Of a stretch of 32,706 nt of DNA, positions 1 to 32,706 are shown one piece after another. A program made the position numbers and the translations under genes. The notes below the pieces were generated by a model that ran no database searches, was not told the DNA's origin, and was given only the letters and a program-made list of their open reading frames with translations. The DNA lies in the NCBI GenBank assembly GCA_003601775.1, contig PIYN01000015.1, positions 1 through 32,706 on the forward strand, read 5' to 3'. Within the stretch, counting starts at the first letter, position 1. Every line of letters begins with the position of its first letter. Origin of the DNA: Candidatus Bathyarchaeota archaeon (GTDB taxonomy: Archaea > Thermoproteota > Bathyarchaeia > TCS64 > PIYN01).

Positions 1-153
1 CCAGTGATGGAAGGAGTCCCAGTTCCAGTCTACGGGAATGAGGAGAAGGGCCGTTAGCCGGATGGAGAGGGCGAGGAGTAACCAGAAGGCGAGGGTATAG
101 TGCCTATTAGTAAGGATCACCGTACCTATCTTCTTTAGGCGGAGGAGGGACAT
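1..153 (-). CDS. Membrane protein, N-terminal 51 residues only (window edge)
   Basis: The reading frame starts at ATG (153-151) and runs off the left edge, so only the first 51 residues are visible. They show a basic start (MSLLRLKKIG), then one hydrophobic segment from about residue 21 to 41 (TLAFWLLLALSIRLTALLLI), then a Trp/Asp-rich loop (PVDWNWDSFHHW). A short cytoplasmic stretch, a first membrane helix and a polar loop with acidic residues are typical of GT-C fold glycosyltransferases and other polytopic proteins. That assignment is a guess from the topology. Codon choice matches the GC-rich genes around it. A TATA-like element lies about 30 bases upstream, so the transcript probably has a very short leader. 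Confidence 0.6.
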   Translation of the reverse strand, partial: MSLLRLKKIGTVILTNRHYTLAFWLLLALSIRLTALLLIPVDWNWDSFHHW

Positions 154-180
154 CCCCAAGATATCTTAACCCTGCTTAAG

Positions 181-190
181 GATTTTAATC
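181..190 (-). promoter_or_regulatory. TATA-like box for the left-edge membrane protein gene
   Basis: On the minus strand this reads GATTAAAATC. It is centred about 33 bases upstream of the ATG at 153, which would place the transcript start a few bases before the start codon. The position and A/T-rich core fit an archaeal TATA box, but no start site was measured. Confidence 0.4.
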
Positions 191-238
191 GTCACCAAAG
201 AAAAAAGGGGGAAGAGACCCTTTACGCCTCTGGTACCT

Positions 239-382
239 CTACCTGTTGATGCCGAAGGCCCTGCACAGGAAGGCCTCGATCTCATCCCTGTACTCGTCGA
301 TGTAACCTCCGCTCCCTCTCCTCACCTGCCAATCCACCTTTGGCTTTCTACGTAAACCAATTATCCTACTCACTCCCCCCAT
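239..382 (-). CDS. Small hypothetical protein, 47 aa
   Basis: A short reading frame runs from ATG (382-380) to TAG (241-239) on the minus strand. The product is 47 residues: a basic N-terminal half (SRIIGLRRKPKVDWQVRRGS) and an acidic C-terminal half (YIDEYRDEIEAFLCRAFGINR). The purine-rich GGGGGTGA just upstream could act as a ribosome binding site, and A/T-rich sequence with TATA-like elements lies near 438-470. Codon choice (ATC, GAG, TAC, AGG) resembles the confident genes around it, which is the main reason to believe it is coding. I recognise no family. It could be a chance frame. Confidence 0.4.
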   Translation of the reverse strand: MGGVSRIIGLRRKPKVDWQVRRGSGGYIDEYRDEIEAFLCRAFGINR

Positions 383-574
383 TCACCCCCGCGAACAATC
401 TATGCTCTCTACTTCTTTGAATAGAAAGATAGTCTGAGTTTAATAAAGAAGTTATGGATTTTTGATTTATACCCTGCATATAGATGTGACCTAAGTCAAG
501 CGTCTCTCCGAGAGGGAAATTAGAGGCAGGGTGACCGCGCAATAACCCTTATCTTCCTCCTCCCCCTTCTCTCT

Positions 575-1348
575 ATGATGCCATCCAAGAGGCGGGTCAT
601 CTCCGTATCGGGGAAGGGCGGGACGGGGAAGACCACCCTCACGGCCCTCCTCCTCAAGGCCCTCATCAAGCACACGGATGATATACTCGTCGTCGACGCG
701 GATCCAGCGACGAACCTCCCCGACGTCCTCGGCGTCAAGGTCCTGAAGACCGTGGGGATGGTCACAGACGAGTTGAAGGATCGGATAGCCCGGGGGGTGA
801 TCTCCCCCATGGTCTCCAAGGAGGGGATGCTTGAAGCCTGGATCTTCGAGACCCTCGTCGAGACGAACTGCTTCGACCTCCTCGCCATGGGCCGCTCTGA
901 GGGGGAGGGGTGCTACTGCTATGTGAACAGCGTCCTCACAAGGATCCTCGATACCCTCTCCAGGAACTACACCTACACCCTCATGGACATGGAGGCTGGA
1001 TTGGAGCACCTGAGCCGCCGCACCGACAGGGACGTCGATACCATGCTCATCACCACGGATGCCTCGAAGATGGGCCTTGAGACCGCCCGGAGGATAAAGG
1101 AGCTGACCCAGGAGGTCCACATCAACGTCAAGGAGATCTACCTCGTCGGGAACCAGATCCCCGAGGGAATGGAGGGGGTTCTCAAGGAGGCGGCGGAGAG
1201 GATCGGATTAGAACTCATCGGCATCATCCCCACGGATCCAAACGTCGCCACCTATAACATGCTGGGCAAGCCTCTCCTCGAAATCCCTGAGGACTCCCCC
1301 TCCTACCGGGCGGTCCTCAAGATCGCGGAGAAGATCGGACTACGATAG
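575..1348 (+). CDS. cooC: CooC-like nickel-insertion ATPase (first copy)
   Basis: This is a 257-residue MinD/Mrp-type P-loop ATPase of the CooC family. CooC dimers load nickel into the active-site cluster of carbon monoxide dehydrogenase at the cost of ATP. Visible are the deviant Walker A motif GKGGTGKTT (residues 13-21), the VVDADP segment (39-44), and the metal-binding CXC motif, Cys113 and Cys115 (GEGCYCYVN). That CXC separates CooC from other MinD relatives. Two ATG codons stand in tandem (575, 578); either could start, and a TATA-like ATAACCCTTAT about 27 bases upstream suggests a leaderless transcript. A second CooC-like gene lies at 4356-5153. No CODH gene is in the window, so the client enzyme is inferred. 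Confidence 0.85.
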   Translation: MMPSKRRVISVSGKGGTGKTTLTALLLKALIKHTDDILVVDADPATNLPDVLGVKVLKTVGMVTDELKDRIARGVISPMVSKEGMLEAWIFETLVETNCFDLLAMGRSEGEGCYCYVNSVLTRILDTLSRNYTYTLMDMEAGLEHLSRRTDRDVDTMLITTDASKMGLETARRIKELTQEVHINVKEIYLVGNQIPEGMEGVLKEAAERIGLELIGIIPTDPNVATYNMLGKPLLEIPEDSPSYRAVLKIAEKIGLR

Positions 1349-1464
1349 GAGAGGATCTGAGTCCGTAATTCCAGAGGTCACATCTTCGATTATGATCTTG
1401 ATGTTTTTGCACGCATGAATAAAAGTTAAATGGGTATTGGGACCATAGGTGAACGGGATGGGAG

Positions 1465-3303
1465 ATGATCTGGCTGTCAAAGGAGGATAGGGAGCTGCTG
1501 GAGAGGCTGCTGGAGGAGATCTCGGCGGAGGAGCTGGAGAGGAACTGGGAGAAGATCATGGAGTTCACGCCTATGCCCTCCGGGACGCCTCAGGAGGAGG
1601 CCGCGATACAATGGATGAAGGGGAAGCTCGAGGAGTACGGCCTTGAGCCGAGGGTCCTGAGGTACCCTGCCTATATCAGCCTCCCGAAGGAGGCCCAGCT
1701 CACCGTCCTTTCGCCGAGGAGGATGGAGATCCACTGCTCTCCCTTCCGTTCCGTCGCCTCCACCCCGCCGGAGGGGGTCGAGGGGGAGCTCGTCTACATA
1801 AGGTCCGATGACCTTGGGAAGGTGGAGTGCAGGGACAAGATCGTCCTCACGGACCAGGCGACGGGGGAGTTCATGGGGATCAGGGATGGTATCCTCCTCA
1901 CCCTCCAGGAGATGGGCGTTAAGGGCCTCGTCGTCATCTGCGAGGATACCTACATGCCCACGGTCATCCACCAGAGGGCTGACTTCTCGGTCTCGGGGAA
2001 CCCCACGCCTGACAACTTCCACCTCATCCCCCAGATCAAGGGGATGGTCCTCGTCTCCAACGCCGATGGGGAGATGCTCAAGACCCTCTGCCAGCATGGG
2101 GAGGTCCGCGTCAGGCTCAGATCCATCGTCGAGACGGGGTGGAAGACCCTCCCCCTCCTCGTCGCGGAGATCAAGGGGAGGAAGAACCCGGAGAAGTTCA
2201 TACTGGTGAACGGCCACGTGGACACGCCCCCCTTCTCCCCTGGGGTCACCGACAATGCCTCAGGGGATATAGCCATGCTCGAACTCGCCCGGATCTTCAA
2301 CAAGTACAAGGACCGACTGAATATAAGCCTCAGGTTCGCATGGTGGACAGGGCATGAGATAGGGCGGTACGCGGGGTCGACGTGGTACAACGACGAGTAC
2401 TGGCACGACCTCCGATATAACTGCGTCGCCTCCCTCAACATAGACTCCCCCGGGGCGGAGGGCGCGACGGTCTATCAGGGCGCCCGCTGCACCGAGCTCC
2501 TGGACCTCACGAAGAAGAGTATAAGGGAGATCACGGGCCAGGAGGTCAAGAGGATTGGGTGGCCGAGTAGGGCGGGAGACGGTTCCTTCTGGGGTACGGG
2601 CTTTCCCCATACGGGCATCACGGGGGCCCGGCCCAAGGAGCTCTACGACCCCTTCGTGAACTACTCCGGCGGTGGGTGGTGGTGGCACTCCCCCTACGCC
2701 ACCCTCGACCGAGGGGATGTGGATGCCCTCGTCCTCAACATAAAGGTCTACGTCCACTTCCTCCTACACCTCTGCAACGCCCCCGTCCACCCCATGAACT
2801 TCACCCCCCTCGCGGAGAGGATGCTGGAGATCCTCAGGGACCTACAGGAGAAGGCGGATAAGGTCAGGGCCTACTTCAACCTCGACCCTGTCCTGAGGAG
2901 GGCTGAGGAGTTCAAGGAGCGGGCGGAGGCCTTGGAGAGGCTGATAGGGGAGGTGATGGAGCAGTACGAGGGGGCAGTGGACAAGGAGGCCTTTGAGCCG
3001 ATCTTCGAGGAGCTGAACCGGTGTATCATGTGGGTCTCGAGGCACATAAACCTCGTCGCCCACTCCAACGCGGGTAAGACGGAGCAGATGTCCATGGAGC
3101 ACTTCGGCCGGAAGCCCTTCCCAGGGCTCCAGCCCATCCTCGACCTCGCGAAGCTGCCCCTCCCCTACTCCGGCCCCAGTCCCGACTTCCTGATGCTGAG
3201 GACGAAGCTCGTGAGGGAGCGGAACAGGGTGGAGGACGGCTTCTTCCTCGCCATAAGGGAGATCGAGGAGACGGAGAAGAGGGTCCGGGCAGAGCTCTCC
3301 TAA
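1465..3303 (+). CDS. M28-family zinc metallopeptidase with PA-like insertion
   Basis: The 612-residue product is an M28 (aminopeptidase Y/S, carboxypeptidase Q-like) co-catalytic zinc peptidase. The metal ligands are visible in order: His-X-Asp in NGHVDTPPF near residue 251, Asp in GVTDNASGD, the catalytic Glu in WTGHEIGRYAGS, Asp in NIDSPGAEG, and His in WWWHSPYATLD. Residues of about 105-220 form the protease-associated-like domain (IVLTDQATGEFMGIRDG and VKGLVVICED). No signal peptide is visible, so it probably acts in the cytoplasm. The C-terminal 170 residues are charged and probably helical. It starts at ATG 1465; an out-of-frame ATG at 1458 is not used. It lies 35 bases before the radical SAM gene. 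The substrate is unknown. Confidence 0.85.
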   Translation: MIWLSKEDRELLERLLEEISAEELERNWEKIMEFTPMPSGTPQEEAAIQWMKGKLEEYGLEPRVLRYPAYISLPKEAQLTVLSPRRMEIHCSPFRSVASTPPEGVEGELVYIRSDDLGKVECRDKIVLTDQATGEFMGIRDGILLTLQEMGVKGLVVICEDTYMPTVIHQRADFSVSGNPTPDNFHLIPQIKGMVLVSNADGEMLKTLCQHGEVRVRLRSIVETGWKTLPLLVAEIKGRKNPEKFILVNGHVDTPPFSPGVTDNASGDIAMLELARIFNKYKDRLNISLRFAWWTGHEIGRYAGSTWYNDEYWHDLRYNCVASLNIDSPGAEGATVYQGARCTELLDLTKKSIREITGQEVKRIGWPSRAGDGSFWGTGFPHTGITGARPKELYDPFVNYSGGGWWWHSPYATLDRGDVDALVLNIKVYVHFLLHLCNAPVHPMNFTPLAERMLEILRDLQEKADKVRAYFNLDPVLRRAEEFKERAEALERLIGEVMEQYEGAVDKEAFEPIFEELNRCIMWVSRHINLVAHSNAGKTEQMSMEHFGRKPFPGLQPILDLAKLPLPYSGPSPDFLMLRTKLVRERNRVEDGFFLAIREIEETEKRVRAELS

Positions 3304-3338
3304 TCCCCCTTTTTGTCTTCCCTGATCGGTGTTCTCGA

Positions 3339-4298
3339 ATGAAGGCACCCCTGGCACCCCTTCGCCTGGGATTGTTATTGACCTATAGGTGTAACGCCGC
3401 CTGTAGGCACTGCTACCTCGACGCAGGCCCCTCGAGGACGGAGGAGATGAGCAGGAGGGAGGCCCTCCGATACCTGGACGAGGCGGCCGACCTCCCGACC
3501 CTGAGGATGGTCAGCTTCACAGGGGGAGAACCCTTCCTCCTCCCCGACCTCCTCCGCGAGGCCCTCTCCCACGCCTCGGAGATGGGGCTCAGGACGGAGG
3601 TGGTGACGAACTGCTCCTGGGCAGAGAGCACGGAGGAGGCCAGGGAGCAGCTCGGCACCCTGGCTGGGGCGGGGCTCGACGTCATCAACATCAGCGTCGA
3701 CGACTTCCACCAGGAGTTCATACCCTTCAGCCACGTCAGGAACTGCTACGAGGCGGCGAGAGAACTCGGCCTGAAGATCACGATACTCTGTACCATAGCC
3801 AAATCAAGCGAGCTGAGGGCTGAGAAGGTCGTCGACCTCCTCGGCGATACAAACATCCACATAATGGGAGAGGATACCACCCCCTTCAACAGGTTTAAGA
3901 TCTACGCCATGGCCGTGGAGACGGCCTTCATCCCCGCCGGGAGGGGCTCCCGGATACCACGGGGAGAGTGGGTCATCGGCCATCGACCCGTAGTCGGCCC
4001 TTGCTTTCACATCCTACGCGATATAGCCATCGACCCCTCCGGCAGGGTCCTCCCCTGCTGCTCAGCCGCAGGCCTCATCAGCTCTCTGAACCTGGGAAAC
4101 GCGAAGAGGGAGCCCCTCTCAAGGATCGTCGAGGGGGGGAGGGGGAGAGAAGTCTTCAAGATCTTGGCAGAGAGGGGCCCCGAAGGTCTCTTAGACGTGA
4201 GGGGGGATGAGGTTTCAGGGGGTTATGTCAATAAATGTCACCTCTGCTATGAGGCCCTCTTGAGTTTAGAGAGGAGGGGAGTCCTCTCCAAGCTCTGA
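3339..4298 (+). CDS. Radical SAM protein with SPASM-like C-terminal cysteines
   Basis: The 319-residue product is a radical S-adenosylmethionine enzyme. CNAACRHCYLD (about residues 18-28) carries the CX3CX2C triad that binds the SAM-cleaving [4Fe-4S] cluster, and SFTGGEPFLLPDLL is the GGE motif contacting SAM. The C-terminal part has more cysteines (GPCFHILRDIAIDPSGRVLPCCSAAG and NKCHLCYEALL), the layout of a SPASM/Twitch domain that holds auxiliary clusters in peptide- or cofactor-modifying enzymes. It starts at ATG 3339. It sits between the M28 peptidase and the second CooC-like ATPase, all on the plus strand. A role in maturing a metalloenzyme or a small peptide is possible but only inferred; no precursor peptide was recognised nearby. 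Confidence 0.8.
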   Translation: MKAPLAPLRLGLLLTYRCNAACRHCYLDAGPSRTEEMSRREALRYLDEAADLPTLRMVSFTGGEPFLLPDLLREALSHASEMGLRTEVVTNCSWAESTEEAREQLGTLAGAGLDVINISVDDFHQEFIPFSHVRNCYEAARELGLKITILCTIAKSSELRAEKVVDLLGDTNIHIMGEDTTPFNRFKIYAMAVETAFIPAGRGSRIPRGEWVIGHRPVVGPCFHILRDIAIDPSGRVLPCCSAAGLISSLNLGNAKREPLSRIVEGGRGREVFKILAERGPEGLLDVRGDEVSGGYVNKCHLCYEALLSLERRGVLSKL

Positions 4299-4313
4299 CC
4301 TTAGGGAGAAGAA

Positions 4314-4323
4314 CCTTTTTACT
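4314..4323 (+). promoter_or_regulatory. TATA-like box before the second cooC
   Basis: The T/A-rich CCTTTTTACT is centred about 37 bases before the ATG at 4356, in the short gap after the radical SAM gene. It would allow independent expression of the second CooC-like gene with a leader of roughly 10 bases. This is a prediction from position and composition only. Confidence 0.35.
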
Positions 4324-4355
4324 TGGTGAGGAGAAGGGTAGATGAGGCGTTTTAG

Positions 4356-5153
4356 ATGAAGATCGCCGTGGCTGGTAAGGGGGGTGTGGGGAAGACCTTC
4401 ATCTCGGGGACCTTGGCGAGGCTCTTCGCCCGGGACGGCTACAGCGTGTTGGCGGTGGACGCCGACCCGAATATCAACCTCTCCTCCACCCTCGGCATAG
4501 AGCGGTCCGTGGCTGAGAGGATCGTCCCCCTATCGGAGAACGAGCCCCTCATCGCCTCGAGGACGGGCGTGCCCCCAGGTGGCTCCTATGGCCTCGTCTT
4601 CCGACTGACGCCGAAGGTAGATGATATCGTGGATAAGTACGGCGTAGTGGGCCCGGACGGGGTGAGGCTCCTCGTCATGGGGACCGTCAAGGGGGGCGGG
4701 ACGGGGTGCATGTGTCCCGCCAACGCCCTCCTCAGGGTCCTCCTCCAACACCTCCTCATCCAGAGGAGGGAGATCGTCATCCTCGACATGGTCGCGGGGC
4801 TGGAGCACCTGGGCCGTGGGACGGCGAGGCGGGTCGATGCTATGCTGAGCGTCGTGGAGCCGAGGATGAAGTCCGTGGAGACCGCCAGGAGGATACTGAC
4901 GCTGGCCCGGGACATAGAGATACCGGAGGTCCTGGCCGTGGGGAATAAGATCGAGGGGGAGAAGCAGAGGGCCTTTGTGAGGGAGAGGATGGAGGAACTG
5001 GGCATCCCTGTCGTGGCCTACATCCCCTACGACCCAGCCGTCGCCGAGGCAGATATGCTGGGCGTATCTCCCTTGGACTACGACGGCTCATCGCCGGCTA
5101 TCAAGGCGGTCGCGGAGCTGAAGGAGGAGTTGAAGAGGAGATACGCTCTCTGA
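4356..5153 (+). CDS. cooC: CooC-like nickel-insertion ATPase (second copy)
   Basis: This is a 265-residue CooC-family ATPase. It has the deviant Walker A motif GKGGVGKT (residues 7-14), VVDADP-type sequence (VDADPN, 34-39), and the CXC metal motif at Cys118 and Cys120 (TGCMCPAN). LDMVAGLEHLGRGTARRVD matches the MDMEAGLEHLSRRTDRDVD segment of the first copy, so the two are paralogs, though diverged. CooC proteins insert nickel into CODH or CODH/acetyl-CoA synthase; archaea with several CODHs often have several CooCs. It starts at ATG 4356; the earlier ATG at about 4341 meets a stop at once. Whether the two copies serve different clients cannot be told here. Confidence 0.85.
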   Translation: MKIAVAGKGGVGKTFISGTLARLFARDGYSVLAVDADPNINLSSTLGIERSVAERIVPLSENEPLIASRTGVPPGGSYGLVFRLTPKVDDIVDKYGVVGPDGVRLLVMGTVKGGGTGCMCPANALLRVLLQHLLIQRREIVILDMVAGLEHLGRGTARRVDAMLSVVEPRMKSVETARRILTLARDIEIPEVLAVGNKIEGEKQRAFVRERMEELGIPVVAYIPYDPAVAEADMLGVSPLDYDGSSPAIKAVAELKEELKRRYAL

Positions 5154-5218
5154 CCTCTCGGGAGGGTTGAGCCAACACCGAATGGTCCCCGTTCTACGGT
5201 CTTCTACGAGAGAGCCCT

Positions 5219-5647
5219 TCACTCCCCCATGACCGTCACGTCCACCCTCCTCACCCTCGGACCATCCAGCTCTATAAGGAGGATGGACTGCCAGGTCCCA
5301 AGCCTCATCCTCCCCTCCGCGATGGGGAGGGAGACCCCCTGCTTGATCAGGGTGCTCAGTATATGGGCGTGGGCGTTCATCTCGCGAGGAGCCCAGCGAT
5401 ACTTGGCGTTATGCCTATACTCCCCCTCCAGGGGGACGAGCCTGACCATCACAGCGAGGAGGTCCTCCCAGAGCTCCTCGTCATGCTCGTTGACGGAGAG
5501 GCAGGCCGTCGTATGGGGGACCCAAAGGTTCACCAGTCCCCTGGTCACGCCGCTCCTCCCTACGACTCCCCGCACCCTCTCGGTGATATCGACCACCTCC
5601 AGCCTCTTCTTGGACTCGACCTCAAAGGTCTCCTCGTGGAACCTCAT
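5219..5647 (-). CDS. yjbQ: YjbQ/UPF0047 family protein
   Basis: The 142-residue product belongs to the YjbQ (UPF0047) family, small beta-rich proteins. Some members have weak thiamin phosphate synthase activity in bacteria; the true cellular role is not settled. The family signatures are present: WVPHTTACLSVNEHDEELWEDL, NAHAHILSTLIKQGVSLPIAEGRMRLGTWQSILLIELDGPRVRRVDVTVMGE, with the conserved His residues that bind a ligand or metal. Length is typical (about 130-145). It starts at ATG 5647. A perfect 14-bp palindrome (5647-5660) touches the start codon. The gene converges on the second CooC gene and is downstream of the rhomboid gene on the same strand. Confidence 0.85.
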   Translation of the reverse strand: MRFHEETFEVESKKRLEVVDITERVRGVVGRSGVTRGLVNLWVPHTTACLSVNEHDEELWEDLLAVMVRLVPLEGEYRHNAKYRWAPREMNAHAHILSTLIKQGVSLPIAEGRMRLGTWQSILLIELDGPRVRRVDVTVMGE

Positions 5648-5728
5648 CTCTCATGAGAGAATAGAAAGAAGCCCTTTTAGGTTTAAGGGGATGGAAGCAG
5701 AAAGCTCTGAATCTCTCTAAGAACGGGG

Positions 5729-6400
5729 CTAATAGTAGTAGCCCCAGTACCTCCTCCTTCTTACACGCCCCCTCAGGGGAAGGGCGGCGAGGACACCTGC
5801 GACGAAACCGCCTATATGAGCCCAGAAGGCCACCCCGGAGGTGGGGGCTACGAGGCCTAACAGGAGCTGGTAGAGGAACCAGAACCCAAGGTAATAGGAG
5901 GAGGGTATCCTCACTATCCTGCCCCAGTATCTGAACATCACCAGGGTGACGATCCTCGCGTTGGGGAAGAGGACAAGGTAGGCACCCAGCACACCAGAGA
6001 TCGCGCCGGAGGCGCCCACCGCAGGGATCTTCGCCCCGTACCCCCCGATCATCACCGCGATCCAGGAGTGGGCTACTCCACCCACTACCCCGAAGAGGAG
6101 GTAGAGGAGGAGGTACTTGAGGCGTCCGAATTGGTCCTCGACGTTATCCCCGAAGATGTACAGATAGAGCATATTTCCTCCGATATGGAAGAGGTTGCTG
6201 TGCATGAACATGGAGGTGAGGAGAGTATGCAGCCTCAGCCCATGTACGATGAAGAGGGGGATGGCACCATACTCTATGAAATCATGGGGGTTGAACCCCC
6301 TGGAGCCCTCCCATAGGAATACGAGGACGTTGAGGGAGATGAGCCCCCACGTGACGTAGGGGCGCCGCCCACTCCTATTCTCATCGTAGAGGGGGATCAT
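5729..6400 (-). CDS. Rhomboid family intramembrane serine protease
   Basis: The 223-residue product is a six-helix rhomboid protease that cuts membrane-embedded substrates. Visible hallmarks are the cytoplasmic start MIPLYDENRSGRRPYVTWGLISLN, the helix-2 motif HIGGNMLYLYIFGDNVED (the HXXXN that forms the oxyanion site), the catalytic Ser in GASGAISGVLGAYL (about residue 132) and the catalytic His in FWAHIGGFVAG (about residue 193). The dyad is therefore complete. The C-terminus is basic and tyrosine-rich (RGRVRRRRYWGYYY). It starts at ATG 6400; the TATA-like TTTATAAAG 24-32 bases upstream suggests a leaderless mRNA. The substrate is unknown. Confidence 0.92.
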   Translation of the reverse strand: MIPLYDENRSGRRPYVTWGLISLNVLVFLWEGSRGFNPHDFIEYGAIPLFIVHGLRLHTLLTSMFMHSNLFHIGGNMLYLYIFGDNVEDQFGRLKYLLLYLLFGVVGGVAHSWIAVMIGGYGAKIPAVGASGAISGVLGAYLVLFPNARIVTLVMFRYWGRIVRIPSSYYLGFWFLYQLLLGLVAPTSGVAFWAHIGGFVAGVLAALPLRGRVRRRRYWGYYY

Positions 6401-6423
6401 TGGTCCTTCCTAACTCCCCCTTC

Positions 6424-6432
6424 TTTATAAAG
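6424..6432 (-). promoter_or_regulatory. TATA box of the rhomboid gene
   Basis: The near-palindromic CTTTATAAAGG is centred 28 bases before the rhomboid ATG, exactly the distance at which an archaeal TATA box would start transcription at the ATG itself. It lies in the short gap after the SepCysS operon. Confidence 0.5.
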
Positions 6433-6453
6433 GAAGCGTCCTTCGGATCGCCT

Positions 6454-7683
6454 TCATCCCCTGTAATCGGTGAGGTCGAACCTCTCAACATACTTCTCCT
6501 TGATCTCCTGAAAGGCGTCTCGGACCTTCCTCACCTCCTCCATGGGTAGACCATAGACGGAGAGTTTGATATGCCTGCTCAGCCCCCTCTGGAGGCCGAC
6601 TATACCCCTCCGGATCATCTCCTCCGCGAGAAAGAAGCCCCTCCTCCTATGGTGTTTCGATATCTCCCAGAAGACGGGCGTCTCGAAGTGGAGGAGGTGG
6701 TGCCTATGGGGCCTCTCGCCGAGGAGCTTAAGGCCTCCGATCTGCTCCATCTCCCTGATGAACCACCTGGTCTTCTCGAGTTCCTCCTCCCAGCGGCCGA
6801 CCCTCTCAGCCACGTGGGGAAAGGCGTACATGGCTGAGATGAGGGGGAGGCCCCCGATACTGCACCCGAAGAGGCTCGGCACCTTCTTGCCGAACTCCCT
6901 GCCGCTCCAATCCATCCGGAGGGAAGAAGTCTTAAAGAGCCTCTCGGACCAGTCACGGCTCGTGATTAGGAAGCCCAGGGGCCCGAGGGAGGCCATGGAT
7001 TTATGGGCGGAGACGGTGAGGAAGTCCGCCCTCATCTCGCTCATGTTCACGGGCAATACGCCGGCGGTATAGGCCGCGTTGACCATGTAGGGTATCCCAT
7101 CCTCCTCCGCCACCCTGCCGATCTCCTCCACCGGGGAGAGGTTCCCATGGTAGGGATCTACATGTGTGGCCACGAGGAGCGCCGGGAGGATCCCCTCCTC
7201 CTCCCTGATGGACTCGATACGCTTGACGTAGTCCTCCGCGGTTACCCTGTACTCGGGGTAGCCGGTGTTGGGCACCTCGACGACCCTGAGGCCGGCCATC
7301 TCCGCGGCGATGCAGGTCGTGTAGTGGCAGAGGGAGTCTACCAGGACTACCCCGCTCCTCCGCCCTGAGGCCCTGGCGAGGTCGCTTATCGTCTTCATCA
7401 CGGCGAACTGGGCCCCTCTACAGCCGAGGGTGTGCTCAGCGACCTCACCTCCGAAGAAGTGGGCGACGTCCTTGAGGAACTCCCTGACCGGGGGCCTGCC
7501 GAGGAGGCTCGACCTCCCCTCGAGGCAGTCGTGGCAGATGGCGTACCCGACCCTCAGCCACCCCTCCTCCACGATCTTCCTCTGGACCTCCCCTGGGAGG
7601 ATCCCACCGGTCATGATGGGGCTGACGATGATATGGCCCTTATACTTGTTGATCATCTGCCCGTATCTCTTCAGACCCTCCAT
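6454..7683 (-). CDS. pscS: O-phosphoseryl-tRNA:Cys-tRNA synthase (SepCysS)
   Basis: The 409-residue PLP enzyme converts phosphoserine on tRNA(Cys) to cysteine with an outside sulfur donor, the second step of the SepRS/SepCysS route known from methanogens and some other archaea. The N-terminal cysteine pair is Cys50 and Cys53 (YAICHDCLEGRSS); the third conserved cysteine is in SLFGCSIGGLPL; these carry sulfur in the family. The PLP lysine lies in LTVSAHKSMASLGP. VAHFFGGEVAEHTLGCRGAQFAVM is the family's phosphate/tRNA-handling segment. It starts at ATG 7683, one base after the lipoate ligase stop, so the two are co-translated. SepRS itself is not in the window. Pairing with lipoyl-protein genes is unusual and hints at a shared sulfur theme. 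Confidence 0.92.
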   Translation of the reverse strand: MEGLKRYGQMINKYKGHIIVSPIMTGGILPGEVQRKIVEEGWLRVGYAICHDCLEGRSSLLGRPPVREFLKDVAHFFGGEVAEHTLGCRGAQFAVMKTISDLARASGRRSGVVLVDSLCHYTTCIAAEMAGLRVVEVPNTGYPEYRVTAEDYVKRIESIREEEGILPALLVATHVDPYHGNLSPVEEIGRVAEEDGIPYMVNAAYTAGVLPVNMSEMRADFLTVSAHKSMASLGPLGFLITSRDWSERLFKTSSLRMDWSGREFGKKVPSLFGCSIGGLPLISAMYAFPHVAERVGRWEEELEKTRWFIREMEQIGGLKLLGERPHRHHLLHFETPVFWEISKHHRRRGFFLAEEMIRRGIVGLQRGLSRHIKLSVYGLPMEEVRKVRDAFQEIKEKYVERFDLTDYRG

Positions 7684-7684
7684 T

Positions 7685-8836
7685 TCATCCGTCCCGCCTA
7701 AGGGGGTTTGCGGAGGTCTGAACCGGCGGGAGCGAGGGGGGAAGGGCGTCCCTGAGCTTCAGGACGGCCCTAAGGAAGTCCTTCGGGCTCATCCCGGGGA
7801 TCTGGGCCTCGCTCTCCTTGAAGAACCTCTTGATCCTCAACTCAAGGTCGTGGGGACGGGAGAGCATCGACCCCTTCAGGGCCTCCTCCAGGCGGAGCAC
7901 CGCCTCCTCTGGTATCATGAAGAAGTCGCCCGTTATCGAGGCGTCCAGGATCTTCCATCCCTTAACCTCGGCCCTCACCCTTATGAGCTTCGTTGCCTTG
8001 TGATCCGCCTCAACTATGTATCTGTCCCCCGCGATCTTCACCGCCCGCGTGCCCTCCTCCAGTCTCCTACCCCCTCGCATCTGGAGCCACTCCTTTGAGA
8101 GGTGCTTGGGCTTGACCTCCTCCCTCCAGATCCTCCACTCCTCCTCGCTGGGCTCGCTCCTCTGGAGATCGACGCCGAGGACATGCTCGAAGGCCTCTAC
8201 AAGCAGCTTCTTCACCTCCTCCACCTCGGGGATGTATCCCAGCTCCCTCTTCAAGGAGGTGACCCATTCCCTCATGCTCTTCGCCATCTTATCCCTGAAC
8301 TTCTCGCTCGGGACCCTCAGGACCCTGGACATGGAGTCGTAGTCGAGGTCGAGGATGATGTTCCCGACGAGGATCACGGCGGAGCCCATGACCCCCGCCC
8401 CGTTCCCAGAGATCTTCCTCCCCCTCACTACGACGTCGTTGATGGGCTTGAACTCCGCGGGGAGACCCAGCTTCCTGTAGACGTAGACGGGGGCCTCAAG
8501 GAGCTTCCTGAAGAGGTCCTCGACCCTCGCCGGGAGGACGCTGCTCCCCTTCCTCGCCACAACCTGGTAGAAGACCTGATCGCCGTTGAGGTACGTCGCA
8601 CCCCCACCCTGGGACCTCCTGATGATGGGGAGCCCCTTCTCGCGGCAGTACTCCACGTCGATCTCCCTCTCCAGCTCCTGGTGGAAGCCGAGGCATACGT
8701 AGGGGGAGGCGGGCTGGCAGAGGAGGATCGTGTCCGGTGAGAGGCCACGGTCGATGGCGAGGGCCACCGCTTCATAGAAGGTCTGGGCTATGAGGGGCTC
8801 GGCCCTGCCCAGGTCTATGAGGCGCCAGCTCTCCAT
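7685..8836 (-). CDS. lplA: Lipoate-protein ligase, LplA and LplB domains fused
   Basis: The 383-residue protein attaches lipoate to a lysine of a carrier protein using ATP. Residues 1 to about 250 are the LplA catalytic domain: VCLGFHQELEREIDVEYCREKGLPIIRRSQGGGATYLNGDQVFYQV with the RRXXGGGA signature, then NDVVVRGRKISGNGAGV with the conserved Lys. The C-terminal part (about 260-360) has VKIAGDRYIVEADHKATKLIRVRAEVKGWKILDASITGDFFMIPEEAVLRLEEAL, the pattern of the LplB accessory domain. In Thermoplasma LplA and LplB are separate proteins; the fused form is known from Lpl(AB) enzymes of lipoate-binding-protein/sHdr-type clusters. It starts at ATG 8836. The target is surely the H-like protein encoded 12 bases upstream. 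Confidence 0.88.
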   Translation of the reverse strand: MESWRLIDLGRAEPLIAQTFYEAVALAIDRGLSPDTILLCQPASPYVCLGFHQELEREIDVEYCREKGLPIIRRSQGGGATYLNGDQVFYQVVARKGSSVLPARVEDLFRKLLEAPVYVYRKLGLPAEFKPINDVVVRGRKISGNGAGVMGSAVILVGNIILDLDYDSMSRVLRVPSEKFRDKMAKSMREWVTSLKRELGYIPEVEEVKKLLVEAFEHVLGVDLQRSEPSEEEWRIWREEVKPKHLSKEWLQMRGGRRLEEGTRAVKIAGDRYIVEADHKATKLIRVRAEVKGWKILDASITGDFFMIPEEAVLRLEEALKGSMLSRPHDLELRIKRFFKESEAQIPGMSPKDFLRAVLKLRDALPPSLPPVQTSANPLRRDG

Positions 8837-8848
8837 CTCCCACGTCCT

Positions 8849-9286
8849 CTAACTCTCTATGCCGTACTTCTTCTTCTCCCTTGCGATCCACTCCTTCAGC
8901 GCTTCCTCGTCGGAGCCCTTGATGAGTGTCTTCAGCTCCTCCTCCAGGTTCAGGGGCTTCAGAACCGCGATCCATCCCCTCCCATAGGGGTCCTCGTTTA
9001 TCAGGGAGGGGTTCTTGAGGACCTCCCCGTTGAGCTCCAGGATCTCCCCGCTCAGAGGGGCCTTCAGCGGCCCCACCCATTTCCCGCTCTCCAGGGTCCC
9101 CAGGGTCTTCCCCTGCTTCACCTTGCTCCCGACCCTCCGTGTCCTCAGGAAGAGGATCTTCCCGGCAGCGCTCTGGGCCCAGTCGTTATAGCCGATCCGG
9201 GCCTTCCCGTCCTCAATCTTCACCCACATATGGTCCCTGTGGAAGTAGAGTTCCTCTGGGAACTCGTGTCCCTCTACACTCGTCAA
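8849..9286 (-). CDS. gcvH: GcvH-like lipoyl carrier protein
   Basis: The 145-residue product is a glycine cleavage H-like protein. The barrel core is clear: HRDHMWVKIEDGKARIGYNDWAQSAAGKILFLRTRRVGSKVKQGKTLGTLESGKWVGPLKAPLSGEILELNGEVLKNPSLINEDPYGRGWIAVLKP. The lysine in LESGKWVG is in the place of the lipoylated Lys (usual form ESVKAVS). The start is TTG 9286, chosen because GGAGGT stands 8 bases upstream, while the nearby ATG (9293) is out of frame. No glycine cleavage P or T protein is nearby; the neighbours are the ligase and SepCysS. It may be a true H protein or an LbpA-like sulfur/disulfide carrier; sequence alone does not decide. Confidence 0.85.
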   Translation of the reverse strand: MTSVEGHEFPEELYFHRDHMWVKIEDGKARIGYNDWAQSAAGKILFLRTRRVGSKVKQGKTLGTLESGKWVGPLKAPLSGEILELNGEVLKNPSLINEDPYGRGWIAVLKPLNLEEELKTLIKGSDEEALKEWIAREKKKYGIES

Positions 9287-9315
9287 TTCTCATACCTCCA
9301 GACTTATTATCTGGT

Positions 9316-9324
9316 AATTTATAG
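9316..9324 (-). promoter_or_regulatory. TATA box of the gcvH-lplA-pscS operon
   Basis: On the minus strand this reads CTATAAATT, about 30-38 bases before the TTG start of the H-like gene. The ribosome binding site GGAGGT (9300-9295) follows it. It is the best-looking promoter in the window for the three-gene operon. The next 100 bases (to about 9420) are A/T-rich and hold no gene that I can support. Confidence 0.5.
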
Positions 9325-9424
9325 TTAACTTGGAGTTTTCCTCATTAAATGTGGGATAGTTTTTATCCATTTTTAATTCCTCCATAGAAGGAGGGACGAA
9401 GACCTAAATAAATAAAACGGCGAG

Positions 9425-9462
9425 GAAGCCTATCCCCGCGTCTTCACGGAGTTGTAGGGGCT
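9425..9462. repeat. Possible relic of an IS200/IS605-type end
   Basis: The segment contains an imperfect inverted repeat (AGCCTATCCCC facing AGGGGCT) around a GCGTCTTCACGG loop. Its look resembles the structured ends of IS200/IS605 elements, which sit after tnpB genes. No tnpA or tnpB gene is present, so this is only a resemblance. It lies at the left border of the AT-richer island, where a mobile-element scar would be expected. Confidence 0.2.
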
Positions 9463-9463
9463 C

Positions 9464-9722
9464 CTAGCCCGCCTGCAGATGGGACAATAGGAGGGCCTCT
9501 CCACAGCCGTGCTTTAGGATGTGGTCATGAATGCTCTTCGTGCTCCTCCTCAGCATCTCGGCTATGCGCCCATGCTCAGTCCCTCCACCACGTAGAGCCT
9601 TACGATATCCCATGACACGTGCTATTGCACTTTGAGACATCTTTGGATTTTTTCCCATGAGAAGAGAGACTATCTTCCTATCAATCTCCTCTATTCAAGT
9701 ATTCTTCAAGGTTATCACGCAT
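9464..9722 (-). pseudogene. Small helix-turn-helix regulator, apparently frameshifted
   Basis: An open frame from ATG 9658 encodes 64 residues (KMSQSAIARVMGYRK, then GRIAEMLRRSTKSIHDHILKHG, which looks like a helix-turn-helix). The same frame reads sensibly further upstream as EEIDRKIVSLL with no start codon, and ends at a TGA. Another frame supplies ATG 9722 with MRDNLEEYLN. Skipping one base near 9692 joins the two into one 85-residue protein, with IDRKIVSLL-X-KNPKMSQSAIA resembling the start of Lrp-like HTH domains. So the gene is either broken by a one-base insertion, or a sequencing error hides an intact gene. It is divergent from the hydrogenase operon, 105 bases away, where a local regulator would sit. 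Family membership is uncertain. Confidence 0.45.
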
Positions 9723-9744
9723 ATCGAACTCTTTTCTATCCTTA

Positions 9745-9780
9745 ATTGTAAAAGTTTATGATCAAAAAAATTAAATAGAA
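9745..9780 (+). promoter_or_regulatory. Divergent promoter region of the hydrogenase operon
   Basis: This A/T-rich stretch lies between the broken HTH gene and the hydrogenase operon. On the plus strand it holds TATA-like AAGTTTAT and TTAAATAG; on the minus strand TTTTACAATTAAGG could serve the HTH gene. The first operon gene has a strong ribosome binding site (GGGGGGAG, 9810-9817), so a leader of about 25-45 bases is expected. Confidence 0.4.
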
Positions 9781-9826
9781 AAATCAAGGAGTGTTTAACT
9801 CTAAAATTAGGGGGGAGAGTGGACAG

Positions 9827-10300
9827 ATGAAAAATTTAAAGATGCAGAAGGTGCTAATATACGACCCTGACAAGTGCACTGGATGCAGATACTGTGAGAT
9901 CGCATGCGCCTATTACCACTTTAAGACTTTTAATTTTGAAAGAGCACATCTGCATGTAATATTTGATGAGGAAAAGCGTGCTTTCGAAGCGATCTATTGC
10001 CACCACTGCGATGAGCCGATATGCGCCGCCGCATGTCCAAGTGACGCGATAAGCAAGGATGAGGAAACCGGATGGGTAAGGATAAACCCCTCAGTATGTA
10101 TAGGATGCAAGACGTGCATAGTTGTCTGTCCCCTCTCAGCTCCATGGTTCAACGAGACCTTCCACGTCTCAATGAAATGTGACTTCTGTAATGGAGAACC
10201 GCAATGCGCAAGATTCTGCCCCCCACAGGCGATAAGGGTGGTAACCAGAGAGGAGGCATTAAAGTTTAGCGAAAAGAGATATTTGGAGGCTTCAACTTGA
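9827..10300 (+). CDS. Polyferredoxin with four [4Fe-4S] motifs (HycB/CooF-like)
   Basis: The 157-residue electron carrier resembles the HycB/CooF/DmsB ferredoxins that pass electrons to or from hydrogenases and molybdenum enzymes. Four cysteine groups are visible: CTGCRYCEIAC, CHHCDEPICAAAC, CIGCKTCIVVC and CDFCNGEPQCARFC, enough for four [4Fe-4S] clusters. ATG 9827 was chosen over an in-frame GTG at 9791 because GGGGGGAG stands about 10 bases before it. It is the first gene of the five-gene operon; its stop overlaps the TTG of the next gene (TTGA). Codons such as ATA, AGA and GCA are common, unlike the GC-rich flanking genes. It may replace the missing HdrC as partner of HdrB; that is inference. 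Confidence 0.88.
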   Translation: MKNLKMQKVLIYDPDKCTGCRYCEIACAYYHFKTFNFERAHLHVIFDEEKRAFEAIYCHHCDEPICAAACPSDAISKDEETGWVRINPSVCIGCKTCIVVCPLSAPWFNETFHVSMKCDFCNGEPQCARFCPPQAIRVVTREEALKFSEKRYLEAST

Positions 10301-10965
10301 GGGCGAAAAAAATAATCGAGTACATGCGGCAAGAGCTCGGTCCTGATGTACTCGTCGTCTCGGCTCCCCGTGATAGGCGAGTCTTCATAAATATAAGGGC
10401 TGAAGCACTTAGGAAAGCAGTTGAGGCATTAAAAAGGAAATATCCAGCACTGCGGTTCATGACTATCTCGACGGTGGATTGCGGATTACACTTTGAGTTT
10501 CTGCATCATTTTCACGTTGACGGAGTAGTCATCACTTTGAGAAGCGTGAAACCGAAAGAGGAGAATCTCCTAGAGTCGATTGCAGACATAGTTCCGGCGG
10601 CGAATTTCATAGAGAGGGAGATCGCTGAACTGTTCGGCATTAAGGTAATGAATCATCCTAAGATGCGAAGCCTCATATTAACTGAGGACTGGGCTGAAGA
10701 TAAGCGGCCTCTAAGAAAGCCTCTAAGAGGAATTCTTCCTCCACAAGCTAGGCGTGTGGCTGAATCCCTAATATCCATGGGCTGCGTAGCTCCTATTTCA
10801 AGGTTCATAGAGAGAAGGCGTGAAGCCGCTGGGCTTCCTAAAACTCCGCCTTTCGCATTCACAGATGAAGAGAACATGAAGGAGCTTCATGGAATCATTA
10901 AGGAAGTAAGCTTATCAGAGAAGGTTGGCTTCGACTGGGAAAAGAAGAGACTCCGATATAGGTGA
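10297..10965 (+). CDS. NuoC/HycE N-terminal-like hydrogenase subunit
   Basis: The 222-residue product is a 30-kDa/NuoC-family subunit, the part that in HycE and CooU/EchD caps the large subunit of group 4 hydrogenases and complex I. The signature is FIEREIAELFGIKVMNHPKMRSLILTEDWAEDKRPLRKPL (about residues 104-143), close to the NuoC consensus ERE...LFGI...HP.L..L.L...W...PLRK. The start is TTG 10297 within a TTGA overlap with the ferredoxin stop. About 80 residues follow the signature, with basic PPQARRVAESL and IERRREAAGLP, not expected in minimal NuoC proteins. It is separated from the large-subunit gene by hdrB, an unusual order. Confidence 0.87.
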   Translation: MRAKKIIEYMRQELGPDVLVVSAPRDRRVFINIRAEALRKAVEALKRKYPALRFMTISTVDCGLHFEFLHHFHVDGVVITLRSVKPKEENLLESIADIVPAANFIEREIAELFGIKVMNHPKMRSLILTEDWAEDKRPLRKPLRGILPPQARRVAESLISMGCVAPISRFIERRREAAGLPKTPPFAFTDEENMKELHGIIKEVSLSEKVGFDWEKKRLRYR

Positions 10966-10971
10966 AACTTC

Positions 10972-11844
10972 ATGGTTAAGTATGCTTTATTTCTTGGATG
11001 TCTGATTCCCATGCGTATGCCCAGCGTTGAGATAGCCTCTAGAAGAGTCTTCGAAAGGATAGGCTTAGAGAGTGTTGATCTTAAGGGATATACGTGCTGT
11101 CCCGAACCGGTGTTCTCCCGCCTAATTGATGAGACTGGGCAACTTGTGATTTCAGCTAGGAATCTCGCATTGGCTGAGGAACTAGGATTGGACATTATGA
11201 CTCTCTGTAATGGGTGCTACGAGACTCTTCTCGAGACAAATGAGACTCTGAAGAATAAATCTGATGAGATGCTGCGGGTCAACAGGATATTGGAGAATTA
11301 TGGAAAGAAGTATAGGGGTCTAATCAAAGTTAAGCATGCTATAGAGGTGTTATATGAGGATATCGGAATCGAGAAGATTAGGGAATGCGTGACTAAGCCC
11401 TTAAAGATCCGTGTTGCAATGCATTATGGTTGCCACCTTTACCGAGACCTCAGCGGAGATATCATGCGGAAGCCGAGGATGATGAAGGAAATTACGAGCT
11501 TAACGGGCGTTGAGATAGCTGATTATGGGCTTGAACGTTTATGCTGCGGGTATCCAAGCATGCAGGTTGATGAGGAATTCTCTCTTACACATAGGCTTCT
11601 GCCGAAGATAAAGAGAATGGTAGAGGCGGGGGCAGAGGCAGTTGTCTTAACATGCCCTGCATGTACGATCCAGTTTGAAACAGGGCAGGTTCTGCTTAGG
11701 AAGCGTGGAATCCAGTATGAGATCCCATGCATAAATATTATGGAGTTGCTTGCTCTATCCTTCGGTTTTTCCTCGAGAGACATACACTTAGAGCTCCATA
11801 GAGGACCGATTTTGCGGCTGATTAAGAAAGTGGAGGGTGATTGA
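10972..11844 (+). CDS. hdrB: HdrB-type heterodisulfide reductase subunit (two CCG domains)
   Basis: The 290-residue protein is an HdrB homologue. HdrB reduces CoM-S-S-CoB or related disulfides at two noncubane [4Fe-4S] clusters, each bound by a CCG domain. All ten cysteines are present: Cys10, Cys42-Cys43, Cys79 and Cys82 (LGCLIP, YTCCPEP, LCNGC), then Cys154, Cys191-Cys192, Cys228 and Cys231 (YGCHLYR, RLCCGYP, TCPAC). The spacing follows the HdrB pattern, so the catalytic site should be intact. It starts at ATG 10972 behind AGGTGAA. It lies inside a hydrogenase operon, between the NuoC-like and large subunit genes. HdrA and HdrC are absent from the window. The real substrate disulfide is unknown. 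Confidence 0.92.
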   Translation: MVKYALFLGCLIPMRMPSVEIASRRVFERIGLESVDLKGYTCCPEPVFSRLIDETGQLVISARNLALAEELGLDIMTLCNGCYETLLETNETLKNKSDEMLRVNRILENYGKKYRGLIKVKHAIEVLYEDIGIEKIRECVTKPLKIRVAMHYGCHLYRDLSGDIMRKPRMMKEITSLTGVEIADYGLERLCCGYPSMQVDEEFSLTHRLLPKIKRMVEAGAEAVVLTCPACTIQFETGQVLLRKRGIQYEIPCINIMELLALSFGFSSRDIHLELHRGPILRLIKKVEGD

Positions 11845-11847
11845 TAC

Positions 11848-12969
11848 TTGCCAAGAATAGTTTGCATCGGACCTTACAAGCCTCAGCTTCTCGAGCCTGA
11901 ACGCTTCCAGCTCTTCGTGGAGAACGATAAGATAATCGACGTGAATATTGAACTTGGCTATGTGCATCGGGGAGTAGAGGATCTGTTCACGAAGAGAACA
12001 TACATGCAGAATCTGGCGCTCGCGGAGCGAATATGCGGGATCTGCTCCGGCGTTCATACTCTCTGCTATGCCCAAACTGCTGAAAGTATAATGGATGTGG
12101 AGGTTCCAGATAGAGCTCGGTACCTGCGTTGCATATACATGGAGCTCGAGCGTCTGCACAGCCATTTTTTATGGTTCGGTGTTCTAGCCCATACTCTTCA
12201 CGAGCATAAAGTCTTCCTGAAGGTAATGACTGAGAGAGAACGTATTCAAGCTCTGCTTGAGTATCTAACAGGAAACAGAATACACTATCTCATTAACACG
12301 GTGGGTGGAGTTAGAAGAGATATAACGCCAAAGAAGGCTGAGAGAATACGAGACGTCCTTAAGGATATGAAGGATCTGTCAAATTATCTATTAATGCTTC
12401 TGAACAATGATGGAGTTTTTGTGGAGAAAACTGAGGGAGTAGGCGTACTTTCAAGGAGCATAGCTCTAGATGTAGGCGCCGTCGGCCCAACGCTAAGGGG
12501 CTCGGGTGTGAAGAGCGACATACGCAGGGATGATTCATACGCAGCATATGGGGAGATAGACTTCGAAATAACCACGGAGGATGAAGGCGACGTTTTAGCT
12601 AGAACCCGCGTTAGGGCTAGGGAAACACTTGAAAGTATAAGAATAATTGAGCAGTCGCTTCAGAACCTTCCTGAAGGAGAGATCTCCGTTAAGCCCGGAG
12701 AACCCCTCGAGAAGGAGGAGATCGGAAGGGCGGAGGCCCCGCGTGGAGAACTCATCTATTACATTCGATCTAATGGCACGAATATTCCAGAAAGAGTTAA
12801 GATCAGAACTCCATCCTTCGCGAACGTCTTCGCATTAACCGAGATGCTACGCGGAGACAACATTCAGAACGCTAGGCTGATAATCGAGAGCATCGATCCC
12901 TGCTTCGCCTGTACGGACCGTATCACAATCATCGATAGGAATACTGGCAGGAGGCAAATTTGGGGTTGA
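11848..12969 (+). CDS. [NiFe]-hydrogenase large subunit, group 4 (HycE/EchE-like)
   Basis: The 373-residue protein is the catalytic subunit that splits or makes H2. Both nickel-binding motifs are complete: L1, ERICGICSGVH with Cys63 and Cys66, and L2, DPCFACTDR with Cys352 and Cys355. The pair separates it from NuoD of complex I, which lacks these cysteines. The L2 form DPCXXCTDR is that of HycE, EchE and CooH, so it belongs to group 4. The segment YMELERLHSHFLWFGVLAH is typical of the family. Only 18 residues follow L2. The start is TTG 11848 after GGAGGGTGA. It lacks the N-terminal NuoC part of HycE, which is a separate gene here. Confidence 0.93.
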   Translation: MPRIVCIGPYKPQLLEPERFQLFVENDKIIDVNIELGYVHRGVEDLFTKRTYMQNLALAERICGICSGVHTLCYAQTAESIMDVEVPDRARYLRCIYMELERLHSHFLWFGVLAHTLHEHKVFLKVMTERERIQALLEYLTGNRIHYLINTVGGVRRDITPKKAERIRDVLKDMKDLSNYLLMLLNNDGVFVEKTEGVGVLSRSIALDVGAVGPTLRGSGVKSDIRRDDSYAAYGEIDFEITTEDEGDVLARTRVRARETLESIRIIEQSLQNLPEGEISVKPGEPLEKEEIGRAEAPRGELIYYIRSNGTNIPERVKIRTPSFANVFALTEMLRGDNIQNARLIIESIDPCFACTDRITIIDRNTGRRQIWG

Positions 12970-12970
12970 T

Positions 12971-13876
12971 GTGAAAATGGCTGAAACGAAGATTGCTGTT
13001 TACCGTTTCATGTCAGCCGGATGTAACGGATGCGACGTACAGATACTTGAATGCCTTGTTCCACGATATAAGCTTGGAGAACTAGGCATCGAAGTGGTCT
13101 TCACGCCTGAAGAGGCGAATGTTCTGGCCGTTACTGGAAGCTTAAACATCAAGGGAGCTGAGGAGCTGAAGAAGGCTTACGAGAAGCTTAAACCTCCAAG
13201 AATCGTTGTCGCCATTGGAAACTGCGCAACTACAAGAGGTATCTTTAGCGAGGGATACCCGATAGTCGGTCCTCCAGACCGCTTAATCCCAGTGAGCCTT
13301 TACATTCCAGGCTGCCCACCTCGTCCCCAAGCAATAGTATCAGCGATAGCAAAAGTTCTAGGAGCACATTTAGACGAGGAAGAGGATTATTGGAAGGCTC
13401 CAGAGGGTTTCAGGGGCAGACATGAATTTGATGTGGAAAAATGTATGGCTTGCGGTGCATGTGCACAGGTCTGTAGTTCAGATGCAATTGAAGTGAGCGA
13501 TAGTGATGGGAAACGTTTAATAAGGATTAATTATGCACGATGCACTTTCTGCGGATTCTGCCAAGACGAGTGTCCAACGCAGGCTATAAGGCTGACGAGG
13601 GAGTATCACCTCTCAACGGATGATAAGGAGACAGCATATGTAACGAATGAAGTGGAGATGCTTAGGTGCCACATCTGCGGATCGTATTATGTTCCTTCAG
13701 AGCAGATAAAATGGGCCATCGGTCGTATAATGGATAAAGTCGCCGCGTATAGGGATCTGCGTAAGAGACTAGAAGATGCCATGCAGATCTGTCCTACGTG
13801 CCGCAGAAAGATAGGCAATATAGAAAATGCGAAGAGACTTCTTGCCAACCTCACAATTAAGACCCGAAAATCTTAA
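12971..13876 (+). CDS. [NiFe]-hydrogenase small subunit fused to HycF-like ferredoxin
   Basis: The 301-residue protein joins two subunits normally encoded apart. Residues 1 to about 135 are the small subunit (HycG/NuoB type) holding the proximal cluster: SAGCNGCDVQ (Cys18, Cys21), GNCATTRG and PGCPPRP. From about 145 to 215 follow two [4Fe-4S] motifs, CMACGACAQVC and CTFCGFCQDEC, as in HycF/EchF/NuoI. The tail has two CXXC pairs (RCHICGSYYVPSEQIKWAIGRIM and ICPTCRRKIG), as in the C-terminus of HycF/HyfH. The start may be GTG 12971 or ATG 12977. It is the last gene of the operon and ends 6 bases before an opposite-strand gene, so no membrane subunit follows. Confidence 0.92.
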   Translation: MKMAETKIAVYRFMSAGCNGCDVQILECLVPRYKLGELGIEVVFTPEEANVLAVTGSLNIKGAEELKKAYEKLKPPRIVVAIGNCATTRGIFSEGYPIVGPPDRLIPVSLYIPGCPPRPQAIVSAIAKVLGAHLDEEEDYWKAPEGFRGRHEFDVEKCMACGACAQVCSSDAIEVSDSDGKRLIRINYARCTFCGFCQDECPTQAIRLTREYHLSTDDKETAYVTNEVEMLRCHICGSYYVPSEQIKWAIGRIMDKVAAYRDLRKRLEDAMQICPTCRRKIGNIENAKRLLANLTIKTRKS

Positions 13877-13882
13877 GATATG

Positions 13883-14104
13883 TTATAGTGGCTCATCCTC
13901 CCTAAGGCCTCTGTGAGCTTCGTTCCACTCTCTCAGGGCGAGGACCTTCCCCAGATACCAGTAGCCCTCCTCCCTCAGCTCCCTCCTCGTCGGCAGCGTC
14001 GGGTTCTCCTCATGGCTTCGGTGGAAGTCCTCGGCCCAGAGCTGATAGGCGATCTCCCAGGCCCTCTCCCGGATAGCAGGCCAGAACCTACCCCTCCTCG
14101 GCAT
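13883..14104 (-). CDS. Small hypothetical protein, 73 aa
   Basis: The product is rich in Arg, Glu and Trp (MPRRGRFWPAIRERAWEIAYQLWAEDFHRSHEE...EEGYWYLGKVLALREWNEAHRGLRED) and likely helical and soluble. ATG 14104 was chosen because AAGGAGGCGGGG lies 5-16 bases upstream; an upstream extension of 18 residues is possible but less likely. I recognise no family. The codon use is GC-rich, like the main genome and unlike the hydrogenase island that stops 6 bases from its stop codon; it therefore marks the right border of the island. Confidence 0.6.
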   Translation of the reverse strand: MPRRGRFWPAIRERAWEIAYQLWAEDFHRSHEENPTLPTRRELREEGYWYLGKVLALREWNEAHRGLREDEPL

Positions 14105-14347
14105 TCTTCCCCGCCTCCTTGCTAAAAACCCTTGCTGAAATAAAGAATATAGTTGCAATAACGGCGGAACATATACTATAGATCCATTGGTATGTGATTC
14201 AATGCCGAGGGTGAAGGTAAGAAACTTCGCAAGCTTGCGCTAGTTATTTGGTTATTCTCCTTCACTCCTTTAAAAAATATCCCCAACTGAAGCCGCCGGA
14301 TAAGTTAATTAGAGTGTTTCAACTCATAAAGGGGGGAGGGGTCTGGG
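14105..14347. other. A/T-rich intergenic region before aIF5B
   Basis: The region is richer in A/T than the genes on its right. It holds the short MoaD-like fragment (14202-14243) with a TATA-like ATATACTATA (14171-14180), a 12-bp palindrome CGCAAGCTTGCG (14228-14239) inside that fragment, a likely aIF5B promoter (ATAAGTTAATTAG near 14300) and its ribosome binding site (AAGGGGGGAGGGG, 14328-14340). I see no tRNA or other RNA gene. Confidence 0.45.
14202..14243 (+). pseudogene. MoaD/ThiS-like gene fragment (first 13 codons)
   Basis: The ATG at 14202 opens MPRVKVRNFASLR followed by TAG. This looks like the beginning of archaeal MoaD-family ubiquitin-like proteins (SAMPs), which often start with VKVRFFASLRE. 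No later part of such a protein, and no C-terminal GG, is found in any frame before aIF5B. TATA-like ATATACTATA about 27 bases upstream suggests an intact promoter. The likeliest reading is the stump of a deleted gene at the island border. With only 13 residues, chance resemblance is possible. Confidence 0.3.
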
Positions 14348-14353
14348 TTGCCG

Positions 14354-16158
14354 ATGAGACAGCCGATCGTCTGTATGCTCGGGCATGATCCAGCGGAGTG
14401 AGAGCTCCCTGGATGCCAATCGACACGGGGAAGACGACGCTGCTGGATAAGATCAGGGGAACCGCCGTCCAGCTGAGGGAGGCAGGGGGCCTTACCCAGC
14501 AGATCGGGGCGAGCTTCTTCCCCCTCGAGACCCTGGTGGAGATCTGTAGGTCGATTATAAAGGGCTTCAGGGCGGAGATCAAGATCCCCGGCCTCCTCGT
14601 CATAGATACCCCTGGACATGAGGCCTTCGCCAACCTCAGGAAGAGGGGGGGCTCCGTCGCGGATATGGCGATCCTCGTCATCGACGTGATCCGTGGGTTC
14701 GAGCCCCAGACCTACGAGTCCCTGGAGATCCTCAGGGCGAGGAGGACGCCCTTCCTCGTCGCCGCGAACAAGATCGACCTCATCCCCGGGTGGCGTGCCC
14801 ATCCCAACGCCCTCTTCCTTGAATCCTATCGACGCCAGGACCCGGGGGTCCGGGAGGACCTCGATAGGAGGGTCTACGATATCATGGGGATCTTCTCCCG
14901 CCTCGGCTTCAGGGCCGACAGGTTCGACAGGGTCAGGGACTTCACCAAGACGATCGCCATCGTCCCGGTGAGCGCCAAGACGGGGGAGGGGGTGGCCGAG
15001 CTCCTCGCCGTCCTCATAGGGTTGACACAGCAGTACCTGAGGGAGAAGCTCGAGGTGGGCCTCGGACCTGCGAGGGGGACGGTCCTGGAGGTGAAGGAGG
15101 AGGTGGGCCTCGGGACGACTCTGAATGTGGTCATCTACGACGGCGTCCTGAGGCGGGATGACACGATCGTCGTCGGCGGGAAGGAGCGGCCCATCGTCAC
15201 GAAGATCAGGGCGCTCCTCATGCCCCAGCCCCTCGATGAGATCAGGGACCCGAGGAAGCGCTTCATCTCCGTCGAGGAGGTCCCGGCCGCGGCGGGGGTG
15301 AAGATCGTCGCACCGGATCTGGAGGACGCCGTGGCGGGGGCGCCCCTCATCGCCCTCCCTCCCGACGGGGACGTGGAGAAGGCCGTCGAGGAGGTCTCCT
15401 CAGAGGTCGATAGAGTCCGGGTCGCGACGGATAAGTTGGGGGTGGTCCTCAAGACGGATACGCTGGGTTCCCTTGAGGCTATGACGGAGAGCCTGAGGAG
15501 GAGGGGGGTTCCCATCCGGTTCGCGGACTTCGGGGACGTCTCCCACAGGGACGTCATGGAGGCCCTGGCCGTGAAGATGGGGGAGCCCCTCTACGCCGTC
15601 ATCCTCGCCTTCAACGTCAAGGTCCTGCCGGATGCCGAGAGGGAGGCAGAGGAGTACGGCATCCCAATCTTCCGGGGAGATATCATCTACAACGTGATGG
15701 ACGACTACGTCAAGTGGATGGAGGCGGAGAGGGAGAGGAGGGCTCGGAGGGAGTTCGAGTCTCTTATGAAGCCGGGGAAGATCCAGGTCCTCCCCGGCTA
15801 CGTCTTCAGGAGGTCGAAGCCCGCGATCTTTGGCGTCAAGGTCTTGGCCGGGGAGATCAGGCCGGGATATGAGATGATCAGGGAGGACGGGAAGCAGCTC
15901 GGGAAGATCGGTCAGATCCAGGAGTCCGGGGAGAGTCTCTCCCTCGCCTCCGAGGGGAGCGAGGTCGCCGTCTCGATGCCGAGGGCCGTCTTCGAGAGAA
16001 ATATTAAAGAGGGGGATATCCTCTATGTAGATGTCCCCGAGAGGCACGCCAAGATCCTCCTGGAGAAGTACTCATCCAGGCTCTCCGAGGGGGGCTTGGA
16101 GGCCTTGAGGGAGCTCATAGAGATAAAGAGGAGGAGTAACCCCCTCTGGGCGGCGTAG
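14354..16158 (+). CDS. infB: Translation initiation factor aIF5B/IF2, interrupted by a 32-nt intron
   Basis: aIF5B is the GTPase that promotes ribosomal subunit joining. Exon 1 (14354-14387) encodes MRQPIVCMLGH plus one base; exon 2 (14420-16158) continues VDTGKTTLLDKIRGTAVQLREAGGLTQQIGASFFP. Joined, they give 590 residues, a normal archaeal length, with G1 GHVDTGKT (the eIF5B form), G3 DTPGHEAF, G4 NKID and G5 SAK. Domain 2 follows (ARGTVLEVKEEVGLGTTLNVVIYDGVLRRDDTIVVGG), domain 3 (KADTLGSLEA-like KTDTLGSLEAM) and domain 4 (VFRRSKPAIFGVKVLAGEIRPG). Without splicing, exon 1 stops at TGA 14399. A start at GTG 14398 would lose the first P-loop glycine. A TTG at 14348 nearer the ribosome binding site is an alternative start. 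eS6 follows 12 bases later. Confidence 0.93.
14388..14419 (+). other. Putative archaeal pre-mRNA intron (32 nt) in aIF5B
   Basis: Removing these 32 bases restores the frame and the codons for GHVDTGKT. The RNA folds as a canonical bulge-helix-bulge: outer helix 14379-14381 with 14421-14423 (TCG/CGA), central 4-bp helix 14382-14385 with 14414-14417 (GGCA/TGCC), 5' bulge 14386-14388 (TGA), 3' bulge 14418-14420 (AAT), inner helix 14389-14393 with 14409-14413 (TCCAG/CTGGA), then a bulged C and GGAG/CTCC closing a 6-base loop. The splicing endonuclease cuts after the second base of each 3-base bulge; that gives TG|A and AA|T, exactly this interval. Structure and reading frame therefore agree independently. 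Confidence 0.88.
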
Positions 16159-16170
16159 GAGGCAGAGAGG

Positions 16171-16515
16171 ATGCCGGTGCTGATCATCTCGGACCCCGAG
16201 ACGGGGAAGAGTCAGAGGGTTGAGATAGATGAGAAGGGCATGAACGCCCTCCTCGGGCTGAGGATAGGGGAGACCATCGACGGCACCATCGCCGGGCTCC
16301 CCGGATATAGGCTCCAACTCACGGGGGGATGTGACAAGGACGGCTTCCCCATGAGGCCAGATATCCACGGGGGCGTGAAGGTCCGAGTCCTCCTCAGCGG
16401 AGGGGTGGGGTTCCATCCACGTGAGAAGGGGGAGAGGCGCAAGAAGACGGTCCGAGGGAACGTCGTCACCCCCGAGACGACCTTCCTCAACTTCAAGATC
16501 GTAAAGAAGCCATAG
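16171..16515 (+). CDS. rps6e: Small-subunit ribosomal protein eS6
   Basis: The 114-residue product is the archaeal eS6, a 30S protein absent from bacteria. Typical sequence includes VLIISDPETGKSQRVEID, LLGLRIGETIDGTIAGLPGYRLQLTGGCDKDGFPMRPDIHGGVKVRVLLSGGVGFHPREKGERRKKTVRGNVVTPETTFLNFKIVKK. The basic RRKKTVRGNVV part contacts rRNA. Length is normal for archaea, which lack the long C-terminal tail of eukaryotic S6. It lies 12 bases after aIF5B, probably in one transcript; the pairing of these two translation genes is common in archaea. A possible ribosome binding site (GGAGG at 16159) precedes ATG 16171. Confidence 0.95.
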   Translation: MPVLIISDPETGKSQRVEIDEKGMNALLGLRIGETIDGTIAGLPGYRLQLTGGCDKDGFPMRPDIHGGVKVRVLLSGGVGFHPREKGERRKKTVRGNVVTPETTFLNFKIVKKP

Positions 16516-16568
16516 GACGGAAGGGAAGAGAAAAAGAGAAGGAGGGTTCTCCGTCTCTGGAAAGGCCT

Positions 16569-16664
16569 TTACTCCTTCTCTTTCTTCCTCTTTCTACTCC
16601 TCTTCTTCGGCTTCTCGGCCATAGGCTCGCCTCCTGCCCTCTCGGGCAAGTAAGTGCGCTCCAT
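16569..16664 (-). CDS. Very small basic protein, 31 aa
   Basis: The frame runs from ATG 16664 to TAA 16569 and encodes MERTYLPERAGGEPMAEKPKKRSRKRKKEKE. A second in-frame ATG at residue 15 would leave only the Lys/Arg-rich tail. Such highly basic mini-proteins occur among small archaeal ribosomal or nucleic-acid-binding proteins, and the place next to eS6 fits, but I recognise no family. The gene converges on eS6. The Lys/Arg run could also come from purine-rich noncoding sequence. Confidence 0.4.
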   Translation of the reverse strand: MERTYLPERAGGEPMAEKPKKRSRKRKKEKE

Positions 16665-16977
16665 AACCTCTATTTCACATTAATTTTACCACCTTTACGC
16701 CAAAACTTGATTTTTAAGAGTTTCATATGAACCAGAATATTGAAATTTATAGTCCTCGATGCAGAGTTCCTTTCATATAACCTCTTTATCAGATCAGAGG
16801 TTAAAGAACCTCCCTTGGCCTTTAGTTTTCATTTTTTGAATATAGTAAAGCCCATACCTGGGACCTCTGCCTCCTTTCTCTTTGCACGAAATCTTTTTAT
16901 TATATTGGTGGAGAATGTGGGGTAGGACCGAATGTCCTGTCTGAGGGGTTTAGGGAAGTTGGGGCAATGGGGCAACC
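16665..16977. other. A/T-rich intergenic region with promoter of mgtE-like gene
   Basis: About 310 bases without a supported gene. A 61-codon TTG-started frame (16740-16925) crosses it but shows no family and no matching codon use, so I do not call it. TATA-like CTTTTTATTATA (near 16891-16902) would start transcription near 16922 and give a leader of about 50 bases for the MgtE-like gene. I see no clear magnesium riboswitch. Confidence 0.4.
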
Positions 16978-18198
16978 CTGAAGGAGGCCGGGCCGAGGAG
17001 GCATTGGAGTCGCTCGACCTTAGTCCAGGCTCTCCTGGCCTTCTCCTTTAACATCATCGGCCTCTTCGCGGGGGGCCTCATAAATCTCTTTAACCCTCTC
17101 TTCGACGTTGCTCCTTGGATCCTCGCCCTCTTCCCCCCGATCCTGACCGTGAGGGGTGATATCAGCGGCATCCTCTCGGGGAACCTCTCCACCATGCTCC
17201 ACACGGGGCAGGTGGAGCCCAGGATAAGGGGGAATAAGGCGGCCTTCTATTCCCTCATCAGCGGGATCTTCGTCCTCACCTTCATCGACACCCTCGGGAT
17301 GGGGCTCCTCTCCTTCCTCATGAACCTCCTCTCCCGGAGGGCCTCCCTCGGCCAGCTCCACATCTTTGCCCTCGTGCCCACGACGGCCTGTACCATGACG
17401 GTCGCCTTCTCGATACCCCTGACGACGCTTATAGCGATGGGGTGCTTCAAGAAGGGGTTGGACCCGGATATCCTCGTCTACCCGATCCTCTCCTCCCTCA
17501 ACGACATCCTCGTCACGGTCTTCTACGTCGTCACGGTCTGGCTGACACTGAGTCGGGGGCTCCACTACCTCCTGGGGGTCATCTTCGTCCTCGTGACGAT
17601 CCTCTCCCTCTACCTAACCTGGCGAAACCGTCGCGATGAGGTCTTCGTCCAGACCCTCCGGGAGGGCGTTCCCCTCGTCCTCCTCTCAAGCCTCTTCGGC
17701 ACCTACAACGGCACCATGCTGGCGATCATGACGGAGAGACTCCTGGGCCACCCCGGATTGATAATCCTCTATCCCGCCATAATGGATACTCTGGGCGACC
17801 TCGGCTCCACGGTAGGGTCGATGTCGACGACCTGCTTAGCCTTGGGCTACATAAGGTGCTTCAGGGAGGCGGTGAAGAGGAGCCTGAACGAGGTCCGCCA
17901 GATCGAGGTCGCGGCGGGGCTGATGCACATCATCTTCGGTTTCATCGCCTACTGGATAGCCGTCTCCGCCTCCCTCGAGGCGCATCTGCCGTTCCTGCTT
18001 GGGGCCGCCCTCCTCTCGAACCTCATCAGCTTCCTCATAGCCTCCCTCCTCTCCTCCATCGTCGCCTTCTCGGCCTTCAAGCGGGGCTGGAACCCTGATA
18101 ACTTCGTCATCCCCTTCATCACCTCCCTCTCAGATACCGTAGCGACGCTCTCACTCCTCTCAGCGGCCACGATCCTAAGGACGATCGGGGCGGGATGA
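16978..18198 (+). CDS. mgtE: MgtE/SLC41-like divalent cation transporter, start unclear
   Basis: The frame encodes about 406 residues with two MgtE membrane domains. The first is marked by LALFPPILTVRGDISGILSGNLSTMLHTG, the second by LIILYPAIMDTLGDLGSTVGSMSTTCLALGYI; the Asp and Ser/Thr residues of these half-repeats line the Mg2+ path in the family. At least eight membrane segments are visible. There are no cytoplasmic N or CBS domains, as in other archaeal forms. The first canonical start in frame is GTG 17149, but that would cut away the first helix (LVQALLAFSFNIIGLFAGGLINLF) and part of the signature. Upstream to the stop at 16951 there is no ATG, GTG or TTG; CTG 16978 is used here provisionally. 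It converges on two PhoU/TrkA-C genes. Confidence 0.8.
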   Translation: MKEAGPRRHWSRSTLVQALLAFSFNIIGLFAGGLINLFNPLFDVAPWILALFPPILTVRGDISGILSGNLSTMLHTGQVEPRIRGNKAAFYSLISGIFVLTFIDTLGMGLLSFLMNLLSRRASLGQLHIFALVPTTACTMTVAFSIPLTTLIAMGCFKKGLDPDILVYPILSSLNDILVTVFYVVTVWLTLSRGLHYLLGVIFVLVTILSLYLTWRNRRDEVFVQTLREGVPLVLLSSLFGTYNGTMLAIMTERLLGHPGLIILYPAIMDTLGDLGSTVGSMSTTCLALGYIRCFREAVKRSLNEVRQIEVAAGLMHIIFGFIAYWIAVSASLEAHLPFLLGAALLSNLISFLIASLLSSIVAFSAFKRGWNPDNFVIPFITSLSDTVATLSLLSAATILRTIGAG

Positions 18199-18223
18199 GG
18201 AAGGTCCCTCCGAGTCCCTAACC

Positions 18224-18799
18224 TTAGTCCCCTTCCCCGCCGGCCAACCTCCTGAAGTCCTCCTCCCCCTCAGCGTACCCCGAGGCGATGAGGACATCCC
18301 CCGGCTGTAGCACCGTCCCGGGCTTCGGCCTCATCCACTGGTCCCCCCTCCTCATGACCAAGACCCACATCCCCGTCTGCTCCGGTATCCTCGCCTCCTT
18401 CAGGGTCTTCCCGGCGAGGGGGGAGTCCTCAGAGATCCTCACCCTGACCACCGTCTCCTCAGCATCCTCGATCACGAGCCTTAGGACGGGGTGGGGCTCA
18501 ACCCCCCTGAGGACGACCTCCGCTATCTCAGCCGCGGCATCGGCGATCCTCTCCGTTGCCTCCCCGATCCTGATGAGGCCGAGGTAGTCCTCCGCCTCCT
18601 CCCCCATCCTCCGGCTGGAGAGGACGAGGAGCTGGAAGTTGTGGTGGAGGAAGTCTATCCGCTCCTCGAGTCGCTCGACCTCCTCGGCCAACTCCCTGCT
18701 ATTCAGCAGGAGCGCCGAGTAGGCGAGGTCCATCATGAGCTCCGAGGTATCCTTCAGATCGACGAGATACCTAACGATCTCCTGGAACCTCTCCCTCAT
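18224..18799 (-). CDS. PhoU and TrkA-C (RCK-C) domain protein, copy 2
   Basis: The 191-residue product has an N-terminal PhoU-like helical domain (YLVDLKDTSELMMDLAYSALLLNSRELAEEVERLEERIDFLHHNFQLL, about 10-110) and a C-terminal TrkA-C domain (VVRVRISEDSPLAGKTLKEARIPEQTGMWVLVMRRGDQWMRPKPGTVLQPGDVLIASGYAEG, about 115-180) of the kind that binds ligands and gates cation channels and transporters. ATG 18799 overlaps the stop of the upstream paralog (ATGA), so the two are translationally coupled. Archaeal genomes often place such pairs beside MgtE-like transporters. The two copies probably form a heteromer that senses a nucleotide or ion and controls the transporter; this is inference. Confidence 0.82.
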   Translation of the reverse strand: MRERFQEIVRYLVDLKDTSELMMDLAYSALLLNSRELAEEVERLEERIDFLHHNFQLLVLSSRRMGEEAEDYLGLIRIGEATERIADAAAEIAEVVLRGVEPHPVLRLVIEDAEETVVRVRISEDSPLAGKTLKEARIPEQTGMWVLVMRRGDQWMRPKPGTVLQPGDVLIASGYAEGEEDFRRLAGGEGD

Positions 18800-19413
18800 C
18801 CAAAGGATACCTCCTCCAGCTCCCTTGCCGTACCCTCTGCGACCTCCTTAAGCCTCTCCAATCCATGGGGGGCCCCACGGAAGATGATGACATCCCCCTC
18901 CCTGATCCTCTCCCCCTCGGGGTTGATGATCCAGGTCTTATCCCGCCTGAGGGCGATCACATCCACCCCGATCTTGGGGGCGAGGTCGAGCTCTGAGAGC
19001 CTCTTCCCGACGAGGATGGAGCCCTTCCTCACCACGGCCCTTGAGAGCTGCTCCTCACTTCGACTGAAGACCTCCCTGACCAAGGGGTGGATACCGATCC
19101 CCCGGAGCACGATCGCGGCTATATCCACCGCCGCGTCGGAGATCTTATCGGCGGCCGCCCCCACCTTCAGGACGCCCGAGAGGGACTCCGCGTCGTCCAC
19201 ATTCCTCGCGGCCAACATCGCATTCATGTTGAGGACGTAGACGAGGGTATCCACCCGCTCCCCGAGCTCCACGACCTCCTCGGCCAACTCTCTGCTGTTG
19301 AAGAGCACCGAGGAGTAGGCGAGGTCTATCATCAGCTCCGAGAGGTCCTTTATCTCGATGAGGGCCTCCCTCACCGAGATCGGCCTATACTCCACCCTCC
19401 CTAAACGATCCAT
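18796..19413 (-). CDS. PhoU and TrkA-C (RCK-C) domain protein, copy 1
   Basis: This 205-residue paralog of the downstream gene has the same architecture: PhoU-like helices (ALIEIKDLSELMIDLAYSSVLFNSRELAEEVVELGERVDTLVYVLNMNAMLAARN) and a TrkA-C domain (LSRAVVRKGSILVGKRLSELDLAPKIGVDVIALRRDKTWIINPEGERIREGDVIIFRGAPHGLERL). The stretch DLSELMIDLAYSSVLFNSRELAEEV matches DTSELMMDLAYSALLLNSRELAEEV in copy 2, showing an old tandem duplication. The start is ATG 19413. The genes face the MgtE-like transporter end to end, so they share a regulatory theme but not a transcript. Confidence 0.82.
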   Translation of the reverse strand: MDRLGRVEYRPISVREALIEIKDLSELMIDLAYSSVLFNSRELAEEVVELGERVDTLVYVLNMNAMLAARNVDDAESLSGVLKVGAAADKISDAAVDIAAIVLRGIGIHPLVREVFSRSEEQLSRAVVRKGSILVGKRLSELDLAPKIGVDVIALRRDKTWIINPEGERIREGDVIIFRGAPHGLERLKEVAEGTARELEEVSFG

Positions 19414-19582
19414 TCCTCAAGAAACCTCGTTGAGCTCAGCCTGGGGTCCTTCCATGGAGATTCAAGCACCCTACTGATACCAATAGAGGAGATGAAGAGA
19501 ACTCTTTCTTAAAGCTTTCTGAAACGCCTCATGCACCCTTTTTTAAGGTAAAATAATTGTAATATTCACCGGGGATTGGGCG

Positions 19583-21145
19583 TTGGATGGGATAAGGGTT
19601 GGTGTGTTCTCCCCCAACGATCCCAGGCCCTGGGTCAGGGAGGAGAACATCGACCTAATGCTCGAGCATGAGGCCTCGTTAATAAGGGCCCTGCGTGGGA
19701 GGGGTGTGGAGGTCGTCCGGGGAGGGGACGGCTTCCCGAAGATGGATCAGATCGCTTGGAACTCTCGCCTCGTGCGAGAGCATATCAGGAGGATCGCGAG
19801 GCAGCGACCCCAGATCCTCATCATCAATCAGGGGTCATGGACCTTCCCCTACGACTCGGTGGATGCAGTGAAGGAGTTCGTCAGCGAGACGGGGGATATT
19901 CCTCGGGTGGTCCTCTTCTCCTATAAGGATACGAGGGTTCCAGGCCTCGTCGCTGGGATGGCGGCAGGTGGTGGGTTGAGGAGGATCGGGGTCCCCTTCG
20001 ACCACTGCTACGGCGTCATCGATAAGGACCCGGCGGTGCTGGATAGGCTGATGGAGGTCCTCAGGTTCTACCATGAGGGATGGAGGCAGTCGGATAAGGT
20101 CGAGAGGGCGATCAGGGCTCTCAGAAGGCAGAAGTACCTCGCCCTCGGGGGGATGGCCCTCAAGATGCCCACGACGACGGCCGACGTGGACCAGTGGCAG
20201 AAGCTCTTCGGCGTAAGCTACGAGGCCCTCGATCAGTCGGAGATCCTCATCCGAGCCCACAGGATGGTGAGGTGGTCGGGGAGGAGGCCCGGGGAGAGCG
20301 AGTACGAGATCCTCGACCGTAGGGTGAGGGACGCCCTCAACTACCTCTATGGGGAGAAGCATGGCAGCTTCGACTTCTCCCGGGAGAAGCTGAGGTCGAT
20401 CCACAAGTTCCTCTACCAGCTCACCATATACTACGCGACCTTAGACCTCTGCAGGGAGTACGACGCCACCTTCGCCGGGATTAAGTGCCAAGACGAGTTG
20501 AGCGCCAGGGAATGCACCGCATGCCTCGCCTCCGCCTACCTGAACAACGACATCGGCCCCGACGGGAGGCCCAAGCCCATCATCCCCGTGGCCTGCGAGA
20601 ACGACATGGACTCCGCCCTGACCCAGTTGATGATGCACCTCCTAACCGGGAAGCCCGCCGGCTTCGGGGACTTCAGGGACGTCGAGGACGGGATCCTGAC
20701 GATCGCGAATTGCGGGCAGCACCCACCCTACTTCTTCGGGGGGCCGGATGAGGACTCGGTGAAGAAGCTGGACGCTGTCGAGTACCTGGGTCAGGAGATC
20801 TTCTACCCAGCCGGGGGGAGCTCGGTGAGGGGGCGGACTCCCGGCGGGTACACCATGACTATAGCCCGCCTGGGGAGGGAGAACCTGAGGTATCAGCTCG
20901 TCGCGACGGTGATACGGACCATCGATGTATCCCCCGAGGAGCATGAGAGGTACAATTACTCCTGGCCCCTCATCAGGGGGGAGATCCCGATCCCGGATGA
21001 GGTGCTCATCGACGTCTGGCCCTGCAACCACATGGGCTTCGCCTACGGCGACCTGACGCCTGCCCTCGCTGAGATGGCCCACCGCCTGGGCATCGGCTAC
21101 AGGATCTTCGACGCCACTGGAAGGGAGCACTACAAGCCCAGTTGA
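19583..21145 (+). CDS. L-fucose/L-arabinose isomerase-family protein
   Basis: The 520-residue product resembles the fucose/arabinose isomerase superfamily, which interconverts aldoses and ketoses with a divalent metal. The N-terminal Rossmann-like part has VGVFSPNDPRPWVREEN and RPQILIINQGSWTFPYD; the central part YLALGGMALKMPTTTADVDQWQKLFGV; the catalytic region GIKCQDELSARECTACLASAYLNN and VACENDMDSALTQLMMHLLTGKPAGFGDFRDVEDGILTIANCGQHP, with acidic residues in the metal-ligand positions. The start is TTG 19583; no ATG is in frame nearby. A TATA-like GTAAAATAA lies about 35-40 bases upstream. The FGGY kinase gene follows 16 bases downstream, so the pair likely isomerises and then phosphorylates one sugar. 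Which sugar cannot be told. Confidence 0.8.
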   Translation: MDGIRVGVFSPNDPRPWVREENIDLMLEHEASLIRALRGRGVEVVRGGDGFPKMDQIAWNSRLVREHIRRIARQRPQILIINQGSWTFPYDSVDAVKEFVSETGDIPRVVLFSYKDTRVPGLVAGMAAGGGLRRIGVPFDHCYGVIDKDPAVLDRLMEVLRFYHEGWRQSDKVERAIRALRRQKYLALGGMALKMPTTTADVDQWQKLFGVSYEALDQSEILIRAHRMVRWSGRRPGESEYEILDRRVRDALNYLYGEKHGSFDFSREKLRSIHKFLYQLTIYYATLDLCREYDATFAGIKCQDELSARECTACLASAYLNNDIGPDGRPKPIIPVACENDMDSALTQLMMHLLTGKPAGFGDFRDVEDGILTIANCGQHPPYFFGGPDEDSVKKLDAVEYLGQEIFYPAGGSSVRGRTPGGYTMTIARLGRENLRYQLVATVIRTIDVSPEEHERYNYSWPLIRGEIPIPDEVLIDVWPCNHMGFAYGDLTPALAEMAHRLGIGYRIFDATGREHYKPS

Positions 21146-21161
21146 TCCCGGGGGATGAGGG

Positions 21162-22715
21162 ATGTCCTACCTAATGGGTGTGGATATCGGGACCCAGGGG
21201 ACGAAGTCGGCCCTCGTCGACCTGGAGGGTAGGATCATCTCATCGGCCTACGAGGGCTATGGAGTCCTTTCCCCCCACCCGGGCTGGGCTGAGCAGTGGC
21301 CTGAGGTATGGTTCGAGGCGGTCTGCAAGACCATCAGGTCCACCTTGATGCAGTCCAAGGTCGATCCCAGGGAGGTGGCGGGCCTCTGCATCAGCGGCCT
21401 GTATGGAGGGAGCGGCATCCCTCTGGATCAGGAGATGAGGGCCCTGAGGCCCTGCATCATCTGGGCTGATCGGAGGGCCTCGGAGGAGTGCGACTGGGTG
21501 AGGGAGAAGATCGGCGTGGAGGAGATCTTCAGAGTCACGGGGAATATCATCGACCCCTACTACGGGTATGTGAAGATGCTCTGGATAAAGCGGAGGGAGC
21601 CCGAGATATGGGCGAGGATACGCCACCTCGTGACGCCGCATGCCTACTGCATCTACAGGCTCACGGGGGAACTCTCCATCGACTACTCCAGCGCGGGGAA
21701 CTATGGGGGGATCTTCGACATACATAGGAGGACTTGGTCCGAGGAGATGATGGATGCCCTGGGGATCCGGAGGGACCTCTTCCCTGAGAGGATCTCCCTG
21801 GCGAAGGAGGTGGTAGGGGAGGTCTCGAGGGAGGGGGAGAGGCTGACGGGGCTCAGCGAGGGGACGCCTGTCTCGGCCGGCGGGATCGACGCCCCAGTGA
21901 GCGCCCTGGCCGTCGGCGCCCTAAAGGACGGCGACCTCGCCCTGATGATGGGGACGTCGATGTGCAACGGGTTCATCAACCATGAGCCCCGACTCTCCCC
22001 AAAACTCGTGAACTTCCCCTACGTGGCCTGGGATAGGAGGGTCACCTACTCCTTCTCAGGGATCACCACAGCAGGCTACTGTATCCGATGGTTCAGGGAC
22101 CAACTCTGCCAGCCGGAGATCGACCTCGCCGCCCAGAGGGGTGTAAGCGCCTACGAGATCCTCGACGAGGAGGCCGAGAAGGTTCCGGCGGGGGCTGAAG
22201 GCCTGATCTTCATGCCCCATATGATGATCGGGGAGAGGGCCCCCTTCTGGGATAGAGATCTGAGGGGGTGCCTGGTGGGGCTGACGATACACCACACAAA
22301 GGCGCACCTCTTCAGGGCCTTCCTGGAGGGGGTGGCCTACGCCCTGAGGTACAGCGTCGAGGTGGCCCAGGAGGCCGGCATGCGGCTCTCAATGGTCCTC
22401 CTCGTGGACGGGGGAGCGCGGTCGAGGCTCTGGAGGCGTATCCTCACCGACGTAACGGGGCTGGCCATGACCTACATAGCCGGGACGCCGGGCGCCCCCC
22501 TCGGCGATGCCCTCCTGGCTGGGGTCGGGACGGGGGTCCTCGAAGACTATAGCGTCATCGAGGAGTGGCTCGAGGTCTCGGAGGTGACGAGGCCAGATCC
22601 AGGGCGGAGGGCGTTATACAACAGGTATTATGGGATCTATAGGGAGCTGTACAAGGCAAACCAAGGGGTCTTCAGAAGCATCGGGGAGGCGGTTGGGAGG
22701 CGCCGGGTGGAGTAG
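21162..22715 (+). CDS. FGGY-family carbohydrate kinase (xylulokinase-like)
   Basis: The 517-residue product is a sugar kinase of the FGGY family (xylulokinase, ribulokinase, fuculokinase, glycerol kinase). The first actin-like lobe opens with LMGVDIGTQGTKSALVDLEGRIISSAYEGY and HPGWAEQWPEVWFEA; the second has GGIDAPVSALAVGALKDGDLALMMGTSMCNGF, where the Asp is the catalytic base, and the ATP-site signature LLVDGGARSRLWRRILTDVTGLAM. Length is normal. ATG 21162 follows GGGGGATGAGGG. It forms an operon with the isomerase-like gene and converges on the YbaK gene. The likely reaction is phosphorylation of the ketose made by the neighbour. Confidence 0.9.
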   Translation: MSYLMGVDIGTQGTKSALVDLEGRIISSAYEGYGVLSPHPGWAEQWPEVWFEAVCKTIRSTLMQSKVDPREVAGLCISGLYGGSGIPLDQEMRALRPCIIWADRRASEECDWVREKIGVEEIFRVTGNIIDPYYGYVKMLWIKRREPEIWARIRHLVTPHAYCIYRLTGELSIDYSSAGNYGGIFDIHRRTWSEEMMDALGIRRDLFPERISLAKEVVGEVSREGERLTGLSEGTPVSAGGIDAPVSALAVGALKDGDLALMMGTSMCNGFINHEPRLSPKLVNFPYVAWDRRVTYSFSGITTAGYCIRWFRDQLCQPEIDLAAQRGVSAYEILDEEAEKVPAGAEGLIFMPHMMIGERAPFWDRDLRGCLVGLTIHHTKAHLFRAFLEGVAYALRYSVEVAQEAGMRLSMVLLVDGGARSRLWRRILTDVTGLAMTYIAGTPGAPLGDALLAGVGTGVLEDYSVIEEWLEVSEVTRPDPGRRALYNRYYGIYRELYKANQGVFRSIGEAVGRRRVE

Positions 22716-22719
22716 CATC

Positions 22720-23181
22720 TCAGGTGCTGATCTCCTCTACCTCAAAGCGCGTTATCTTGGACAGGTCCTCGGCCCTTATCTCGACGCCCAAGTCATGCCT
22801 CCCTGAGCCGAAGTTCACCCTCTCCTGCTCAAGGAGTGACCTATCCACGATCGTCCTTATCTGTCTCTTATGCCCGTAGGGAGGGAGCGCCCCCATCTCG
22901 TACCCGGTGATCTCCTTGATCTCCTCCGGCCTCGCGAATCTCAGTCTTTCTCCCACGATCTCCTCTATCTTGGCGATATTCATCCTCCTATCGCCGGGGA
23001 CGATTACCAGGAGAGGGCCCCCGCTCTCCCTTCCCATCAATAGGATGGTCTTGCAGACCTCCCTCCGCTCCACCCCGGCTAATCTGACCACATCGTCGAC
23101 GGTGTATGCGTGTTCGGGGAGGTGGAGCAACCGGTAGCCGATGCCCCTCTCCTCCAGCATCTCGATGATCCTCGGCCTCAT
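22720..23181 (-). CDS. YbaK/ProX-type aminoacyl-tRNA deacylase
   Basis: The 153-residue protein has the YbaK/INS fold, a trans-editing hydrolase that clears wrongly charged tRNAs. Visible are the start LEERGIGYRLLHLPEHAYTVDDVVRLAGVERREVCKTILLM, the conserved lysine in VCKTILLM (typically essential), VIVPGDRRMNIAKIEEIVGERLRFARPEEIKEITGYEMGALPPYGHKRQIRTIVD with the GxxPP-like motif (GALPPYG), and VNFGSGRHDLGVEI. It starts at ATG 23181, 28 bases after the phosphodiesterase stop, probably the same transcript. Which amino acid it edits is not evident. Confidence 0.88.
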   Translation of the reverse strand: MRPRIIEMLEERGIGYRLLHLPEHAYTVDDVVRLAGVERREVCKTILLMGRESGGPLLVIVPGDRRMNIAKIEEIVGERLRFARPEEIKEITGYEMGALPPYGHKRQIRTIVDRSLLEQERVNFGSGRHDLGVEIRAEDLSKITRFEVEEIST

Positions 23182-23209
23182 ACCCCTCGCCCCCCATTGG
23201 TCTCTCCAT

Positions 23210-24592
23210 CTAAGCCTCTGGTAGGGGCCTTCCCTTCATATCCGCGGGGATGGGTACGCCCAGGGCCTTCAGCACCGTGGGGGCGATGTCCATGATCTTC
23301 AGCTCCCTCTCCACACCCCCGAGGTCCCTCTGGGGGTCGTAGTAGATGTAGAGGCCATACTTATCGTGGACCGCGTCATCCGGCCCGGTGTCGTTCTCTG
23401 GTAGATAGAGGTCCCTCTGCCCCAGTGTCCCGGCCGACCTCCAGTAGAGGTCGTCGAAGTAGACCATGAGGTCAGGCGGGTTCCCCCTACACTCGAGGAA
23501 GACCTCCTCGGGCTTCAGGACCCTCGTCCTCCACTCCTCCCCCTTCGGCCCCCTGATGCGCCGGATCCTCTCGGCCACCTCCTCCCTCACCCGCTCGTAA
23601 TCAGCCGGGTCGATGACCCCCTCCTCCTCCCTCCCCTTGACGTTGAGGAAGACCCGGGCGTAGTAGCCGCCCCATCCCCAGGCGACCGTCCTGCTCCAAT
23701 CCACGTCCGCCTCCCCCAGCCGCGTCACCCCCTTCACCGGGGTCCTCAACCTCAGGAGCCCCTCCTTGATGAGCCAGCTGTTGAAGCAGAAGGCCCCCTT
23801 CATCCTCTTCGCGCCGTGGTCCGAGGCGACGAGGACGGCAGTGTCCTCGTCGAGGAGTGAGAGGACCTCCCCCATCTTCTTGTCGAGGTAGACGTAGTAG
23901 TCCTCCACGACGCTCTGGAACTTGTTCCCGGGGACGTATAGGTGGTGCTCCTCGTCGAAGTACTTCCAGAAGGCGTGGTGGACCCTGTCGAGGCCGATCT
24001 CCACGAACATGAAGAAACCCCAGTCCTTCTCCTGGAGGAGGTACTTGATGACCTCGAAGCGCCTCTCCGTCATCTCGTAGACCTGCTGGAGGAGGCCCTC
24101 CTTGTCCTCAACCCTGAACTCCACGTCCGGGATGTACTCCCCCACCAGGGCCTCTATCTCCCCCTTCAAACTGTGGGGGTAGGTGTACTCCCTCTTGGTG
24201 TCGGGGGTGAGGAAACAGGAGATGAGCCAGCCATTGATCGGGGTGGGCGGATAGCTGGGGGGGACAGCCACGACACAGGACTTCATCCCCCTCACGGCCA
24301 AGATGTCCCAGAGCTTCCTCTCCCTCACACTCAGGGAGGAGGCGATCCAGATATCCCTATAGGAGTAATCCTTCCGGTTCCTGAAGCCGTAGAGACCGAG
24401 TCGCCCAGGGTCCTTCCCCGTCGCCATCACCATCCAGGCGGGGATAGTGATCGGCGGATCACAGCTCTCAAGGCGGCCATAGACACCATGCTCCATCAGC
24501 CTCCTGAAATTCGGCAGTCTACCTATGAAGCGCCTGAACATCAACTCCGGCGCCGCACAGTCCAGCCCAGCCAAAAGGAGCCTCTTCGCCAT
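23210..24592 (-). CDS. Type I phosphodiesterase / nucleotide pyrophosphatase family protein
   Basis: The 460-residue product belongs to the alkaline phosphatase superfamily. Metal ligands and nucleophile are visible: Asp in LLAGLDCAAPELM (residue 10), Thr in DPPITIPAWMVMATGKDPGRLGLYGFRN (near residue 49), GLDRVHHAFWKYFDEEHH (His/Asp), and VASDHGAKRMKGAFCFNSWLI. The end reads IMDIAPTVLKALGVPIPADMKGRPL, typical of the family. No signal peptide is seen, so it is cytoplasmic. ATG 24592 follows GGGGTGAAG. Archaea often keep a homologue next to ATP sulfurylase and APS kinase genes; here ATP sulfurylase lies upstream on the same strand. The substrate, perhaps a sulfonucleotide, is inferred. Confidence 0.85.
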   Translation of the reverse strand: MAKRLLLAGLDCAAPELMFRRFIGRLPNFRRLMEHGVYGRLESCDPPITIPAWMVMATGKDPGRLGLYGFRNRKDYSYRDIWIASSLSVRERKLWDILAVRGMKSCVVAVPPSYPPTPINGWLISCFLTPDTKREYTYPHSLKGEIEALVGEYIPDVEFRVEDKEGLLQQVYEMTERRFEVIKYLLQEKDWGFFMFVEIGLDRVHHAFWKYFDEEHHLYVPGNKFQSVVEDYYVYLDKKMGEVLSLLDEDTAVLVASDHGAKRMKGAFCFNSWLIKEGLLRLRTPVKGVTRLGEADVDWSRTVAWGWGGYYARVFLNVKGREEEGVIDPADYERVREEVAERIRRIRGPKGEEWRTRVLKPEEVFLECRGNPPDLMVYFDDLYWRSAGTLGQRDLYLPENDTGPDDAVHDKYGLYIYYDPQRDLGGVERELKIMDIAPTVLKALGVPIPADMKGRPLPEA

Positions 24593-24691
24593 ACCACTTC
24601 ACCCCTGGAGTGAATCTCATATTTAAGTGTGCCATCACCATGAGGACATAGCGACCCCCAGACCTTGAGGAGAGACCTCAGCAAGTATCCG

Positions 24692-24723
24692 ATGTCACTG
24701 CCTCCCCCCGCCGTCAGTGACAT
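24692..24723 (-). repeat. 9-bp inverted repeat in the gap between sat and the phosphodiesterase gene
   Basis: ATGTCACTG (24692-24700) and CAGTGACAT (24715-24723) are perfect inverted copies around a 14-base C-rich spacer. Nearby, TGAGG/CCTCA (24666-24680) forms a second small hairpin. The repeats lie in the 202-base gap after the sat stop codon. They may be a transcription terminator, a leader structure or a protein-binding site for the phosphodiesterase gene. TATA-like CTTAAATATG (near 24618-24627) is a likely promoter for that gene. Confidence 0.4.
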
Positions 24724-24794
24724 AAATCATAGATATCTTCCACACCCTTATTTTAAGAGCGCCTCTGTCCAAGGTTAGGTCTCCTAAAGCTTCT

Positions 24795-25943
24795 TTACTC
24801 CACGAAGGGCTTCTCCCACTTGAGGATCACGTCCACGACCTCGGGGCGCATCATCTCCCTCGGCGGCCTCTCCCTCCTCATGAGCATCTCCCTGATCCTC
24901 GTGCCGCTGAACCTCACATGGTCCGCCTCCCCGTGGGGGCAGACCTTCTCGTTGGTGACGCCGCCGCACTTCCTGCAGTAGAAGAAGGACCTGAAGAAGA
25001 GGGGTGTGATCCCCAGGTCTGGGTACTCGTCGAAGATCTCCTGGGCCTCGTAGGGCTTGTAGAAGTTCCCGACACCTGCGTGATCCCTCCCGACGATGAA
25101 GTGGGTGCAGCCGAAGTTCTTCCGCACGATGGCGTGGAAGACCGCCTCCCTCGGCCCGGCGTAGCGCATCTCCATCTCCAAGACAGCCAAGACGGCCGTG
25201 TCCCTGAGGTAATAGCCTCTTATCAGCACCTCATAGGCCTCCAGGATGACCTCGTCCCGGAAGTCCCCCGGCTTCTTCCTCCCGATGAGCGGATGTATGA
25301 GGAGGCCGTCGACGAAGGAGAGGGCGGTCTTCTGCACATACTCGTGCCCCAGGTGGGGGGGGTTCCTCGTCTGGAAGCCCGCGACGGTCCTCCATCCCTT
25401 CTCCTTGAAGAGGACCCTCGTCTCCTTCGGCTTCAGCCTATAGACGGCGAACCTGCTCTCCGACTCCCTGAAGAGGTCGATCTCTCCGCCGAGGAGGACG
25501 GGTTTCATCTCCCAGGTCTTCGCCACCCCGGGGTGCCTTGGATCCAGCGTTCTATAGACCCTCTTGGCGTGAATCTTTCTATCGAGCCTATACTTCTCCT
25601 CCAAATGGAGTATCGCGAAGGGCCTTCCTTGTATGTCCGTGACGGCCACGTCATCCCCCTCATCGATCTCCCGAGCCTCCTCCTCGGAGACGTCTAAGAC
25701 TATGGGGTAAGTCCACGGCAACCTGTTGGAGAGCCTCCCCTCCTCCAGGACCGAGAGATAGTCCTCCCGCAGAAGGGGCCCTTCCAGAGGGCTGAAGGCC
25801 CCTGAGGCGATGTTCTCGAGATCCTTCACCAGTTCTCTGGACACCCTAACCTTAGGGAGCTCCTCCGCCTCCTCCGAGGCCCTGCGCCCCCTCTCTCCTC
25901 GGAGGAACCTGTCTATCAGCCTGCCGCCGTGGGGGAGGGCCAT
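24795..25943 (-). CDS. sat: ATP sulfurylase (sulfate adenylyltransferase)
   Basis: The 382-residue enzyme joins sulfate and ATP to APS and pyrophosphate, or runs backwards in sulfite oxidation. The catalytic motif is VAGFQTRNPPHLGHEYVQK (QXRNPXH-type), the second signature is IVGRDHAGVGNFY, and SGTRIREMLMRRERPPREMMRPEVVDVIL closes the domain. A zinc-type CRKCGGVTNEKVCPH near residue 335 is typical of archaeal and bacterial dissimilatory-like single-domain forms. No APS kinase domain is fused. ATG 25943 stands 17 bases after the ribbon-helix-helix gene, so both are in one operon. APS kinase and APS reductase are not in the window; the pathway direction stays open. Confidence 0.95.
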   Translation of the reverse strand: MALPHGGRLIDRFLRGERGRRASEEAEELPKVRVSRELVKDLENIASGAFSPLEGPLLREDYLSVLEEGRLSNRLPWTYPIVLDVSEEEAREIDEGDDVAVTDIQGRPFAILHLEEKYRLDRKIHAKRVYRTLDPRHPGVAKTWEMKPVLLGGEIDLFRESESRFAVYRLKPKETRVLFKEKGWRTVAGFQTRNPPHLGHEYVQKTALSFVDGLLIHPLIGRKKPGDFRDEVILEAYEVLIRGYYLRDTAVLAVLEMEMRYAGPREAVFHAIVRKNFGCTHFIVGRDHAGVGNFYKPYEAQEIFDEYPDLGITPLFFRSFFYCRKCGGVTNEKVCPHGEADHVRFSGTRIREMLMRRERPPREMMRPEVVDVILKWEKPFVE

Positions 25944-25960
25944 CTCCCTCCTCGCCCCTT

Positions 25961-26200
25961 CTAAGGGATGTACCCGAGGCGCCTCAGGCGCTCCTTGATC
26001 TTCCGCTCCTCCTCCTCCGTGTAGACGGGCTCCTCCGAGAACTCGCTCTGTAGGCGGTAGGTGATGTAGTCGGAGACCGTGGAGAAGCTCGTCCCCTTTA
26101 TCCTCTCAGCGACCTTATCGTAGAGCCACTTCGGGATCTCGATCGAGACCCTATCCTCTCTCCCGTCCAATCCAATCACACTCGAAGTAATTATCGGCAT
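25961..26200 (-). CDS. Ribbon-helix-helix-like DNA-binding protein
   Basis: The 79-residue product has VSIEIPKWLYDKVAERIKGTSFSTVSDYITYRLQSEF, the strand-helix-helix pattern of CopG-like repressors (strand at VSIEI, helices at LYDKVAERI and VSDYITYRLQ). An acidic then basic tail follows. Genes for such proteins often stand just before sat in archaea, and here they are 17 bases apart, so it may control the sulfate gene set. ATG 26200 is near a TATA-like TTACATAAAG (26213-26222), implying little or no leader. Confidence 0.7.
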   Translation of the reverse strand: MPIITSSVIGLDGREDRVSIEIPKWLYDKVAERIKGTSFSTVSDYITYRLQSEFSEEPVYTEEEERKIKERLRRLGYIP

Positions 26201-26261
26201 GGGGTTTTAACCTTTATGTAATGGACCGCTGAGAAAGAGACAGAGACTCAGGCGTCTCTCC

Positions 26262-26594
26262 CTATAGAAAGCTCTCATCCGCTATCTGGATCAGCTCCTC
26301 CTTCTCCTCCTCGTCCAACTCCCCCCTTATAGCGATGATCTGGTAGGCAGTCCGCTTCACGAGGATCTCGTGGATCACGTACCGCTCCCCTGCCCTCACA
26401 TACTCCAGCCGACCTCTGGAGACCTCCTCCATCTCCTCAAGGGCCTCCTCAGCGAACTCCCTACCCAGGAGCTCCCCCCTGAGCCTCTCCCTGTACTCCT
26501 CGCTCCACTGAACAGGATAAACGACCTCTCGCCCTAACTCCCGCACATAGACGGGCTTAGGCCTATAGAGGGGCTCACCCTCAACCAACGGCAT
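26262..26594 (-). CDS. Hypothetical protein, about 110 aa
   Basis: The product (MPLVEGEPLYRPKPVYVRELGREVVYPVQWSEEYRERLRGELLGREFAEEALEEMEEVSRGRLEYVRAGERYVIHEILVKRTAYQIIAIRGELDEEEKEELIQIADESFL) is acidic with a likely central helix and a beta-rich C-terminal half. I recognise no family. ATG 26594 is chosen because the TATA-like GGCTTATATATC (26626-26637) lies about 37 bases upstream; an in-frame TTG at 26624 would overlap the promoter. It ends 61 bases before the ribbon-helix-helix gene. Confidence 0.65.
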   Translation of the reverse strand: MPLVEGEPLYRPKPVYVRELGREVVYPVQWSEEYRERLRGELLGREFAEEALEEMEEVSRGRLEYVRAGERYVIHEILVKRTAYQIIAIRGELDEEEKEELIQIADESFL

Positions 26595-26767
26595 CCCAAT
26601 CACCCAATTCTCACAACCTCCCAAGATATATAAGCCTCACTGGAGGGGTTTGGAGACCAACGAGTTCTCCAGAGATATGGAACCGGTTCAAGTTAAATGT
26701 ATAGCGCCATCAATACATAGCTTTAGCATGGAACCCTTTGAAACTCTCTACTTCATCTGTGGAGACC

Positions 26768-27667
26768 TTAGGTCCCTGCTGTTAGTCCCAACAGCTCCTC
26801 AGGGTTCTCCTTCACCATCCTCCTCACCTCCTTGGGGCTGATCCCATGCTCCAGCAGCAGTCGGATATAGAGGCGGAGGCCCTCGGCTGGCGGGGGGTTG
26901 TTCACCTGCCCGAGGTCGCTCGAGAGGATGTAGTGCTCGGCCCCGACCTCCCGGACGGCCTCCACGACCCTGTGGATGGAGGTGCACTTCCAGGCCGGTG
27001 AGAGGGAGGAGTAGCAGAGCTCGAGGAGGGCTCCTCTCTCCGCCATCCACCTCTGCTGCCTGATGGACAGGGCTGCCGTGGGGAAGAAGATATGGGTCAC
27101 GACGATCTTCCTGACACCTCGGCGGAGGGCCTCCTCCACCAGGTCCATCGACTCCTCCACCGAGAGATGGGAGGTCGCGAGGACAGCATCCGCCTCCGCG
27201 ATGGAGTCCAGTATCGGCCTCAAACGAGGATCGAGGCCCCCATCCTCAGCGTAGATGGTTATCCCCTCGAAGTCTTCGTAGAACCTGGGCTTCCTGTAGT
27301 CAAGCCTCGACCCATACTTCCCCAATTCACCGAAGTGTCTACGGTGGTTGAGAGCATCAACGGAGGGCATCCAGACGATCTTCGCCCCTAGCCTCAGGGC
27401 CGCGTCGACGGCGAAGGGGTTGAGGCCGCCCACGGCGTAGTTGAGCGTGATGCCCCCATAGACTTCTACGCCAGGGACGACCCTGTGGGTGAGGTAGGCT
27501 CGGTCGACCGTCGGGAGGTGATGGTGCTTGAAGAGGATGCCCCGCATACCCGCGGCCTCAGCCCCCTCCGCTGCCTCCACGGCATCCATGAGCCGAGGGA
27601 AGACGCTGGGCCCTGCGTGGAGGTGGATATCAAGGGCACCCCTAAGAAGTTCAAGGTCCTCTCTCAA
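26768..27667 (-). CDS. DUF6282-like metal-dependent hydrolase
   Basis: The product, about 299 residues from TTG 27667, has an amidohydrolase-like pattern: GALDIHLHAGPSVFPRLMDAVEAAEGAEAAGMRGILFKHHHLPTVDRA with the HXH metal motif, TLNYAVGGLNPFAVDAALRLGAKIVWMPSVDALNHRRHFG, ADAVLATSHLSVEESMDLVEEALRRGVRKIVVTHIF, and YILSSDLGQVNNPPPAEGLRLYI with the late Asp. These match the DUF6282 group of TIM-barrel hydrolases. A GTG at 27724 would extend the frame by 19 residues, but it overlaps the TATA-like CCCCTTAAAACCC, so the later TTG is preferred. The substrate is unknown. Confidence 0.75.
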   Translation of the reverse strand: MREDLELLRGALDIHLHAGPSVFPRLMDAVEAAEGAEAAGMRGILFKHHHLPTVDRAYLTHRVVPGVEVYGGITLNYAVGGLNPFAVDAALRLGAKIVWMPSVDALNHRRHFGELGKYGSRLDYRKPRFYEDFEGITIYAEDGGLDPRLRPILDSIAEADAVLATSHLSVEESMDLVEEALRRGVRKIVVTHIFFPTAALSIRQQRWMAERGALLELCYSSLSPAWKCTSIHRVVEAVREVGAEHYILSSDLGQVNNPPPAEGLRLYIRLLLEHGISPKEVRRMVKENPEELLGLTAGT

Positions 27668-27747
27668 TAGATATACCCCGATGAGATGTTGGACATAGGG
27701 TTTTAAGGGGCTTTCCCCTGTCACCTACCCCGGAGATTTTTAAGCGG

Positions 27748-28602
27748 TTACTTCTTTCTGCTCCAGAACCTGTACCAGTGCCTGAGGGAGTTCTCCCTCC
27801 TCTCCGGCGTCTTCGCCTCGTAGAAGGGGGGGTAGCCGTCGTGTTTGACGGCCTCCTCCATCGTGGCTCCCTCCTCTATCAGCCGCTTCATCTCCTCCCT
27901 CACGGCCTTGAAGAAGGAGAGGTGCTTCTCCACCTCAGCCTTATCTGAGAGGGGTCCATGCCCGGGTATGATCCTCTCCACGTCCATCTCCATTATCATC
28001 TCGAAGGCCTCTATCCACTTGTCCGGGTCGGCGGACTCGTCCCCTGCCCAGGGGAAGGTCTTCGCGAAGAGGAGGTCCCCGGCGAAGAGGACCCTCTCCT
28101 CCGGGATGTAGACGATGCTCGAGCCCGCAGTATGCCCTCCGGTGTGGATCATCTCGACGGTGATCTCCCCGTCACCGAGGATGAAACGCTCCTCGAAGGT
28201 CTTCGTCGGGAGGACGATCCTCAGGCCCTCGTAGAGCCAGGCCCTCTCAGGGCTCCTCTGCCTCAGGTTCTCCAGCATCTTCTCCAGGTTCCCCGGGGCC
28301 CAGTCCTCCCCGAGGAGGTGCTCCATCCTCTCCCTCAGGAGCCTATGACCGACGATCTCGCAGTCCTCGAAGACCTGGCTCCCGAAGACGTGGTCCCCAT
28401 GGTAGTGGGTGAGGAGAAGATGGGTGACCCCCCTATCCGTCAGCCCCTCTATCGCCTCCCTAAAGGCCTTGGCGGAGCCCGGGTACTGAGCGTCGACGGC
28501 GACCGCCCCATACTTTAGGAGGATCACCCCCACGTTTCCTCCAGTCTTTCCCTCCATGTTCGCGTAGACGCTGTCAGAAACCTTCTCGAGCCTCATCTCC
28601 AT
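27748..28602 (-). CDS. Metallo-beta-lactamase fold hydrolase
   Basis: The 284-residue protein has the THYHGDH (HXHXDH) zinc motif near residue 86-92, GGHTAGSSIVYIPEERVLFAGDLLFAKTFPWAGDE with the third metal His and bridging Asp, and IIPGHGPLSDKAEVEKHLSFFKAVREEM with the last His. These are the metal ligands of the glyoxalase II/beta-lactamase-like family; it is cytoplasmic, without a signal peptide. Length and C-terminal helices (FFKAVREEMKRLIEEGATMEEAVKHDGYPPFYE) resemble the quinoprotein relay/MBL group of putative hydrolases. ATG 28602 follows a TATA-like ATTTTTAAG 35-45 bases upstream. The substrate is unknown; neighbours give no pathway. Confidence 0.85.
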   Translation of the reverse strand: MEMRLEKVSDSVYANMEGKTGGNVGVILLKYGAVAVDAQYPGSAKAFREAIEGLTDRGVTHLLLTHYHGDHVFGSQVFEDCEIVGHRLLRERMEHLLGEDWAPGNLEKMLENLRQRSPERAWLYEGLRIVLPTKTFEERFILGDGEITVEMIHTGGHTAGSSIVYIPEERVLFAGDLLFAKTFPWAGDESADPDKWIEAFEMIMEMDVERIIPGHGPLSDKAEVEKHLSFFKAVREEMKRLIEEGATMEEAVKHDGYPPFYEAKTPERRENSLRHWYRFWSRKK

Positions 28603-28639
28603 ATAGACTCAACTCCTCAACAGGGAATATACGCGGGGG

Positions 28640-28650
28640 AGACTTAAAAA
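28640..28650 (-). promoter_or_regulatory. TATA box of the metallo-beta-lactamase gene
   Basis: The minus strand reads ATTTTTAAGTC, 38-48 bases before the ATG at 28602, in the short gap after the surface-protein gene. It indicates separate transcription of the hydrolase gene, with a leader of about 15 bases. Confidence 0.4.
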
Positions 28651-28663
28651 TTGGACGGAGTGG

Positions 28664-30664
28664 CTACTCCTCCTCTTCCTCCACCCAGAAGTACCTGCGC
28701 CATAGGAAGAAGGCCGCCACCCCCGCCCCCACGCCCCCGATGAGGACGTAGAGGTAGGGCGGGGAGAGGAGGAGCCCTATAACGGGCTTCTTGGCAGTGA
28801 AGGACAGCGGGGCGCTCGCGCAGGACTGGTACTGATCGTCCCCGGGGAAGGTGGCCTGGACGGTCCACGTCCCAGGCTTCGTCGGCTTAAAGGACGTGGT
28901 GAAAGAGCCATCGCCCCCCGTCGTAGTGGGGACCTCCTCGACGGGGCCATCTGGCCCGATGAAGGTGATGATCACCTCGCGGTTCGCCACAGAGGGATTT
29001 AGGATGCCGCTTACTGTGACGCTCTTCTTGAGGGTGACGCTCTCGGGGGAGACGCTGAGGGCGTCTATCCGGGAGACGCCCAGCTGGACCGTGAAGCTGA
29101 CGTTGGAACTGACCCCTGCCTGGCATGTCGCGTTCCCCTCCCACCTCGCTTGGACGGTCCATGTACCGGTCTTCGTGGGGGTGTAGGTGTCCGTGAAGAA
29201 GCCCGTCGCGTTCGCCATAGCCTCTCTTAAGACGGTCTCCCCCTCGCTCTCGTAGACGAGGGTGACGGTGACACCGCCGTGGCTGATCCTCCCCGAGACG
29301 GTTAAGTCCTCTCCGACCCGGATGGTCTCCCTCGAGACGGAGCAGTTGACCTGGGTCGGGTACTTCACCGTATAGGAGCCCTCATCTATGGCGCTGTTCC
29401 CCACGAGGTCGAAGACCTGGACGAGGTACTGGACGATGGTCCCCGCGGGGAGGCCGGGTATCTCGCCCCCATAGAGGCCGCTGGATAGGGGGCTCATTTG
29501 AAGTGAAGACTGGGTCTTCCATCCGTCCGTCGTGTAGTTGAGGAGGACCTTGGCGACCCTGGACTCGTTGTCCCCCGCCTCGGCCAAGATCGTGACCGCC
29601 TCATCGGGCAGGGCCTGCGTCGGGGGGTCGGAGATGGAGACCGTGGGGGGGTCGAAGTCTGTCTTGACCATGAACTCCACGTCTCCTGCTCCCACCTCTG
29701 CTATGAGGATGAGGTGGTAGAGGGTCTCCCCTCCATAGGGCGCCGTATAGTTGATCATCATGTCTTGGCCTGGATACTCGCAGCTCGCCGTCCTCTCCGG
29801 GACCCTAAAGGCGAGTTCTCCAGCGTCCGCCGGCGTATAGAGGTTATACCCTCCGTAGATCTCCGTGAAGTTCCCCGTCCCGCCCGTATAGTTTCCGTAG
29901 AGGTAGGCCTCCTCTGGGAGAGGGACGCCGCTCAGGGTCGTCCCGATCCCCTGGGAGGGGGTTGCCATGAGGTAGAGGCGGGCCTCATACATATCAAGGG
30001 TGTCAGGGACCCTGATGAGGATGAGGAGTTGTCTCGCCGGGGTTACGAATTCATAGGCCCAGCTTGTGTTCCCCACTGGGGAGCTATTGACGCAGCCCTC
30101 CATGTACCGGGAGTACCAGACGTCGGTCTCGATGTGCTCGATGACCATGAAGGTCGCGGCCTCCGAGCCGTTGCTCTCCCTCGGGTCGTTCACGATCTGG
30201 AAGCTGTAGTTCCCCGCCTTCTCCGGGATGAAGTAGGGCTCCTCCACGGTTGTGCCGAGGTGCTCAGGCAGCCCAGCCGCCTCCGTGTGGTAGGAGACCA
30301 GCTCGTGGTCCGGGTCGAAGACGTAGATGTCATAGTCCGTCAGGGGGCTCGTCTCGTTCAAATGGATCCAGTCGCCGTAGCAGTAGACATGATAGGTTCT
30401 CCCCGCGACGAGGGGGTATATGTAGGTCCAGTTGGCGCCCACCGGGATGGAGCCGTTCTCGATCCGCTGGGGGAGGACGGGCTTGGGGACGTAGGTGTAG
30501 TTCCCGACGCCATAGGGGACGGAGAGCTGTGCCTCCACCCCCCTGAGCTTGACGATCGGCAGATCGAGGTGGAGGGAGAGGACTGTAAGCATGAACAGTA
30601 ACAGGAGGAGCCTCGCCCTCCACTTCCTACTGCGGTGCAGAAGCCTTCCCCTCTGAGACCCCAC
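28664..30664 (-). CDS. Secreted, membrane-anchored surface protein with Ig-like repeats
   Basis: The 666-residue protein has a basic N-terminus and a signal peptide (RARLLLLLFMLTVLSLHLDLPIV), a large extracellular part, and a C-terminal membrane helix (VIGLLLSPPYLYVLIGGVGAGVAAFFLW) followed by a short acidic tail. Residues of about 50-340 are Tyr-, Asn- and Pro-rich beta structure; then come an Ig-like domain (PPTVSISDPPTQALPDEAVTILAEAGDNESRVAKVLLNYTTDGW) and two related repeats near 435-625 (TYTPTKTGTWTVQARWEGNATCQAG and SFKPTKPGTWTVQATFPGDDQYQSCAS). NXS/T sequons are frequent, so it is probably N-glycosylated. The start is GTG 30664. Such proteins occur in S-layers and sugar-binding systems; no specific partner can be named. 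Confidence 0.85.
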   Translation of the reverse strand: MGSQRGRLLHRSRKWRARLLLLLFMLTVLSLHLDLPIVKLRGVEAQLSVPYGVGNYTYVPKPVLPQRIENGSIPVGANWTYIYPLVAGRTYHVYCYGDWIHLNETSPLTDYDIYVFDPDHELVSYHTEAAGLPEHLGTTVEEPYFIPEKAGNYSFQIVNDPRESNGSEAATFMVIEHIETDVWYSRYMEGCVNSSPVGNTSWAYEFVTPARQLLILIRVPDTLDMYEARLYLMATPSQGIGTTLSGVPLPEEAYLYGNYTGGTGNFTEIYGGYNLYTPADAGELAFRVPERTASCEYPGQDMMINYTAPYGGETLYHLILIAEVGAGDVEFMVKTDFDPPTVSISDPPTQALPDEAVTILAEAGDNESRVAKVLLNYTTDGWKTQSSLQMSPLSSGLYGGEIPGLPAGTIVQYLVQVFDLVGNSAIDEGSYTVKYPTQVNCSVSRETIRVGEDLTVSGRISHGGVTVTLVYESEGETVLREAMANATGFFTDTYTPTKTGTWTVQARWEGNATCQAGVSSNVSFTVQLGVSRIDALSVSPESVTLKKSVTVSGILNPSVANREVIITFIGPDGPVEEVPTTTGGDGSFTTSFKPTKPGTWTVQATFPGDDQYQSCASAPLSFTAKKPVIGLLLSPPYLYVLIGGVGAGVAAFFLWRRYFWVEEEEE

Positions 30665-30748
30665 GCTGAGCCGTTTTAGTTGATTCTGGAATGGGGGTCT
30701 GGTAGTTAAAGGAATTATGAAGTTGAGATACAGTTCAGTGATCCCTTC

Positions 30749-31939
30749 TCAGAGCCTTGGGAGGAAGTAGAGGAGGCCTGTGGTGTAGAGGGTGAGGATC
30801 GAGGGGGCGAGTATCCTGTAGACCTTGCCCAGGTCCGACTTGTAGTAGGCGTTGGTGAGGACGAGGCAGAGGTGTAGTGGCGAGAGGAGATAGCCCGTGA
30901 CGATGCTGAAGTAGATGAGGCCGAGGACCGTGAGGGAGGGCTCTGAGAAGAGGGGGAGGACGAGGGGGACGCCTATCCCGATCCCGCTCGAGGGGGCGCC
31001 GGAGATGAGCCCCATGAGGAAGGGGAAGACCGTGGCGAGGACGAGGACCGGGACACCCGCCTCCCTCAACCCCATGAAGAGGAGAGTCACGGAACCAGCC
31101 TCCTTGATGGTGTACCTGAAGAACATGATCCCGACGAGGGCCAGGAGGATCCCCCAGGGAACCCCGCGCCAGATGGCTGCGATAGACATCCTAAAGCCTA
31201 TACGCCCCAGGGAGAGGACGAGGATGACCCCCACGAGGATCGCGATTGGTAGGGGGACTCCGAGGATGTTGAGGAGGACGGCCAGGATGATGGGGAGGAA
31301 GCCCTTAATAATCGCTGAGATGGATGAGCCATGTTTCTCCTCCGGCGGGTTCTCCCTTATTTTTCTAATGGAGAAGAGGTATCCCACAAAGGCCAGGAGG
31401 AAGTAGAGGGGGAGGACGGAGAGGAGGAAGCGGTAGATATTCACCCCGACCAGCCTTGAGATCAGGATCGTCGAGGAGGAGATGGGGGAGGCGAAGAACC
31501 AGACATGCCTGAACCAGAGGTTCACGAAGGTCTTCTCCTCGGGCCTCAGCCCCAGCCGGTTCACCTCCCTCTCATTGAAGGGGGCGGACATGAGGGCCCC
31601 GCCGGGCATGGGGAGGAGGCCGAAGAGGGCGGGGATGAGGGCGATGAGGAACCGGCTGGAGAAGTAGCCCTTCAGGTTCTCGATCAATTCGACCATGAGG
31701 CCCGTCTCCTTCAGGCAGTTCCCAAGAATGGAGATGAGGCCGATGGAGAAGAGGAGCTCATAGGTCGTGTAATCGGTGACAGTTAGGCGCGCCACCTCCA
31801 GGAAGCCCCGAGGGGTGAGGCCTGAGGTAAGGCCAAGGATGAGAGAAGCGAGAAGGAGGGTCGGGCCCAGGTTCACCCTCTTCGCCGTCAAGAGGAAGAT
31901 GAGGATGAAGGCCAACAGGATGCCTATGAACTCTATCAC
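30749..31939 (-). CDS. DUF401-family permease-like membrane protein
   Basis: The 396-residue protein is very hydrophobic, with about ten membrane segments. MIEFIGILLAFILIFLLTAKRVNLGPTLLLASLILGLTSGL at the start and LLPMPGGALMSAPFNEREVNRLGLRPEEKTFVNLWFRHVWFFASPISSSTILIS in the first half match the DUF401 family, distantly like the GntP/CitM ion-transporter group. The second half repeats a pattern, GLISGAPSSGIGIGVPLVLPLF. The substrate is not known for the family. The start is GTG 31939, since no ATG or TTG is in frame upstream; TATA-like AGTTTTATC (near 31985-31994) lies 45-55 bases before it. Confidence 0.82.
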   Translation of the reverse strand: MIEFIGILLAFILIFLLTAKRVNLGPTLLLASLILGLTSGLTPRGFLEVARLTVTDYTTYELLFSIGLISILGNCLKETGLMVELIENLKGYFSSRFLIALIPALFGLLPMPGGALMSAPFNEREVNRLGLRPEEKTFVNLWFRHVWFFASPISSSTILISRLVGVNIYRFLLSVLPLYFLLAFVGYLFSIRKIRENPPEEKHGSSISAIIKGFLPIILAVLLNILGVPLPIAILVGVILVLSLGRIGFRMSIAAIWRGVPWGILLALVGIMFFRYTIKEAGSVTLLFMGLREAGVPVLVLATVFPFLMGLISGAPSSGIGIGVPLVLPLFSEPSLTVLGLIYFSIVTGYLLSPLHLCLVLTNAYYKSDLGKVYRILAPSILTLYTTGLLYFLPRL

Positions 31940-32174
31940 TCCGACAGACCTCTGTATTGATCCCTCTCTCGGGGGAGCCGCGATAGATAAAACTTTCTGA
32001 CCTTGGGGGCAGAAGGCCCCGGTGAGAGGCTGGTTGGGAAAGGAAGCGTTAGGGAATTAAAAGGGTAGAGGGTCTCCCCCATTTTTATCCAGTTCTCGGT
32101 GCAGACGAGGGGACGAAGGCCTTAATAGCAACGAAACCTTCTCAGAGGAGTGGGACCAAAGGGGTTATTGGTTG

Positions 32175-32525
32175 ATGGGTCTCCTATTGGCGGTCCTAAT
32201 TGGATTTATTGCCATGGCCTTCCTAAGCTTCATCCCGATCCTCGGCCCGATCTTGGCGGGGTTCATCGCTGGTCTCATAGCCGACGGTGGGGCTTGGGAA
32301 GGGGCGAAGGCCGGTTTTCTCAGCGGGCTTGTAGGGGGCGTGATAGGTGCGTTTCTGCTGATCTCCCTCGCAACTATGCTTAGGGGATTTTGCATGGGTA
32401 GAGGGTTTTGCGGTGGACTGTTCGCGGCGGTCATAGGGCTGGGTCTCATCCTCCTTTCTATCGTCCACGCCCTCCTGGGCTTAGTCGGTGGGGCGGTGGG
32501 CGGGGCAATAAGGGGAAGGACTTAG
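32175..32525 (+). CDS. DUF5518-like small glycine-rich membrane protein
   Basis: The 116-residue product has three to four membrane segments rich in Gly and Ala: MGLLLAVLIGFIAMAFLSFIPILGPILAGFIAGLIADGG, AWEGAKAGFLSGLVGGVIGAFLLISLA and GGLFAAVIGLGLILLSIVHALLGLVGGAVGGAI. The PILGPILAGFIAGLIADGGAWEGAKAGFLSGLVGG pattern is that of DUF5518/GLUG-like small archaeal membrane proteins of unknown function. The start is ATG 32175, behind AAAGGGG; a TTG directly before it is also possible. A TATA-like CCATTTTTATCC lies near 32080-32091. Confidence 0.7.
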   Translation: MGLLLAVLIGFIAMAFLSFIPILGPILAGFIAGLIADGGAWEGAKAGFLSGLVGGVIGAFLLISLATMLRGFCMGRGFCGGLFAAVIGLGLILLSIVHALLGLVGGAVGGAIRGRT

Positions 32526-32529
32526 AATC

Positions 32530-32706
32530 TCAATACGAAGCTCTGGATGTTCCCTCCCTATCAGCCGCGACCCTTCTGATGAATCTGATCGTCCCAGGGT
32601 TCATGGGTAGTTCCTCGAGTTTCTCCAAGGGCACCCACCTCACCTCCAGCGCGTCGGATGAGGGGGCGAGCTCCCCGCCGACGACCCTGCAGAGGAACTC
32701 GAAGAG
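32530..32706 (-). CDS. Nudix hydrolase, C-terminal 58 residues (window edge)
   Basis: The frame enters from the right edge and stops at TGA (32532-32530). LFEFLCRVVGGELAPSSDALEVRWVPLEKLEELPMNPGTIRFIRRVAADREG is the typical end of a Nudix domain: a strand ending in a branched VVGGEL turn, then the EVRWVPLEKLEELPM segment that follows the Nudix box in ADP-ribose pyrophosphatase and MutT-like enzymes. The Nudix box itself lies outside the window, so the activity cannot be confirmed. It converges on the DUF5518-like gene. Confidence 0.7.
   Translation of the reverse strand, partial: LFEFLCRVVGGELAPSSDALEVRWVPLEKLEELPMNPGTIRFIRRVAADREGTSRASY

Follow-up and report, generated by a model that had tools for sequence, protein, structure and literature searches.

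[NiFe]-hydrogenases of group 4 are viewed as enzymes that convert energy at the membrane. Drh, one of those linked to the heterodisulfide reductase subunit HdrB, was reportedly described by Lyu and Lu in 2015. In PMC6046458, Drh of Methanocella is termed a "disulfide-reducing hydrogenase" and is putatively membrane-associated, and in PMC9723716, Ehd, Ehe and Ehg appear as HdrB-linked group 4 hydrogenases. The latter paper also names HdrC, possibly the tail protein described below, among the Ehd and Ehe genes, and notes an association of the Ehe complexes with GcvH, for which a lipoyl substrate is suggested. HdrB-linked group 4 hydrogenases are already known, as membrane complexes, and the original prediction, which knew of no described enzyme of such a make-up, had missed all four. 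What seems to be new to the literature is the membrane-free form reported here, with which Drh was compared by description only.

The window analyzed, a stretch of 32,706 nucleotides from contig PIYN01000015.1 of a Candidatus Bathyarchaeota archaeon, contains at 9827-13876 five intact plus-strand open reading frames arranged head to tail, with intergenic gaps of −4, +6, +3 and +1 bases. They encode a ferredoxin, NuoC, HdrB, a Ni-binding large subunit and a small subunit-ferredoxin fusion, in agreement with the original prediction of five tightly packed genes. Domains were assigned to the five proteins with Pfam and NCBIfam profiles. The first gene (9827..10300, +) specifies a 157-residue, four-cluster [4Fe-4S] ferredoxin (FD) of the HycB/AorA-polyferredoxin type; an upstream GTG at 9791 is a possible start, and the ATG at 9827 matches the length of relatives. 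The NuoC subunit (10297..10965, +; Complex1_30kDa, E = 2e-20) carries an HdrC-derived C-terminal extension, in which residues 144-222 (10726..10962, +) resemble the C-terminal domain of HdrC (TIGR03290, E = 9.7e-6). HdrB (10972..11844, +; TIGR03288, E = 4e-76, 256 bits) has two CCG domains. The group 4 large subunit (11848..12969, +) matches Complex1_49kDa plus NiFeSe_Hases, and the small subunit (12971..13876, +) joins a NuoB/HycG-like domain (Oxidored_q6, residues 18-128) to a NuoI/HycF-like two-cluster ferredoxin domain (Fer4, residues 154-221; HycF-like PRK12387, residues 144-287). No membrane gene is among the five, no transmembrane segments are predicted in any of the five proteins, and neither hdrA nor mvhA is present in the operon. 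A search for the gene order recovered it in approximately 20 Bathyarchaeota genomes, and the arrangement is therefore not due to chance.

The cofactor ligands are fully conserved in this form. Both nickel motifs of the large subunit, L1 (CGIC, C63 and C66; 12034..12045, +) and L2 (CFAC in DPCFACTDR, C352 and C355; 12901..12912, +), are invariant in 20/20 sequences of the clade, as are the ten cysteines that HdrB supplies to its two noncubane clusters (positions 10, 42, 43, 79, 82, 154, 191, 192, 228 and 231); the original prediction had already noted both sets of cysteines in this operon. All 16 cysteines of FD are invariant in 17/17 clade members, and the small subunit retains its 4 proximal, 8 Fer4 and 4 C-terminal cysteines in 19/19. 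The nearest solved relatives of HdrB are true HdrB proteins of HdrABC (5odc_B, E = 3e-69), and those of the large subunit are MbhL (6cfw_L, 262 bits) and HycE (7z0s_E, 241 bits). The best match for FD is the polyferredoxin of an aldehyde oxidoreductase (8c0z_C), with HycB (7z0s_B) also among the best. The short tail after the L2 motif resembles that of large subunits cleaved by HycI, a gene for which adjoins the operon in several relatives.

In the tree of large subunits, the 20 membrane-free sequences form a single clade (support 100/99), which lies among the MBH, FHL and HdrB-linked membrane enzymes. A common origin with the Ehd and Ehe sequences, in one clade of all the HdrB-linked large subunits compared, is not rejected (AU p = 0.39). 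The membrane-free form is carried by 21 of 257 Bathyarchaeia genomes, the carriers being MAGs. Membrane-bound relatives encode NuoB and NuoI by split genes and have a NuoH gene between the large and small subunit genes, which is absent at that place here. In the NuoB domain of the small subunit, 21 of the 52 positions conserved in membrane-bound relatives are lost, including SPW and DxERFG, as compared with 0 in control clades. The large subunit has lost 6/71 conserved positions against 0-6 in control clades; since some control clades equal it, we did not take this as demonstrating that a membrane interface has gone, and used only the NuoB evidence. On these sequence features, the group 4 core of this operon would have no membrane association, unlike the HdrB-linked Drh/Ehd/Ehe kind.

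The tail of NuoC (approximately residues 144-222) aligns with residues 115-183 of HdrC in the PDB (5odc_C, E = 1.6e-6; hhalign probability 95.7) and corresponds to the C-terminal third of HdrC. Contrary to what had been supposed, HdrC is therefore not wholly absent, because NuoC carries the C-terminal part of it as a fusion. The tail occurs in every HdrB-linked locus examined and is missing from Hfo-type NuoC. In an AF2 monomer model, the NuoC domain has pLDDT values mostly of 77-94 and its top fold match is MbhK (6cfw_K), and the HdrC-like tail has low confidence (block means of about 46-71); a fold search with the NuoC model returned only NuoC-type proteins as top matches. NuoC-type domains play a key part in determining how complexes assemble in E. 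coli (PMC7050243). The HdrC-derived tail is a likely candidate for an adapter that would seat HdrB on NuoC.

The lack of a membrane part, together with a disulfide-handling subunit, suggests that the enzyme probably exchanges electrons between H2 and a sulfur compound in the cell interior. We consider it rather probable that it is a soluble, non-bifurcating and reversible H2:disulfide oxidoreductase. From the gene content, we infer a complex laid out as formate hydrogenlyase, with HdrB standing where formate dehydrogenase would. Electrons would pass between the [NiFe] large subunit and the fused small subunit, through its proximal cluster and its two Fer4 clusters, and between these and HdrB by way of the four-cluster ferredoxin; the two noncubane [4Fe-4S] clusters of HdrB would then either reduce a disulfide, of low molecular weight or on a protein, or form it again. 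The favored direction would be H2 uptake with disulfide reduction, and where H2 is scarce and a low-potential dithiol is available the reaction might run in reverse. The enzyme probably descends from group 4 hydrogenases that were HdrB-linked and membrane-bound, after NuoH was lost and NuoB became fused to NuoI, so that it would neither pump ions nor bifurcate. MCR was not found in the 21 genomes carrying the membrane-free form, which makes MCR-derived CoM-S-S-CoB, a substrate put forward in the original prediction, unlikely. The genome has five HdrABC-like loci outside the operon, and several relatives have extra hdr genes next to theirs, which speaks for the proposal; the disulfide would probably be common to the several HdrABC complexes of the cell. 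The chances are roughly even that the enzyme is, in full, an H2:disulfide oxidoreductase of the cytosol that has no energy coupling and uses a non-CoM/CoB couple to link H2 to the HdrABC network of non-methanogenic Bathyarchaeia. Against the proposal, no energy would be conserved if H2 were taken up through this enzyme alone, and HdrB-like proteins work in other reductases too; the low confidence of the modeled NuoC tail, the unexceptional losses in the large subunit and the use of MAGs also count against it.

Membrane subunits encoded elsewhere would offer a different explanation, namely a membrane complex that borrows its NuoH and antiporter subunits, and we looked for them. The genome has a single NuoH gene, which is part of a distinct Fpo-like hydrogenase (Hfo) on contig C17, so that the prediction of an HdrB-based enzyme of the group 4 type without a membrane subunit was borne out. 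The sister HdrB-linked complexes are membrane-bound and the C17 complex does provide a complete membrane arm, but that complex already encodes NuoB, NuoC, NuoD and NuoI as well as a Ni-binding large subunit of its own. Beyond the large subunits of the operon and of C17, a search of the genome found no further one of the [NiFe] kind. Furthermore, no NuoH gene was found in 6 of the 21 carrier genomes, three of which are 92-97% complete, and the NuoB interface signature is lost; a borrowed arm was rejected on account of the carriers that lack NuoH and is highly improbable. It is also scarcely credible that the operon is an inert passenger without function in its host. Judged by base composition, with a GC content of 46.6% within flanks of 60%, the operon was acquired recently by horizontal transfer. 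The low-GC island (9290..14300, edges approximate) matches loci L005/L006 of low-GC Bathyarchaeota with 85-86% DNA identity over 4.1 kb. An Lrp/AsnC-type regulator gene flanks the operon in the closest relatives, and a degraded remnant of this divergent gene remains here (9608..9745, −; tblastn 63% over 46 residues with an in-frame stop, 78% DNA match to L005/L006); the HycI gene was not transferred with the operon. These features would speak for a passenger. Against it stand the five intact frames and the retention of all ligands, and with dN/dS of 0.09-0.15 relative to the closest relative (about 0.1), the operon is under purifying selection.

The nature of the disulfide leaves room for another reading, which is doubtful, that it is the lipoyl group of the GcvH-like protein encoded beside the operon (8849-9286), lipoylated by the product of the LplA gene adjoining it (7685-8836). 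This GcvH is a second, divergent copy that keeps the lipoyl lysine; GcvH adjoins HdrB-linked hydrogenases at L038/L150, L143 (with LplA), L146, L148, L149 and L153, and there are precedents for a lipoyl partner in Ehe (PMC9723716) and in LbpA, a lipoate-binding protein that serves sHdr systems (PMC6067878). However, close GcvH orthologues, often beside LplA, occur across the order of the host in genomes without the operon, and the gene sits on the high-GC, native side of the acquired island. From these sequence comparisons, GcvH and LplA are native to the order and their adjacency to the operon is probably coincidental; because the operon was inserted later, lipoyl-GcvH was rejected as substrate in this genome and demoted to a rival. 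None of the other membrane-free operons examined has a lipoyl-lysine GcvH next to it, the GcvH-like genes near L009, L017 and L018 being RHH fusions without the lipoyl lysine, which were discarded as support. Nor does a missing lipoamide dehydrogenase argue for it, as an ordinary one is encoded in the genome, and a lipoate-binding protein and ligase inherited with hdr genes, as in sHdr/LbpA, are not found here. It is possible, if unlikely, that HdrB serves to dock or admit electrons for another partner, such as a ferredoxin, an FAD dehydrogenase or an HdrABC, in which case the hydrogenase would chiefly evolve H2 in connection with a ferredoxin or a dehydrogenase. Family matches place other HdrB/CCG proteins in quite different reductases, additional hdr genes adjoin the operon in L008, L014-L016, L019 and L052, and Ehe loci carry Sdh/Cdh-like genes (PMC9723716). 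Nevertheless, the invariance of all ten noncubane ligands and the relationship to true HdrB favor disulfide chemistry.

If H2:disulfide oxidoreduction is indeed the function, a complex I-like hydrogenase has here had its cytoplasmic arm freed from the membrane arm. A selected and transferred form without that arm suggests that the hydrogenase arm is viable alone, given another electron partner, and the NuoC-HdrC graft is a candidate for partner swapping in complex I-like enzymes. Since the lack of MCR presumably means that these Bathyarchaeia have no CoM-S-S-CoB, the operon offers a handle on the substrates of their many heterodisulfide reductases, as well as on the routes by which H2 is taken into their metabolism or released from it.

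Among described systems, HdrABC-MvhADG likewise combines HdrB with a [NiFe]-hydrogenase, but it relies on bifurcation at the flavin of HdrA, its hydrogenase is of group 3c and its HdrC is complete; the operon has neither HdrA nor a group 3c enzyme. E. coli formate hydrogenlyase (Hyc) shares the HycB-like ferredoxin, HycG, HycF and HycE modules, with formate dehydrogenase in place of HdrB and with the membrane subunits HycC and HycD. Hfo, the 11-subunit Fpo-like hydrogenase of Bathyarchaeia (PMC7886697), likewise keeps both nickel motifs in a large subunit of group 4, but it possesses a complete membrane arm, no HdrB and a NuoC without the HdrC tail. Drh, compared by description, also joins [NiFe]-hydrogenase genes to HdrB without an antiporter, and H2-disulfide coupling was proposed for it, but it is putatively membrane-associated and belongs to a methanogen with MCR. 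The Ehe set (L038 of Culexarchaeia, and L146 and L148-L150 by architecture) has FD, an HdrC-tail protein, HdrB and a group 4 core, with HdrABC and GcvH nearby; it differs in a large subunit of about 545 residues to which NuoC is apparently fused, in an HdrC tail that is a stand-alone frame of about 95-100 residues, and in the presence of NuoH and an antiporter. The Ehd and Ehd-like loci of Methanomethylicia, Culexarchaeia and Bathyarchaeia (PMC9723716), the name Ehd-like being given here by architecture, share the order FD-NuoC(HdrC tail)-HdrB-large subunit and a related large subunit, but in them NuoH is encoded between the large and the small subunit, NuoI and NuoB are separate proteins, an antiporter is often present, and NuoB retains the SPW/DxERFG signature lost from the small subunit here. 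Overall, the operon lacks the NuoH-type membrane anchoring of group 4 enzymes while having both of their CxxC nickel motifs and their place in the tree, and with the HdrB-linked members of the group it shares HdrB together with a four-cluster ferredoxin in the operon and an HdrC-like domain.

The five open reading frames that the original prediction placed at 9827–13876 are present, on the forward strand, and they overlap or lie at most 6 bases apart. Pfam and NCBIfam independently assigned their products as, in order, a four-cluster ferredoxin, a NuoC protein, HdrB, a large subunit and a fused NuoB-NuoI small subunit, and no transmembrane segment was predicted in any of them. The source genome is a Bathyarchaeia MAG of 1.53 Mb (92.7% complete). 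The search of other archaeal genomes proposed for this ordered set showed that it recurs across Bathyarchaeota loci (among L005–L019 and L052, some on truncated contigs), as well as in L020, L093 and genome G214. A large subunit of at least 55% identity was found in 20 of 257 Bathyarchaeia genomes, followed by a gap down to 50% or less; that of G214, although only 49% identical, belongs to the same fused, NuoH-less layout, bringing the carriers to 21. Wherever a member covers a protein, every metal-binding residue of that protein is conserved without exception: the ferredoxin has 16, HdrB 10, the large subunit 4 and the small subunit 16. The dN/dS against the closest relative is 0.09–0.15. The presence, conservation and membrane-free nature of the operon are well supported, and we hold them with high confidence.

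Related loci with an HdrB link, elsewhere in Bathyarchaeia and in Thermoproteota, have the order ferredoxin-NuoC-HdrB-large subunit-NuoH-NuoI-NuoB, with an antiporter gene in several. One genome carries two differing HdrB-linked operons, divergently arranged, of which one contains an antiporter and the other does not (L085, 153–12600). In the large-subunit tree, the 20 NuoH-less members form a single clade (support 100/99), distinct both from the MBH/FHL group and from the membrane-bound HdrB-linked enzymes, which fall into two groups; a common origin of all HdrB-linked large subunits was not rejected (AU p 0.39). Membrane subunits encoded elsewhere and co-expressed had been named as evidence against the prediction, which withstands this comparison: the only NuoH of the genome is part of the Fpo-like complex encoded on contig C17 (locus L054, 6567–17658) that has its own large subunit with both nickel motifs, CGIC and DPCLCC. 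NuoH is missing from 6 of the 21 carrier genomes, including G172, G175 and G186 (92%, 97% and 94% complete). In the NuoB domain of the membrane-free clade, 21 of 52 positions conserved in membrane-bound group 4 enzymes are gone, against 0 in four control clades; the losses include the DxERFG motif and, at the N-terminus, SPW, which by analogy with complex I structures we take to face NuoH. Loss of conserved positions in the large subunit did not exceed that in control clades.

Residues 144–222 of the NuoC protein resemble HdrC over its C-terminal third (TIGR03290 of NCBIfam, E 9.7e-6; residues 115–183 of PDB chain 5odc_C, E 1.6e-6; profile comparison, probability 95.7). This tail occurs on every HdrB-linked NuoC examined, is a stand-alone ORF of about 95–100 aa in Ehe-type loci, and was not found on Hfo-type NuoC. 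An AF2 model gave a good NuoC fold and a poor tail. In E. coli, NuoC-type domains play a key part in determining how complexes assemble (PMC7050243); from this we infer that the tail would seat HdrB, while the four-cluster ferredoxin would stand in for that half of HdrC which bears the clusters.

The operon is best explained, with moderate probability, as encoding a soluble H2:disulfide oxidoreductase. CoM-S-S-CoB formed by MCR is an unlikely substrate, since the MCR alpha N-domain was detected in 0 of 21 carriers and in both methanogen controls. Several HdrABC-like loci in the genome, together with extra hdr genes adjoining the operon in L008, L014–L016, L019 and L052, suggest a disulfide pool common to this enzyme and HdrABC. 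One cluster (L019, 2904–14886; same region as L154) combines two hydrogenase types, with HdrA, the membrane-free HdrB hydrogenase and an MvhD-HdrC-HdrB-MvhG-MvhA set.

Upstream, on the reverse strand at 7685–9286, a GcvH-like protein with the lipoyl site ESGKWVGP adjoins an LplA-type ligase; this GcvH is a second, divergent copy, the other being on contig C22. Judged from their distribution, the pair is not inherited together with the operon, because GcvH orthologues, often paired with LplA, occur throughout the order without it. GcvH adjacency does recur at Ehe-type loci, as noted for Culexarchaeia (PMC9723716). Outside Bathyarchaeia, GcvH genes repeatedly adjoin membrane-bound HdrB-linked hydrogenases (L143, L146, L148, L149, L150 and L153), so that lipoyl-GcvH is more plausible as a candidate substrate at those loci than in the window. 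In L009 (7378–8082), L017 (10847–11440) and L018 (5884–6477), an apparent ribbon-helix-helix-type N-terminus is fused to a GcvH-like domain with methionine in place of the lipoyl lysine; these fusions are perhaps sensors or regulators.

The operon has a GC content of 46.6% between flanks of 60%, 4.1 kb of the island is 85–86% identical in DNA to the low-GC Bathyarchaeota contigs L005 and L006, and a broken Lrp/AsnC-type regulator remnant lies upstream, such a regulator flanking the operon in these relatives. We therefore read the operon as a recent horizontal transfer; a chimeric assembly is less likely, as it would require two joins.

Among described enzymes, Hfo, the 11-subunit hydrogenase of Bathyarchaeia (PMC7886697), is matched by the Fpo-like complex on C17 and not by the operon. 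The suggestion that no enzyme of this make-up had been described is not supported, since HdrB-linked kin are on record; of the NuoH-less form itself, no description was found in a non-exhaustive literature search. Ehd, Ehe, Drh and Ehg have been grouped as HdrB-interacting hydrogenases, with Bathyarchaeia sequences in an Ehd-like cluster (Kohtz et al., PMC9723716). Drh, whose name stands for disulfide-reducing hydrogenase, is described as putatively membrane-associated (PMC6046458), and by that description the NuoH-less form would differ from it. The operon thus shares the HdrB link with all four, but they are framed as membrane-associated, whereas the operon is NuoH-less.

Follow-up and report, generated by a model that had tools for sequence, protein, structure and literature searches.

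How can the archaeal translation GTPase aIF5B be made from a gene whose reading frame is broken inside the P-loop? The gene lies on the + strand of the window, by which we mean the whole 32,706-nucleotide stretch of DNA analysed, and is followed by the gene for ribosomal protein S6e. The window comes from a 1.53-Mb Bathyarchaeia MAG that is 92.7% complete and consists of 47 contigs. No second infB, a possibility raised by an earlier note on this DNA, was found in that genome, and the gene is single copy.

The frame break and the fold of the insert

Read unspliced from ATG 14354, the protein runs MRQPIVCMLGHDPAE and then reaches TGA 14399-14401, and the remainder of aIF5B lies in a different frame, from 14420 on. 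The earlier note had seen this break and had placed the stop directly after MRQPIVCMLGH; the break is there, but the residues DPAE come before the stop. Deleting 14388-14419 (32 nt) yields GHVDTGKT, as the note had claimed, and an uninterrupted aIF5B of 590 aa from ATG 14354. The best solved relative of the spliced protein is PDB 5fg3, with a whole-length alignment (E = 1e-204). Translation probably starts at TTG 14348 (MPMRQP...) and not at ATG 14354, because relatives begin M-P-x-R-Q-P; their starts read ATG/TTG-CCN-NTN-AGA, in register with TTG 14348. Directly upstream of infB, the window carries genes for NiFe-hydrogenase/complex-I-like large and small subunits and for a CCG-domain protein (10297-13876). 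Elsewhere, on the opposite strand (6454-8836), a SepSecS/class-V aminotransferase-like gene sits beside a lipoate ligase-like gene.

Features of the aIF5B locus, in window coordinates
Feature	Position	Strand	Remarks
Shine-Dalgarno-like GGAGG	14335..14339	+	8 nt before TTG 14348; read from sequence
Exon 1 of aIF5B	14348..14387	+	40 nt; MPMRQPIVCMLGH plus first base of Val codon; probable TTG start
Outer helix, 5' strand UCG	14379..14381	+	partner CGA 14421-14423
Central 4-bp helix, 5' strand GGCA	14382..14385	+	exonic; paired in 10/10 genomes
5' bulge UGA	14386..14388	+	predicted cut UG|A
BHB intron (predicted)	14388..14419	+	32 nt, ATCCAGCGGAGTGAGAGCTCCCTGGATGCCAA; frame restoration, fold, ten same-site introns with compensatory changes
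Intron stem-loop	14389..14413	+	UCCAG/CUGGA, bulged C14394, GGAGU/GCUCC, loop GAGA
Central 4-bp helix, 3' strand UGCC	14414..14417	+	intronic; partner GGCA 14382-14385
3' bulge AAU	14418..14420	+	predicted cut AA|U
Exon 2 of aIF5B	14420..16158	+	remaining P-loop to stop TAG; PDB 5fg3 match
Outer helix, 3' strand CGA	14421..14423	+	partner UCG 14379-14381

We consider it almost certain that 14388-14419 is an archaeal bulge-helix-bulge (BHB) pre-mRNA intron, which would be cut by EndA, joined by RtcB and leave as a 32-nt RNA. The aIF5B transcript would fold over the break into a helix-bulge-helix-bulge-helix, and the tRNA-splicing endonuclease, a hetero-oligomer of alpha and beta subunits, would cut each 3-nt bulge after its second base. 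RtcB would then join 14387 to 14420 to give GHVDTGKT, and the intron would be released in linear or circular form. We infer these steps of cleavage, ligation and release from sequence; the peptide across the predicted junction would read QPIVCMLGHVDTGK.

The BHB elements between 14379 and 14423, drawn in the same way in the earlier note, form the minimum-free-energy fold of 14370-14432 (-25.3 kcal/mol, z = -1.9) and pass a strict BHB test (outer helix of at least 3 bp, bulge of 3 nt, central helix of 4 bp, bulge of 3 nt, inner helix of at least 4 bp). Taken singly, such a motif proves little, because the strict scan finds 87 motifs by chance on both strands of the GC-rich 32.7-kb window, 17 of them of the stronger class, and because the target admits another register, 14389-14418 (30 nt), which leaves the frame broken. 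The assertion that structure and frame agree independently was thus too strong for one sequence; a BHB in a single sequence is weak evidence by itself, and the comparison between genomes decides. Searched with Rfam models, 13900-14900 shows nothing at E<1, neither a group I/II intron nor another known RNA element.

The window's genome and most of its intron-bearing relatives encode two EndA-type paralogues, EndA alpha and EndA beta. EndA alpha keeps the residues VY..GPG..HAP...VRK, which we read as the catalytic Tyr/His/Lys, and EndA beta is without the H and the K. The EndA alpha of genome G001 matches PDB 3p1z_B (E = 2.5e-43), which we take to be an Aeropyrum-type EndA alpha; aligned to the G001 protein by eye, the alpha of the window's genome carries the same Y/H/K motif. 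Judged from these residues, its splicing endonuclease is of the hetero-oligomeric type. The RtcB ligase is encoded in the window's genome as well.

Predicted introns at two sites of the G domain

A DNA pattern for the P-loop site (GGNCAY, 20-50 free bases, TGNC, two bases, THGAYNNNGGNAARAC) matched 10 of 257 Bathyarchaeia genomes, always in aIF5B, and its reversed form matched none. The bearers of this phase-1 intron fall into four families: f1 (the window's genome), f2 (n=4), f14 (n=1) and f18 (n=4). No match was seen among ~323 other Thermoproteota from an even sample of 398. The intron thus occupies the same exact position in nine genomes besides the window's, with a length of 31 or 32 nt, and the ends given in the earlier note hold. 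When the ten introns are aligned (alignment A2), standard pairs fill 96.4% of pair cells, and compensatory changes, which the note had expected of relatives, occur in 7/10 intron-stem pairs. Double-change cells number 21, as opposed to 6.9 in shuffled and 0-5 in slid controls, and pairing falls to 28-43% when partners are slid by 1-3 columns. RNAalifold finds the same structure unaided.

The cut itself is checked independently, at the level of single bases, by the f14 and f18 bearers: their final exon-1 base is A rather than G, so that the predicted junction codon is ATC (Ile) and the motif GHID, and GHID is what intronless f18 relatives encode. All ten phase-1 bearers use the junction codons GGG CAT RTC GAY, compared with 1 of ~69 contiguous genes, a bias that constraint on the exon strands of the helices would produce.

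In family f16 of the Bathyarchaeia, each of the seven genomes that yielded the gene has a P-loop intron one base upstream, in phase 0 (CAT|GTA); its length is 35, 36 or 37 nt. The P-loop pattern missed these introns; they were exposed by translating all fetched aIF5B loci. In two further f16 genomes, G087 (96% complete) and G088 (90% complete), an N-terminal query gave no aIF5B match, perhaps because the contig was not sampled or because the gene is broken further.

The second site is found immediately ahead of TQHIG (switch I, G2 motif). A pattern built from its flanking codons detected introns in 29 of the 398 sampled Thermoproteota (families f30, f38, f49, f54, f55 and f56), and three further Bathyarchaeia (G033, G083, G251) bring the total to 32 genomes, which include Nezhaarchaeota and Methanomethylicota; like the P-loop pattern, it misses introns that deviate from it. 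These introns are 19-33 nt long. Named bearers are Nezhaarchaeota WYZ-LMO8 (L017), Methanomethylicota SJ3.Bin21 (L016) and Thermoprotei B19_G17 (L018), with the same inserts as G345, G410 and G444, respectively. The f30 genomes G268, G275, G316, G400 and G415 gave no match to the switch-I pattern. Three matches were set aside: G131 and G132 have intact genes with the match farther downstream, and that in G359 is a chance match.

Here the exon strands of the helix are the codons GTTGGG...CCCAAC. Canonical cutting regains RE.G..TQHI in 30/30 switch-I genes examined, and the spliced junction is predicted to be GGGGCCATG joined to ACCCA. Covariation is again present: 95.8% of cells are paired, double-change cells number 81 compared with 24.5 after shuffling, and both sides have changed in 3/4 central-helix pairs. 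The shortest candidate, the 19-nt TTCCTTTGAAGGATCCCAG of G083 (L195), is to our knowledge among the smallest BHB introns known.

The aIF5B intron is therefore not an oddity of one genome: 49 sampled genomes carry it at two places in the G domain (10 + 7 in the P-loop, 32 at switch I), and its removal regains the conserved protein in 49/49 genes. At the frame-restoring cut, 45/49 pass the relaxed and 41/49 the strict BHB test; among shuffled introns, 2.0% (relaxed) and 0.2% (strict) satisfy the corresponding criteria for the central and inner helix only, and none pass when an intron of the same length is slid by 1-3 bases. The weak spots are G046, G114 and G086, whose outer helix is weak in the canonical register, and G033, whose inner stem is imperfect. 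Together these results suggest that mRNA introns have entered aIF5B repeatedly in archaea.

Gain, loss and possible function

A tree of 87 aIF5B proteins, made by a quick maximum-likelihood method from the downstream part only and with support values of the quick kind, requires ~7-8 changes for the phase-1 P-loop introns, 1 for f16 and 3 for switch I. The phase-1 introns are scattered over this tree, which leaves the numbers of gains and losses uncertain. The f1, f2 and f18 introns have the loop letters AGT.A...GCT in common, which the motif does not require; we infer either one old gain followed by many losses, or some exchange. The pair formed by G116, which has the intron, and its sister G117, which has none, points to recent turnover, and the introns of f16 and of switch I seem to have been gained separately. 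Our reading is that aIF5B gained introns at least 4-6 times, on a tree that alone cannot separate gain from loss. Most likely, the introns are tolerated insertions in the G-domain motifs, recurrently gained and often lost. The exon halves of the helices derive from strongly conserved protein motifs, and these sites can therefore hold a BHB without any change to the protein.

It is rather unlikely, but conceivable, that a genuine BHB intron is kept since its splicing regulates aIF5B, for example by feedback from initiating ribosomes that melt the motif. Exon 1 is only ~40 nt long, so that a ribosome at initiation sits beside the motif, the 5' end is also close to the switch-I introns, and the intron is present in every f16 genome where the gene was found, in 6/6 sampled f54 and in 17/22 sampled f30 genomes. 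Against such a role, close relatives have intronless genes (G117 beside G116), and no conserved regulatory sequence was identified beyond the BHB motif. In its most specific form, which we think improbable, splicing by EndA and RtcB would compete with a ribosome initiated ~40 nt upstream and thereby act as a feedback valve on the initiation factor, and the repeated gains in G1 and G2 would reflect selection for this valve.

Much less probable is a programmed ribosomal frameshift or bypass, in which translation jumps over the stretch on an uncut RNA. Bypassing is known in phage T4 gene 60, and the hairpin at the break could in principle support it. Programmed frameshifting is excluded because the inserts, 19-37 nt long across the 49 genes, span all three classes modulo 3 and give no constant shift. 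Furthermore, each take-off and landing point would coincide with the cut rule of the endonuclease, most inserts contain in-frame stops, and the pairing between exon and intron is conserved.

Likewise, we give very little credence to a two-part gene in which a shorter aIF5B is read from a start codon that lies within the insert, either GTG 14398 or ATG 14413. All ten phase-1 introns do have ATG or GTG followed by CCA near their 3' end, in frame with exon 2 (14413-14415 in the window), and this codon could act as an internal start. It is, however, probably forced by base pairing: the TG and CC of (A/G)TGCC are dictated by pairing with the exon GGCA, and the A/G by the next pair. No such conserved codon is present in the f16 or switch-I introns. 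The shorter protein would have neither the first beta strand nor the P-loop residues GH, and at switch I an internal start would cost it the entire P-loop.

A pseudogene or a sequencing or assembly error, the latter already considered in the earlier note, could be suspected in a draft MAG in 47 contigs, but has next to no chance of being right and is refuted by the same insert, diverged and covarying, in independently assembled genomes, and the single-copy gene is otherwise intact over ~590 codons.

Relation to known introns and inteins

An intron in aIF5B that is placed within GTPase motifs, occurs in many lineages of Thermoproteota and was gained several times and lost many times offers a comparative system for the origin, spread and persistence of mRNA introns in archaea, where transcription and translation are coupled. 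There is a practical side as well: infB is a common marker gene and is likely misread as truncated or frameshifted in intron-bearing genomes. Methanomethylicia include cultured isolates, among them Methanosuratincola petrocarbonis (PMC12244365), and would allow a direct test of splicing should the switch-I intron be present in their infB.

The P-loop is also the site of inteins in IF2/aIF5B. These are long in-frame insertions that are spliced after translation, at GK|T, whereas the aIF5B intron is 32 nt long, breaks the frame and lies at GH|VD. We rejected an intein for the window's gene, since inteins add 100+ aa in frame and carry splicing motifs. In a Pacearchaeota locus (L038, ~2760-2910), an intein-like sequence in aIF5B ends in VIVHN at GK|T, within a few codons of where the intron lies.

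BHB introns of archaeal tRNA and rRNA share with those of aIF5B the motif and the predicted enzymes (EndA and RtcB). They differ in their host: in aIF5B this is an mRNA, and the exon strands of the helix are codons of conserved protein motifs. HVO_1309 of Haloferax volcanii has a BHB in an mRNA as well, as a 5'UTR intron that is cut by the splicing endonuclease in vitro (PMC7714728); it lies outside coding sequence and in another phylum, and its cleavage has been demonstrated, while the cut in aIF5B is predicted.

The closest parallel is cbf5, whose pre-mRNA intron was reportedly described in Watanabe 2002. It is found in Desulfurococcales and Sulfolobales (Yokobori 2009, PMC2738675), its splicing has been linked to the hetero-oligomeric EndA (PMC2738675), and according to PMC7714728 and PMC4810243 no other gene is known to have BHB introns in its coding sequence. 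The open full-text literature searched, including PMC2738675, PMC7714728, PMC12397907, PMC13149111 and PMC4810243, yielded no report of an aIF5B intron, in agreement with the earlier note, and an earlier report is possible in subscription papers or preprints. In both genes a BHB lies within protein-coding sequence, each bulge has its predicted cut after base 2, the endonuclease is hetero-oligomeric and the intron has been lost in particular lineages. The two differ in protein and host, a translation GTPase compared with a pseudouridine synthase, in different classes of archaea. The aIF5B motifs are mostly canonical and not relaxed, and the gene has two or three separate positions, with introns of 19-37 nt. 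In the literature searched, aIF5B would thus be the second protein-coding gene with BHB introns after cbf5, and one that is universal and essential.
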